A stretch of 64,000 nt of DNA, taken from positions 13,473,868-13,537,867 of the forward strand of contig NC_072791.1 in assembly GCF_028583425.1 (NCBI RefSeq), written 5' to 3'. The translations under genes and the position numbers were made by a program. Shown here in pieces: positions 1-64,000 of the stretch. This DNA comes from Eublepharis macularius (lineage: Eukaryota > Chordata > Lepidosauria > Squamata > Eublepharidae). Under the pieces are notes generated by a model. It did not search any database, was not told the origin of the DNA, and saw only the letters and a list, made by a program, of their open reading frames with translations. Positions within the stretch are counted from its first letter, which is position 1. Each line of letters opens with the position of its first letter.

Positions 1-150
1 GCACCTTAAATACCAACTAGATTTCCAGGGTATGCGCTTTCAAGAGTCAAAGATCCCTTTGCCAGATACAAAACTTTGGCTCTCGAAATCTCATACCCTG
101 GAAATCTAGTTGCTCTCTAAGATCCTACTGGACTTGAATCTTGCTCTCAA
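1..150. mobile_element. Hairpin retroelement, lineage B (cut by window edge)
   Basis: Two inverted arms meet near base 70. The left arm reads as the reverse complement of the right arm, which ends with the lineage-B tail (a form of GGTGCTACTGGACTCAAATC). The 5' limit is outside the window. This is the same family as the copies at 8214, 42380 and 60882. The hammerhead-like core is degenerate here. Confidence 0.7.
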
Positions 151-165
151 CACATCTACCTGCCT

Positions 166-270
166 GAAACTGATCTCTAGACTACAGAGATCAAGTCCTC
201 AGGAGCAAATAGCAGCTTCAGAGAGTGGACTCTATAGTATACCATAGAGTCTAGGAGAAACTGACTGTCA
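166..270 (-). mobile_element. hAT-type MITE (AGGGTTGCCA family), minus-strand fragment
   Basis: Contains the family's internal block CTGATCTCCAGACTACAGAG with changes and the 'gtggactctatag' segment. Both ends are missing. Full copies at 18777, 20870, 58389 and 62311 show 8-bp target duplications. Confidence 0.6.
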
Positions 271-285
271 CTGGTAGCTCTGGGC

Positions 286-482
286 TAGGATTGCCAATTC
301 TGGTCTGAAAAATTCATGGAGATTTCAGCATGTGCCTGTGGAAGGTGGAATTTGGGGAGGGATTTCATCGAGAATCTATGGTATATCATAGAGTTTGCCC
401 TCTGAAGCTACCATTTTCTCCAGAGAAATGGATCTCTGCAGTTTGGAGATAAGTTGTAATTCTTGGAGGACTCCTGGCTAGC
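286..482 (+). mobile_element. hAT-type MITE (AGGGTTGCCA family), diverged copy
   Basis: Begins with a variant of TAGGGTTGCCA and runs through the family's order: gagatt, tttggggaggg, atagagt, ccattttctcc, gagatctctg and ttggagat. Highly diverged, so old. Confidence 0.6.
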
Positions 483-763
483 ATCCGCCTATGGCTCTTC
501 AGAGTGGCTTTTTCTTCTTGACAATGAGAAAAATCTGAAGAGGAAATTGAGAAGTTTTTAGGTGGAGTGGATCATTACTGGCTGCTGTCCACTTATACCA
601 GCACAAATGGGATCAAAGAGTTAGAATGACATACAGAATACATGTATACAGAAACTGGGGGGGGGAGAAATATAAGTCAGAACACTAACATAAAAATTTA
701 AATTTTGGTGGTAGGAAGTGACCTTACAGGAAAAGTGGGTCACAATATGATATGACTGCACAT

Positions 764-995
764 CATAATAATAATAACTGTGCTTACTTACCACTCTTCT
801 AGACAGATTAATGCTTCACCCAGAGCTGTGAACAAATTAGTGTTATTATTATCTCCACAATACAGCTGGGGAGCTGGGCTGAGAGGAGTGGCTTACCCAA
901 GGCCACCTACTGAGCTCATGGCAGTAGTGGGATTCGAACCAGTAGAGTGCTGATTCACAGCCGAACCACTTAACCACTGTGCTACAGCAGCTCTA
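764..995 (-). mobile_element. tRNA-derived SINE (S1 family)
   Basis: Read on the minus strand it has an A-box-like TAGCACAGTGGTTAAGTGG and a B box GGTTCGAATCC, then a GGCCTTGGGTAAGCC body and an ATT-rich tail. Other copies are at 16270 (+), 31475 (-) and 46414 (-). Confidence 0.8.
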
Positions 996-2400
996 GATAT
1001 GATATGATACAATATGGTATGATATGATATGACCTGGACATTTTATCATATCCCTGCTGAGTTCCTTCAAACTCTGCCATCATCAGACACCACCCCCAAA
1101 TTTCCAGGAATTTCCCAACTCTATAAAAGATGCACAAAAACAGACATATGGGTGGCAGGGGCAGGGGTAGTCACCGCATCTGATAGTAAAGTGATTGGTC
1201 CCTATGTGGCTTGTAAAAGCAGCCAAACCAGCCCACTCATAGACAAAGCTGAGATCTCTACAGTCTTGGTGGAACCTGTTCCTACAAATGAAAAAAATAA
1301 CCTTGCAAATTAACTCAAAGAAGACAACCTTGAAAACACTGGCCAGTTGAGAGCCAGATATGTTCCAGAAGTCCAGGATGCCCGAGAGCATCCTGGAAAG
1401 GAGGGGGGAAATTAGCCTGTACAAGCCTTCCAGTACTTAAAGAATCCTGGACGGGGAAATCTCAGGACTGGGGAGGGGATTTCCAAGCTGTTTTCCTCTC
1501 GATTCCTCACAGCCCCCTTCCTCCCCACCACCAACTTCTATATATTAAACTATTCAAATTGCCTCCAGAGTTGCTGTGTCCTGTGGGTTCTGGAGTCTGA
1601 AAACGGGGAAGGGATTGGTCCAGACCAACTAAAGCGAAAAAGAATCGGCAGGAAACTGCCTTAGTTGTACACAGGATATGATTTAGATTGATTTAGATAG
1701 AGCGTAGCCATGGGAAACAATGGTTAGGCATCAACATGACTGACATAGAAACACAAGGCAAGCAGGCTTGCGCATGCACGATGTGGCCCTATTAGATGAG
1801 GATAATAAGATTGAGAATTAATCCCTCCTCTTTTGAATCAGACAATTAGGGACTGGTGGTTAGAGGGCTATGGAGACCTTTAGAGCTTGCATGAGAGAGA
1901 GAGATTTAAACCACACCACTTCTGACCTCTGTGATTCCTGGGCTAAGTTGAGCCATGTGCCAATCACCCGACATATACAGTCCAAACTAAGCAGCTCTCC
2001 CTGTAGCTTTGCATCTTACACATTAATCTGTTGTATCTCTGGGGTCACTTCCATCCACTGACCAACCCGGATCAACAGAAGAATTTAAACCTCCAAATGC
2101 ATTAAGCACGGCAGCCTCGCAGATCTCAAAAAAGTTAGCGAGGTGACACAAGGCAAATTGAATGTTCTACCATTGGTGTTTGATTTGCAATGGCTCGTTC
2201 ACAATGCATGGCACTTAATGCTAATTGCTGAGCTTTGTACACAGAAACTAAAGTCCAACTGAAATTTTGCACACATTCAGTGTTCGGTGATGTTTTGCAT
2301 TGGAATCTCGACTTTGTTTTAAAATCAATGTTTTAAAGTGTTTACATTCAAATTTTCAGGAGCAATTTGAAAAAAAATGAAATCATAATTTAGGAGTCCT
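996..2400. other. Mostly unassigned sequence
   Basis: A short GATAT-type simple repeat lies at 1000-1031 and a minus-strand AGGGTTGCCA-family hAT fragment at about 1057-1125. From 2080 to 2400 the sequence is AT-rich and free of repeats I know, and could be conserved noncoding DNA. No codon structure is seen. Confidence 0.4.
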
Positions 2401-2491
2401 AGCAATGCAGCCTTAAGCAGAATTATATCTTTCAAGTCAATTGAAGCCAATGTTCTCAGAAGGGTATAAATCTAGTTCAGGATTGTACTGT
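2401..2491. mobile_element. Palindromic MITE relic with GCAATCCTA-type ends
   Basis: Ends resemble CAGTGCAATCCTA and its inverse, with a 'ccaatg' centre. Similar pieces occur at 59051-59150 and 63588-63672. The target duplication is not visible. Confidence 0.45.
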
Positions 2492-2504
2492 ACGATCCAA
2501 GCAG

Positions 2505-2780
2505 CTAGTATGATTCATAGGAGGACAGCCGAAAGAAACAACTTCTTTACACAGTGCCTAAACAAGACATGGCTAAGCTGCTAGCTTAGCTGGCTTGAAA
2601 AGAAACTGGACAAATTTCGGGACTGGTCTATCAATAGGTATCAGCATTAATGGCTAGATTGGAGCTCCATATTTAGAATACTCATTGTAGGGGGCAATAG
2701 TGCAGGAGGCTATTGCCTTCAGTACTGCTTGTGGGATTCCTGGAGGCATCTAGTGGGGCTCTTCTTTTAAGAGAACCGAC
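2505..2780 (+). mobile_element. CR1/L2-clade LINE 3' fragment
   Basis: Resembles the common 3' end block of sauropsid CR1/L2 LINEs: a 'cttctttacac' segment, a 'tggacaaattt' segment and a 'taatggctag' segment in the expected order. The copy is old and the reading frame is lost. Confidence 0.45.
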
Positions 2781-2784
2781 CAGC

Positions 2785-2990
2785 ATGGTGTACTGGTTAG
2801 AGTATCAGATTGGAATCTGGAAGACCCAGTTTGGAATCTCCACTATACCACAGAAGCTTCCTTGGTGACCTTGGAACAATCACACATTCTCAGCCTAACC
2901 TACCTCTCAGGAACGTTGCGAGGATAAAATGTAGACGGAGAGAATTTTGCAAGCCTCTATAGGTCACCATTGCAGGTGGAGGATTAGGCT
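2785..2990 (+). mobile_element. tRNA-derived SINE (S3 family)
   Basis: Starts with GGTGTACTGGTTAGAGTATC (A-box region), then the body blocks 'gtgaccttgg' and 'tctcagcctaacctacctc'. Other copies are at 18197, 28532, 35665, 39035, 48014 and 48346. Confidence 0.75.
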
Positions 2991-2995
2991 ATATG

Positions 2996-3757
2996 TACCC
3001 CGGAGAGCGTTAAAATCAGCAAATACGAACCTGCTGGTGGTCCCTGGCCCCAGGGAGGCCCGGTTGGCCTTGACCAGGGCCAGGGCTTTTTTAGTCCTGG
3101 TCTGAACTTGGTGGAACTCTCTGATGCAGGACACTCAGCCCCGCCAAGATCTTATATCTTTTCAGCAGGTCTGTAAGACAGAGATGTTCCGCCAGGCATA
3201 CAGTTGAGGCCAGTCTTTGATTGTTTTAGGAGCCTCCCTACTGGTCTCCTGCCAGGGGGGACAATGTAAAAAATCTGCCTCCCTATAAGCACAGTCACCA
3301 GATCATTATAGACTGTGGCCCCACCCTACCCCTCCTGGGCCGTTTCCAGATGGCTTACCTGCCCCCGGAATGTCGCGCCACGTTGCAGGGAAAACGCGAA
3401 ATATCGCATTTTCTTGCGCGAGTTCTGCGCGACGTCACATGACGTCACGCAAAACTAGTGTGAGAAAACGTGATATTTTGCATTTTCCCCACAACGTGGC
3501 ACGACGTTCCGGGGGCAGGTAAGCCGTCTGGAAACGGCCCTGTTCTGCTTTGTTTTATCCCAAGATTGGGGGAATTGGAGGGGGCCTGCCATCCAAAATG
3601 CTTTTTTGTATGCATTTGTGATGGGGTTTTTTGGTTTTTAATGTATTTGTATGTTTTAATGCTTATTGAGCATTTACTATAACAGGCCCTGAGCCTGTTC
3701 ATGGGGAGGCCAGGCTAGAAATCGAACAAATAAAACAAACAAATAAATAAATATACA
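2996..3757 (+). mobile_element. L2-like LINE 3' end, split by a MITE
   Basis: Before the insertion a frame resembling the C-terminal block of L2 reverse transcriptase (…LLVVPGP… then LTRARAF) is readable, matching the L2 copy at 15380. After the insertion the tail has the L2-type ending 'gccctgagcctgttcatgg', closing in (AAAT)n. The MITE at 3338-3539 separates the parts. Confidence 0.65.
3338..3539. mobile_element. CpG-rich palindromic MITE, 3-bp target duplication
   Basis: Terminal inverted repeats begin GGCCGTTTCCAGATGGCTTA and end with the inverse. CTG flanks both ends. The interior is dense in CpG and carries TGACGTCA-like sites. Related copies: 24445, 40371 and 50259. The 3-bp duplication would fit PIF/Harbinger, but no transposase is present to confirm it. 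Confidence 0.75.
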
Positions 3758-4565
3758 TGCAGTAAATAACAGAAAAGTCCTGGGTGTCTTTGACATGGCA
3801 AACCGTTTTTTAAACAATGGGGCTCACATTCCAGCCAGAGATAGTGGAGAGCTATGAAGCAATCCACAAACCACAGGCAGCCTTGGGGTATTCCCAGAGA
3901 CGTCAGTGAATTTTCAAGGAGACAGGTCTGGAATCAGCGGTTGGTGGTGGAGAAGAGCCAGAGAGTTAGGCATCAGTGCCTGGCCTCAGCGGGTATTCCC
4001 CCTCCAAAGCTGACCTCTTCCTTCCACTGTGCAAGCTCCTGACTAACACAGACAGCCTTGTGGGGCAAACACAGCAGTCACTGCACTGAAAACGAAGGTT
4101 GGGATGACCCTAGGATCCATTCTGTGTTGCAGAACGGTAAGAAATCTGTGATCCGAGGGTGTAACATGAGATGGTGACTAAGCCTATTTTATCAAAGGAC
4201 AACACAGGTGCTTAGTCATGGTTCCCAAGGGCAGATAATTAACTGCCTAACATATTAAATTGGACTTCCATTAATTAATCAGGTGCAGCGTTTGCTGGTT
4301 AATCTGCCAGTTAAGCTGTTCAAAGCTTGCATACCTGTCCTGGGCATTCACCCAACTGGGCACTGACCAGGCAGAGATGATCTTCCCTATGGATGCTCTT
4401 CCCCTAGTCAGTCCTGTGAGAGGAGCTGGAACTAAACTGTGTGCCCTCCCTCTTTAGTCCTTTAACCAGCTTTCTTCTCCCAGCTGAGCCCTGGTTTTTT
4501 AGAACTGTGGGTCAGATGGGAAGGGGAGGTTGCCCAGCATGGGGAGACAGGGCCATAATAGAAAC
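3758..4565. other. Unassigned sequence
   Basis: No recognised repeat and no coding signal. Open frames are short and lack codon structure. Confidence 0.3.
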
Positions 4566-5070
4566 ATAGAAACATCAAGCTGGAAGGTACCCCAAAGGGT
4601 ACCTAGTCTGACCCCCTGCATAATGCAGGAAATTCACGGCTATCTCCCCCTCCAACCTTCCCCAGTGACCCCTGCTCTATACCTAGAGGAAGGCAAAAAA
4701 CCTCCAACATCTCCAGCCAATCTGTCCTAGAGGAAAATTTCTTCTTGTCCTCCTAGTGGCTGTCAGTATTACCCTAGGCTTATAAGAAAGGGCCAAACAC
4801 TGGCTCATCCCTTCATGCCCTCCCTCTCCTGATCTGTGTACATTCCTATTAAATCAGAGAATCATCATAGCTTTCAGATTACCATCTAGCCTCTTCTTAA
4901 ATACCTCCATGGAAGGAGAGCCCACCACCACCTCCCAAGGAAGCCTGTCCCACTGAGGAACTGTTCTAACCATCGGGAAGTACTTCTTAATGTTTAGCCA
5001 AAAAATCTTTTGCTTTAATTTTAACCTGTCATTTCTGGTCTGACGTGATGGGTTGCAGGACAGATCTAGG
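4566..5070 (-). mobile_element. CR1-clade LINE 3' end
   Basis: On the minus strand it ends in the CR1 3' block (a 'ctagatgac'-like segment, then a short terminal repeat). Further in, the minus strand encodes a block resembling the CR1 RT tail, LKQKIFWLNIKKYF… The copy is 5'-truncated, as is usual for CR1. Confidence 0.7.
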
Positions 5071-5863
5071 GCTGCCCGGCCTCTGGCTCCTGCTGCTGCT
5101 CGAATGAGAAGTGGGAGCAAAAAAGAAACGGGGAAGACTTTGCAACTTCACTTCCAGGTGAGTATCCAGAAGTGACATCACCACCTCTCATGACTTTCTC
5201 GGAATTTCCCGAAAAGCAATACTGTGGTGTCACATGACACTATTTTTGTCAGTCTCTACCCCCCTCCCCAACTCTTGCAGGTTGCCAAATGAAGAGCTAG
5301 AGACCCTAGACCACATGTACACCACTTGAGAATTGCTTGAAAATCAAATTGATGTTAAAGGGGGCAGCTAGAGGGATACATTTAAAAGTTGGCAACTCTA
5401 ACGTGAAGCCAAGTGCCTTAGTGCAGACCAAGAATCCAAGCATGTACAAATCTAAGAGTTAAAACCCCTTAAAACACAGCTGACAGTTAACGCTAAAAGG
5501 ATCACAGTAGCCTCCATCTTTTGCAAGAAAAAAACAACAGAAGGGCCTTCGACAGAGGTAGCAAGCCAAGCCAGTCTTGTTAAAGCAATGTGTTCCCAAA
5601 GGGACAAAGCTCATTACCAGGTCATTCCAGGCTGTGACCTCAGGTGAACTCTTAGCTGAGCACTGTCAGGTGACTTTGGACCTCACATTCCCTCTGCTGC
5701 ATTACAGATTATAGATTTACAGCTTGAAGTGGGAATCGTTGCCAGCCAAACTTGATATTACGTGGATGGGGCGGCTGGTCTAGCAGAAGAGAGTGCCTGG
5801 ATGTGACTTCACATCTCCCAGGAAATTTCGTTTGGGCCTACACCATGGGCAGGATGCAGAACT
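5071..5863. other. Unassigned sequence
   Basis: At 5285-5400 there is a weakly palindromic stretch with 'ggttgcca' and 'ttggcaac' ends, perhaps a very old relative of the AGGGTTGCCA MITEs. Otherwise no signal. Confidence 0.3.
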
Positions 5864-5874
5864 GAGCCGAGTTC

Positions 5875-6013
5875 GACAGTGAGAGATCTCTGAGAGATCT
5901 CTGTCTTTCAGTGCTACGCTTCTGAAGATGCCAGTCACAGCTGCTGGCGAAACGTCAGGAACTACAATGCCAAGACCACGGCAATACAGCCCGGAAAATC
6001 CACAACAACCATA
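5875..6013 (+). mobile_element. Penelope-like short element, lineage C, with hammerhead-like motif
   Basis: Flanked by near-identical 11-bp duplications (GAGCCGAGTTC / GAGCTGAGTTC). The 3' part ends with the family tail GGCAATACAGCCCGGAAAA then CACAACAACCAT. It is the same lineage as the hairpin copy at 18265. Assignment to Penelope-like elements is inferred from the ribozyme-like motif and insertion style; no protein is present. Confidence 0.65.
5919..5959 (+). ncRNA. Candidate mini-hammerhead ribozyme (lineage C)
   Basis: Order: CTT, CTGAAGA, extra T, stem II GCCAGT / GCTGGC (6 pairs, one G-U) with a 7-base loop, GAA, ACGT (self-complementary), C as the predicted cleavage base, AGG. CTT and AGG can form a 3-bp stem I. 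Fold seen by eye; activity is inferred from the hammerhead consensus CUGANGA…GAAA. Confidence 0.5.
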
Positions 6014-6742
6014 GAGCTGAGTTCACTGAAGTGCTTGCTCTTTCATCACTTCCTTTTTCCTTCCAACCTTCCTTCAATGAACTGAGCACAACATACTTGG
6101 TCCTCCCCTCTCCATTTGACCCTTACAAAACCCCAGATTAGACTGAGAAAGAATATCTGGCCCAAAGTCACCCAGTGAGCGACATGGTTGAGCCTACAAC
6201 ATTTTGACTCCCCCACAATATAATGACACCACTTCCGGATGTGACATCACATGTCATTTGCCTGTCAGACCCACTCTGGTTTTCAGAAAACTCTATGGTT
6301 TTCACCCCCAAACCATGGCTTCTCAGCAATGTGCTGATGTCACTTCCAAGCGGAAGGGAAGTGATGTCAGCACGTCTGCTGGCAACATCGTTATGTGAAT
6401 AGCAAGAACATGCACAGGCAAGTAAGTTCCCACATTATTTCCCCCCACCAGCCAAGTGAGGGGTGGCAGGGGGCAGTAGCCTCCTACCCCCAGTGGGACC
6501 ACAGCAACCCTAAGTACAGGATTCTTCAATGTGGTGCCCATGAACACTATAGTGCTTGCCACTACTTCCCTTGGCATCCATTAAACTTTTCAGAGAGTAG
6601 ATTGGGCTTGTTATTCATTGCCCCGATTCAAAAGAAAGGATTTTCCATGGTTGCAATAGCAGCCACAGACACTGGAAGATCAAGAGGACTGGTAAGCGTT
6701 CAGGGTTGTGGTTCCATTTTCACTTCAGGCTTTCCTTCTTAT
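6014..6742. other. Unassigned sequence with TGATGTCA/CTTCC motifs
   Basis: Contains repeated TGACATCA / TGATGTCA blocks beside CTTCC or GGAAG, including an inverted pair at 6333-6375. They recur at 7537 and 39420 and look like the remains of an old dispersed repeat. Confidence 0.4.
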
Positions 6743-7175
6743 CAGGGGTCATTTTGTAGAAAAAGAGCTGGAGGAACACATTAGCATAACTCATTAGCAT
6801 ATGCCACGCCCCTTGCCATCATCGGAAGTGTATCATTAGTATAGCTGATTTGCATATGCCACACACCCTGACATCACCTATCCTGGCTGGTTTGGACCCA
6901 ATCCTGGCCATTCAGGGCCGAAATTGGGCCCAAAATGGCAAAAGGGGGCTGAAAATGTCTGAAAGGGGTCCCAAAATGGTCAGGATCGGGCTGCTGATGA
7001 GCGGGAGAGTGATCCACCACCCGTCAGAGGCCCGATCCAGGCCGTTTAGGCCCCAATCCAGGCCAAAACGGGCCCAAAATGGCCGAGTCAGGTGGGCGGG
7101 GCCACCTGACATGTGACCTCTTGGGGGAACTGCCAGAACTGTGTTCCTGCCCATTCCTCCTCAAAATGAGCCCTG
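6743..7175 (+). mobile_element. hAT-type MITE, CAGGGGTCATTT family
   Basis: Ends are CAGGGGTCATTTTGTAGAAA and …AAATGAGCCCTG. Flanking 8-mers are CTTCTTAT and CTTCTTCT (7 of 8 match). The interior repeats 'ggcccaaaatgg' blocks and has an ATTTGCAT octamer near 6848. Length is 433 bp, like the copies at 42797 and 51206. The plus-strand open frame inside is not a gene. Confidence 0.85.
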
Positions 7176-8056
7176 CTTCTTCTTATTTCCTCCTTCTTAT
7201 TTCCCTTTCCCTTCCTCCCCTTGGGGATTTCCTTTGTTTCTTTTGATTCCTAGGATTCTTTTGGAAAGAGAAGGAGGGAGGTATTGTTTTCAGTTCCACA
7301 TCCTGCGACGGCCATTTTGGGTTTGGCTCTGCCTCTTTTGTAAGGTTCCCAGGTACCTACCAGTGATGGACAAACTCCTGGTGCTTTGTCCTAGGGCTCC
7401 GGTGCAAGCCACCCGGCAATTGCCTGCCACCAGCAGGCAACCCAGGCAAGTGCATGGTGGGCGTGCTCCCAGCAGGGTGCAATGACATAACTTCTGGAAA
7501 TGATGTCATGAGAGTACTTTGCATAGGGCCAGCATGATGACATCACTTCTGGAAGTGATGTCATTGCACCAAGGCTGAGAAGGCACATGTACTTCCATCC
7601 CCCTCCCACCCGCTTTCTGCTGGGAGCCTATGTGGTCCTAGCAACCCTACTACTGTGGCAGCCATTTTGGGGGGCACTTGTCACCACCCCTTCTCAAAAT
7701 TCCAAAGGTGACCGCAGCCTCAAAAAGGTTGGGGACCCCCACACCACACATTACCCAAACATGCTGTTTATTTTTCACTTGAGTGTTTCAGCAAACCCAC
7801 TTGCACACATACATACAATTACACAGTTCTGATGATTGGTATTGAAGCAAAACATGGGAGAAAGCCAGGAGATTGCAGGGAAAGATTTGGAAGTAATATC
7901 TGCACAGATTGTGTCCTGTTCAAATAGGGCGTGCAGGAGGTACACAATGCAAATCTCCAACACTGCACCTCAGATGGCACATTTAACCACAGTTGTGTTA
8001 AAATGTCAACAAACTCAGCTTGTTGAATTAGCACACATGTTTCCCACCTCCCTCGA
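7176..8056. other. Unassigned sequence with an ETS/CRE-like palindrome
   Basis: The palindrome at 7537-7564 (TGACATCACTTCT facing GGAAGTGATGTCA) follows a weaker copy at about 7488-7510. The rest has no assigned repeat. Confidence 0.4.
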
Positions 8057-8437
8057 AGGGTTGCCAGCCTCCAGGTGGCACCTGAAATTCTCCTGAAATT
8101 GCCACTCATTTCAGACTACACAGATCATTTTCCCTGGAAGAAATGACAGCTTTGGAGGGTGGATACATTTCACCTCTCCTGAGCTCTCTCCTCAAGTACC
8201 ACCCCCAAATCTAAAACAGGATTTGAGTCGAGTGGCACCTTATTGGTTTTCAGAGAGTCAGCTTTCGAGAGTCACAGCTCCCTTCTTCAGACAGGGAGCT
8301 GACACGCAAAAGCTAACACTGCAAAACTTGTTGGTCTCTCAGGTGCCACTCGACTCAAATCCTGCTGTTCTGCTGCAGACCCACCTACAAACTCAAGGAA
8401 TTTCCCAACTTGGAGTTGGCAACCATCCTCCCTTGTC
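8057..8437 (-). mobile_element. hAT-type MITE (AGGGTTGCCA family), split by a hairpin element
   Basis: The left part begins AGGGTTGCCAGCCTCCAGGT and the right part ends AACTTGGAGTTGGCAACC, the two ends of the family in minus orientation. A hairpin retroelement at about 8214-8386 sits in the 'cacccccaaatct' block. Confidence 0.75.
8214..8386. mobile_element. Hairpin retroelement, lineage B variant, nested in the MITE
   Basis: Inverted arms are GATTTGAGTCGAGTGGCACC and its reverse complement. The tail 'ctgctgttctgctgcagac' marks the 3' end. A minus-strand hammerhead-like motif lies at about 8263-8312 with CTGAAGA, stem II GGGAG / CTCTC and GAAAGCT. The target duplication is imperfect (caaatct / caaactc). 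Confidence 0.7.
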
Positions 8438-9430
8438 ACAATCAGCACAGAGAAGGAATCACAGTGAGACACTTAGCTATGAAGGTCTATGAATGTAGAC
8501 CTTTGGGTTAACTAGTTAGTTTCCCACACTCACAACAAATCAGTGTTCTTCTAAACTGGGACTACGCTCTGGTTTATAATCCCCCAGTAGTGGGGGAAGG
8601 GGGAGTAAGATTGGTTAAGAGTTTCTAGGCTTTAAAAAAAATCCATAATATCTGGACCCCTGCTTCCTACTTTTTCAGGTGTTTATCCAGTCAGAGAGGA
8701 TCCCTTTCGGAATCGGTTGCTTTCCTGAGGATTTAAAATAACCTCTGTAATGTTGACTGCTGTAGGACTTTGAGCTGCCTGCTGCCTCGCTAAAAAATCC
8801 TGAATATGTTATGACTTGTGAGTGAGTCATCCCGGCTTCACACACTCTTTTTTTCTCCTCCCCCCTCCACCGACCTCACCCCCTGTCATTAACCTCATTT
8901 TGGCTGCTTGCAAAACCAAAACGATTTCAGTCTTGTGCAATTTTTGTCGGTCACAGTCCTTCTAAAATGTAGGCAGTGTGAGACGTTTGGAAATGAACCA
9001 GAGAAGCTCACATGTGCGTCCATGCTCTTGCACACCCCCAGCTAGGATGTCAAAAGTTACAAAAGCACATTGGACTTCTGCAGAGGGGCCTAAGACCGTC
9101 AGCTGTTCAAAGATTATTAGACGGAGAGGGTGGCGAGATCCAAAATCTCACCATACTGCCTACTGGTCCTCCACACCTCTCAAAGCTGACTGCTCTTTTA
9201 AAGTGAACACAAAAGGCCATTCAGGTAACAGCTCTGTTATGCACTGGAGCGCATGGGAACACATGTTGCGTTCTGTATCAGGCTACTGTGTAGACTCAAG
9301 TGGACTGATGGTACCAAGGGAGTCAATGAGAAGAGCTGAAGGCTTAAGGATATTTTATTACAAGCTTTCCTTTACTTCCAGTTCACTTTCTAAAAAGAAA
9401 AATCTCCCGTATAATCGGGAGGCCCTGACC
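8438..9430. other. Unassigned, partly low-repeat sequence
   Basis: From 8500 to 9000 no known repeat is visible and the base order looks unique, so it could be conserved noncoding DNA. The plus-strand frame at 8978-9475 runs into SINE sequence and has no recognised domain. Confidence 0.3.
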
Positions 9431-9435
9431 CGGAT

Positions 9436-9835
9436 GGTCCATGATAACCTGATCTCATCAGATCTCAGAAGCTGAGCAGAGTTAGTACTTGAATGGGAAA
9501 TAGTAAAGAGTCTAGTAGCACCTTTAAGACTAACCAACTTATTTGTAGTGTAAGCTTTCAAGAACCACAGCTCTCTTCGTCATGAAGAGAGCCGTTGTTC
9601 TCAAAAGCTTATGCTACAAATAAGTTGGTTAGTCTTAAAGGTGCTATTGGACACTTTACTATTTTGCAACTACAGACTAACACGGCTAACTCCTCTGGAT
9701 ACTTGGATGGAAGATCACCAAGGAAAACAGAAGAGGCAGGGAATGGCAGACCTCCTCTGTTCATCTCTTACCTTGAAAACTGTTATAGGATTGCCTTAAG
9801 TCAGTTGCAACTTGATGGCAATTTACACACACAAG
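9436..9835 (+). mobile_element. 5S-rRNA-derived SINE, split by a hairpin element
   Basis: The head CTGATCTCATCAGATCTCAG then 'agaagctgagcag' is the internal promoter region of 5S rRNA. It resumes after the insertion at 'tacttggatgg' and continues into the body (gggaatggcag, ttaagtcagttg). It matches the 5S-Sauria SINE type of squamates. Confidence 0.85.
9499..9699. mobile_element. Hairpin retroelement, lineage A, nested in the 5S SINE
   Basis: Head-to-head arms of about 80 bp are followed by the 3' tail CAGACTAACACGGCTAACTC. Flanked by 13-bp duplications of the SINE (TACTTGAATGGGA / TACTTGGATGGAA). The host SINE supplies an independent reference for the pre-insertion sequence. Geometry fits twin priming or a Penelope-like insertion. 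Confidence 0.85.
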
Positions 9836-10621
9836 ATCTGGAAGCTGTACTTTTATTTATGGGAAATTTGGAACTTCACAATGGTGTGCGATTGGAAGTT
9901 GCACTTGTTGCATGTGCCGCTACAATGCGCCTGTGCATTTTCCTTGTGTGCTTAGCTACGCTTAGAAGGCTACAGAAAAGAAATGGGAGGGGGAACTTCT
10001 AAATTGGTGATTTGCCACTAACGCTGAAGAGCATATTTTTGCTTCACACAAGAGGCACCATAAATGCCAACAATGCTTTCCTTTCCACAGTATTATCAAT
10101 CTTTTTTATTTTATTTTTTGCATCATCTATCCTAAAACAACTTGTGCATGGATTGAATTTTTGAACAGAACACTTTATTTTCATAGAACAGCACAGTTTG
10201 TTTCTGGTTGCATATTTTTCTTTTCTCTCTCTCTTTTTTTCCCTTTAAAAAAAATGTCCTGCCAGGAGGGCAATTAATGTAAAAGCTTGTTACTGCTGTT
10301 CCTGGGCAATTTTCATGAAGGCTGTGGAGCAACTGGCCATTTGGTAACCTGCAGAATGTAAAACTGGGGAGGGGGGATTGAGAAATATCTTGCGGTTTCC
10401 ACCCGGAATGCAAAACAGCAACAGTACATTCAAGTGGTTTCACGAAGCCAGGTGCCACCATTGTGACTAGGGCGCACTGCTTATCTATTAGGAAATAGTC
10501 TGACTTCCCTTCTCCCAGGAAAACATGTGTTGGAAAATATTTCAAACTAATCACGCTAGTTCTTCTCTGGCCCATCCACCAGATACCTGAGTTTATCCCA
10601 GCAGATGTATATATTTACCTA
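9836..10621. other. Unassigned sequence
   Basis: No recognised repeat. The minus-strand frame at 10132-10575 (147 codons) has no domain that I recognise and contains homopolymer-derived stretches, so I do not call it a gene. Confidence 0.3.
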
Positions 10622-10945
10622 AATATACAAATAAGTGGGTTCTAGATCAAATGAAGCCTGAATTCTTCCTAGAAGCTAAAATGACAAAACTGAGGCTATC
10701 GTACTTAGGTCACATTATGAGAAGACAAGACTCTATGGAAAAGTCAATAATGCTGGGAAAAGTGGAAGGCGGTAGGAAAAGAGGAAGACCACAAATGAGA
10801 TGGCTTGACTCAGTAAAGGAAGCCACGGCCAACAGTTTGCCGGGTCTGAGCAAGTCTGTTAACAATAGGATGTCTTGGAGGTCTTTCCTTCATAGGGTTG
10901 CCGTAAATTGGAAGTGACTTGACACCACATAACACACACACACAA
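10622..10945 (+). mobile_element. BovB/RTE LINE 3' end
   Basis: Encodes the C-terminal block typical of BovB-type reverse transcriptases: LGHIMRR, then EKSIMLGKVEG, RKRGRPQMRWLD and WRSF.HRVA. It ends in a (CA)-rich tail. The copy is 5'-truncated; the visible frame of about 88 residues is open. Confidence 0.85.
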
Positions 10946-12085
10946 TCTGCACTCCATTTAAAAAATGCCAGAGGCTTTAAACAATGTTTAAAAAACATAT
11001 ACATCACATAGCAATAAAACAGATTAAAAACCAGCACAGAAAATTAATTTGGAACAGCAGGGATCTATTAAAACATCAGCCAGTAATGGGTTGCCTCCTA
11101 CTGCTCTGCTCAGCTAATGGCAGCACCTTCCTCTGGCATAAGGAGCCCTTCTTCCAGCATAAGAGGCAGAGTGTCTCCACTGGTGGAAGGTGCCACTACG
11201 GTGGCCAATAGGGTTGCTACCACAAGGCTGGCAACCAATGAGAGATTAACAGGAGCCAGTGACATGCTGATGTCACTTCCCATGTGACCAGAAGTAGCAT
11301 CAGTGTGTTGCCAAGATCACTCTAGCATTCAGGCAAAAACTCTATGGTATAATAGAGTTTTGCCTGAATGACAGACCTTCTCCAATGATGCATCGACAGC
11401 ACTTCCAGTTGCACAGGATGTGACATCAGTGTATGGGGAGATTGGTGTCAAATACCTCCCCCCATTTTTGCCTTTATTTTTCTCCTAGCTGATCAGTAGC
11501 AAGAAAAGCCCACCCCCAGTAGCAACCTGGGAAGCCTAGTGGCCAACTTCCAGGTGGGATCTGAAGATCTCCTGGAACTCCTGTGTGGCTGTGGGGAGCC
11601 CAAATCCAATGCTTTAAAAATACATACATCTAGTTTGGTCCTTAGCACCTGTGAGACTTATCAGGAGCAAACCAGAACACTGACAAAAAGCCAGTCTACT
11701 TTTCAAAATGTATACACTTTTTTTAAAAACTGAATTCTGCAGCATGAATTATTTAGAAACATGTTTCCCGATCTCTTTAGATTCTTTCATGTCATCTAAC
11801 TATAAGATCCATTTTTCAGGGAACTGTTGGTGCAATCTAGAATGCAAATATTTGAAAGCAAAACACAGGAAATTCTCGGCATGGTTCCCTTGAGAGAAGA
11901 AAGAACAGAAGATTCATAGGGCCTTGCGAAATAAACTGCTCATTTCCAAATGGAGAGGTTGAATGGAGGTGAACCAAGTCTGTCCATAGGCCAAATTAGG
12001 GCTCCTCCAGCATCACCTTCTGGAATCCCCCAATCAAGTCAGTGCGGAACCACCAAATCTCCGCTCCCCGCTCAGCTTTCAGTGT
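10946..12085. other. Unassigned sequence with short repeat relics
   Basis: At 11265-11425 there are old TGATGTCA/CTTCC pairs. At 11535-11590 a fragment of the AGGGTTGCCA hAT family is seen. No coding signal. Confidence 0.35.
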
Positions 12086-12089
12086 TCCA

Positions 12090-12255
12090 GGAACTTCACA
12101 TACATGATCTTTGTTGTGATCCTCCCAACAGCCCTATAAGGTAGGCCAGTATTACAGTTCCCGTATCACAGGTTGAGGGAGGAGGCTCAGGAAAAGAAGC
12201 TTCCCTAAACCCACTTTAGGGGCTTTGTGGCAGAGGAAAGATCTGAAAGGCTTAC
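12090..12255 (-). mobile_element. MIR/CORE-SINE-like relic
   Basis: The run 'atcctcccaacagccctataaggtagg' followed by 'attacag' and 'aggctcaggaaaag' parallels the core of amniote MIR-like SINEs. Degenerate and old. Confidence 0.45.
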
Positions 12256-12301
12256 CATTTCCCCACTGGAGGAGAGAGATCTCCCACCCCTAGCTCCCAT
12301 T

Positions 12302-12600
12302 CTTAGAATCATAGAATCGTAGAGTCGGAAGGGACCTCAAGGGTCATCTAGTCCAACCCTCTGCACAATGCAGGTAATTCACAATTACCTCCCCACTCCA
12401 CATACACACTCAGTGACCCCTGCTCCATTCCCAAAAGATGGTATAAAAAAAACCTCCAGGATCCCTGGCCAAACTGGCCTGGGGAAAATTGTTACCTGAC
12501 CACAAGGTAGCAATTGGCATTACCCTGGGCATGTAAGAAGGGACCACGAGGACCAAGCACTGATGTAACCCTTCCTGCCCTCCTTCTCATGATCCATTGC
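12302..12600 (-). mobile_element. CR1-clade LINE 3' end
   Basis: The minus strand ends in the CR1 signature: a 'gttggactagatgac' block, then 'cttccgactctacgattct' with an imperfect ATTCTATG repeat. Upstream blocks match the copies at 26636 (+) and 40979 (-). Confidence 0.8.
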
Positions 12601-12979
12601 CTGCCACTGCTCCAGTGGCGGGTGAAAAAATAATAATTAAAAATGGCTTTACCATAGAGCTTTCAGTGATTTCTAGAGTGGTGTGATGTCACTACCAAGT
12701 TTCCCTTGGAAGTGATGCAACACCATCCCACTGACAGAGTGCCCTCCCCCCATGTCTCCAACTCCCCAGACTGCCATTGGTTGTCAACCCTATTTGAACC
12801 ACAGACCTGCATTCAAGGTGGAAGGAACATACTACCTGACAACACAGTCAACCACCTTTATTAGCTATAGAAGTAAACAAGGCTCAACCAGTGGGCAATC
12901 TCTTCTACATCAATATTTATGGAGAAGTACCTTTGAGTGTGATGTGGTGATATATCTTGCAATTTCTTCCCAGAGTGCA
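12601..12979. other. Unassigned sequence
   Basis: Contains one TGATGTCAC-like pair near 12685-12725. No other signal. Confidence 0.3.
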
Positions 12980-12991
12980 TTTCATCTCAGG

Positions 12992-13204
12992 ATAGTAAAG
13001 AGTCCAGTAGCACCTTTAAGACTAACCAACTTATTTGTAGCATAAGCTTTCAAGAACCACAGCTCTCTTCGTCAGATGCGTCTGATGAAGAGAGCTGTGG
13101 TTCTCAAAAGCTTATGCTACAAATAAGTTGGTTAGTCTTAAAAGTGCTACTGGACTCTTTACTATTTTGCAACTACAGACTAACATGGCTAACTCCTCCG
13201 GATC
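12992..13204. mobile_element. Hairpin retroelement, lineage A
   Basis: Perfect 12-bp target duplication TTTCATCTCAGG (12980-12991 and 13205-13216). Head-to-head arms meet near 13080; the 3' tail is CAGACTAACATGGCTAACTC. Both arms carry the hammerhead-like motif, one per strand (13040-13079 minus; from 13077 plus). The minus arm keeps GAAA; the plus arm has AAAA. Confidence 0.85.
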
Positions 13205-13717
13205 TTTCATCTCAGGGACAAGCTGAAATGGTTCTAATAACCCTCATGAGCTACTTGGTTTAGCACAGTCGGACAGACTCAGTGTTTGTAGCTGAGTAGC
13301 AGTGGAAGAAGCTGGCTGCTGAGAGCTTGATAAAATGTTTCAAGCTCTTATCACCTTGAATAAGGTAATTGGAAAGACATGTAGGTGAAAACTAAGGAGT
13401 AAAAAAAGGGGGAGAGTTAAATTTAGTTGTGTATTATTACTGGAATAATGTTATTTTTGCAGGGGTGTAATTCCTAAGCTGAAGACAGAAGCCTGAGTTC
13501 CAGTTTGTTTCCATAACCAAGAGGATGGTAGCAAGGGACTCTGATACTAGGGGAACCTGAAAGTTGGACTTTGCTCACCTTGAAGTGCTTCCAAGTGACA
13601 ACCAGTTACTTGGCTTAACTCCAAGACATTATCAGCAGCGAGTTTCTGTCCTTTGTAGCACTGGTGTGTTTGGTTGTAAAAGTCTAGCGTTATTGGTTAG
13701 ACTCTTGAAAGGTTTTG
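13205..13717. other. Unassigned sequence
   Basis: No recognised repeat or coding region between the two lineage-A insertions. Confidence 0.3.
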
Positions 13718-13858
13718 TCCAGTCTCTGTATCAGGCATCTGACGAAGAGAACTTGATTCTCGAAAGCTTATGCTAAAATAAAATTGGTTAGTCTTAAAGG
13801 TGCTACTGGACTCTTTTTGATTTTGCTACCACAGACTAACACGGCTAACTTCTCTGCA
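13718..13858 (+). mobile_element. Penelope-like short element, lineage A, single-arm copy
   Basis: Flanked by a perfect 13-bp duplication TTGAAAGGTTTTG (13705-13717 and 13859-13871). It lacks the inverted first arm, so it shows the element in simple form: a short 5' leader, the hammerhead-like motif, then GGTTAGTCTTAAAGGTGCTA and the tail ACAGACTAACACGGCTAACT. Confidence 0.8.
13735..13773 (+). ncRNA. Candidate mini-hammerhead ribozyme (lineage A, best-preserved)
   Basis: In order: GCAT (stem I), CTGACGA (core), an extra A, GAGAA / TTCTC with a 5-base CTTGA loop (stem II, 5 pairs), GAA, AGCT (self-complementary, replacing a closed stem III), T13769 as the predicted cleavage base, ATGC (stem I partner, 4 pairs). 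All conserved hammerhead bases are present. The extra base between the core and stem II departs from the textbook motif. Activity is not shown by sequence alone. Confidence 0.6.
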
Positions 13859-13866
13859 TTGAAAGG

Positions 13867-13870
<4 letters not shown>

Positions 13871-13918
<48 letters not shown>
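13871..13918 (+). repeat. (GAT)16 microsatellite
   Basis: Perfect trinucleotide array that starts at the right target duplication of the preceding element. The Asp-run and Met-run frames across it are artefacts of the repeat. Confidence 0.95.
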
Positions 13919-14483
13919 AAAAGGAACCATCTTGAAAAACTTTGCAATTCATATGGAAAAACTGCAGCTTTCTGACATAACACCCACAGAACGGCAAAAG
14001 ACGGCGCTCCTTGGAACAGCGTACATATTATGCCGATATCCGGTTGATACTTAGGTCTCCGGTGGAAACCTGTATCAGCTTAGCAAGGCTAATCAATAAT
14101 AACATGTGACCTCTGCTTATTGTTGATTGTGTTTCGGATAACGCGAATAACAACGACAACAACAACATTCGATTTATTTATATTGAATATATATTGAAAG
14201 GGATCTCTTAATTAACATTTATCTTGCAAGTTTGGTTCCTAATTTAGCCCCATGGAATCCATACAAAAAGAGGTTACATACTCGCAGGAGGAAATCATTT
14301 CTATAAAACCATACTCGGTACGAAGTATCCGTTGCAGTATTCTGTGCATGAACATATGCAAAGCTGCTTGTTTTACACAAGTTATGCTGCCTCTGCCAGT
14401 CATGGAGAGAGGTGAAGAACTATGAAACTGCCTCCCCCTACCAGAAATCTTCCTCAACCCACCTTCAGGCTCCTTTCTTCTGA
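13919..14483. other. Unassigned sequence
   Basis: A short AACAACAACATTCGATTTAT piece near 14155 is the tail of the S2 SINE family in minus orientation. Otherwise nothing is seen. Confidence 0.3.
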
Positions 14484-14745
14484 TAGCCAGTTTGGTGTAG
14501 TGGCTAAGAGCAGCAGGACTCTAATCTGGAGAGCCGGGTTTGATTCCCCACTCCTCCGCTTGAAGCCAGCTGGGTGACCTTGGGTCAGTCACAGCTCTCT
14601 CTGAGTTCTCTCAGCCCCACCCCCCACCTCACAGGGTGTTTTGTTGTGGGGATAATAATAACATACTTTGTAAACTGTGGGCATTAAGTTGTCCTGAAGG
14701 GTGATATATAAATCGAATGTTGTTATTATTATTTCATCAGACATT
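14484..14745 (+). mobile_element. tRNA-derived SINE (S2 family)
   Basis: Head TTTGGTGTAGTGGCTAAGAG and B box GGTTTGATTCC, then CTGGGTGACCTTGGGTCAGT. The body ends with 'gggtgatatataaatcgaatg' and a (GTT/ATT) tail. This is the common head-body-tail plan of a gecko-type tRNA SINE. Confidence 0.85.
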
Positions 14746-15379
14746 GCAATTGAAAGGAACAGAAAACTTGGGTTTAAAGAAAAAAACATTGAACGCTGAG
14801 CTTTTCTGGGTGCTAAATTTTGCATTTAGTCTCCAATTCTGTGCTTGCATAATTGCAGAATCATGAAATCTTCCTGGACTACAGTAGTCCCTTACATTCA
14901 TAACAATAGATGTAATTCATGCCACATTTTTGAAACCCATAGCAAAATTCCTCTTGCTTTAAAGAGTTCTGGATTGCGCCAGCATTCCATCCCTCCTCAC
15001 AAACCAACCTATAATTTTTGCCTTTGCTGGGAGCAGAAATGACTAAGCTGTGAGTATTTACAAGGCAAATTGGTGTGAGTGGAGAGAGCATATGTGGGAG
15101 AGAGTGCCATGCCTGCGAAAACAAGGGAAAGCACCATAGGGTTTTCCCCTATGAAATTGGCACAGTGCTACAGGGTTTTTATACCAACACTGCAAGGATA
15201 GGTTGATTGGAACAGAAAAGCACACAAAATAAATGGCTTCAGATATTCTAGCTCTTTCTAGGCTCAAAAAATCTGCTCACCTTTAGGAGAATTATAGGAC
15301 AGGTAGACATCCAACAGGTACGGCCTTTGCCAGCAGCATTGAGCTATGGCATGGAAACTGGCTGAATTTCTGGATGTTG
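14746..15379. other. Unassigned sequence
   Basis: No recognised repeat. Short open frames on both strands lack codon structure. Confidence 0.3.
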
Positions 15380-16025
15380 TACGGATGCCCAATAGCCCGA
15401 GCAGGGCAGAGATGTCCAGTCCCTTTAACAGAGACACATTCATCCTGTGCTGTGCCAGCTGCACTCCCAGTGGAGTTCCGGATCTGGTTCAAGGTATTAA
15501 CCTTGGTGTTTAAAGCCCTTCACGGACTGGGACCGGCGTACCTGCGGGACCGCCTCTCCCATTACATCTCCTGCAGGGCGTTGCGCTCTGCAGACAATCA
15601 ACTCCTGATGGTCCCCAGCCCGAAGGACATCCGTCTGGCCTCAACCAGGGCCAGGGCTTTTTCTGCCCTGGCCCTGGCCCGGTGGAACGCTCTCCCGCTG
15701 GAGATCCGGGCCCTGCGGGACCTGTTACAGTTTCACAGGCCTATAAAATGGAGACGTTTCGTCGGGCCTTCGGCTGAGTGCCAGCAGGTGTCCTCCTTCT
15801 TCCATCTAAGACCACCACTTCTTCTGGGGCTGCCCTCGGCCATCTGCTATGCCCGTATACAGACTCCCAATAATTGTTTAAATAGCCTGCTCCTGGACTA
15901 TTTTAATGACTTTTTAAAGATTATTGATTTTATGTTTTTGTGACTTTTAATGTATTTTTTTTAATGTTGTTAGCCGCCCTGAGCCCATCTGTGGGGAGGG
16001 CGGGGTATAAATCAAATAAATAAAT
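15380..16025 (+). mobile_element. L2-like LINE 3' end with RT C-terminus
   Basis: A frame encodes the L2 RT tail: PVEFRIWFKVLTLVFKALHG, then LGPAYLRDRL, LRSADNQLLMVP and ALARWNALPLEIR. The frame is lost after 'DLLQF', where one base appears missing relative to the family pattern. The 3' UTR ends GAGGGCGGGGTATAAATC and (AAAT)n. Apparently one of the younger L2-like copies here. Confidence 0.85.
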
Positions 16026-16269
16026 GGGATGTTAATTATCTGTTGATGTTATTAACTTCCATGTCATTAAAAGATTTAGTTTCCCATTTCCATCCATTAA
16101 ACACAGTAGACCATGACATTCTGTTGAGGCATTTGGAGGGAGACGTATCAGGGGATGTGCCTTGGATTGGTTTAAATTGTTCCTCATGGAATGGACTGAG
16201 AAGGTTGCTGTTGGACACCAGCTGTTTGTAGCTATAGACATCTATCTGTTGGAGACCACCTACAGTCTG

Positions 16270-16515
16270 CTGTAGCATAATGGTTAAGGGGTTGGGTTGG
16301 GAATTAGCACTCTGCTGGTTCGAATCCTACTACTGCCGTGAGCTCTGCAGTTGGCCTTGGGTAAGCCGCTCCTTTCAGCCTCAGCTCCCCAGCTGTATTG
16401 TGAGGATAATATTCATAATAACTTGTTCACTGCTATGAGCGAGTACTAATCTGCCTAGAAAAGCGGTATATAAGGGCATCATCATCGTCATTATTATTGT
16501 TGTTGTTGTTATATT
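16270..16515 (+). mobile_element. tRNA-derived SINE (S1 family)
   Basis: Head CTGTAGCATAATGGTTAAGG, B box GGTTCGAATCC (16318-16328), the 'ttgggtaagccgctcctttcagcc' body and a (GTT)n tail. It is the plus-strand counterpart of the copies at 764, 31475 and 46414. Confidence 0.85.
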
Positions 16516-16636
16516 TCAAATTACAAACCGCCCATCCTCAGGGGCTCTGGGCGGTGAATGAGTTAAAATCAATAAAAACAAGAAAAGAAAAGAAAGAAAA
16601 AGAATATTACTACTACTACTACTACTAATACTACTA
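16516..16636 (-). repeat. LINE tail fragment and (TAC)n microsatellite
   Basis: 16520-16560 resembles an inverted L2-type 3' end (accgcccatcc…gggcggt), followed by A-rich DNA and a (TAC)n run at 16603-16636. Confidence 0.5.
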
Positions 16637-16689
16637 CAGTGGAAATTATCTTGCAGGGTGCCAGATGGCTCTTCATTTTCATTTTTCTC

Positions 16690-16795
16690 TAACAAAGCAA
16701 GCTCTGCCTCACAAAACCTTATACCCTGGAAAATATTGTTGGTTTTTAAGGTGCTACTAGACTCTTGTCTGTGCTTTTTATCAACAACTCATTTA
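16690..16795 (+). mobile_element. Lineage B element, degraded 3' half
   Basis: Contains CTTATACCCTGGAAAATATT, 'ttggtttttaaggtgctactagactcttg' and a short tail. The hammerhead core is not recognisable. Confidence 0.6.
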
Positions 16796-17580
16796 TTTTT
16801 TTGTATTTTTTTCTGCTTTTCTATAAATGGTGGAGGGGACTGCATAGAATAAACAACCCTACCAATAGCAGCAGAAGTCAGAAAATTTATGAGAAAGCTT
16901 AGAGAAAATGGCAGCTTTGCACCTTTGGCTGAAGGGCAGGCAAAGATAAATGCCCGGTTGCAGATCTGCCTGGGTTTTGACAGAACATCAGGCTATCGGG
17001 ATCACAGGCGAAGATGCAGGCTTTGCCAGCGAGATTGCAGATGCTTAGCAGACATTTTTAAAACATCTAGAATTCCTTTGCGCGCACACACAAATCGGAA
17101 TCTGCCGGTATCTTATGTAATGACTGCCTGAAGCCATTCTCAGCAAGCACAGTACTTTCATGGAAAGCGTTAAAAGCCTGAGCCCTACAGCCCACGAGGA
17201 TTACAGATCAATGATAGCTTGTCCTCAGATTCCCCCAGGGGCCTGGGATGAAATTCCCCTTGTGTAGCAGTGGGAGAGGAGAGAGGAGTGGCCGTTGCAA
17301 GCCTCAGAAATCAAGTCACAGTTTAGGACCGATTGGAGTGAGTTTTAAGAGGACCAGATAGGATGGAACAGATGTCCGAATAGCTGAGGTTGCCTCAAAT
17401 AACCCTCTGGAGCAGGCAGGGCTCAAACAAAGCGCTCACGGTAGTCCAGCCAAGCCGTTGTTGACGAAGGAAGTTGGGTCAGTAGCACAGGAATAACCAA
17501 AACTGCTGAAAATAGCCTGGCTGGTGAATGATTCTATCCTGTTGGTTTGGGTCGAGGTATAATGCTCGCTCAAGAAGAAC
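16796..17580. other. Unassigned, low-repeat sequence
   Basis: No known repeat. The plus-strand frame at 16889-17131 has Arg/Cys-rich residues but no domain that I recognise and no splice context; it is left uncalled. Confidence 0.3.
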
Positions 17581-17591
17581 GAACGTAGGCC

Positions 17592-17969
17592 AAACTTACA
17601 GCGTTAATTAGAGACAAAACACTCTCTATATTCATGACAAATTGGAAACCCTTTAGGGACCATCTGCGAGAGACGAAGAAAAATAAATTAATGATTTGTG
17701 ATTTTGATTTTTAAGAATAAGGATTTGGGATATCAAGAGATACAGAAAAAAAGATATTAATTAGACCACAATACTAAAGGAGGAGGTGTTGTAGGCTAAA
17801 AACTGTAATGGAGTAACAATATGCTTAGTATACTTTTTACTATTTTCTTTGATCGTTATGTAGGCCACTGTTGGCTCCTTGTATTTATGTTTTTGTTATG
17901 TTTTACTTTCCTTCTTTTGCTCTATTTTTTAACTTTTTCTTAATTAAAATAAAAAATAATTTAAAAAAA
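17592..17969 (+). mobile_element. L1-like LINE 3' end with poly(A)
   Basis: A T-rich 3' UTR ends AATTAAAATAAAAAATAA then a poly(A)-like tail. Imperfect 11-bp duplications flank it (GAACGTAGGCC at 17581 and GAACATAGGTC at 17970). Strongly 5'-truncated. Confidence 0.65.
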
Positions 17970-18264
17970 GAACATAGGTCCCCAGAGATTATGTAAAGCT
18001 ACTGCTACCAATCTAACCGTAATTGAGATTAATACAGTGTGCCATTATCGCAGCGTGAGAATTAGAAATATGTGCAGAGCCAAGAACTCTGCAGTCTATT
18101 CAGTGGTGTGTACTTGTACAGATTAAAACGAAATGTTAAAAACTCATACATTTAAATTTCCTAAATATTTTATGTTGCTTTCTGTTAATCGAACACATTT
18201 ATTTATTTAGATATTGGATACCTCGCTTTTCTGTCTAACGGGGACCTAAAACATCATACAATTA

Positions 18265-18472
18265 TGGTTGTTGTGGGTTTTCCGGGCTGTATTGCCGTGG
18301 TCTTGGCATTGTAGTTCCTGACGTTTCGCCAGCAGCTGTGGCTGGCATCTTCAGAGGTGTAGCACCAAAAGACAGAGATCAACGTCAGGAACTACAATGC
18401 CAAGACCATGGCAATACAGCCCGGAAAACCCACAACAACCATCGTTCTCCGGCCGTGAAAGCCTTCGACAAT
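18265..18472. mobile_element. Hairpin retroelement, lineage C
   Basis: Perfect 14-bp target duplication ACATCATACAATTA (18251-18264 and 18473-18486). Inverted arms begin TGGTTGTTGTGGGTTTTCCG and mirror near 18370; the tail is CGTTCTCCGGCCGTGAAAGC. It is the same lineage as 5875-6013. Confidence 0.9.
18317..18357 (-). ncRNA. Candidate mini-hammerhead ribozyme (lineage C, minus strand)
   Basis: Read on the minus strand: CCT, CTGAAGA, extra T, GCCAGC / GCTGGC (6 pairs, 7-base loop), GAA, ACGT, C, AGG. CCU pairs with AGG as stem I. Every core base is intact, and the GUC triplet is the standard hammerhead cleavage triplet. Confidence 0.6.
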
Positions 18473-18542
18473 ACATCATACAATTACTTTCTCCTCTCTT
18501 CTTTTCTATTCTCTCAACAGTCCTGTGAGGTATGTTAGGCTG

Positions 18543-18722
18543 CAAAAAATCCTGCCCTCAAGTCATCATTGACTTATGGCAACCCCTGGTGGTTTGCCAT
18601 TGCCTTCCTCTGCAACTCTGGTCTTTGCTGGAGGTCTCCCATCCAATTACTGACCAAGGTCAACCCTCCTTAGCTTCTGAGATCTGATGAGGTCAGGCTG
18701 TCCTGGGCTATCCAAGTCAGGG
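18543..18722 (-). mobile_element. 5S-rRNA-derived SINE
   Basis: The minus strand carries the 5S internal-promoter block (inverse of TTAGCTTCTGAGATCTGATG) and the SINE body. Target duplications TATGTTAGGCTG and CATGTTAGACTG (10 of 12) flank it inside the S3 SINE. Confidence 0.85.
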
Positions 18723-18776
18723 CATGTTAGACTGACAGAGAGTGAAGGGTCCATGGCTACCCAGCAAGCTTCCATA

Positions 18777-18994
18777 TAGCATTTCTGGTCTCTAGGTGGA
18801 CCCTGGTGACTTCCCAGAATTACAACTGATCTCCAGACTACAGAGATCCGTTCCCCTGAAGAAAATGGTGGCTTTGGAGGGTGGATTCTATGGCATTATA
18901 CCCTGCTGAGGTGCCTTCCCTCCCCAAAGCCTGCTCTCCCCAGATTCCAACCCCAAATCTCTAGGAATTTCCCAATGCAGTGTTAACAATCCTA
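18777..18994 (-). mobile_element. hAT-type MITE (AGGGTTGCCA family)
   Basis: The 8-bp duplications CTTCCATA and CTTCCACA flank it within the S3 SINE. The internal block CAACTGATCTCCAGACTACA and a diverged 'gttaacaatccta' end are recognisable. Confidence 0.8.
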
Positions 18995-19233
18995 CTTCCA
19001 CAGCAGAAAGGAAATTAGAATCTGGGTCTTCCAGAGACCCATAGTCCAACACTCTAACCATTACTTACATAATACCACATAATACAACAAGTAAATGGCT
19101 AAATGAGATCCCAGTATAATAACTAGGTAAGCCAGACCCATCCAGACATGCCCTGAATTAATCCTCCTTTATTACTCTGTCAGGTTTATACAAATAAAAC
19201 TTTCCATTGTTCTGGACATGTGATGATAATAAT

Positions 19234-19475
19234 CAGGGCTTTTTTCTGGGAAAAGAGGTGGTGGAACTCAGTGGGTTGCCCTCGGAGAAAATGGTCACAT
19301 GGCTGGTGGCCCCGCCCCCTGATCTCCCGACGGAGGGGAGTTTAGATTGCCCTCTGCACCATGACATAAACTCCCCTCTGTCTGGAGATCAGGGGGCGGG
19401 GCCACCAGCCATGTGACCATTTTCAGGAGGTTCCAGAACTCCATTCCACTGCATTCCCGCTGAAAAAAAGCCCTG
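19234..19475. mobile_element. hAT-type MITE, CAGGGCTTTTTT family
   Basis: Perfect 8-bp duplication ATAATAAT. Ends are CAGGGCTTTTTTCTGGGAAA and …TGAAAAAAAGCCCTG. Two facing GC-box arms (GGCCCCGCCCCCTGATCT and its inverse) fill the interior. It is inserted in the tail of an S2 SINE. Confidence 0.9.
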
Positions 19476-19483
19476 ATAATAAT

Positions 19484-19565
19484 AACAACAACATTCGATT
19501 TATATACCACCCTTCAGGACAACTTAACACCTGCTCAGAGCGGTTTACAAAGTATGTTATTATTG
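19484..19565 (-). mobile_element. S2 tRNA-SINE tail fragment
   Basis: Inverted S2 3' end: CATTCGATTTATATACCACC, then 'cttcaggacaactta'. The simple tail on its left side was the target of the preceding MITE. Confidence 0.65.
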
Positions 19566-20520
19566 GGGGTTGCAGTTTTTAGTTGATTAAGCAATTAAAA
19601 ATGTTTTCATTGATTTAAAAAGTGCTCCCAGTTAATGGCCCAGCAGATTTTTTTTTAAAGACTGTTTAATCGTTTTAATGGGAATATTCATTGAAGACAG
19701 ATGTCATCTTGGAAAATGCAGCATTCCTACTTCTCTCTTGCCCAGAAAGGGATGCATCTTTGGAGAATGCACCTGCTGCATCGTATGTGTGCATGATCTA
19801 ACAACGAAGAGAGATTTTGTTGTTTTTAGAGCAGTTGTTTTATGCATATGGAAAGCTATGCAAATATCATGACTAAAATGTCTGTAATTCATCAGCTAAG
19901 ATTTCTTATGCATTACTATTTGTGCCAGAATGTAAATGGGGCCATCCAAAGCCATGCAGTACATTTAGAGGGCACTTGTATTCAGATGTGCATGTCAGTG
20001 CGCATTTAGATGTGCACTGGATTTGTGCTGGTATGGTCACACTGTCAGCCTAACCTATCTAAAACCACAGAGTTTCCTGCAGTTCCAAGAGCTAGCCTAT
20101 GTCACATCTAGTTTTTCCTCCGAAGGGAAACAGCTACAAAGTTTCCATTGCTATTTTTTTTATTTCACTGCTGCTCTGAGTGGCAGTGGGCAATGAAGCC
20201 CCTCAAAAAACCCTTCCCCACACAATTTTTAGCCCTGAACCAGAAAAAAAAATAGGTGTCCCATTTACCTGCCCAGGGCAGAGAATTGCCAGCCTCCTCG
20301 CCTCCAATTTGCCTTGAAGAACTGAGGAGTGGGAGAAAAAAATTATCTCCACAGAATGACTCTCTAGGAATTTCCCCCAGTCTCTATGATAAAGACCTTA
20401 ACTAGGGAAGGCAGCCTGGCACTGACATCACAGCCCCTCCAAACCATAGAGTTTCCAGCAGTTCCGAGAGCTGCCCTATGTCAGAATGTAAATGGAATGT
20501 AAATGAAAATGTAAATGAAT
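19566..20520. other. Low-repeat sequence with an octamer site
   Basis: 19640-19930 shows no repeat and looks unique, with ATGCAAAT (POU octamer) at about 19858. Candidate conserved noncoding DNA. From 20060 on the sequence is unassigned. Confidence 0.35.
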
Positions 20521-20524
20521 GTAA

Positions 20525-20655
20525 ATGAAAAAGTGAGCTGTGACTCACAAAAGCTCATACCCTACCACAAATTTTGTTCGTCTTAATAGGTGCTACTGGA
20601 CTCTGCTCTTTTCTACTGCCGCAGACAGACTAACACGGCTACCCATCTTGATCTA
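20525..20655 (+). mobile_element. Hairpin-family element, lineage D, single-arm copy
   Basis: Contains stem-II-like GTGAG / CTCAC around a TGTGA loop, then AAAAGCTCATACCCTACCAC, 'gtgctactggactctgctc' and the tail CAGACTAACACGGCTACCCA. The CUGA core itself is lost at the 5' side. The minus-strand lineage-D copy is at 50935. Confidence 0.65.
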
Positions 20656-20730
20656 TCTCCAAACTCTGCCCTCCCCAGACACCACCACCCAAATCTCTCA
20701 GCATTTGCCAAGGCAGTATTTTGAAGCCTA
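20656..20730 (-). mobile_element. hAT-type MITE (AGGGTTGCCA family) fragment
   Basis: Block CTGCCCTCCCCAGACACCAC followed by 'aaatctctcagcatttgcc'. Ends are missing. Confidence 0.55.
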
Positions 20731-20869
20731 GAAAAAAAACCTGTCACGAAGTGAGTACCTGTCTCCCCGCCCCGCCTTGTAGTGCTAATGGCAGCATGGG
20801 TAGATAGGTGAAACTGTCCTTTTGGTAGGTGAAACTGTGCAAAGGTGGCAGAATTAACCCCCTTCTCCT

Positions 20870-21087
20870 GAGGTTTGCCAGCTCCAGGTTGGGAAATTCC
20901 TGGAAATTTGGAGGTGGAACTTGGGGAGGATGAGGTTTGGGGAGGGGAGGGGCTTCATTAGGGTATAATGCCATAATGTCCACCCTCCAAAGCAGCCATT
21001 TTTTCCATGGGAACTAATCTCTGTAGCTTGGAGATCAGTTACAATTCCTGGAGATCTCCCGGCCTTGCCTGGAGGTTGACAACCCTG
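20870..21087 (+). mobile_element. hAT-type MITE (AGGGTTGCCA family), full length
   Basis: The 8-bp duplications CTTCTCCT and CTTCTCCC flank it. It runs from a GGTTTGCCAGCTCCAGGTTG start to a GGAGGTTGACAACCCTG end. Confidence 0.85.
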
Positions 21088-21517
21088 CTTCTCCCTCCCC
21101 ACACGGCCCCAGTCTACACTGGGGCTATGCGTGCCTGGAGATTCCTGATCTCCATCTCATGTATGTTTGATCCCGAGGAATTCATATTCCAGCCTTCCTA
21201 GAGCGTCTGCAAGACTCCGTTTCAGAATCTGAAGAATGTGTTCAATTTCCCCTCCCTTTCAAGGCAGCTTTAATTAAGTGGGGTGATTTGGGGGGGGGGG
21301 ACTTTCAGAAAAGCTGGAAGATATATCATATTGCTGCCACTAGGAAATGCAAGAGGCACACCACGGCATCTGAGCTATGGGCAATGCTGACGGGGCAAAG
21401 TGTGGCCCAGCAGGATCAGAGCCAGTTGTTTGGGTTGATACTCCAACCACTGCACTGTACGGATCGGGGTTAAGGACAGTCCTTTCAGACGGTCCGACAG
21501 GGTGAGGTCAATACGTA

Positions 21518-21735
21518 GGGCTGCCAGCTCTGAGTTGGAAAATTCCTGTTGATTTGGGGGTGGAGCCTGGGGAGGGGAGAGCTTGGGGGGGCAGGGAGGC
21601 CTTAGCAGGATTTAATGCCATAGAATCCACTCTACAAATAAGCCGTTTTCCTCCAGGGGAACAAATCTCTGTTGTCCAGAGATCAGTTTTAATTCTGGGA
21701 GATCTCCAGGACCCTCCAGGAGAATGGCACCCATA
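21518..21735 (+). mobile_element. hAT-type MITE (AGGGTTGCCA family)
   Basis: Begins TAGGGCTGCCAGCTCTGAGT and ends with a diverged 'aggagaatggcaccc'. The target duplication is not clear. Confidence 0.75.
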
Positions 21736-21808
21736 ACATCAGGAAATGTGTCTCTGAAAAGCTGTAATTGGGGAAGGAAGGAGAAAACTGAAAGATGATA
21801 TGGGAACT

Positions 21809-22014
21809 GAGAGCCAAGCTACAAGTGACGCCTGACACAGGTTGGACACTTGTCAGCTTCCCTCAAGTTTTGATGGGAAATGTAGGCATCCTGGTCTTGC
21901 AGCTGTAATGGAGAGCCAAGCTGTAAAACCAGGATGCCTACATTTCCCATCAAAACTTGAGGTAAGCTGACAAGTGTCCAACCTGTGTAAGGCATCACTT
22001 GTAGCCTGGCTCTC
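21809..22014. mobile_element. Palindromic MITE, GAGAGCCAAGCTACAAGTGA family
   Basis: About 90-bp inverted arms starting GAGAGCCAAGCTACAAGTG and ending CTTGTAGCCTGGCTCTC make up nearly the whole 206 bp. A broken relative is at about 24985-25075. No clear target duplication. Confidence 0.75.
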
Positions 22015-22767
22015 AAGGTGTATCGGGAGAGAGAACTTTGCAGGGTTGATTCCAATAGCAAGAAGAACTCCAGAACAGGGTTCATGGAAAACCCAAAAGC
22101 AAGAGCCTACAGTATCTATTTTACATGCGAGGGCCAAACAGCAGGGGACCAGAGATTATCCAGCCAACCAGGGTTAGCACGGACAAATGGAGAAGCCGAG
22201 AAGAGAGCCATGCACAAAATATAGACAAGAGAATACAATCTACTGGCTCACGGCAGCAGAGCAGGAACTGGTGGAGAGAATGGTTTGAAGAAAAGAAGGG
22301 AAAGGATTTATGACAAACCAACTACAAGACATGTCGCTTAAAAATCTGTGTGAGTTCTTTTTGCAGATAGCCTGCAAAGAGATTTATGCCTCTCTTATGA
22401 GTTTTTGAGTGACATTTGGTTGGATTTTGCCAGACTTTATTTTTTCAAACAAGGGGACCCTCCAGTTTTCATTTCTTCCTCCCAGAATGCAGTTGCTGTA
22501 ATATAACTTCTATAACAATTCAGCCGAGAGCTTTTCAGGATCTAACACCTGGCAAGAAAGGATCTTATGATCTGGGCTTTTTTCTTCCTTTATATATACA
22601 TAAAAAATTATAACATCTAGACTGGTAAAGAGTTCTGATGAGCTTGAAACCTTGCACAACATTTTGTGTCATTTTGATTGACCCAAATAAAAGGTATCAC
22701 ACAGATTTTGCTTCTTGTTATACAACCCAATTCATAAAGCATACAGAAAGCTCTCTTTTGGAACTTC
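22015..22767. other. Unassigned sequence
   Basis: No recognised repeats. 22040-22420 looks unique. No coding structure. Confidence 0.3.
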
Positions 22768-22775
22768 CATGTGGC

Positions 22776-23177
22776 CAGGGCTTTTTTTTCTGGGAAAAGA
22801 GGTGGTGGAACTCAGCGGGTTGCCAGCACAGGGGGCAACTCTTGGCGGGAGGTAGTGCCCCTGGTACCACATGTGTGTGCACAAAGTGCACGCATGCTCC
22901 CAGGGCCAATGATATCAATGGGTAAGCTGGAACAAGGGGGGAGTTTTTAAAAGTTTAAATCACCCTCAGCGAAAATGGTCACATGGCTGGTGGCCCCGCC
23001 CCCTGATCTCCAGACAGAGGAAAGTTTAGATTGCCCCCCGTGCCACTCCAACGGCGTGGAGGGCAATCTAAACTCTTCTCTGTCTGGAGATCAGGGGGCG
23101 GGGCCACCAGCCATGTGATCATTTTCAAGATGTTCCGGAACTCCGTTCCACTGCGTTCCGGCTGAAAAAAAGCTCTG
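22776..23177. mobile_element. hAT-type MITE, CAGGGCTTTTTT family, long variant
   Basis: Perfect 8-bp duplication CATGTGGC. It is about 150 bp longer than its relatives because of extra sequence at 22820-22965 that includes GGGAGGTAGTGCCCCTGG and CATGTGTGTGCACAAAG. It may preserve more of the parent element. Confidence 0.9.
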
Positions 23178-23286
23178 CATGTGGCAAACACGAGATTGCA
23201 CTCTTGATTTTGGATTCCTTTCATTTTGGATCTTGTCAGTACAGTTACTTTCATCCATTGAGGTGATGATCAATAAATGTTACCAA

Positions 23287-23481
23287 TTCCATCCTTCTGA
23301 GGTCGGTAAAATAAGTACTCAGTTTCTTGGGGGTAAAGTGTAGATGACTGGGGAAGGCAATGGCAAACCACCCCTTAACAAAAGTCTGCCAAGAAAATGC
23401 CGTGATGCGACATCCCCGCCATGGGTCAGTAATGACTCGGTGTTTGCACAGGGGACTACCTTTACCTTTAAGTGTGAGAGG
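23287..23481 (+). mobile_element. Sauria-type SINE, 5'-truncated
   Basis: Runs from TTCCATCCTTCTGAGGTCGG to the BovB-like 3' end (GGGTCAGTAATGACTCGGTG, then 'ggggactacctttacc'). A full copy is at 41274. Confidence 0.85.
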
Positions 23482-24444
23482 AAAAGCAGAAAAATCCACT
23501 CAGGTGAAACCAAAAGCATTTCTGGGAAAACTGATCTGCATTTGACAATCCTCGGTTATATGGCCCATAGAAAAGAGGATATTCTTTTTTTTTCTCAGCC
23601 CAGACGCCTTATGTCAGCTCTGCATTATTATATTGTTCTCATTTCCTGGTGATTGAACAGGAAAAAAACAAACCCTCACGGCTCCAAGCAAGCTGGCTAC
23701 AGTTCAGAAGTTTGATTGTGTATTTAAGAAGAAGAAAAAAAAACAGAATGACTTTTCATTCACTGAGAAAATGTTCAGAGAGCAAATGCCGCTGCGAAGG
23801 CAGAGCATGAGATGTGACATGCAACAAAATGATAGATCTTGGCAAGGAAGGTGCTTCAGGGCAGTTGACCATGCTTACGCTGATTCATTCTCATGATGCA
23901 ATTTCCAGGTGCTCGGAGTGCGCCTCTCCATTGCATACATTTCAATCTGCGCTTGCTACAGGTTGGGTGGCAAACCTGAGAAGTTAAAGAAATCCAAATC
24001 ACAGGGCTAAATATTAAAATTACTACATGTAAAACATAGATTTATATCAATATAAAACAAAATACACATATTTATTACAGAATAATTTAAAAACAATTGC
24101 AGGCCCAAATACAGCCTCAACACAGATTAAAATCTTACCAAAAACTCAAACCAAGACCTTATGCAACCCTGACCAAACGCATTTTGACCATATGGGTTTC
24201 TTTAATGGTCAAGCATAATGGTTACAAAGTAACTCGACCATACAATAATTAATTAATTGATATAATCAATGTAGGACCAAGTTGGAATATGAGCTAAACA
24301 TGAAAGGAAGGGGAAAAAGAGGGAAAATATTGATTATTAAATTTGGCACAATACTTATATTTTTATAACAAAAAGATACATTTTCCTTGCAAACAAGATA
24401 CCGAAAATAACTTCCAAATCCAATTAATTGGAAGTAAGTTATTT
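23482..24444. other. Unassigned; AT-rich from about 24000
   Basis: The minus strand at 24170-24230 has a weak 'aaagaaaccca…ggtcaaaatgcg' pattern that might be a much-decayed relative of the hairpin families, but the fold is not convincing. Confidence 0.3.
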
Positions 24445-24656
24445 TCCCGTTTCCACACAACTTACCTGCCTGTGGAACATTGCCGAAAGACCCGGAAGAC
24501 AGCGTCTTCTCATGCGAAATCGCGCCAGGAAAGCGCTGTTATCTGGGAGTTTTGCGTGAAATCACGTCTTCCTGGCGCAATTTCATGCGAGAAGATGCTG
24601 TCTTCCGGGTCTTTTGCATGATGTTCCGCAGGCAGGTAAATCATGTGGAAATGGCA
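24445..24656. mobile_element. CpG-rich palindromic MITE
   Basis: Ends CCCGTTTCCACACAACTTAC and GTAAATCATGTGGAAATGGC. Arms contain CCCGGAAGACAGCGTCTTCT facing its inverse. Relative of 3338, 40371 and 50259; target duplication unclear. Confidence 0.7.
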
Positions 24657-24671
24657 AGGAATCCCCAGATC

Positions 24672-24803
24672 ACAGTTTCCCGAAGCTTTGGAGGGTGGAC
24701 TCTATAGCATTACATCCCTCTGAGACCCCTCCCCAAACCCCGCTCTCCCCAGGTTCCACCCCCCATCTCCAAGAATTCCTAATACATATTTGGCAACCCT
24801 ACT
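24672..24803 (-). mobile_element. hAT-type MITE (AGGGTTGCCA family), partial
   Basis: Starts at the internal TTTGGAGGGTGGACTCTATA block and ends 'atttggcaaccctac'. Confidence 0.7.
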
Positions 24804-26334
24804 GCCCGTGACCATGGAGGAACTTGCCTGATAATTTAAAGGGCCATTTTCATAAGGGCCCATTGAAAACCATCTGGAACAAACAGATGTTTCAGAGGAA
24901 GCGGAAGTACACCCTGCAGCAGAGATTATCTAGAAGGCGTGGAGCTGGGTCACTAGATAAAATCCTAATACACTACATGATCAAGTGAACAGGGAGGAAT
25001 ACACGTGAGTCTGTTCATTTGCCGTTTAAGTGTCATTCGTCATCGTCACTTGTAGCTTGGCTCTTAGAACCTAATACAAGTAAAAGGTTAAATGAGACCC
25101 CAGTAACTAGGCAGAATGGGCTACCCTTTTAAACAGCTAGGCTGGCTGGACCATTTGGGGGGCAGACTCTCAGTTCCATCCAGGGAAATCTTTCCTCCCA
25201 TGACTGTTTTAATTTCCCCTTCCGCGGTTGCGCTTCTTTCTGGACCCAGAGCGCAGACGAGGAATTTATTTAACACACTTGTGGGAGAGGAATTTGCAAG
25301 GAAGAACTGGTCGATGTAGAGATCCTCTCCTACTTGCCTTCTAATCTCCTCCTTCCCCTTAAACACCTCCAATCTGCCAGGTACTCTTTATCTTAACATA
25401 CTAGATGGGAATCCTCGACCACCTCGTTCACCCCTGACTGCACAAAGATTTCGATTTGGAAAAAAAAAAAAGATTGCAAAAATGAGCTTCACCCTCATTT
25501 CTAGTCCGTAACACTTGCTACTAGTTCAACTCCTCATACAAAATTCATCCTCAAGGTGGGAGGAAGGATTAACTGTTTTTCTATCGAGAAATAATTCCCT
25601 GCCTGCCTGGTTCCTGGGCAGCGGTTCTTAATTGCCCACAAGGCAAGTGGCCGGATTCCAAGTCACCTTCATCCCCAGGGACATGGGTGGGCAATAATCT
25701 AGTCTGAATCCCCGCTATCTGAGCCTGTCATTGTCTTCAGGGCATATTTGCATAGGAAGCAGACAGGAAGGGCCTCCCCTCTTGATCAAAGAGCAGAGAT
25801 ACAATGGGTGCTAAAAATCAACACAATTTTTTTGTTGTTGTTTCACAGGGAGTAGCTGTGTGAGTTTGCTGCAGCCGAACTAACAAACTTTAAAGCAGCG
25901 CCTTAAAGACTACCTAAAACGAAAATCATAAAAACTAACTGTGGGTGACCACTGTGGGAAGCAGGAGGCTGGACTGAGACGTTTGATCCGATCCAACAGG
26001 GCTTTTTTGATGTTCTCAAGAGGCTCTCTAGTTGAATCCACACTGCTAAGGGCCTCTTGCTAGGATTGCCAAAAGTGGCTTGGGGAATTCCTCTTTTAAA
26101 GCCATCCCTGCTCGTGACCATCATTACGTCCATTGGTAGTGAATTTAAACAACTGAATGAGCTGCTGAGTAAAGAAGTGCTACCTTTTGTCCAACCTGAA
26201 CTCACAACCGTCAAGACAGAAGGCGTCGTTTTGGCACGCTTTAGGAACTACAGGAAGGAAAGAGAAGACAAAATATAATCAAGGCTATGTGTACTCACCT
26301 ACCCTAAAACATCTGCACCACGTAACAAATTCAG
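24804..26334. other. Mostly unassigned sequence
   Basis: Holds a half of the GAGAGCCAAG palindromic MITE at about 24985-25075 and, at 25853-25915, an inverted hairpin-family 3' tail (gtagctgtgtgagtttgctgcag, then 'ccttaaagactac'). No gene seen. Confidence 0.4.
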
Positions 26335-27290
26335 CACGTGACAGCCTGGCTGGATCAGACAAGTAGTTGATCTAGTCCAGCCTCCTGTCTCACAGAGTGG
26401 CCAACCAGTTAATCTGGAGGGCCAACAAGAGTGCCTAGAGGCCAAGGCCTCCCCCTGACATTACCTGCTGCTGGGATTCAGGGGCTGCCTCTGAATGTGG
26501 TGCTTCCCTTTAGTCACCATGGCTAGTAGCCACTGGTAGACCTATTTTCCACGAATCTGTCTAATCCCCTTTTAAAGCTGTCTATGCCAGTGACCATCAG
26601 AACATCCTTTGGCAGAGAATTCCATATTTTAATCAGGGCAGGGGGTAAGGAGGGCAGGAAGGGTTACATCACTGCTTAGTTTTCGTGGCCCCTTCCATGC
26701 CCAGGGTAAGGTTGATTGCCACCTTGGGGTCAGGTAGCAGTTTCCCCAGGCCAGTTTGGCTAGGGATCCTGACAGTGTTTTGACATCTTCTAGGCATGGA
26801 GAAGGGATCACTGGATGTGTGTGTCAGGGGGGGGGGGTAAATTATGAATTTAATGCAGTGTGCAGGGGGTTGGACTAGATGACCCTAGAGGTCCCTTCCA
26901 ACCCTATGATTCTAAGTATTTCCTTTTGTCCATCTTTGATCTACTGCCCGTCAAATTCATTGGGGAGAGGAAGAAAAAGTTCTCTGTCTACGATATCCTG
27001 TGCATAATTTTATAAATCTCTATCATTTCCCTCCTTTATAATCTCTTTTCTAAACGGAGAAGTCCCAGACTCTTCAATCTTTCCTCTAGCCCCTTCATCA
27101 TCTTGGTTGCCTTCTTTAGTATTTTTTCCAGCCAAGAAAACCAGTTCTGCAAGATGCAAACATTCAGATGGGTGCTTGTGCAGCTCTCAGCACAAATGGC
27201 TCCCTGCATAATAATACCAAGATATTTTTCCATGCAGACAGAACCCAGGATTTGGTTCTGCAGTTGTGGCAAAACCACTGCTCTATGCAA
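26335..27290 (-). mobile_element. CR1/L2-clade LINE 3' end, split by another CR1
   Basis: The minus strand at 26920-27290 encodes the CR1-like block KATKMMKGLEERLKSLGLLR; after the interruption it continues to a 3' end with 'ggactagatcaact' and 'gatccagccaggc'. A plus-strand CR1 end at 26636-26918 sits inside. Confidence 0.75.
26636..26918 (+). mobile_element. CR1-clade LINE 3' end (nested)
   Basis: Ends GGGTTGGACTAGATGACCC, 'cttccaaccctatgattct'. It parallels the copies at 12302 and 40979. No target duplication is seen, as is common for CR1. Confidence 0.8.
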
Positions 27291-27456
27291 GACAATGTAT
27301 TAGCGATTGCATAATTTTGTCTAGTGAAGTAGAGATAAGTTGGGACCTGCTGATCACAGTCACAATTCCTAATGGAGGATGGATGGCTTGGATTCAGAGA
27401 TGCACAAGTGGAAACACAATCTTAGCTCAATTCCACTTGCATAAGGTCTTAATCAA

Positions 27457-27887
27457 GAGTCTCTCTACACAAGACACCTTGGCGCATGTTCGGCAAGTGT
27501 AGGGAGATGCAATGTTAGCTGGGAAGTGTAGTTTAGAAAGAGCTGGCAGAGATGGCTCCTCAGAGGGTTTGTTAATTTCATCTTTGCCTCCTCGAAGGCT
27601 CTGTCAATTTCATCTCTCCAATCTAAAACTGTATGGGATCGCAACCAGAGGGCAGCAAGGAATGGAAATGGGCTGGAGCTGCCTTCCAGAGTCGGGCTCA
27701 GACTTGGAGAGGTTATAATGGGCTGAAGTTTCCCTTCTGGCATTTCACAGCCCCTCACACAGCTCCAGTGTATAGCAAAGCCTTTGCCCTGCCACCAGCT
27801 CTGTCTTTTTAAACTACCCTTCCTGGCTACCATTGCATTTCCCAACATATGTTCTTCACGTGTCAGATGTCTCGTGTAGAGAGACTC
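27457..27887. mobile_element. Element with ~70-bp inverted ends (GAGTCTCTCTACAC family)
   Basis: Left end GAGTCTCTCTACACAAGACA and right end TGTCTCGTGTAGAGAGACTC are inverted copies; CAA lies just outside both ends. A second block (GGGAGATGCAATGTTAGC) is also mirrored. Non-autonomous DNA transposon; superfamily not determined. Confidence 0.7.
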
Positions 27888-27929
27888 CAAGTTACAGGGG
27901 GGAGAAATCTCACTGGCTTTCTTTATGTC

Positions 27930-28531
27930 TCTTGCGTAAAGATTAAAACAGCATCTAGCTCTCATTCAGATAGTTCTTTGGGCTCGCAGACCCATGTACA
28001 AACTCACCTCCATTGCCTGAATTTTCATTTCTACCCTAATCGAGTGGCCTCCTCTTGGATCCCCCTCCCAAATAACAGCCTTCTTGAACTGCACTGCGCC
28101 AACTGCTAGGGAAATTGAAAGGTTGCCAAATCAGTCATTCAGAGATTAGCCTGCTTAGACCAACTAACACAGCTGGGTAATACTTAGGAATACAGAGTCA
28201 AATCAATTACACCATCCAGGGAGAAGAAAGCTATTCTAAAACAAGCAGGGGATTTGTGTTCCAGCCAAAACACTACTCAGCTATATTCATAAGACTAAAA
28301 GTAGTTTTACATCTAGCAGACTTTATTTAAAGTGCTGGACATTAATTCTTTTTCCCAAGAGACACACTGTCCGGATTGAATTTAGGAATAATTTAAATGA
28401 AGTCCCATTGCTAATCTTTGGCTACACATTTCTGACCAATATGTACCTTTTCACCTCTGCAGTTCCAGGCGTCTTCTCCTCCCTGCCTGTCCCCTGCAAG
28501 ATGCTTATTGCCTCTCACAGCCTTCATTTGT
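27930..28531. other. Unassigned sequence
   Basis: No recognised repeat and no coding structure. Confidence 0.3.
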
Positions 28532-28765
28532 CTCATATATTTTTATCCCACCCTTCCCCTGAAGATGCTCGGACAACATTCATCCTTCTTCCTTCCCATT
28601 TTCAACCCCACAATGATCCAGGGAGGTCTCTTTTTATCCATCTTGCAACCTTGTAGGGTGGGCTGAGAGAGTGACTATGCCAGAGTCACCCAGAAAACTT
28701 CACAGCCAAGGGGGGATTTGAACTTGGGTCTCTCTGACCTAGTCCAACACGCTAATCACTACATC
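28532..28765 (-). mobile_element. S3 tRNA-derived SINE
   Basis: Inverted tail (ttatcccacccttcccctg), body (agagtcacccag) and head (cctagtccaacacgctaat). Confidence 0.7.
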
Positions 28766-28890
28766 AAACTTTTCAGGCTTTGGCCTCTCCTCTTCATTGT
28801 TTTGAGTCACTCCAGTACCATTCCCCCTTTTCCTGAGCCCTTGCTTCTCCTAGTTTTCTCCTTACCTGGATCTCTGCTTCATTTGCCCGT

Positions 28891-29551
28891 GACTCTCTAC
28901 ACCAGACTAGAGATGGGCACGAACCAAAAAAAACCCCAAATCATGCAGCTCATGGTTTGTCAAATTTCACGAACCACGAACTTTCATGAACCTGCCCCAG
29001 GTTCGTGAACCGGTTTGTTTGGTTCATGAAAACGTCACATCCGGGTCATAAAATCACCACTTCCGGGCCAGCAGAAGGTCACTTCTGGGTCAGCAGATCT
29101 GCAGGAAATCTGCAGGAAATCCATCCCGTGTTGCCTAGGAAACTGATTGGCACCAGGCTGTCTGCAGTCACAAACCAAAAAATGAACCAAACGAACCAGC
29201 CTAAAGTTCGTGACAGTTCGTCAGAAATGGGATCTGACTAACCCTGGTTCACGAACCACGAACTGGCCTGGTTCGTGCTTAATTTTGGTTCATATTTCGG
29301 TTCGTGCCCATCTCTACACAAGACCTACATGAGGACGTAGGTGAGGGAGTAAGTGTAGGGAGATGCAATGTTAGCCGGGAAGCCTGGTTTAAAAAGACAG
29401 AGCCGGCAGAGAGGGTTTGTTAATTTAATCTTCACCTCAGAGAAGGGAAGGTGAAATTGACAGAGCCTTTGGCTCTGTCTTTTAAAACTAGGCTTCCTGG
29501 CTAACATTGCATCTCCCTACACTTGAGCATCCTCGTGTAAGAGGTCTTGTG
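28891..29551. mobile_element. GAGTCTCTCTACAC-family element split by a hAT MITE
   Basis: The left end GACTCTCTACAC is cut after a few bases by the MITE at 28908-29316 and resumes as 'cacaagaccta'. The arms GTGTAGGGAGATGCAATGTT and their inverse at 29485-29525 match 27457-27887. Confidence 0.75.
28908..29316. mobile_element. hAT-type MITE, TAGAGATGGGCACGAACC family
   Basis: Inverted ends TAGAGATGGGCACGAACC and GGTTCGTGCCCATCTCTA. The 8-mers CACCAGAC and CACAAGAC (7 of 8) flank it. The interior holds many 'gaaccacgaac' and 'ggttcgtg' blocks. Confidence 0.85.
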
Positions 29552-30122
29552 AGACCTGCCTTGGTCCATCTGCAGGATAAGAACAAGTGATGTATAAGAA
29601 CAGCCGAGCCAGACACAAGTCATAGATGGGCAACTGAGCCAATCAACGTCAGAGACTCAATCACTACCGCCAAAGAATGCCACAGTGCCATAAAATGTGG
29701 GTTTATTTTGCTCTGATTTTATTTTACTTCATGTGTCTGCCTTTCTCACGGAGGCTCGAGGATTGCATAATCCTCATACACTGCAATAAAGACCACTAAT
29801 TGCAAACCGTGAACGAGGCAACAAAACTGGGTGACGGAGTTAGAGAACAACATAATGAGGATACTGTAATGAACAATGAATTATGAGGGGCGGGGGGAAG
29901 ACAGCTTAAAATTTTCACACACAATTAAAATAACAACCTGAATCCTTGTATAAAAAGCACCCCCTGCACAATTCTGTTTTACTACATCTGTATTTCCCTT
30001 TTTAAAAATGCCTCGTGGAACAATTTTAGTGTGGGAGCCTTCCTGTTCTTTTCTGGCAGGCTTTTCCACATGGTGGGGACCACAACAAAGAACAGTCGGG
30101 TATGAGTAGCCATTGTTCTTAC
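29552..30122. other. Unassigned sequence
   Basis: 29890-30110 weakly resembles an inverted LINE 3' part (ttccacatggtggggaccac). Low certainty. Confidence 0.3.
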
Positions 30123-30441
30123 TAGAGATGGGCATGAATCGAATTACGACTCAAAAAAACATACGAACCAGGCCGGTTCGTGGTTCGTGAACCAGCAGTT
30201 CGTGGAAGCTCGTTTCCATGAACTTCCAACAACTGGTCTACTGGTTCGTTTGGGTCATAAAGGGGCAGTTTAAACTTTTCCTGCAGCTTCCACGTGGCAG
30301 GTCCCTTTAAACTATCAGCTGGTAGGTGGCAGGGGGGATCCCCCCCCTTGCTGCCTGCCAGCTGATAGTTTAAAGGGACCTGCCACTTGCAAGCCACAGG
30401 GCCCTTTAAACTGCCCAAACCCCAGCTCGTGCCCATCTCTA
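30123..30441. mobile_element. hAT-type MITE, TAGAGATGGGCACGAACC family
   Basis: Perfect 8-bp duplication GTTCTTAC. Ends TAGAGATGGGCATGAATC and GCTCGTGCCCATCTCTA. The interior differs from the copy at 28908: it holds inverted AGGTCCCTTTAAACTATCAG arms. Confidence 0.9.
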
Positions 30442-30776
30442 GTTCTTACCTGTTTGCAGGCGGCACCTTTAGAAAGCATTGTCAGATGAGTCAAGCTATT
30501 ATTGTTGAGTTTTGCAGAAGCACTCAGCACCATAAGAAGCCCTGTGCATCTGGGCATCATGGGCAGAATCTCTCTCTCCTACTTTCTTTGGCGCTTTCCC
30601 CTTACATACATGCTTATCTGCAGATATTATGATTTTAACAGTACAGAGAGGATATGCAAAAGTTGAACTCTCCACACTGGTAGTCCCTTTAAAGAAAAAA
30701 CTATCCCAGAGGACCCCAAACTTGTTGAGCATGTGGGCACTTCTGGAATTTTGAGAAAGTATAGGGGGCACAAGAC
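30442..30776. other. Unassigned sequence
   Basis: No repeat or gene recognised. Confidence 0.3.
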
Positions 30777-30990
30777 CTGACCTGGATATCCCAGGAGAAC
30801 CCGATCTTGTCAGATCTCAGAAGCTAAACAGGGTTGGCCTTGGTTAGTAATTGGATGGGAGACCTCCAAAGAAGATCAGGGTTGCAGAAGCAGGGAATGG
30901 CAAACAATTTCTGTCAATCTCTTGACCTTGAAAACTAGAGCAGGGGTCGCCATAAGTCAGCTATGACTTGAGGGCAGGATTTCATTTTCA
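30777..30990 (+). mobile_element. 5S-rRNA-derived SINE, near complete
   Basis: Head CCCGATCTTGTCAGATCTCA, 'gaagctaaacagggttggcc', 'ttggatgggagacc' follow 5S rRNA order; the body has 'ataagtcagctatgacttgag'. Confidence 0.9.
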
Positions 30991-31474
30991 TAGTTGTACA
31001 ACACCACCATAAAATGGCTGCCATGGGAGGTAGGCTCTCCAGTTAAAAGTTGAATTGGCAGGCTCTCCAGTTAAAAGGATCAAGTACTACAAGGTGCAAA
31101 AGATCTCCCCGAGTCCCTACAGAACTGCTGCTGTTGAGAATAGATGATACTGACCTTGATGGACCAAAGGTCAAGCTTAGTAGAAGGCAGCTTTGTAAGG
31201 TCATCTGGGAACTGTGGAAAGGAAGAGCTCCATTATTGCCAAGAATGGCAGCTCATACTTCCCAGTCACTTATTTCTCTCTCTCTCTCTCTCTCTGCCTC
31301 ATCTCTTCTTCAGGATGAGAGCAATTCTGTCAGTGGCAAAATGAGTCTAGTGTGCAAACCAGTTAGTACAGATCTGCAATGTGTCCTTCCTTTCCAAATC
31401 TAGCCAGATGGTTGAGGAGTCTGATGGGTGGGTCAGCAAAAATAATTCACATCTAAAGGAAAGAGGAGGCTGAA
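30991..31474. other. Unassigned sequence with (CT)n
   Basis: A (CT) run of about 22 bp lies at 31275-31297. Otherwise unassigned. Confidence 0.35.
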
Positions 31475-31712
31475 TGAGTTAACAACAACAACAACAACAA
31501 CAACTGTGCTTATATACTGCTCCTCTAGACAGATTAGTGCCTCACTCAGAGCAGTGAACAAGTTAGTGTTATTATTGTCCCCACAATACAGCTGGGGACC
31601 TGGGGCTGAGAGGAGTGGCTTACCCAAGGCCACCTACTGAGCTCATGGCAGTAGTGGGATTCGAACCAGTAGAGTGCTGATTCACAGCTGAACCACTTAA
31701 CCACTGTGCTAT
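31475..31712 (-). mobile_element. S1 tRNA-derived SINE
   Basis: Inverted (AAC)n tail, body and B box (GGATTCGAACC), ending in the inverted head 'cacttaaccactgtgct'. Confidence 0.85.
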
Positions 31713-33167
31713 GTGAATTCATTTAAAAACTGGTGAAACGGGAGAACATGACTGCTGGTTATGGTTGTGTTGGGGGTGAGCAGGGAATTGATTGGCTGAA
31801 CTGCTGCAGTGTCATGGAATGTCCACCAGCTTTAGACTGTGGAGGAGGAAGGATGAGGTACATCATGCTGAAAATCAATCCAGCTGCTATGAAGTAAGTG
31901 GGAGGTAAATTTGACTGTGGGGATTTTTTTTTTTTTACTTAAGACCCATGAATCATATACTGCGCTTGAGAAGGGGGATGGAAAAGTGAGGAAGCCTTCT
32001 CTTTGTGTTCTGATTCAAAACGACAAAGCAAGTAATAAAACTGTCATTTACATATAATTAAATCAGTTTCACGAACAGAGAAATGTGACATGCTTGTTTG
32101 TGGGCCTGAAGTCTGTTTCTACCTCACCATAAAAGAGCTGATAAAAAAATTGTGGCCCATTGAGGTTGTAATATGAACTGACATACAAAAATTGCTCAAA
32201 GCACATCTGCTTAGTTACATAATGCTGGGATCTCGAGTAATTTTAGAAACTGGGTTTACTGCACAAATAGAACCATTTCTGGCGAGATGCTTAAAGCGGG
32301 AGGGGAGGAAAAAATTAAGGCAAATTTACCAGAAAAGCTGTCATCGCTGTATGCACAAGTAAATTATTTTCCAAAAGACACAAGAAGACAAACATACCAG
32401 TGTGTTTCTATTTGCTTTTCAAAGAATCCTGGTATAAAAATGCTGGGATTCTTGAATAACAGCTCTATTTTGTACTTTTCAGCTTCTTTCCGTAAAGAAG
32501 ACAGCTTTTAATTTCCAAATCAAACTTTCCATCTTGTCACATGTAGACCAATGCTTTTCAAAATAAGATGCTGTGTTAATATTGTGCATTTTCAGTTACA
32601 TTCTAGGTGTTTTCTCTCCCTCTTCTCTTTCCGTTCAGCTTTACATAACCGCATTCAGGAAATCCAGGCTATGGGTATCCTAAAATAACCTCTTCAGGCA
32701 GCACTCATTAAAATGACTATAAATAAATCTCAGCCTCTACTAGATTTCCCCCCTCTTCTTAATGCAATCATGTGGTTGTTCTGTAGTAAATTGAATGGAG
32801 CAGTAGTTGACAGCGATGCTATCTCGCAAACATGTAGGGAATACTCTGACAGGTTTTTTAAGCTTCTCTTGATGGAGTGATTGCATTGTTTATCTTAAAA
32901 AAGAATTGCAAAAAAGACAGCCTAAATGCTCAGGATCAGTTTCAAAGATCACATTTCTGGGACCTGGAAACCAGCCCGTCACAGTGGTTATTATCATGAG
33001 TCACTTTTGTGTTTGCACAAAAAACACCTGAGGTTTGTAACTCCAGTGTCCCCCTCCAGCACTTCACAGATGAAAAATACGGACACTCTTGTTGCTATGC
33101 TCACTTCCAAGGCCCACCTCCTCACCCACACATGCTGTTGCAGGCTCCAGTCCACTTGCTGTGAATT
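31713..33167. other. Longest repeat-poor stretch; candidate conserved noncoding DNA
   Basis: From about 31930 to 32930 I find no member of any repeat family seen elsewhere here, and the sequence is AT-rich with no sustained frame. This is the best place in the window to look for cross-species conservation. Confidence 0.35.
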
Positions 33168-33175
33168 GTTGTGAT

Positions 33176-33372
33176 CAGGGCTTTTTTTCAGCTGGAACGC
33201 AGTGGAACGGAGTTCCGGAACCTCTTGAAAACATTCACATGGCTGGTGGCCCCGCCCCCTGATCTCCAGACAGAGGGGAGTTGAGATTGCCCTCCGCGCC
33301 GCCATGTGACCATTTTCTCCCGATGGCAACCCACTGAGTTCCACCACCTCTTTTCCCAGAAAAAAAGCCCTG
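33176..33372. mobile_element. hAT-type MITE, CAGGGCTTTTTT family, short copy
   Basis: Flanked by GTTGTGAT and GTAGTGAT (7 of 8). It lacks one of the two GC-box arms, probably through an internal deletion between the inverted arms. Confidence 0.85.
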
Positions 33373-33609
33373 GTAGTGATCATTTACTCCGTAATAACCT
33401 CGTCAAAGTGGCACTGTAACGAGACCAGGCGGTGGCTTCAGGCGGTAGATTATGGGCAATGACTGTCTCTGCCTCCGTTTCTGTCATCACTTTCTCGTCC
33501 TTGCCACCCTGATCTTGGACTCCTCACCACCACCTTTTCTTCATTCCCACCCAGGAGCTTGCTGATGTCGCACAATGGTAGCACTACTCGTAACATGCCA
33601 CTTACTGCT

Positions 33610-33715
33610 GGAGACCTTATTTATTTATTTAGATTTCTATTCCACCCTCCCAACGGAGGGCTCAGGGTGGATTACAGCATATTAAAACACATTCAAGTTA
33701 ATTTATACAGTTAAA
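33610..33715 (-). mobile_element. LINE/SINE 3' tail fragment
   Basis: Inverted tail (tatttatttagatttctattcc…gggctcagggtggattaca) as found at the ends of L2-type elements here. Confidence 0.5.
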
Positions 33716-33718
33716 ACC

Positions 33719-33852
33719 ATAATATAATATAATATAATATAATATAATATAATATAATATAATATAATATAATATAATATAATATAATATAATATAATAT
33801 AATATAATATAATATAATATAATATAATATAATATAATATAATATAATATAA
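33719..33852 (+). repeat. (AATAT)n pentanucleotide array, about 26 units
   Basis: Nearly perfect 5-bp repeat over 133 bp, followed by AT-rich flank. The Tyr/Ile minus-strand frame across it is an artefact. Confidence 0.95.
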
Positions 33853-33924
33853 AAATATAAATATATATATTCAGATGACGGCAATCAATAGCAGCAGACA
33901 CAACTTGACACGATAAGGTGGTGG

Positions 33925-34125
33925 ACAACCTTAGTAGGGAGGGATTCAGATTTTATTCTTCTCCATTTTTCTCCATTTTTCTGCCGGTGGAGGCCAAGCT
34001 TGACCTCAACCATATACCTGGTGGAACATCTCTGTCTTACAGGCCCAGCGAAATGATAACACATCCTGCTGGGCCGTGGTATCAGTAGACAGAGAGTTCC
34101 ACCAGGCTGATGTTCATCTGTCGGG
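33925..34125 (-). mobile_element. L2-like LINE fragment
   Basis: Inverted L2 3' blocks (ggtggaacatctctgtcttaca; gagttccaccagg) comparable with 3100-3200. Confidence 0.55.
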
Positions 34126-34409
34126 TGTGTTGTCACCGTGACGTGACTGTGAAGAGAAGGACTGTTTTGGTGCTTGTGTATTTCTGATACACATGCATGA
34201 AATTAAAAGGTAGAAGATTAATTGTCAGCTGTATTTAATGGGTAGAAGAGCTGTTAGTGCCAAATTATTTGCTTAGATTCCCTGGAGTTTTTCTGTGGGT
34301 AGAAAGATTTCCACTCGTGGAGTGCAACTTCCTCACGTCTCTCCCTCCTATGGCAGCTTGAAATGCTCCCCCCTATCTTGTTCCTGTAGCATCTTGCCTC
34401 TCATATTCA

Positions 34410-34450
34410 ACTAGCAATGAAGCCCATTGTGGGAAAAAATACAACAGGCT
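34410..34450 (+). other. Short hairpin-bearing boundary sequence
   Basis: GCCCATTGTG and ACAACAGGC can pair around 'ggaaaaaat'. It precedes the minisatellite; a TATATAGTAGGA end lies near 35575. The two may be the ends of one element that carries the array; this is a guess. Confidence 0.3.
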
Positions 34451-34454
34451 CTAG

Positions 34455-35105
34455 AAAGGGGAGGGCATGCTGGTGGGCATTTCCTCCTCCATCACTGATC
34501 CTGGCCAGTGAAGGCAGGGGAGGAGGGTACGGCCACTTCCTCTGCACCTGATCTCGGCTGAGTGAAGGGGGTGGGCATTGCCTCCTCCATTACTGATCCT
34601 GGCCAGTGAAGGCAGGGGAGGAGGGTACGGCCACTTCCTCTGCACCTGATCTCAGCTGAGTGAAGGGGGTGGGCGTTCCCTCCTCCATTACTGATCCTGG
34701 TCAGTGAAGGCAGGGGAGGAGGGTACGGCCACTTCCTCTGCACCTGATCTCGGCTGAGTGAAGGGGGTGGGCGTTCCCTCCTCCATCACTGATCCTGGCC
34801 AGTGAAGGCAGGGGAGGAGGGTACGGCTACTTCCTCTGCACCTGATCTCGGCTGAGTGAAGGGGGTGGGCGTTCCCTCCTCCATCACTGATCCTGGCCAG
34901 TGAAGGCAGGGGAGGAGGGTACGGCCACTTCCTCTGCACCTGATCTTGGCTGAGTGAAGGGGGTGGGCATTGCCTCCTGCTCCGCACCTGATCCCAGCTG
35001 GGTGAAGGCAGGGTCGGGCATTACCACCTGCTCCACTCCTGTTCCCAGCTGGCTGAAGGCGGGAGGCGGGTATTGCTGCCTGCTCCACACCTGATCCTGG
35101 CCTGG
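34455..35105 (+). repeat. Minisatellite with 98-bp higher-order unit
   Basis: The block GGGTACGGCCACTTCCTCTG recurs at an exact 98-bp spacing five times (34525, 34623, 34721, 34819, 34917). Each 98-mer looks like two diverged ~49-bp halves sharing 'ctgatc…ggc…gtgaagg'. After 34975 the array continues as degenerate ~50-bp single units. The repetitive minus-strand frames are by-products. Confidence 0.9.
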
Positions 35106-35142
35106 GCTTCCCACCGTGGCGCGCTCTCTGGAGGTCTGGCTG

Positions 35143-35561
35143 CCTCATCTGGGCTTCCCTCCACAGCAGCACCCTCTGTAGATGCACCAGGGTAGGAAGT
35201 GAGTTCTTGAATAAAAAAAAGGTGCGCAAGCACTGAGTCATTACTGACCCATGGGTGGGGGGAATGTCGCATCACGACATTTTCTTGGTAGACTTTTTAC
35301 GGGGTGGTTTGCCATTGCCTTCCCCAGTCATCTACACTTTACCCCCAGGAAACTGGGTACTCATTTTACCGACCTTAGAAGGATGGAAGGCTGAGTCAAC
35401 CTTGAGCTGGCTACCTGAACCCAGCTTCCGCCAGGATCGAACTCAGGTCGTGAGCTTGGGCAGCAGTACTGCTGCTTACCACTCTGCGCCTCATCTGGGC
35501 TTCCCTCCACAGCAACACCCTCTGTAGGCGCACCAGGGTAGGAAGTGAGTTGCCTTGAATA
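35143..35561. repeat. ~70-bp direct duplication flanking a SINE
   Basis: The segment starting GCCTCATCTGGGCTTCCCTC and running through 'caccagggtaggaagtgagtt' occurs at 35143-35212 and again at 35488-35559, with the SINE between. Few differences separate the copies. Confidence 0.8.
35213..35487 (-). mobile_element. Sauria-type SINE
   Basis: Inverted BovB-like 3' end (AGTCATTACTGACCCATGGG), body and tRNA-like head (cttaccactctgcgcc). Near full length. Confidence 0.85.
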
Positions 35562-35664
35562 CGCTTAGCCTTTTATATAGTAGGATGTACCCAAGCCGTC
35601 ATATGGTGAAGTTTTTGGAAGTCAACCATCAACTGAGTGAGCTATCTGGTGCCCTGAGAATTCA

Positions 35665-35855
35665 TTTATTTACACCCCACTTTTTCCCCAATAGGATCCC
35701 AAAGCAGCCTGCTATGTAATTCTTCATGCCTCTTTTTAATCTTTACAACAGCTCTGTAAGGTAGGCTACCCAGAGAATGATTTGCCAAACAAACTTCCAT
35801 GACAGAGTGGGGATTCAAATCCAGGACTCCCTGATGATCTAACCACTACCCCATT
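35665..35855 (-). mobile_element. S3 tRNA-derived SINE
   Basis: Inverted tail, 'ctgtaaggtaggctac' body and 'gatctaaccactacccc' head. Confidence 0.65.
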
Positions 35856-36307
35856 TTTATTTCAAAACCTGATGGTCAGGGCCAAAGCCTAAGGAAGAAA
35901 GCATTTCTAGGGCACATGTGATTGACCACAAAAGCACTGTACAGCGCACAACTTGCCGTTTGTACCAGGGTTACCACTAAGCTTGGAGAAAAATGTCCTG
36001 TCTCTTTAATCGGGGCCTAATAGGCAGCGAACCGTTTCATGGCTAAATAACATTGCCTGGTAAATAACATCTCATTTAAGCATCTTTGAAAGGGTCATAT
36101 TTATCTCCAGGCCAGTTGGCAACCCTTTTTGGCATACTGTATAGCAAGTATGTTTTTAATCGATTGGAGGAGAAGGAAATTATCCCACTATATCTTTCAC
36201 CTCAGAAGACTTTCCTAGCGTTTCAAACTGTGCAGGAATGTGAGTGGCAGAGGAACAAGGAGGTGGAGCTAAGCCAACAACCTGGAGGGGGAAATGTCCT
36301 GTTCCCT
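35856..36307. other. Unassigned sequence
   Basis: No clear repeat or gene. 'ccagttggcaaccc' near 36115 may be a hAT relic. Confidence 0.3.
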
Positions 36308-36535
36308 TGGGGTTGGTGGAGACTGCTGTCAAGTCATAGCTGATTTATGGCGACCCCTGGTGGGGTTTTCATGGCAAGAGACTAAAAGAGGTGGTTTGCC
36401 ATTGCCTGCCTCAACCCTGGTCTTCAATGGCGGTCTCCCATCTAATAACTGACCACGGCTGACCTTGCTTAGCTTCCAAGAGTTGACGAGATTGGGCTCA
36501 TCTGGCTTAATAGGACGTTATATAGCAGTCACGCA
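36308..36535 (-). mobile_element. 5S-rRNA-derived SINE
   Basis: Inverted body (caagtcatagctgatttatgg; gtggtttgccattgcc) and 5S head (cttgcttagcttcc…gacgag). Confidence 0.85.
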
Positions 36536-37536
36536 CGCTCAGCCTAACCAACCTCCCAGGGTTGCTGAAAGTGATAAATAAATCATTCTATAGGCTCCAG
36601 AAACCTAATTATAGGATTCCATGTTTGGGCCGCTAGCAGAGTCTATTGTGTGGCATAGGAAGCGTGATTATAGGTGGTTGTGAGCTGGTTCTGCTGGCTG
36701 GTGTGTGTGCAGGGCTGAAAATAACAAAAGCATACACTTGTTTTATATTTAGAAAAGAAATAAGAGTTCTTCATTGCAGGAACTCCATACTCTGATAGGA
36801 AAGGAGAAGAGAGAGATCCTAACTACTCATTTAGTCTAAGGATGGACATGGATGGCAGAGCAAGGCCTGCATCCATGCTGCCAACATGGAGGGAGGAGAA
36901 GGAAAGAAGTGTTGCCTGGAACAATGCCAGGAAGAGGAGGAGGAAGAGGGAGGAAGTCAGGAGGAGGAAATCCTGAGAATAGCAGTCTGCATATTAAAGG
37001 ACAGTCAGAGCAGTAAACAACAGTAAACAGAAAACAGAGTGCCCTGACCGCTCTATCTTTCTAACTCTTTGATTTGTCCCCCTCTGAAACCTGAGGAGAG
37101 AGACAGTGCAGAATCCTCCTCTTCCTACAGAAAGGATAATAAAATGAAGGAGGAGAGAACAATGGAAGCCACTCTGGGGGGAAGGTGAGGTATAAAGGAA
37201 GCTGAGACAAAACACCCCTGCTGTTGCTTTGCCTTTAACAACGACAGACTCCAGCAACTAATCTCATGCCTTTCAAAAACTCACCCAGCTGAAGATTGAA
37301 TGGTTGCTGAAGACGCAGCTACAGGGGCTGGATGGAAATATGGCAACCTGAGACTGTGCTTTGCTCTCTACAGGGTTTCTGATGGAGGATCTTGTAGGCC
37401 CTTTATTTCTCTTTCTCCTTGAACACCTGAAAAGGTCCCTGAAGGTTAAGGTGACTGTATGCAAATTTTTTGCCTTTAAGAACTGTGTCCAAGAAGCAAT
37501 TTTAACAGGCATCGCTCGCTTCTGCCAGACCAGTTG
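36536..37536. other. Unassigned sequence
   Basis: Purine-rich in parts (36890-36975). No repeat or gene recognised. Confidence 0.3.
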
Positions 37537-37660
37537 AATGAAATCCTGCTCTCAAGTCATAGCTGACTTACGGTGAACCCTGGTGGGGTTTTCATGGTAA
37601 GAGACTAACAGAGGTGGTTTGCATGCCTCTGCAACCCTGGTCTTTGTTGGAGGTCAGCTA
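37537..37660 (-). mobile_element. 5S-rRNA-derived SINE, body only
   Basis: Same inverted body as 36308, lacking the 5S head. A separate inverted 5S head fragment is at about 38860-38905. Confidence 0.75.
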
Positions 37661-38289
37661 CACCTACCTAAATTCTTACACCAGTGTTAACAGCACAGAA
37701 GGAGTCTTATCCGTTTGGCTTCTTCCGTGGAAGGAGTTAGGTGGAGTACCTTTTCAAGAAAAGAGTGACTTCCCTTTACTTTGTTGTTAGGGGACAGTTG
37801 TTGTTCTTTGGGTTTGTGTTTGGCAATACATGCAGGTGGCAATACAAAGTAGAACAACAGCTGTTTAATCATGACTGACGTATCTGTGCCAAACAGAACT
37901 ATGGCTTGGATCCAAGGGAGCATTTCTACGGATAGAATGACTTCCACCTGCAGGGTGTGACTTTCTTGTCTTTCCCCGCTGCAGCTCAACACAGCCCCTT
38001 AATGTTGCTCTTGGAGAACAGGGGGCTCCTAGTAACAGAATTTTTTTGGAGGGGGGGTGCGTTTTGAGCTGCAGCAGGAGGTGAGAAAGCATTCTGTCTA
38101 TAGGCAGAAATAATTGGATCTAAACCAAGGCTATCGATACTTGCCGTTTTGTCCAAAGGACTTTGCATATATTATTAATCCTTACAACAACCCTGCAAGG
38201 AAAGCCAGCATTTTGTTGTCTTCATGCCACTATTGAACTCAAGGCAACATATGTGGGAATTCCAAGCAGAAATGACATCTGAGGAGTGA
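37661..38289. other. Unassigned sequence
   Basis: No repeat or gene recognised. Confidence 0.3.
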
Positions 38290-38755
38290 TGTAACAGAGG
38301 TTTACAGGATTATGCATGGGATAGAGAGGGTAGAGAAAAAGGTATTTTTCTCCCTTTCTCACAACACAAGAACTCGTGGGCACTCAATGAAATTGCTGAG
38401 CAGTCGGGTTAGAACGGATAAAAGGAAGTACTTCTTCACCCAAAGGGTGATTAATACATGGAATTCACTGCCTCAGGAGGTGATGGCAGCTTCAAGAGGG
38501 GATTGGATAAACATATGGAGCAGAGGTCCATCAGTGGCTATTAGCCGCACGGTATAGATGGAACTCTCTGTCTAGGGCAATGATGCTCTGTATTCTTGGT
38601 GTTGGGGGAGGGGTAATCAGTGGGAGGGATTCTAGTGTCCCTTCCCCACTGGCAGACCTCCTGAGGACACCTGGCTTTTAGGCCACTGTGTGACACAGAG
38701 TGTTGGACTGGATGGGCCATTGGCCTGATCCAACATGGCTTTTCTTCTTGCCCTC
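38290..38755 (+). mobile_element. CR1/L2-clade LINE 3' end
   Basis: Encodes LSHNTRTRGHSMKLLSSRVR then YFFTQRVINTWNSLPQEV, a familiar tail of CR1-clade reverse transcriptases. The 3' UTR ends 'gatccaacatggcttttctt'. Confidence 0.85.
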
Positions 38756-38756
38756 C

Positions 38757-38848
38757 ATGCATCTGACAAAGAGAACTGTGATTCTCAAAAGCTTATGCTA
38801 CAATAAAGTTGGTTAGTCTTAAAGGTGCTACTGGACTCTTTTTGATTT
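38757..38848 (+). mobile_element. Lineage A element, single arm, tail-less
   Basis: Carries GCAT, CTGACAA, GAGAA / TTCTC around CTGTGA, then AAAAGCTTATGC and GGTTAGTCTTAAAGGTGCTA. It stops before the CAGACTAACACGG tail. Confidence 0.7.
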
Positions 38849-39034
38849 CTCTTATGTAGGTCTCCCATCCAGGCATTGGCCACACTCAGCCCTGCTTAGC
38901 TTTAGCAAATTTACTGTTTCATGTGCCTTCAGTCCACATACTGGGCCAGATTAAGCCTCTAAATCAGTTGTGGGCTGAGCCTCACAGACCATGATTTGGA
39001 TCAACTGCAGTGTTTCCTCTGATGACGGTCTATC

Positions 39035-39205
39035 TTCATTTATACCCTGCCTTTCCCCCAATGGGGATCCAAGGTTGTTTACATTGTTCTCCATTTTCTC
39101 CTCACAACAATCCTGTAAAGTAGGTTAGTCTGGCCCAAAGTTATCCAGTGAATTTCCATGGCAGAGTAGGGATTTGAACTGACACTCTGACTGCATCATA
39201 CTGGT
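39035..39205 (-). mobile_element. S3 tRNA-derived SINE
   Basis: Inverted tail (ataccctgcctttcccccaat) and body (gtaaagtaggttagtctggcc). Confidence 0.65.
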
Positions 39206-39558
39206 TTTTACAATTTTCTTGCTGCAGCCCCAAATATTCTCCCAAATGCTGTTCTTAGAAGTCTTGCCTAGGAAAGCTAGGTCTCACACCCACTCCAGTT
39301 CCTTCTACTGTCACTCAGTTGGATGGCAAAAGGAAATTATGAAGGGAATGGAGGTGGCAATTGGCATTGTGCTGGCATAGAGTCTGGGGCAAATGGTAGA
39401 ACATAACCCCTACACAATGACATCACTTCTGGATTGCCCTGGAAGTGATGTCACCACAACTCTGTGGTCAGGTGTCGCCAGTGAGACCTTCCCTCAACAT
39501 GGGTGGCCTGTTTCCCAGACGTAGCCTTTTGAGGAGACATTTTGGGCTGCAGCAGAGT
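39206..39558. other. Unassigned sequence with a TGACATCACTTC pair
   Basis: At 39418-39460, TGACATCACTTCTGGA faces TGGAAGTGATGTCA across a short spacer. Confidence 0.4.
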
Positions 39559-39838
39559 AGAGTTGCCAACTTGGATTGGGAAATTCCTGGAGATTTGGGG
39601 GGGTGGAGTCTGTGGAGAGTGAAGGGTTGCCAGGTTCAGGTTGGGAAATTCCTAGAGATTTGGGGGGGGAGCCTAGAGAGGGTGGAGTTTGGGGAGGGGA
39701 GGGGCCTCAGAATGGTATAATGGTATAGAGTCCACCCTCCAAAGCTACCATTTTCTCCAGGGGAACTGATCTCTGTCACCTGGAGTTCAATTGTAATCCA
39801 GGAGATCTCCAGCCACCACCTGGAGGCTGACAATCCTA
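39559..39838 (+). mobile_element. hAT-type MITE (AGGGTTGCCA family): partial plus full copy in tandem
   Basis: The first ~60 bp repeat the family start (AGAGTTGCCAACTTGGATTG), then a complete copy begins AGGGTTGCCAGGTTCAGGTT and ends 'aggctgacaatccta'. Probably a nested or locally duplicated copy. Confidence 0.75.
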
Positions 39839-40370
39839 GGGGGAGGCAAGAAAATCATCCTCTATCCGTGGAAACACTTCAGTGTATCCAACCATGATGC
39901 TTGCCTCAGACTACTTCTTAATTGAGAATTTGAACTAAGGCCTACCAGGTTTGTAGTTGCACTCTTAACTTTACAGCTGGATATAATGTGGAAATAAACT
40001 ATAGTTTGCAATGATCAAGTGGACTGGATCTTTTTCTCGCTTGCTGGAACTTGTTGAGTTTTGCATTGCACTTGATTCATAGATAGCAAAGTTCCCCAGT
40101 TTGCAAAGACCTGTTGTGCAGTCTATTTCGCACCACCTGTAACACTACTGACCTCAGTGCCTTGGCTTAAACTGAAGGTTGCTTTCCCCCAGTGACACAA
40201 AAAGGAAGTGAATTTGTTCAGACTAAGCAGATTTTCTTCCAAGACAAAACAACAATGTAACATTAAAGGAAATACAAATCCTAATCTGAAGAAACAATTG
40301 AGAAGGGTAATTGCATCTTTATCAAGATTGTGTAGCAAGCCAAATCCTGTAGTTCCATTGTGTATTAAAT
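39839..40370. other. Unassigned sequence
   Basis: No repeat or gene recognised. Confidence 0.3.
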
Positions 40371-40561
40371 GGCCGTTTCCACACGGCTTACCTTGTTCTG
40401 GAAAACAGCGAAATCTCGCGTGAAATTGTGCGAGAAGACACTGTTATCGTGTCTTCTTGCACGGTAACAGCGTCTTCTTGCGCGGTAACAGCGTCTTCTC
40501 GCGAGATTTCGTGCGAGATTTCGCTGTTTTTCGGAACAAGGTAAGCCGTGTGGAAATGGCC
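40371..40561. mobile_element. CpG-rich MITE with internal cassettes, 3-bp duplication
   Basis: Ends GGCCGTTTCCACACGGCTTA and its inverse; AAT on both sides. The interior repeats a ~27-bp cassette (GTAACAGCGTCTTCTTGCGC type). TCTCGCGAGA is present at 40497-40506. Confidence 0.85.
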
Positions 40562-40978
40562 AATGTTCTACCGAGCCTGGATTAACTGTTATCTTGAGTA
40601 TGCCATAGATGAGGTTCATTGCCAGTCTAGAACCCATACTTCAGGGCAGTTATTAACAAGATCGCTGTTCTTGATATAACTGACTGATGGCCAAACCAAA
40701 GGCCTTGCCAGGTGCCTGTTTATGAGGGGCAATCTTCTATCAATTGATGCCTTGCCCTCCGATCACCAGCTGATCAATGGAAGGAGCAGGCTGGGGGAAT
40801 GAGGGGGGTGTATGCCCATTGTCGCTACACAATTATGTCACTTCTGGAGCAACCAAGAAGTTACAGAAGTTGCACTGGGGCAGATTCTTTAGCCGAAACT
40901 GCATTTTTTTCACTTATTGTTAAAGAATTGGCCCCAGAGCAATGCTATCATTTCTGGGTCATGCTAGTAGCGATGTCA
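40562..40978. other. Unassigned sequence
   Basis: No repeat or gene recognised; contains old 'tatgtcacttctgg' pieces. Confidence 0.3.
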
Positions 40979-41158
40979 TAGAATCATAGGGTCGGAAGGG
41001 ATCTCCAGGGTCGTCTAATCCAACCCCCTGCACAAAGCAGGAAATTCACAACCACCCCTCCTCCACAGTGACCCCTGTTCTATTACCCTGGGGATGAAAG
41101 AAGAGGCCACAAGAACTAAGCACTGATGTAACCCTTCCTGACCTCCCTCTCATGATCT
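40979..41158 (-). mobile_element. CR1-clade LINE 3' end
   Basis: Starts CATAGAATCATAGGGTCGGA (inverted CR1 3' terminus) and continues as in 12302-12600. Its inner edge supplies the target duplication of the next element. Confidence 0.8.
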
Positions 41159-41273
41159 GCCTAGGTTCACAGAATAGACTGGCAAGTTGGGAGGAAAACC
41201 ACACATGGAGGAAAAAGTAACTTTATGCAATGAAAGTAATAGTGTACAATTCACTCTCTATAAATATAATAAA

Positions 41274-41574
41274 AAAGAGCCCTGTAGCGCAGAGTGGTAA
41301 GCTGCAGTACTGCAGTCCAAGCTCTGTTCACGACCTGAGTTCAATCCTGGCAGAAACTGGGTTCAGGTAGCTGGCTCAAGGTTGACTCAGCCTTCCATCC
41401 TTCTGAGGTCAGTAAAATGAATACCCAGTTTCCTGGGGGTTAAGTGTAGATGACTGGGGAAGGCAATGGCAAACCACCCCCTAACAAAAGTCTGCCAAGA
41501 AAACGTCATGATGTAACGCCCCCCCATGGGTCAGTAATGACTCAGTGCTTGCACAGGGGACTACCTTTACCTTT
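41274..41574 (+). mobile_element. Sauria-type SINE, full length
   Basis: Perfect 12-bp duplication AAATATAATAAA. The tRNA-like head GCCCTGTAGCGCAGAGTGGT leads to the BovB-like 3' end with GGGTCAGTAATGACTCAGTG. It interrupts the left arm of the lineage E element; the uninterrupted partner sequence is at 42102-42125. Confidence 0.95.
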
Positions 41575-42063
41575 AAATATAATAAAGTAACAAAGCGCTC
41601 TAAACAAAATCCTTAAACAAACATAAATACAGCAGACATGTATATGAAAGATGTTCCACTAATGAAAACATGAAGGTAAAGTGCATATGCAACAACCATA
41701 CAAGCTGCCAATACTCTATACAGCATCAATTACTTATAAATCAACCATGCAATCTTGATAACAACAGGTGCAGGAGAAGAATCAAGAGTAGGGAAAACGT
41801 CCAAAAAGTAATTTCCCATCGTTAAAGGTGAGTTGATTAATGTTGTTCTCTTTTGTTTATCTTTGTAGGTGGTGCCTTTCAAGTCGGGATGTCAGAGAGA
41901 CGTTGCCTACCCACCCAACAAACTTGCAGGGCCAGTGAAGGAAACCTGATGTTTTGTCAGATGACTTCCTCAGGGGCAGTTAAAGGATCCACCAAGAATA
42001 CAATTTCACAATACAGTTTCTTACAGCACCCAGAAGCAAAGTATCATTAATGGTGGCCATGTG

Positions 42064-42096
42064 TGTGGCCCCTGAGGAAGTCATCCGATGAAACAT
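42064..42096 (+). ncRNA. Hammerhead-like motif (lineage E)
   Basis: CC, CTGAGGA, extra A, GTC / GAT around ATCC, GAA, ACAT, C, AGG. The partner arm (41946-41975, minus strand) reads GTC / GAC in stem II. Consistent with a decayed form of the lineage-C plan, where the self-complementary ACGT has become ACAT. Confidence 0.4.
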
Positions 42097-42379
42097 CAGG
42101 TTTGTTACTTTATTATATTTACAGAGAGTAAATTGCATGCGATTACTTTCATGGCATAAATTTGCTTTTTCCTTGATGTGTGCTTTTGCACCTGACTTGC
42201 CAATCTGATCAGCTTGGAGGAACCTCCCTTTTTTTTTGCTTAGGTTCACAGAAGAAGCATTGCTGTCAGATGTCCACCACAAGGGATAATTGGTGTGTAT
42301 GTCCCAATAACTTCCCACTACCCGGCACCCCCTCCATTCAGTGCCAAGAGGTAGGCTGTGATGGTCTGCAGTAGAATGA

Positions 42380-42720
42380 CAGGATCCGAGTCGTGTAGCA
42401 CCTTAAAGGCTAGCAAGATTTCCAGGGAATAAGCTTTCAAGAGTCAAAGCTCCCTTCTTCAGATACAAGTAGGAATAGAGGTTCTCGAGCGCTTATGTCC
42501 CAGTTGTAAGCTGGGAGGAGTGTGACAAAGAAGGCAGTCAGGATGCAAAAGTACAATGCAAAATGTAGTCTGCTTGACCAACACAGTCCTCCTAACTTCT
42601 TATTAGGATGTAAGGGCTGAGGGATCTCCATTCCTTCTTGTATTTGACAAAGGGAGTTTTGACTCTCAAAAGCTTATACCCCGGAAATCTTGCTGGTCTT
42701 TAAGAACTTGATTCTACGAG
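42380..42720. mobile_element. Hairpin retroelement, lineage B, with long spacer
   Basis: Left arm (GAGTCGTGTAGCACCTTAAA…) and right arm (CTTATACCCCGGAAATCTTG…) are separated by about 150 bp. The right arm keeps GTAT / ATAC stem I (42640 and about 42676) and GGGAG / CTCTC stem II; the core has decayed. Confidence 0.7.
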
Positions 42721-42796
42721 ACTGAAATCAATGTGAAGAGAGCAGATCCTCTGAACTTTCTATCCAGAATCCAATTCTTAGGGTCATGGGAACCAC

Positions 42797-43231
42797 CAGG
42801 GGTCATTTCGTAGAAAAAGAGCTGGAGAAACTCATTAGCATAACTCATTAGCATATGCCACACCCCTTGACATCACCAGAAGTATTTCATTAGCATAACT
42901 GATTTGCATATGCCACACCCTCTGACATCACCTATCCTGGTTGTTTTGGACCCAATCCTGGCCATTCAGGGCTGAAATTGGGCCCAAAATGGCAAAAGGA
43001 GGCTGAAAATGGCCAAAAAGTTGCCCCAAATGGTCAGGATTGGTCCACTGCTGAGTGGGAGAGTGATCCACCACCCGTCAGAGGCCCAATCTGGGCCGTT
43101 TCGGCCCCAATTCAAGGTGAAACGGGGCCAAAATGGCTGAGAGTCAGGTGGACGGGGCCACCTGACATGTGACCTCTTTGGGGAACTGCCGGAACTGTGT
43201 TCCTGTGCATTCCCCCTCGAAATGAGCCCTG
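42797..43231 (+). mobile_element. hAT-type MITE, CAGGGGTCATTT family
   Basis: Perfect 8-bp duplication GGAACCAC. Ends CAGGGGTCATTTCGTAGAAA and …CGAAATGAGCCCTG; 435 bp. Confidence 0.95.
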
Positions 43232-44504
43232 GGAACCACTAATCTATCAGGCATGGGCGCCTGCAATGAGGCGTGTGAAAAGGCTGAAATTGCTCTCTCC
43301 TCCATCTTATACCAGCACAATTCCTGAGTGGATCTACTTTCTGGGGGTCAGAACGGACTGCAGGAGCAGAATGCGAGAAAAATTTTCTTTCTTTGGCGGT
43401 GGTTAGAACCCAGCCCCTTGCTTCTAATTCTCTTACATCATGTTGAAACCCGTGCACTAGGACAAAGTTTATGTCAGACTTCCCATAAAACCTGGGGAAA
43501 TGCCTCCAGTGTGCGTCTCATAATTGGGTAATCATCAACCAACTCTGGCTAGACACCGCTCTGCCAAAGCAGCTTTTATGAAAATTCACACTCTCCGGCT
43601 GTCCATACAGCCCCCAAACAGTGTTTGCTTATTTTATCTGTTTATAACATTATGTCAGAGCGAGTTCCTGTCGTTTCCAGCCGGTATTGCAACGACAGAG
43701 CTCAAATTTCTGCCTGTAGCTTGGGTTTCATATTCTTTGCTGATGCACAGTGGCCTTAATTTACTATATGTCATAAAACCACGAGTCTTGCAACCATCTG
43801 GCTTTCATCAGAGGCAAACAATGGCTGACCGTAATATTTTACTGTGATACAGACATTGTGGCCTGTAATATGCATGCTCTTATTTTTTTTTTTTAAATCT
43901 CACTATTATTTCTATTCAGACAAACTTTGCATGTTTTTGAAGCAGTACAAAAACTTGAAACATCAGTGTACAGGAAAGTAACAGCCAACAATGCCTTTAT
44001 CATACTTGTAAGCTGCCTTAAACCATCAAAGATGATATACATATTTAAATAAACAAATAAACCATCCTCAACCAAGGCTGATTCTGGCTTCTGAAGGGCT
44101 GGAAGCTGTCAATGGAATCCCAGCCAGTTGCCTTTCCCTCTCTCTCAGGAAAGAGCAGGCCATGAAGGTCAGTGGTTGGCATGATCAGGTACCCACTGAG
44201 ACCCATGGACCAGAGGATGCCCATTTCCTAGAGGGGTGGAATGCCTGGCAAAAGCAAAGAAACAAGAGCCCAAAGGAGTTGTTGCAGGGGCCTTCCTAAA
44301 ACGATCTCCCAGTTCCTGGCAGGTCATCTTCCATGGGGTTCTCATTTGTGTGTGTGTTTTAAACTTTGTCCGCACTGACATCCTTGCTACTGATGGAGAG
44401 ATAAGGAGGAACTAAGTGATTGCTCCCACCAGAGCAGTGACAGGACTAGGAACAAGCTTGGAACGGGAAAGCTATGATGGATGAAGAAGATGTCTCCATT
44501 GGGT
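43232..44504. other. Low-repeat sequence
   Basis: 43450-43870 has no recognised repeat and is a candidate for conserved noncoding DNA. 44040-44070 shows a LINE-like AAAT tail. No coding structure. Confidence 0.35.
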
Positions 44505-44632
44505 ACCTGGCTTCAGAGGGTTGACTGCATGGCATCGCATCTCAGTGGAGCTTCTTCCTCTCCCCAAACTCCACCCTCAACAGGTACTGCTCCCAAACCT
44601 ATAGGAATTGCCCTCAAACTGGAGTTTGTAAC
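44505..44632 (-). mobile_element. hAT-type MITE (AGGGTTGCCA family) fragment
   Basis: Blocks 'ctctccccaaactccaccctc' and 'aggaattgccctcaaactgga' in family order. Confidence 0.55.
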
Positions 44633-46413
44633 AAATGTCCGTTGCGCTGAAATGGTGGTTCATGCCAGTAATGAAAATATCATGTGGTGAGCTGTTCTAA
44701 TTGAAGACCATTAGGAAGGTGTACAGTGAGTTATATATTTTCTAATATGAGATGCAATTTCTAATCTTCTACATGTGATAATATACATTTAATACACATT
44801 GACTTTATGTCCACAGTCCAATAACTGTGCCCAGGAAGAAGTTGTGTATACAAAACGGGAATGGTATAATATGCAAGCATAATCCCGTCGGCACATCAAT
44901 ATTTTCATTTGATCTGGATTGTGGTCTCCCTTCCCTGTGGGACTTTCTGCCTACATTCCTAAGAAGGCTCTACTGCAGCTCTCACCCAGACGTTTCTCTA
45001 TGAACATTACAAAAACATGGACAAACAACTGTTACCTTGTATAATTGTTACCTTGTATTTATTATATATTTATTACTTGTATGAAATTGTATTTATTGTT
45101 GACACTTTGCACCAATATATTGTTGTAAAAATCAAAAATTTCTTTGACTGTATATTCCCGGTATTGTTTCTTGTATCCTCAAACTGGAGTTGGCAAACTA
45201 AGAGCCTACTGCGGTAAGGTCTAATTGACCGAGAATCTTTTTAAAGTGCACCGTACAGTTAATAGAAAACCGCCCTCATGTATAGTCAAAATATACACTT
45301 TTATATACTCTTATTATGTAAAGTGCTGGGTGCTTACAATAATGAGTCAAACACAATAATCAAAGGCACATAGAGATAACAGGTTGGAATGAGCAAACCG
45401 CATAACAAGTCCAATATCCCAAATAGTCCTTTCAAAATTGCAAACGGAGAGCAAACTCTCTTCCTTTCTTTCTTGTTCGATGATCCAAGACCATGGGTAA
45501 GCAGAGAAGCCAACTCCTGGACTGGAAATCCCACAATGGAGATACTGGAGATGCGGGGGGGAAGCACAGTTATCAAAACGCTCAACAGGGCGCAAGCTGA
45601 ACTCCCGTTTCGGGGAGCTTTCTCAAGAGCGTTACAAGCCAGCGACCAAATCGCTGTATAGTTCCAAAGACATATGCAAGCTCACTTCTCTTATCCCAAA
45701 TGGGAGACCCAGATACCACACTGGAGTTGGGAACCCTATTTACAAGATTGATGTGGGATGAACTCCCCACTTTAGTTGCCAGACTCTCCCTGCCCTGCGT
45801 GTCAAAGGTGACGGAGGAGTTTCTGTTAGCTGAGTGCAAAAACAGAGCAGGGAAGTTACGCTGTGCTGATTTAAGAGGTAAAAAATTTATTTGAGGAAAT
45901 ACATACTTGATAGTGAAGAGGAGAGATAGGGATAGGTTCCTTGCCATCTGACTACATCTTGCATAAAGAGTGAATAAGGCAGGAGAGAGAAGAAGCAGGA
46001 TATTGCCCTGTTTGGCCCAATAGGAGACAAGACAAGGAAATGACCCCCAGGAAACAAGAGAGATGCTGCTCTCACTGTCCTAACTAAGTGATCCTTGCTG
46101 CCCCCTGCATGGTAGGCTCTTCTTCCTTCTTGCAGCTGCAGTACACCAGACATTGCTATTTCCAACAGTTTCATCTCCAGAGGTGTGCCCTGAGTTAACT
46201 TAAGACAGATTGCACCCTGTCCTGCCTCTTAAGGCTGAGGTCTGACTGGCCCTCTCCCCAAATCTGCCATAAGCCTAAAAAAAAAAAGTATTTTCTCACA
46301 GCTTCCCCACTACAAGGATCCTTGGCATCTTCCATACGGCCACCAGATGTAAAGATTTTTGTGCCTTTCATATTGTGAAGCAGAGACAATATTAAACTTT
46401 TAAACCAAAAACA
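44633..46413. other. Unassigned; possible further retroelement at 45210-45660
   Basis: 45590-45640 has an inverted 'gagaaagctcccc…gaaacgggag' pattern on the minus strand that recalls the hairpin families but does not fit the hammerhead consensus. The rest has no recognised repeat or gene. Confidence 0.3.
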
Positions 46414-46650
46414 CCCAATAACAATAACAACGGTGCTTGCATACCACTCCTCTAGGCAGATTAGTGCCTCAACCAGAGCGGTGAACAAGATAGTGTTATT
46501 ATTATCCCCCCCAATACAGCTGGGGAGCTGGGGCTGAGAGGAGTGGCTTACCTGAGGCCACCTACTGAGCTCATGGCAGGAGTGGGATTTGAACCAGTAG
46601 AGTGCTGATTCGCAGCTGAACCACTTGACCACTGTGCTCCAGCAGCTCTA
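46414..46650 (-). mobile_element. S1 tRNA-derived SINE
   Basis: Inverted tail, body and head as in 764 and 31475; B box as GGATTTGAACC. Confidence 0.85.
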
Positions 46651-46707
46651 GCCCTGGCCTTCTTTTGATGAGGTCCCTCTAGCCCATAGTGACCAGTCTC
46701 TCCTCTC

Positions 46708-46800
46708 TGCTGATATCTGATGAAGGGAGCTTTGACTCTCAAATGCTTATACCCTGGAGATCTTGTTCTTCTTTAAGGTGCTACTGATGTCCGATCTTTC
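46708..46800 (+). mobile_element. Lineage B element, single arm
   Basis: ATAT, CTGATGA, A, GGGAG / CTCTC around CTTTGA, then AAATGCTTATACCCTGGAGA and 'ttctttaaggtgctactg'. Most of the hammerhead plan is visible. Confidence 0.7.
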
Positions 46801-47527
46801 TCCTTTCTGCTGTTGCCTCAATTCATCTCTGTGCAGAGAAGCAGGTACTTGCCTGCTCAGACCTTTGTACTGCAAGGTTCTTCCTACTACCCCCAAGTCC
46901 ATGTAGCAATTATTTTGGCAGCTGGATAGCATGTTTGTTACTTGCTCTCACATCGGCTTTCTAAAGCCTCACCTCTCCTCGAACTGCTGGACACAGCACA
47001 CCCAAGACATGCAATTTCCAAAGTGGGGATTCTGGAATTGTGTGTTGTCCCCAGTGCTACCTGTGAAGACCATTTGCTGCATCTCTGTGTGATTCACTGC
47101 TTACTCTTGCCTCCCAATTATTCTGCCCCCCCCCCCCGTCATTCACCACGGCTATAGTTAGAGCATTCAAGCACGCTTGACTGGAGAGGTGCAGCAGAAC
47201 TGCCTTCTTTCTGCAGAGGCTGTCCTTCGTATCTCTGCATGAGGCATTCTGTATAATCAGAAGGCATGTACAGATAAGCAGTTCCTACAGAAACAACAAA
47301 GGTGGCTCATCTGAGAGTGGATAACATTTGAAAGATAAACCTTTGGTACTGTAACAGTGTAAAGTGGTCCCCTCCACTTTTATCAGACCTGTGGGAAATG
47401 CTGCCCTGGGGATTTCTGCCACTAGGTAAAGAAGGGACCTGACTGGAACCTGGCTGAAATGATTTCAGTCTAAGTAAAGGTGGGTTTGGATCAGACACTG
47501 ACAGAGATTGAGTTCTGTTTGCTCAGC
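46801..47527. other. Unassigned sequence
   Basis: A poly(C) run near 47128. No repeat family or gene recognised. Confidence 0.3.
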
Positions 47528-47535
47528 GATAAAAC

Positions 47536-47784
47536 CAGGGCTTTTTTCCAGCTGGAACGCAGTGGAATGGAGTTCCGGCACCTCTTGAAAATGGTCACAT
47601 GGCTGGTGGCCCCGCCCCCTGATCTCCAGACAGAGGGGAGTTGAGATTGCTCTCTGTGCGCGGAGGTCAATCTCAACTCCCCTCTGTCTGGCAATCAGGG
47701 GGCGGGGCCACCAGCCATGTGACCATTTTCTCCAAGGGCAACCCACTGAGTTCCACCACCTCTTTTCCCAGAAAAAAAGCTCTG
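47536..47784. mobile_element. hAT-type MITE, CAGGGCTTTTTT family
   Basis: Perfect 8-bp duplication GATAAAAC. Two facing GC-box arms. Confidence 0.95.
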
Positions 47785-48013
47785 GATAAAACTGTCTTCT
47801 GACACCGTGCCAAAGATTTCCTGCTTTCACCATCATGCATAAGTGCAGAAGGAAACGGCCTATCAAACTGATGCTGGCGTCGATCTCAGGAAACTCAATT
47901 AGAAGCACAGGCCAAGCAAGCGGATGTCTTTTGTAGAGACTTTGAAATCCTGGAAACACCAACTTTTCAGTTACACAGAGCGCACTTTTGAGCCAAGGAG
48001 CTCCAAGTAATTT

Positions 48014-48245
48014 AGAAGCTGTTGTGGTGTAGTGGCTAGAGTGATGGACTCAGATATGGTGACCCAGGTTCGATTTACTGTTTTGCCATGGAAGCTCGCT
48101 GGATGATCTTGGGCTAGTCATAAGCTCTCAGCCTAAACTGAGAGCTTATGTGAGGTAAAAAATGGAGAAGACTGATACAAGGCATTTTGGGCCCCCTCTG
48201 GGGAGAAAGGCAGAGTATAAATTAAGTAAAACAAACAAACAAAAA
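48014..48245 (+). mobile_element. S3 tRNA-derived SINE
   Basis: Head TTGTGGTGTAGTGGCTAGAG, B box GGTTCGATTTA, 'ggggagaaaggcagagtataaatt' tail and (AAAC)n. Confidence 0.85.
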
Positions 48246-48345
48246 AGTATTTCACCTAAGAAATGATACCTCCTAACTAACTCTTTGTTTCTTATGGATG
48301 GTTCCGAAAAATCTGGGGAAAGAGAATGTCATCACACACAGCTAT

Positions 48346-48556
48346 ATCGTTGTTTTTATTTTTATCCTGTCCTTTTCCCAAGAAGATCAGAGTAGCATAC
48401 ATAGTGCTTCACCCTGATTTTGTCCTCATAAAAATTATGTGACGTAGGCTAGGCTGAGAGATAGTGAGGGTTGCCAAGTAAGCTTTATGGCTCAGCAGGG
48501 ATTTGAACCCAGGTCTCCTCAGACCTAGTCCAACATTTGACCATTATGACATGCTG
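48346..48556 (-). mobile_element. S3 tRNA-derived SINE
   Basis: Inverted tail, body (tgacgtaggctaggctgag), B box (GGATTTGAACC) and head. Confidence 0.75.
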
Positions 48557-48753
48557 TCATTCAGAGCAAATGAATGGGTGTGCCAACAGCTAAATGCTTA
48601 AAAAAACAGATACTCTATAAGTAGTACATTGATTGTAGTAGTGACATCCAGTGTAGACTGGCTTTCAAGTTACACAACACTTTCTGGGTAGCAGTGTGTG
48701 TGAACAAGATCTTGGGATACAGGTAGATAGGAAGCTAAATATGAGCAGTCAAT

Positions 48754-48904
48754 GAGTGATTCCGCACACGTTGGATAATGCACTTCCAATCCTCTTTATA
48801 GGTCATTTGGAACGGATTTTTTCATGTGCAGAACAAAAAAATCGACCTCAAACGATTGATAAAGTGCATTGAAAGTGCATTATCCAATGTGTGCAGAATC
48901 ACTC
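48754..48904. mobile_element. Palindromic MITE, GAGTGATTCCGCACACG family
   Basis: Arms GAGTGATTCCGCACACGTTG and their inverse, each followed by 'gataatgcacttccaat' or its inverse. It abuts the CR1 fragment. Confidence 0.8.
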
Positions 48905-49735
48905 GATGTGATGCAGCAACAAAAAAGGCAAACACAATTTTAGGGTATATTAACAAAGGTATAACATCCAAATCACAAGATGTTGTTCTCTCACTATATA
49001 CCACGTTGGTCAAGCCCCACCTGGAGCATTATGTGCAATTCTGGAAGCCTCACTTCAAAAAGGAATGGACAAATTGGAATGGGTGCAGAGGAGAGCAACC
49101 AAGATGATTAGGGGGCCTGGAGACTAAGCCCTACTAGGAAAGACTGAGGGACCTGGGAATGTTCAGTCTGGAGAAGTGGAGGTTGAGGGGAGACGTGATT
49201 GCTCTCTTTAAGTTTGTTAGGCTGTCACTTGCGGGAGGGAAGAGAGCTGGTCATGTTGGCAACAGGACAGGACTCGAAACAATGAGTTTAAACTACAGGA
49301 GGGAAGATACCAGCTGGACATTAGGAATAACTTCTTCACATAAGAGTAATTCAGCAATGGAATCGGCTGCCTAGGGATGTGGTAGGGATGAAGACTGGCA
49401 GTCTTCAAGGAACGGCTGGATGAATGCTTGTCAGCAAGGCTGTTTTTCTGGGAAAAGAGGTGGTGGAACTCAGTGGGTTGCCCTCGGAGAAAATGGTCAC
49501 ATGGCCAGTGGCCCCGCCCCCTGATCTCCAGACAGAAGGCAATCTCAACTCCCCTCTGTCTGGAGATCAGGGGGCGGGGCCACCGGCCATGTGACCATTT
49601 TCAAGAGGTTCCGGAACTCCATTCCACCACGTTCCTGCTGAAAAAAAGCCCTGCTTGTCAGGGATGTTTTAGGCTGTTCCTGCATTGTGCAGGGGGTTAG
49701 ACTTCATGGTCTGTAAGGCCCTTTCCAATTCTATG
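48905..49735 (+). mobile_element. CR1 LINE 3' end, split by a hAT MITE
   Basis: Encodes KKANTILGYINKGITSKSQD then LYTTLVKPHLEHYVQFW, the CR1 RT tail; later blocks 'gaagtggaggttgaggggaga' and 'attaggaataacttcttcaca' are CR1 3' sequence. The terminus at 49690-49735 follows the MITE at 49435-49653. Confidence 0.9.
49435..49653. mobile_element. hAT-type MITE, CAGGGCTTTTTT family, nested in CR1
   Basis: Perfect 8-bp duplication CTTGTCAG made of CR1 sequence. Confidence 0.95.
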
Positions 49736-50258
49736 ATTGCAGAATAGACAATTTTGTCATGGATTTGAAAAACAGAACTTTCTAGAGATTGAGAGTTACC
49801 AACCAACATGGAACTGATGGCAGAAAAAAGTCTCATTGAGCTTCAGACCACATAGGGATGCAACAATATGCTTCATTTAAATATTAACAGCATCGAGGCA
49901 AAGGTTAGGTGGCGTGTTGTGACTTGTGTGTACTCTGTATCCGTTAACTTGCATGAATTCCTTGATCTACTGCCTCGCAAACATCATGTGAGCAGATTGC
50001 ACAAATTGAGCTGCTTTAAACTTGTTTCCTGTGCCTGGAGGAATTCTGAGTAGTTCATAAAGTCATTGTGTTTTACCAGCACTCTTCGGAGAGCATTCCT
50101 CAATGAGGGCGGGGGGATAATTATTTTTTTTCCAAACTTGTTTTCCCTGGAAAATGTCTCATTACTACATCACCATTCTGTAGGCTGCTGGTTAGTGATG
50201 TATACAGTTATTCAATCAATACCATCTTTTTTGTGAAATGACTCTACAAACTAAGGGT
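49736..50258. other. Low-repeat sequence
   Basis: No recognised repeat or gene. Confidence 0.3.
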
Positions 50259-50509
50259 GGCCATTTCCACACGGCTTACCTTGTTCCAGAAAACAGCGAA
50301 ATCTCGCACAAAATCTCCCGAGAAGATGCTATTATTGCGTCTTCTCGCACGATAACAGCATCTTCTCACGAGATTTCACACGATAACAGTGTCTTCTTGC
50401 GTGATTTCGCACGATAACAGCGTCTCCTCGCGAGATTTTGCGTGATAACAGCGTCTTCACACGGGATTTCACTGTTTTCCAGAACAAAGTCAGCTGTGTG
50501 GAAATGGCC
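50259..50509. mobile_element. CpG-rich MITE with expanded internal cassettes
   Basis: Ends GGCCATTTCCACACGGCTTA and a diverged inverse; GGT / AGT flank it. At least four internal cassettes of the type GATAACAGCGTCTTCTCGCG are stacked, against fewer in the copy at 40371. Confidence 0.85.
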
Positions 50510-50600
50510 AGTATCTGATGAAGGGAATTTTAACTCTTGAAAGTTTATATCTTGAAAATCTTTTTGGTCTTTGAAGTGTTACTGGATTCAAATCTTGCGG
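50510..50600 (+). mobile_element. Lineage B element, single arm
   Basis: GTAT, CTGATGA, A, GGGAA / CTCTT-like stem, GAAAGTTTATATCTTG, then 'ttggtctttgaagtgttactgg'. It starts exactly at the MITE end. Confidence 0.6.
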
Positions 50601-50934
50601 CTCCACAAACCATTTTGAAACTGGAGAGTGGGCTAGAGGAGGCAGCAATAAAACCCTGAGAACATACTTACCAAGGGAATGTAATGCTAAAGCGGGCTTT
50701 GGAACTCCAAGAGTAAAAACTCCTGTGCTTGCATGTTTCCTCCTTCCCTGGTACGATCGTGTCAATTTGTAATTTATGATTTAGTGCAAATTTTAAGTAG
50801 CTGTCACACCTGAACCAGCAAACTATAGTACATTGTTCCCCTTCTGAGTTCAGATTTGCAGCTAGTTGGCAAACCTGGTGTGATGGGCAAACACAAACCA
50901 TAGTTTGATAGTAGAAAAGATCAAGAGTCCAGTA
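50601..50934. other. Unassigned sequence
   Basis: No recognised repeat or gene. Confidence 0.3.
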
Positions 50935-51010
50935 GGACCTATAAGACTAACAAAATTTGTGGTAGGGTATGAGTTTTTGTGAGTCACAATTCACTTCTTC
51001 AGTTTGGCTA
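50935..51010 (-). mobile_element. Lineage D element, minus strand
   Basis: The reverse complement reads CTGAAGA, A, GTGAA / CTCAC region, AAAAACTCATACCCTACCAC, 'ttgttagtcttataggtcctactgg'. Confidence 0.65.
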
Positions 51011-51205
51011 CTTCCAAACAGATGATTTGCTTCACTGCAGCTGTCATACTATGGGCAGGGGAGCTTTTTGAAACATTCACACCATGTCTTCTTCTGCTAA
51101 GGTTTCCCTTCCTTTGTTTCTGGAAACAATGGAAACATATCAAGGTTTCCTACAGTGTGGATGGGGATTACTGCACTGCATCACACACAATTCTAGTGTC
51201 AGGTC

Positions 51206-51640
51206 CAGGGATCATTTCGAGGGGGAACGCGCCGGAACACAGTTACTGTAGTTCCCCAAAGAGGTCACATGTCAGGTGGCCCCGCCCACCTGACTCTCGG
51301 CCATTTTGGGCCCGTTTTGTCTTGGACTGGGGCCAAAACAGCCCAGATCGGGCCTCTGACTGGTGGTGGATCACTCTCCCACTCAGCAGTGGCCCAATCC
51401 TGGCCATTTTGGGCCCCTTTTTGGCAATTTTCAGCCCCTTTTTGCCATTTTGGGCCCAATTTCGGCCCTGAATGGCCAGGATTGGGTCCAAAGCAGCAAG
51501 GATAGGTGATGTCAGGGGGTGTGGTATATGCAAATCAATTATGCTAATGACACATTCCTGGTGGTGTCAAGGGGCGTGGCATATGCTAATGAGTTGTGCT
51601 AAACAGTACCTCCAGCTCTTTTTCTACTAAATGACCCCTG
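51206..51640 (-). mobile_element. hAT-type MITE, CAGGGGTCATTT family
   Basis: Perfect 8-bp duplication GTCAGGTC. Inverted orientation relative to 6743 and 42797; 435 bp. Confidence 0.95.
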
Positions 51641-51647
51641 GTCAGGT

Positions 51648-51722
51648 CCCTCCCCAAACCCCGTCCTCCCCAGACATCACTCCCAAATCTCCAAGAATTG
51701 CCTAACTTGGAGTTGGCAACCT
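51648..51722 (-). mobile_element. hAT-type MITE (AGGGTTGCCA family) fragment
   Basis: 'cctccccaaaccccgtcctcc' to 'aacttggagttggcaacc'. The previous MITE appears to have inserted in its left part. Confidence 0.65.
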
Positions 51723-52239
51723 TTTTTTAAAAAAAGTAACATTTGAATTAATACCTGTACAAGTTTTAAACTGAAATTTTAAATTGGCCGTAGGTGCCAA
51801 AATTTGCTTGAAAAAAGTTTGTAAAAAAGACAATAAATAAATAGAGTTGCCAGTACAGACAAGTGCTCAAGATTAAACAAATAATTGGCTTTTACAGTCA
51901 AAATATCCAAGTCACATCACAAAGAACACCCTGGGAATTGGCATCAGTGAATGATAGATAACCTACGTTCAGAGTTAATTGATTGCTTTCTGGCAGAGTT
52001 GGGCATAATCTGCAAAAACGAAATGAAAAATAAACCAACGTAACTCTAACTTCTGCCATGGGGAATGACAAAGGACACTGAAATCCTATCACATCTTCTA
52101 CTCAGCAACCTCCTCTAATTTTGGACATTTAACCAAGTTTGCACATGTTTACAAGCAACTTTCTACATCCTAGAGGACTAGAAACATCCTTTTTTAAAAA
52201 AACTGAAATTATCCCCATCATGCAGCTATTCAGTTTGCC
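51723..52239. other. Unassigned sequence
   Basis: No recognised repeat or gene. Confidence 0.3.
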
Positions 52240-52830
52240 ATCTAGCTGTGTGTGTTATGTGCCGTCAAGTTGCCTCTGACCTTTGCAACCCTATGAATGA
52301 AAGACCTCCAAAATGTCCTTTCATTAAGAGACTTGCTCAGATCTTGCAAACTGGAGGACGTGGCTTCTTTGATTGAATCAAGCCATCTCATTTTAGGTCT
52401 TTCTCTTTTTCTAATGCCTTCCAAGTTTCCTAACATTATTGACTTTTCCAGAGAATCGTGTCTTCTCATGATGTGACCAAAGTGCAATAGCCTCAATTTT
52501 GTCATTTTAGCTTTTAGGGAGAATTCAGGCTTGATTTGATCTAGAACCCACTTATTTGTCTTTTTGGCCATCAATGGTATTCACAAAACTCTCCTCCACC
52601 ACCAAATTTCAAATGAATCTATTTTCTTCCTGTTGGCTTTCTTCATTGTTCAGCTCTCACATCCATATATAGTGATGGGAAATACCATAGTTTGGATTAT
52701 CTTGCTCTTGGTCCCCAGAGAGAGATCTTTATATTAAGGATCTTTTCTCATTCCTTCACGGCTGTTTTTCTTTTCCAAGTCTCAATCTTCTTCTCGTTCA
52801 AGATTTTCTATTCCTTGGCTTGCCATCTAG
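52240..52830 (-). mobile_element. BovB/RTE LINE 3' end
   Basis: The minus strand encodes LRLLHFGHIMRRHDSLEKSI, then MLGNLEGIRKRERPKMRWLD and FWRSFIHRVA. It ends in a (CA)-type tail at 52250. Longer than the copy at 10622. Confidence 0.9.
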
Positions 52831-55770
52831 CTAGCCGGAAAACAAATAAACAAAAAATTAGAATGGTCTGATTTTGTCATTTAACAACAAAGTATGCAGA
52901 AATCAGCAGATGAAAAATTCCACTGCACGACGACAATTGATAAAATGGAAGAGAGAAAATGATGTTAAACTGCTTTGGGTCCCCATTCAGGAGGAAGGCA
53001 TGGTACAAATGAAATGAATAAATACAAATAAGTGAGTTGTTATCAACTGCTAATGAATAGCTTTGTTTAATAGGAACCTTTGCTGTTAGAGTTAAATATT
53101 ATCATTTAAAGGTTATTATATTTTGTAATTGGCTTATTGATTGACTGAACATTCTATTGTAATCTCCCTTGAGTCCCAGGGAGAAAGGTGGACAATAAAC
53201 AAGACACAAGAGCCAAGAAACCTTGCAGCTATTAAAGGAAGAGAAGTCATGGCTGGAAACAAAAGGTTACCTTACGTAATCTTGAATTCTGCATCTTAAA
53301 CTGTTGAACACTACTCTGATCAATGCTATACTTTCAGACCAATTCACACATGCATGGAATATGGTATATATCTCGTCGTCACTTGGTTTCTCAGCACTTG
53401 ATGACTTGCGGCCAGATGTGTGAACTGGATCCACACATAGCTATTGCATTCCAGCTAACTTCTACTGAAACAAAAATTCTATGGGTGCCAATTGCGATGG
53501 CTCAGTCACACGTGCAAGTCTTGGCTTTGTGAATTACTAGCCTGTATGTGTGTGAGCAGAGGTCTATTCAATTAGAGATAAATCTTCTACGAGCCAGCAG
53601 TATGCCAGAATATAATGGGAAAACGTAGATGTGGTTAGGAAGAAGAAAAATTGAACTAGACATAATTGCAGGCAACAATCAACTGCTGTAAGCATTAGTC
53701 AGAGAAGAATATCATGCCTCAAGAGCAAAAGCCTGCTCGTCTCCATTTAATGTTGATTTCAATGGGATTATCTGTCTGTCATTATTGATATTCCAGTCCT
53801 TGGCAAAATGACTCCTATGGGTTCACTATGATCGTATGAGCCTATGATAGTAGAGTGGGACCTGTGCCAGGCAGCATTCCTGATCACAGAGACAATTTGC
53901 ACACATGTGGGTTCTAGGGTTGCCAGCTGATCAGTTTTCCAAAGGCTTAACTGGTTCTCCCCCATTCTAGTCAGTTGTCTGGTGAAGATTTTTTCCCCCT
54001 TAAAATAATCAAGCAAAGGAATGTGCTATGCTGTGCTTTTAAGTCTTCTGCAGCACTGGGCTTGCAGCCAATTTTAACTTTCATTTTCAGCTCATGCTTT
54101 TCAGTGCCTCAAAAGCAGCTTCTGTAAACACTGCAGCTGTTTTGGACTATATTTTCTGCTTCCCTGGCCATCCTGCTGTTTCTGTGGGGGAGTAGGAGTG
54201 GGTAGAGAGAGCTGCAAAGGGGTCCCATTCCCGATGGAGACAGAGTATCCCCTGCTTCCACCCTCTCCCCTCTACCACTTATCTGGCTGGCAGGGGTGAG
54301 GAAGGTGTGGAAACTGGCCTCCTGGATGTGCTCCCGGGGTGGCGTGACATCACTTCCTGGGAGTGTCATCATTGCACCAGTCCAAGAGTGCCCCAAAGTG
54401 GCTGCTGCAAAGCCCATGCACACTTCCATGCCCGTGTCACGTTGTCATGCCACTCCGGGAGCACTCCCACACTTCGCAGTGGGCCGATTTGGGCCCCAAA
54501 TGGGCCGAATCGGGTCTGTTTGCAGCACTGTTCCTGGGCACACAGGCTCAGTCCCTTGGCCCCACTGTGATCTATCTATTGACTCTACTTGTCCTGCCCT
54601 TGTGTGTGCAGCCCTTTGTGAGATCTGTGCTTTCTAAGAGCTGGCAGCCCCAGCAAGCACTGTGCCCATGTTTGGGTGAATACACAAAGGAAGGCGAGTG
54701 GTAGGTGTGCTCAACCTGCTTTCCCTTGCTTTGCACATCTGTATACTGTTGTGTCTTGTATACAACCACATATCCTTCTCTCACATGCATCGCAGGTGCT
54801 GGTCTACTTTCACTTCTGGACAAAATGGCCCTGAGCAAAATTAGCATTGGGTGTCTTTTGAAACCTTCTGGATAAAAGTCTGACATTTCCCCCCTTGCTT
54901 CTTCCTGCTGCATTTCCTGCTTTTTGACTCTTTGCCCTCTCCACATGGGTAACAAGTCATATCTTGCTCAAGACCCACTGCTTAGCCAGGAAGTTCTGCT
55001 GAAATATGAAATAAGAGTGTGAACTTTATACAGTGAGACAAGCCTTGCAAAGCCAGTGAGTCACTGAGGGGCAGGTCTTATCACACAAGCAAATGGGATA
55101 CAATGTCAGAAGATAAATGATATTTCAACCAATATAGAGAACTCTCTGCAGAGGAAACCACAGAGAGGAAGTGAAGATAAGGGAGATTATACCCAGGAAG
55201 GCAGGAAGCAGTTGGGCACAACTACATTGGGTCTGGATTCAGCTTCAGCCGAAAGCCCCCTCTCCAAGCAGCCATTCTAGAGGGATTGGTCAGTATTAAC
55301 GGGATTATTTGTTGCATCTTAAGGCAGAAACATTTTAAGCATAATGTTTTATGCACTACAGCCCTCAATGCACTAGAATAAAAACACCCCCACCTTTAAT
55401 GGTGCCACAAGACTCCTGTTTAGTTTTTCTCCCCCGGTGGGCTTGCCCTATTCCAGCTCTTCGAATCCGGGCAGACAAATTTGCCAAATAGGCGAATTGT
55501 TTGTTGAGTATATAAATCAAAAGCATGCCTTACTGCATTGTGTACTCCCGGCTTTCTGCTCCTTAAAACCCATTTTTTTCTCCTGGCATAAGGCTTGTCT
55601 CCTTAATTCTGCATTTAGTTATTTCAATATTTTTACATAAATCCCAAAGAGCCCTCCAATAAATTCCTGAAGCTCAAAGCCACAAGTTTGTTGCAGGCTG
55701 ATAATGGTACTGCCATTGTGTGTCACACAGGGCTATGGCTCCAATCCATGGGCCTAGAGCCAACTTCACA
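52831..55770. other. Long mostly unassigned stretch
   Basis: S3-like tails at about 52965-53030 and 53155-53205; old TGACATCACTTCC pieces near 54345. At 54470-54525 a 'gggccgatttgggcc' block recalls the interior of the CAGGGGTCATTT MITE. At 55395-55430 a hairpin-family fragment. No gene recognised; overlapping frames near 54300-54950 have no domain. Confidence 0.35.
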
Positions 55771-55967
55771 CTAGGGTTGCCAACCTCCAGGTGAGGCATG
55801 GATCTCCTGGAATAACATCTGATCTCCAGATTACAGGGATCAGTTCCCCTGGAGGAAATGGCACCTTCAAGGCCCCATAGACCTCCTTATTCTTCACAAA
55901 CCCTCTCCAGGCTCCACCCCCAAATTTCCAGGAATTACCCTGCCCAGAGATGGCAATTCTGATTCGC
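55771..55967 (-). mobile_element. hAT-type MITE (AGGGTTGCCA family)
   Basis: Begins TAGGGTTGCCAACCTCCAGG and ends 'cagagatggcaattc'. Target duplication unclear. Confidence 0.75.
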
Positions 55968-56258
55968 ACCAAAGGTTCGCCCCTCTGTCCATGTCAAGGC
56001 ATTAAATTGTCTGCAGAAAGGAAGAAACAAACCTTAAGCCCAGATCTTAAAACTCCAATTCTCCCGTTAGAAAATCCTCCTGGCCATTAGTTGTGCTTCT
56101 GTAAGATGTGAACTGGAGTTCCATACTGGGAACTCAAATTTCAAGTAGAAATCAGCCCAAAGGGGCATAACCTTCCCTCCTTAGCTCTTTTCCCAATCTG
56201 AAATGGCCCTAGGGAGCTACTCTTTGCCCTGTTGGGGAAACTTATGTGTAGTCATCAC
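55968..56258. other. Unassigned sequence
   Basis: No recognised repeat or gene. Confidence 0.3.
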
Positions 56259-56720
56259 TAGACATGGGCACGAACCAAAAAAAATTAACGAACCAGCGGA
56301 TCATGGTTCAGTGCAGACGACGATCCCGAATTAGCGAACCGCAACGAACATCTCCCGATGCCAAACTGAACCGGTTCATGGTTCATGGAGGCCTGGCAGC
56401 AGCCCTGGCACCAGAGGGAAGGAGGGACTAGAGCCCTAGCCCACCACTCCCACAGACCTGACCCGATCAGGCTCTGATCAATAATCAATGTAAGACCTCA
56501 GCTGAGGTGCCCACTGAGCTTGGCCCCAGAGCCAGGCAGCAGCCCTGGAACCAGAGGAGATAGATCCCTATCCCTCAAAGCCAAGCTCAATTGTACTCTT
56601 AGTCTCTCTCCCCAAAGGCTAGCAGGTGTCAAGCAAGAGCTCTGTCCCACTCCACTGCTTGCAGAAAGTGAAACCCAGCCTGGGAGACCACGGGTATTTA
56701 TAAGCAGTAATGTGTAATTT
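56259..56720 (+). mobile_element. hAT-type MITE, TAGAGATGGGCACGAACC family, 3'-incomplete
   Basis: Begins TAGACATGGGCACGAACC. Interior contains a duplicated 'aggcagcagccctgg' segment (about 56392 and 56534). The right terminal repeat is not found; the right limit is approximate. Confidence 0.6.
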
Positions 56721-57144
56721 GAAATGACATATTAAATGACACAAAAACTACCCAGTAGGAGCATGTTTACATCAAGAGACCATACCCAGTACTATAATCT
56801 ACCCTGCCCCTTTACCAAAGCGTCTCACTGAGTCATTTTTGACAGTAGTGCCCTGTTATCTGAGTGACCTGATAGAAAATCCTTGTGGCTACCATAAGGA
56901 TTTCAGAACATGTCAATCAGTCTGTATTCAGCAGGCTCTGATGTTCTCAATTCCCATCTATAACTACATTCTAAGGAAAATTAACTGTGCCTGTCCATTT
57001 CATCTCTCTCTCCCTCTCCTTTGGTCTCTTTCTTCCTGTTGTTTTCCATATTACTTTTTAAAAACTGTAAACTCCAGGGACCTACCTGCCTACACAACTT
57101 AGTAAGGATGCCGAGTTCTTTATTATCATTGTAAAGGAGAAGAA
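56721..57144. other. Unassigned sequence
   Basis: No recognised repeat or gene. Confidence 0.3.
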
Positions 57145-57272
57145 AGAAACAAGAATCCTACGGCACTTTAAAGATAAACAAAATTTTATTCCAGCCTAGA
57201 GTTGATCTTTAAAAAGCCCACAAAACTCCTGCTTAATGTTGCTGCAGCAGAATTACATGGCTACCTCTGAAA
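57145..57272. mobile_element. Hairpin-family element (additional lineage), decayed
   Basis: 'ggcactttaaagataaacaaaattttattccag' mirrored by 'ttaaaaagcccac', then the tail 'gcagcagaattacatggctacctctgaaatc'. No hammerhead core is left. Confidence 0.55.
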
Positions 57273-58380
57273 TCAAAAACAAGGAAAGCTTAATGTTATA
57301 AGAAATGACAGGCCTTTTAAGATCTTACCATAATAAAGATCATCTGTTCTCTAGGGAATTTGCTGACTCTTGATGTGAATTGGAGAGTGGGCAGTGTAAG
57401 ACTCAAAGGAGAAGGGGGGGGGCTACTTCTAGTATCTGCTCCTGGTGTGTTCCTCTCTGCAAACCCCATTTATGTTGCTTGCCCTATAGCAAACTCATCT
57501 GCACATGAATAGCTAAGGATTAGATTACTGTTGCCCCTGAGCAGCTGCGTTCACACTAGCTAAGCAAACCTCCTATACGCTTACTATCCCCCCCCCCCGC
57601 CAGAACACACAACCCTTGTCTTGGCTTTTCTCTTCCCCAAAGCAGAGTTCTCTTTTGCATAACCCTCCCTCTTCCTCTAAAAATATTCCTTAAGGGGTGG
57701 GTAACAGTCCCCATCTGCATTTTATTCCTATAAGGAAGCACTATTTTATACTCCAAGGAAGGAGATTATGGGAAGGGGCATGCACCTCTGACTCTAAAAG
57801 TACATGGCCACATCAAGGTGAGAAAGGGAAGTGCTCGGCTTCAAGAGTGATGAGCAGGTGTCTTTGTAGAGTGATGTGTCTCAGCTCCAGTATACTCCAG
57901 GTGCAAATACTATTGAGGCTAACCTGTAACGGACCTATCTAATCTATATTTTTAATGCTGGGTAAGATTTTTCGAGATGTGCTAAGTAAATCTCTAGTGC
58001 CATAACAACTAAATAAATAAATGGTTTTCTAGCTTCTTCGGAACGTTGGGGTTTCTTTTTGAAAGCTTATCAGACTTTTCTAAATGATAGGATCAGTAAC
58101 GGTGAACAAACTTCCTTAAACATATCTTGCCTACAGAGACTGCATCTTCCCCTGTGATATGCTGACGCAAAGGGGATTTTGAGCATGGTTTAAGTTGCAC
58201 TCTCAGTTCATATTGGGCAAGAAGAGTGAGGTCCAACAGGCCTGACCAATAGCTCATTTAAACGACATGTGCACCCTGGATAACTGCGCCTCATATCTTT
58301 TGCAGGGTGGTGGGATTCTGTGATGTTAGGATTTTATTTTATTTGCAGACAGGAGGAAGTTTTTGGGTTGTTCATGCTGA
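57273..58380. other. Unassigned sequence
   Basis: No recognised repeat or gene; poly(C) near 57590. Confidence 0.3.
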
Positions 58381-58388
58381 TCCATGTG

Positions 58389-58603
58389 TAGGGTTGCCAG
58401 CTCCAGTTTGGGAAATTCCTGGAGATTTAGGGGTGGAGCCAAGAGAGAGCAGGGTTTGGAGACGGGTAGGAGCCCAGTGGGGCATAATGCCCTAGAGTGT
58501 ACCCTCTGAAGTTGCCATTTCCTCCAGGGGAACTGATCTCTGTAATCTGCAGATCAGTTGTCATTCAAGATCTCTGGACCTCACCTGGAGATGAGCAACC
58601 ATA
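58389..58603 (+). mobile_element. hAT-type MITE (AGGGTTGCCA family), full length
   Basis: The 8-mers TCCATGTG and TCCATGGG flank it. Starts TAGGGTTGCCAGCTCCAGTT and ends GGAGATGAGCAACCATA. Confidence 0.85.
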
Positions 58604-58611
58604 TCCATGGG

Positions 58612-59336
58612 CCAATGGCAAAAGAAGCCATTGTGCTGCATGTTGGCCGCCTGATCCACATTCAGCACATGTGGGTTTTTTTTCCTACAGAGAGATTATT
58701 CCCATATAGGAAATACACAAACTGATGGGTGTTTGCACAGGAGATTGTGAATACGGTTAATGTGAGATGGAAATGAGAAAAAAGAGAATGAATGGAATCC
58801 TTCATGTAACGGTAGAGTGGAATTTTCTCAGGCACATGTGTATTTCATGTGAATGTTCTGCATCTGGACCACCCAGCAATTTTTACACAAGCATTTCGTG
58901 CAAGGAGCCCTGATTTGGATGGGGACCACAGCATGGGGAAGGGGGGGGAGTTAAGCCTGTCTCCTATGCCATTTTCCCAGCATGTTCCCAGGGAGCTGCT
59001 GTTTGCTTTTTTGGGATCCTTGCCAAACTGCTTTTTAAAAAAGCTGGGAGCTCTACAGTGCAATCCTAAAATGATTTGCTCCAGTCTAAGCCCATTGACT
59101 TCAACCCTGCCCTAGGAATGCTTATTTGGAAGTAAATTTCAATGAATTCCAACCAGATGTATCAAGTACTCATTTCAAAGTATTCATTTTAAATTTAATT
59201 TACGTTACTTATAGTCCACCTTTCTCACTGGGACTCAAGGCAGATTACACAGAATAAGTCAATACAGTCAACAGGATGGGACATCCAATCAACAATGCAA
59301 TTATTTGTATTGTAGAAATCTGGAATCAACCAGAAC
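58612..59336. other. Unassigned with MITE and LINE relics
   Basis: 59051-59150 is a relic of the CAGTGCAATCCTA palindromic MITE; 59200-59290 an inverted LINE-type tail (gtccacctttctcactggg). Confidence 0.4.
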
Positions 59337-59596
59337 CAGGGCTTTTTTTCAGGGGGAACGCGGGGGAATGGAGTTCCGGAACCTCTTGAAAATGGTCACA
59401 TGGCTGGTGGCCCCGCCCCCTGATCTTCAGACAGAGGGGAGTTTAGATTGACCTCCGCGCCACTGAGCAGCGCGGAGGGCAATCTAAACTCCTCTCTGTC
59501 TGGAGATCAGGGAGCGGGGCCACCAGCCATGTGACCATTTTCTCCGAGGGCAACCCACTGAGTTCCACCACCACTTTTCCCAGAAAAAAAGCCCTG
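59337..59596. mobile_element. hAT-type MITE, CAGGGCTTTTTT family
   Basis: Perfect 8-bp duplication ACCAGAAC. Two facing GC-box arms; 260 bp. Confidence 0.95.
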
Positions 59597-60039
59597 ACCA
59601 GAACTCTGAACACAGAAGTTAACATGACTCGTTAAACAATGCAAAAGGTACATAGTAGGATCTTACAACAACAAGGACCATGAGCTGTACATAGTAGTAT
59701 AGAAGACAGGCCCTAATCCTATACCCTTTAGCTTCTAATCTATTACCTGTGCTGAAGTAAGTCTCCGTTACAGTATTCACATGGCTCAGATGGCGACCTG
59801 ACACCCCAAACAGGTTCCAAGGTTAAACTGTTACAGAGCCCCTCAGTCTGTTGCTTCCATTTGCTAAGCAGAAAATGCAACCTGAACTACAGACAGTAAA
59901 AACAGTGGTCTATTTACTTCTCCCCTATATCCCAATAAGGCCACTCTAAGACATTTTGGAGTCTGAGAAGGAAAATCCAAATGGCATTCTCCCTACTGCA
60001 ATCCCATCAGTTCACAGGTCCTGCAGATTACTGTGGGCC
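59597..60039. other. Unassigned sequence
   Basis: No recognised repeat or gene. Confidence 0.3.
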
Positions 60040-60286
60040 TTACACTCTCCTGCTCAGCAGCGGCCAGATACTGACCATTTTGGACCATTTTCAGCCTTTT
60101 TTTGCCATTTTGGGCCCAATTTCGGCCTTGAATAGCCAGGATTGGGTCCAAAACAGCCAGGATAAGTGATGCCAGGGGGTGTGGCATATGCAAATCAGTT
60201 ATTCCAGAGATGTCAAGGGGTGTGGCATATGCTAATGAATTATGCTAATGAGTTCCTCCTGCTCTTTTTCTACGAAATGACCCCTG
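60040..60286 (-). mobile_element. hAT-type MITE, CAGGGGTCATTT family, half copy
   Basis: Retains the right half in minus orientation, ending CTACGAAATGACCCCTG. The other terminus is lost. Confidence 0.8.
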
Positions 60287-60627
60287 GTTACACCTATCCT
60301 AGTATTGATTGTAAGATACTTTTTAGTATGCCTTTAAAAAAAACTTTACATGCTGGTTCTAAAGTGTTACGACTTTTTTTGGTTAATTGTTTAACTGGGT
60401 TTAAGAACGAAGAACGAGCTAGTCCCTGCCTCATGGCATCCTCAGTTATCGCTGAGGATAAAATTAGGAGGACCATGTACTCCACTTGGAGCTTCCTGGA
60501 GGGTGAAGAGAGAGTAAAAAATGTAGTAGAGAGACAGTGGATGGATGCTAAGATAGCAGGATGGAGACAAACTTTCTAGGCAATCCTAAAGAGAGTTACA
60601 CCCATCTAAGCCAACTGTGAGCAGCCT
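60287..60627. other. Unassigned sequence
   Basis: The plus-strand frame ending at 60579 reads LVNCLTGFKNEERASPCLMA… I do not recognise it; it may belong to a decayed element. 60580-60620 resembles the CAATCCTA palindromic MITE. Confidence 0.3.
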
Positions 60628-60800
60628 AAAAAGCCTAGACTAGCCTGATCGTGTCAGGGCTCAGAAGCTAAACAGCGCTGGCTATGATTAGTACTTGGAT
60701 GGAAGACCACCAAAGGATAACAGGGTTACTGCTATGCAGAGAAAGGCAGTGGCACAAAACTCCGTCTGCTGATTTCTTGCATTGGCAATTCCATGAGGGG
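60628..60800 (+). mobile_element. 5S-rRNA-derived SINE
   Basis: Head CCTGATCGTGTCAGGGCTCA, 'gaagctaaacagcgctggc', 'acttggatggaagacc'. Confidence 0.8.
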
Positions 60801-60881
60801 TCTACCATAAGAGTTGCAACTTTTATGAGGTTTTATTATTATTTTTTTACTTGGGTAGCTATGTGTTCTGCAGAAGAACAG

Positions 60882-62690
60882 CAGGATTTGAGTCAGGTGG
60901 CTCCTTAGAGACCAACAGTGTATAAGCTTTTGAAAGTTAGAGCGCTCTTCTAAACATATTTGAAGAAGGGAGATTTGACTCTCAAAAGCTTACACCCTGG
61001 AAATCTAGTTGGTCTTTTAAGGTGCTACTGGATCCGAATTTTGCTCAATTATTATCAGTCAACTGATAATATCAGTAGTTTGCTTGTAGTAGTTCACAGC
61101 AGGAAATCAATTCGTGCTCTGCACACTCTCAGAAACGCTCTTTTTTGTTTCACTGACCTGGGCAGTTTCACCTTTTACCTGAAGGCACCAAAACCTCTTC
61201 TACCAAGATTCAGCTCTAGTAACACTGTAAAGGCCAACTAGATTTCCCAGGGTATGAGCTTTCAAGAGTTAAAAACTCCCTTCTTCAGATACTTTATTCT
61301 GAAGAGGTTTTGACTCTCAAAAACTTTCATCTTGAATTGGTCTTTAAGATGCCACTGGACTCAAATCTTTCTTAATAATAAAAATATTAATAATATTTGT
61401 GCTTATATACCACTCTTTTAGACAGATGAGTGCCCCACTTAGAGCAGTGAACAAAGTCAGTATTATGTTTGTAGTCCATGGCAGGAAGGCAACATGTGTT
61501 CTGCACATGCTCAGAAACTCGCTTTTTTGTCTCATTGGCCCAGGGCAGCTTCACCTTCTACCTGAAACTACCTTCTACTAAGATTCGGGTCTAGTAGTGC
61601 CTTAAAGATCAACTAGATTTCCAGGGTGTAAGTTTACAAGAGTCAAAATTCCCTTATCTGTACTTTTATCTGAAGAAGGGAGCTTTGACTCTCGAAAAGT
61701 TATACCCTCTAATTGGTCTTTAAGGAGCTACTGGATCCAAATCTTGCTCAATTATCAGTCAGCTGAAGTAGATTGTTTGCAGTAGTTCATAGCAGGAAAT
61801 CAACATGAGCTCTGCACTCTCAAACCCTTTTTTATTTCATTGACCTGGGTAGCTTCACCTTCTATCTGAAGTTACCTGACATTATCATCTACAAGATTCT
61901 TGTCCAGAAGCACTTTAAAGACCAACTAGATTCCCCAGAGTATAAGTTTTCAAGAGTCAAAGCTCCTTTCTTCAAATAAAAGTACAGATAAAGTATGTGA
62001 AGAAGGAAGTTTTGACTCTCGAAAATTTACATCCTTTTAAGACCAACTAGATTTCCAGGGTATAAGCTTTTGAGAGTGAAAACTTTATCTGTACTTTTAT
62101 CTGAATTATTATTAACAATTTATTTATTTAATTTATAGCCCTCCCTCCCTGCAAGTAGGCTTAGTGTAGGTTACAACAAAAATAAAACATAGGCATAACC
62201 GTAAAATCACAAAACTTACTGTACAGCACAATTCACCTGCTCAAAGGGTGAAGGTGTGGGCTGATATCCTGCAGCTACTCATATGTGGGGGGGGGGCAGA
62301 TGACCATGTAGTAGGGTTGCCAGCTCCAAGTTGGGAAATTCCTGGAGATCTGGGGTGGGTGGGTGAAACCTGGAGAAAGTGGGGTTTGGGGAGGGAAAGC
62401 ACCTTAGCATGGCATAATTCCACAGTCCACCCCCCCTACACACACACACACCAAAGTAGACATTTTCTCCAGGTGAACTGATCTCTGTGGCCTGGAGACC
62501 TGTTGTAATTCCGGGAGATCTTCAGCCACTACCTGGAGGCTGGCAACCCTACCATATAGCCCCCCCCCACAGGTGGGACACCTGCAGAGAGACTCATTTG
62601 ATGGATTTAATGAAGAGAGAGCGTTGCCTCTCAAAAACTTATATCCTCTCATTGGTCTTTAAGGCGCTCCTGGACCTGACTTTCTCTCAA
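60882..62690. repeat. Tandem array of lineage B hairpins with shared linkers
   Basis: Hairpins at 60882-61048, 61204-61376, 61585-61752, 61906-62115 and a half at 62595-62690. Linkers at about 61070-61190, 61464-61575 and 61766-61885 are alike (gcaggaaatcaa, gctctgcac, tcattgacctggg, agcttcaccttctacctgaa). An S1 SINE piece lies at 61372-61462, a SINE/LINE tail at 62105-62235 and a hAT MITE at 62311-62550. Confidence 0.75.
62311..62550 (+). mobile_element. hAT-type MITE (AGGGTTGCCA family), full length
   Basis: The 8-mers ACCATGTA and ACCATATA flank it. Starts GTAGGGTTGCCAGCTCCAAG and ends GGAGGCTGGCAACCCT. It is inserted within the hairpin array. Confidence 0.9.
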
Positions 62691-62764
62691 TTATTATTGC
62701 CATCAGCCCTCTGAAATAGTTTGTGGTTTATGGCGGGAGCCACGCGCGCTCTGCACAGGCTCAG

Positions 62765-63330
62765 AAACCCTCACTGACCATGAGGGCCACGAAGCGACCT
62801 TTTCGTTCCCTTTTCGCCCCGGCCGCCCTTTTCCTCCCCGGCTCAGAGGGGCACAACAAAACGGGCGGCCCTCGGGGCTCCGGCTCGGCCCGCCAAGCGC
62901 GGATTCTCCCGCCGCCCGCCTCCCTCGCGGCCGGGGGCGGCGCGGCCTGAGGTGACGCGAGGGGCCGGCCCGCCAGGCGGCTCCTCAGTGGCGCAGGCCG
63001 CGCGCGTGACGGGAAGGCGAGGCCTGGGCCGGGCCGCGTCGGCCTCTCCCCCGGCCCGCCCCCTTCGCTCGCCAGCCCTGTTGCCTCAGCCGCCGCGCTC
63101 GCCCGCTTCTCGTCCGCCGACCTTCGGAGGCAATTCCGCCCCTGCCCGGTCGCGCTCCGCGGGCCCCGCCGCTGTGCGAGAGCCTCCCCCGGCCAGCCAG
63201 GCTGGCTGACGCCGACGCCGCCATGGAGTCTGGCCCGACGGGCGGCTCCAGCGAGAAGAAAAGGTGAGGGAACGGTCCTCCGGCCGGGGCTCCTTCCCCG
63301 CCGCGGCCTGGCCCGCCGGGGGCTCCTTGA
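62765..63330 (+). promoter_or_regulatory. CpG island, candidate promoter
   Basis: Very high G+C with dense, undepleted CpG, in contrast to the CpG-poor flanks. It contains several GC boxes (for example CGGGGGCGGC near 62935), a TTTTCGCCCC E2F-like site near 62811 and a GCGCAGGCCGCGCG NRF1-like stretch near 62991. No TATA box stands out. It encloses the candidate first exon at 63223. Confidence 0.85.
63223..63263 (+). CDS. Candidate first coding exon of an unidentified plus-strand gene
   Basis: The ATG lies in GCCGCCATGG, a near-ideal Kozak context, inside the CpG island. It encodes M-E-S-G-P-T-G-G-S-S-E-K-K and two further bases before a strong donor (AAAAG|GTGAGG at 63263/63264), so the intron would be phase 2. 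Without splicing the frame meets TGA one codon later, which supports the donor. The short acidic/Gly-Ser/Lys start gives no family clue, and the rest of the gene is outside the window. Alternatively this is a 5' UTR exon and translation starts later. The upstream frame is open for some distance, so an earlier start cannot be excluded. Confidence 0.6.
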
Positions 63331-64000
63331 ACCGTCTGGGGAAGGCGGACGGGCAAGCGGCGCTTTCTCCATTTTGGACCTTCCCCAAATTGTGAATTTT
63401 CCACCCATTGGGGTGGGGAAAGCCTCTGAGGATGAGGGGAGGGGAAGCTTCTTTCTTTGCACCTTCACCCATCTTTCTTCCCATCTTCCCTCAAAAGGAA
63501 ATCTCGCTTCTTTATAAGGCTAGACCGCCCCCCCCCCATCTCAAGGGCCAGAAAGATAATCTACATCGATTCCCCTTTCCTCCTTTACAGTGCAATCCTA
63601 TGCAAACTTGCTCCAGTTTAGGCACCTCGGAGTCATCGCGTTTAGGCTGGTTTAATTCTGTTTAGGATTGCGTTGAGAATCAGCTTCCCTGTTTCCTGGC
63701 TGCATGTCACCCGTTTGTGTTTCCAAAGGATGCTTCTCCATTTTGGGGAGAGGGGAAAGGGTCTGTTTATGCATTGAAAGAATTCCCCTCCCCAATCTTG
63801 CATCCCTCTAGGTTTCTTTGCAATCTTCTGTTCTTTCTATCTTTTTTGTTGTTGTTTCTAGCAGCATTCCTCCCCAATTCTTTTCTGTACTCCTCTTTAT
63901 TCTTCCCTCTCTCATTCTTTTGCCAATCTCTTTATTCATCCCTTTCTCCCCATCTTTTAATCTCCCCATCTTCCATCTTTTAATAATCTCTCCCTCTGAT
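63264..64000 (+). other. Presumed start of intron 1
   Basis: Follows the donor at 63264. Becomes pyrimidine-rich after 63780. A relic of the CAGTGCAATCCTA palindromic MITE lies at 63588-63672. No acceptor or second exon is evident before the window ends. Confidence 0.5.

Follow-up and report, generated by a model that had tools for sequence, protein, structure and literature searches.

A Penelope-like element of Eublepharis macularius with a minimal type I hammerhead motif in its pseudo-LTR and insertions that seem to be copied mostly from uncut RNA

The stretch of DNA analysed here (64,000 nucleotides of Eublepharis macularius, hereafter the window) contains at 13718-13858 an insertion of 141 bp, within which a small hammerhead motif is located. 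The features at this locus are the following.

13705-13717, unstranded: left copy of the target-site duplication, TTGAAAGGTTTTG (equalled by none of 100 random pairs)
13718-13858, plus strand: inserted copy, comprising the 5'-truncated pseudo-LTR (pLTR) and tail of a Penelope-like element, with 13-bp direct repeats on both sides
13735-13773, plus strand: minimal type I hammerhead motif, recognized from the sequence, a scan with controls, covariation and a model built from other lineages
13822-13858, plus strand: optional tail, absent from inverted partners whose homology ends at query positions 104-109
13859-13871, unstranded: right copy of the target-site duplication, a perfect 13-bp repeat

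The limits of the insert, as proposed in an earlier reading made from the sequence only, are borne out by the duplication on both flanks. The end of the right copy is overlapped by a perfect (TGA)16 array (13870-13918). Target-site duplications were sought for 13 units and were clear in three (13718-13858, 12992-13204 and 46713-46798), those of the others being weak or absent. When the insert was used to search the species' own genome (2.24 Gb, 72 contigs), 40 of 176 candidates were scored, and all 40, from many contigs, were identical over 141 bp. Eight of these have an inverted piece alongside, which in four cases ends at query 104, 105, 106 and 109 and in the other four at 48-56. The idea that 13718-13734 is a private remnant of a deleted inverted arm (61 of 2000 shuffles were as good) was dropped, since the whole 141 bp is repeated and the upstream letters are those of the pLTR.

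In the motif, stem I is formed by 13735-13738 with 13770-13773 (4 bp) and can be lengthened by a G.U pair (13734-13774). It is followed by the core CUGACGA (13739-13745), a single extra A (13746), a 5-bp stem II (13747-13751 with 13757-13761) enclosing the loop 13752-13756, GAA (13762-13764), a self-complementary AGCU (13765-13768) in the place of stem III, and U17 (13769), directly 3' of which the cut is predicted. The CUGANGA and GAA core and the H17 before stem I are those of a hammerhead. Stem III, which hammerheads normally possess, is represented by AGCU without a loop and cannot close inside one RNA; passages of PMC6155905 and PMC7761336 give such a stem III as the mark of a minimal subgroup belonging to Penelope-like elements (PLEs). 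On re-reading the sequence, the letters and coordinates given by the sequence-only reading proved correct. Its description of a miniature hammerhead of Penelope-like type with an intact core agrees with the sequence, the scan and the element context, and the vestigial, self-complementary stem III is there in the letters. It had also called the extra A both unusual and shared by other lineages. The sharing holds, the base being invariant in the 18 aligned window copies which keep the 5' core and occurring in all 60 whole hammerheads from a genome sample (from the first 100 copies listed); "unusual" does not, as it falls within the published range. The motif is real and rightly placed, and the observation is confirmed, while the interpretation as a whole is partly supported.

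A relaxed hammerhead scan of the 64-kb window returned four perfect-core candidates (13739+, 13075-, 50515+ and 61288-) against one altogether in 20 Markov-1 control windows. With one core mismatch permitted there were five in the window against six across the 20 controls. The fold energy of 13734-13774 is ordinary (29 of 200 shuffles were as good). Since the motif was inherited from a repeat family, conservation of structure is a better test than a chance scan, and a covariance model derived from 14 copies outside lineage A matches 13733-13774 with an E-value of 8.4e-6. The Rfam hammerhead models, which had been proposed as a check, did not match the motif: nothing was found in Rfam at gathering scores and no hammerhead at E-values up to 10, a match of this kind being a test of detection and not the definition of a hammerhead. 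Matches of Rfam microRNA models to a head-to-head pair at 13006-13151 were far below the cut-offs and were discarded, such a pair being a long hairpin and hence prone to them. Pattern scans for related motifs in viral and prokaryote contigs gave 3, 0, 21 and at least 118 stretches; none of 142 loci passed a filter on core plus stems, and they were therefore taken as chance.

The window contains 27 copies of the pLTR family (nhmmer, E-values below 1e-3). Besides the one at 13718, they include the following.

9497-9699, unstranded: second head-to-head lineage A pair, with an 11-bp duplication that has one mismatch and is weak (7 of 100 random pairs were as good)
12992-13204, unstranded: head-to-head lineage A pair, a single insertion unit with a 12-bp duplication, TTTCATCTCAGG
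38757-38846, plus strand: lineage A copy, core changes G8A and G12A
46713-46798, plus strand: solo lineage B copy without tail, G12A, with a 14-bp duplication containing one mismatch (2 of 100 random pairs were as good)
50511-50597, plus strand: lineage B copy, full core, U-A replacing C-G in stem I, U11.1
61205-61292, minus strand: lineage B copy, full core, U11.1

Sixteen of the 27 copies form eight head-to-head pairs, four of which lie in one diverged array near 61 kb. There, at 60880-62700, lineage B copies are densely clustered as four head-to-head pairs at a spacing of about 330-375 bp with shared flanks; the cluster resembles a tandem array of paired copies that has diverged. In the pair at 12992-13204 the minus arm has a full core with U11.1 and the plus arm has G12A, and in that at 9497-9699 the junction deletion reaches into both hammerheads. 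The minus arms of these two pairs start at the same place (ATAGTAAAGAGTC), and both pairs carry TTCTTG in the minus arm and TTCTCA in the plus arm; the two arms may have spread together as one unit. Elsewhere, inverted arms of 123 nt at 42402-42704 (77% complementary, 57 nt between them) correspond to a lineage B pair that includes longer upstream parts of the pLTR. The window also has a 98-bp minisatellite of 5.2 copies followed by a 51-bp one of 3.2 copies (34472-35097), and a 218-codon open frame at 15287-15943.

CUGANGA and GAA are both kept in seven of the 27 window copies, three of which keep C11.1 too; only the copy at 13735 combines the core, C11.1 and four stem I pairs. The step C11.1-G12 reads CG in 5, TG in 8 and CA in 14 window copies, as tallied by hand because the automatic pattern was silent on six rows (8293+ is uncertain). 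The younger genome sample (n=60) gave CG 51, CA 5, TG 3 and GA 1. TG and CA are what CpG decay would be expected to yield. A G10.1-C11.1 pair gives any hammerhead a CpG at C11.1-G12, and one of the two decay products loses G12, which passages of PMC6155905 name as the general base of the hammerhead. A literature search on hammerhead CpG deamination in retrotransposons returned nothing on this subject, as judged by title.

For covariation, 24 of the 27 copies were aligned, 72+, 8293+ and 62084- being left out. Absence of stem covariation, combined with a lack of cleavage, had been named as what would speak against the sequence-only reading; covariation is present, with stems I and II paired in 82.3% of cells as compared with 26-53% in slid controls. 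Restricted to the 18 rows which keep the 5' core (dropping 9582-, 9582+, 60957-, 61663-, 62605+ and 61297+), the value is 87.0%, against 25-55% in slid controls. The second pair of stem I is U-A in 14 rows (lineage B) and C-G in four (lineage A), and that of stem II is G-U in 13, A-U in 8 and U-A in 2 rows (51006- and 20522+). With 24 rows, neither the paired percentage nor the covariation score was reached by any of 500 shuffles, the number of doubly changed pairs was reached by 141 of 500 and that of pair types by 137 of 500; with 18 rows the latter two were reached by 22 and 91 of 500. Some compensatory change is seen in both stems I and II, with two of the five measures often equalled by shuffles. 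Because many covarying cells share descent, such changes arose independently only a few times, perhaps in two or three events. This bears on whether the motif might be a passive relic, kept by descent from a young source alone and having no present function. Youth alone explains the intactness of the copy at 13735, since all 40 matches that were scored agree with it over the full 141 bp; the compensatory change in older lineages, however, suggests that structure was kept in the sources while the sequence changed, and we regard a mere relic as very unlikely.

Across the genome the 39-nt ribozyme sequence occurs exactly 6,584 times (3250 and 3334 on the two strands; the reversed control occurs 0 times) and 15,545 times with up to three mismatches, which corrects the notion that an intact copy is a genomic rarity. 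Other copies run upstream into a longer pLTR, and two loci (L143 and L147) extend through the end of a reading frame, with 99.4% identity over 1,481 bp. Another locus, L181, possesses two pLTRs in direct orientation, each containing the exact ribozyme (1908+ and 5051+). Its open frame (1930-4731, 934 codons), the first ATG of which lies 92 nt 3' of the predicted cut, contains RVT_1 (E-value 1.7e-11, 44.7 bits) and GIY-YIG domains (E-value 1.4e-4, 22.6 bits, only just at the Pfam cut-off of 22.6). A PDB sequence search with this frame gave nothing at E-values up to 0.01. A single frame with reverse transcriptase and GIY-YIG, together with direct pLTRs, inverted copies, target-site duplication and an optional tail, is what characterizes a Penelope-like element, and the location of the motif in such a pLTR is that of the minimal PLE hammerheads. 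The element appears to have been recently active.

Among the first 100 exact copies listed, all 20 pairs of neighbours within 2 kb are head-to-head. For neighbours of the downstream pattern, among the first 100 listed and with segmental duplicates included, the figure is 23 of 25 pairs within 2 kb; within 4 kb, 27 of 34 are head-to-head, five direct and two tail-to-tail. Tandem repeats of the retrozyme kind, which are short and non-coding and each carry a hammerhead, were not seen among the first 100 copies listed, where two direct pairs lie within 500 bp, both at 487 bp. The first 100 places listed lie together at an end of contig C1 and do not sample the genome at random. At about 4.6-6.6 Mb of this contig, several copies are found repeatedly, with neighbours and spacings unchanged, and 29 of 100 listed rows are duplicates by flank, which suggests segmental duplication or assembly redundancy. 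At five loci (L143, L144, L146, L147 and L148) an older hammerhead-like palindrome of another lineage (CAGATGCATCTG) is located upstream of the pLTR, in the 3' part of the element, as though the source element had taken up an older pair.

The predicted folding depends strongly on the ends chosen. Using Vienna, 13731-13780 favours the hammerhead (stem I probability 0.84-0.88) and transcripts from 13731 or 13735 give a stem I probability of 0.33-0.41. The 13718-13858 transcript that had been proposed for cleavage assays is computed to fold otherwise, with stem probabilities of 0.01-0.03 (stem I 0.01), by a gap of only 2.2 kcal/mol (3.6 kcal/mol for 13718-13780); gaps of this size are within the error of such models, and the core contacts are outside the energy model. 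In 46 distinct contexts of the exact 39-mer, stem I reaches 0.5 in 17 when 60 nt upstream and 100 nt downstream are included and in 19 with 20 nt upstream. Contexts with the leader TCTCTGTATCAG (16 of 46) gave a stem I probability of 0.01 or less in the six printed, and those with AGTTTTGATCAG (8 of 46) more than 0.5 in four of the six printed. At L181 it varies with the ends chosen from 0.11 to 0.99 for the 5' copy and from 0.09 to 0.99 for the 3' copy.

Since AGCU has no loop with which to make stem III within one RNA, a second RNA might provide the partner. The two AGCUs would pair, stem I duplexes would form between the molecules, and both strands would be cut in trans. In the 24 aligned window copies, which come from several lineages, the majority consensus at this place is AGCU, and a nested double hammerhead of two RNAs can be evaluated at -11.1 kcal/mol. 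Such minimal hammerhead RNAs reportedly cleave as dimers (Lunse et al., 2017). Two monomer folds (2 x -6.1 kcal/mol), however, total -12.2 kcal/mol, so that this energy model shows no gain from dimerization; its best dimer opens stem II into an intermolecular duplex. Moreover, the nearest studied relative, PAc of Anolis, argues against an unaided dimer. Its hammerhead is inactive without protein and active with endonuclease-dead protein (PMC11167929). We would give cleavage in trans somewhat less than an even chance. A protein-assisted ribozyme as in PAc, in which the protein would bind the RNA near the tail and the hammerhead would then fold and cut late in the cycle, has slightly less than an even chance and, from that relative, is at least as likely as dimer cleavage. 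In its favour are an architecture similar to that of PAc, by published description, and the insertion ends treated below, which show no clear pile-up at the cut site. Against it, the first ATG here follows the cut, whereas the frame of PAc begins at stem II and is cut 26 bp inside (PMC11167929).

With cut RNA as the usual template, insertions would be expected to begin at A1.1, the cut site. Among the first 100 listed of 17,630 copies (71 distinct), 60 have the hammerhead in full, and at the cut site there are no starts; among the 71 distinct copies there are ten starts 19-34 nt before A1.1 and one 11 nt after it. Genome copies with a letter other than T before A1.1 number 197, as compared with 194 for the position one base downstream and 147 for that one base upstream. 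Because these counts include point changes, 40, 20 and 20 copies, respectively, were fetched for inspection, the 20 rows of the downstream control being taken after six at the head of the list that appear to be segmental duplicates. On inspection by eye, 23 of 40 at the cut site, 8 of 20 in the downstream control and 12 of 20 in the upstream control are without an upstream hammerhead. Automatic labels placed a hammerhead upstream in 16 and 19 of 40, 12 of 20 and 9 of 20; a few rows were misplaced, so the counts by eye were used. Scaled accordingly, about 113 starts are estimated at the cut site, 78 one base downstream and 88 one base upstream, all with large sampling error. Starts may be mildly in excess at the cut site, which junctions to an inverted arm would account for: six of the 40 sampled copies with a letter other than T before ATGC read CTTCGTCAG joined to ATGCTA, in which an inverted arm with a whole hammerhead meets the copy at the four letters common to both. 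If the total is put roughly at 17,630, about 1% of copies or fewer have the cut site as their 5' end. As there is no clear pile-up at the cut site, most insertions seem to have been copied from uncut RNA.

The same junctions raise the question of whether the fold acts at the level of DNA, or as a binding site, and is no ribozyme. The 3' end of the cDNA (GATGC) would snap back on GCAT and prime an inverted copy. Consistent with this are the six junctions among 40, the predominance of head-to-head neighbours up to 2 kb (20 of 20 and 23 of 25 pairs, among the first 100 listed in each case), and self-priming from palindromes at such junctions, as proposed in passages of PMC3846280. Most junctions seen nevertheless fall elsewhere, microhomology joining yields the same product, and the unpaired core letters (CUGANGA, GAA) would need no keeping; we consider this explanation quite unlikely. 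A related proposal, which we judge unlikely, is that the fold is kept for something other than trimming the template, insertions coming from uncut RNA and stem I priming an inverted second copy; with an uncut template and priming by a self-complementary stem I, the ribozyme sequence would also shape head-to-head insertion.

Taking the evidence together, we consider it very probable that the motif is a minimal type I hammerhead in the pLTR, just 5' of the frame, of an apparently recently active Penelope-like element whose usual template would be uncut RNA. In the RNA, stems I and II would form, what the loopless AGCU cannot give within one molecule would come from a second RNA or from the protein of the element, and the strand would be cut after U17, 5' of the first ATG. 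Judging from the insertion ends, most insertions would be copied from uncut RNA, and with such a template the cut, if made, would be of use to the messenger or at a later step rather than in making the 5' end of the template.

The hammerhead at 13735 belongs to an already known kind. Minimal type I hammerheads of Penelope-like elements were reportedly described by Cervera and De la Pena (2014) and Lunse et al. (2017). As the papers citing these describe them, they share with the present motif the core, short stems I and II, the missing helix III and the location in the pLTR, whereas the copies here have an extra A between A9 and stem II, a difference from sets known by description. According to passages of PMC6155905, all PLE sequences then available carry hammerhead motifs. 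What is new here is the insertion ends, without a clear pile-up at the cut site, and that most insertions seem to be copied from uncut RNA.

The head-to-head inverted pLTRs, duplications, optional tail on one arm and junction palindromes are like those given for the Adineta vaga Penelope in passages of PMC3846280, in the searchable text of which, in contrast, ribozymes have 0 occurrences; similar paired and tail-less copies are described for Penelope elements in PMC11167929. Newt and metazoan retrozyme hammerheads, in the sections of PMC7229834 and PMC7761336 devoted to them, are likewise similar in that helix III is weak or missing in the amphibian ones, which cleave better as dimers. Those retrozymes, as described there, are small tandem non-coding repeats with loop-loop contacts, unlike the coding PLE found here, with its mostly single or head-to-head copies. 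The in vivo activity and role of PLE hammerheads are "still a mystery" in the words of a passage of PMC7761336. With 6,584 exact ribozymes in a young family, part of this question can be answered from the genome. The closest likeness is to PAc (Poseidon, Anolis carolinensis), which also combines reverse transcriptase and GIY-YIG with a hammerhead at the junction of pLTR and ORF and a tail, and differs in that its ORF starts at stem II, with the cut inside, while here the first ATG is 3' of the cut (PMC11167929). PAc insertion does not require hammerhead cleavage, and no reads were found at the cut site (PMC11167929). Uncut RNA is the main template of PAc and, as judged from insertion ends, would be that of the present element too, and the genomic insertions extend to this element what was found in vitro for one lizard element (PMC11167929).
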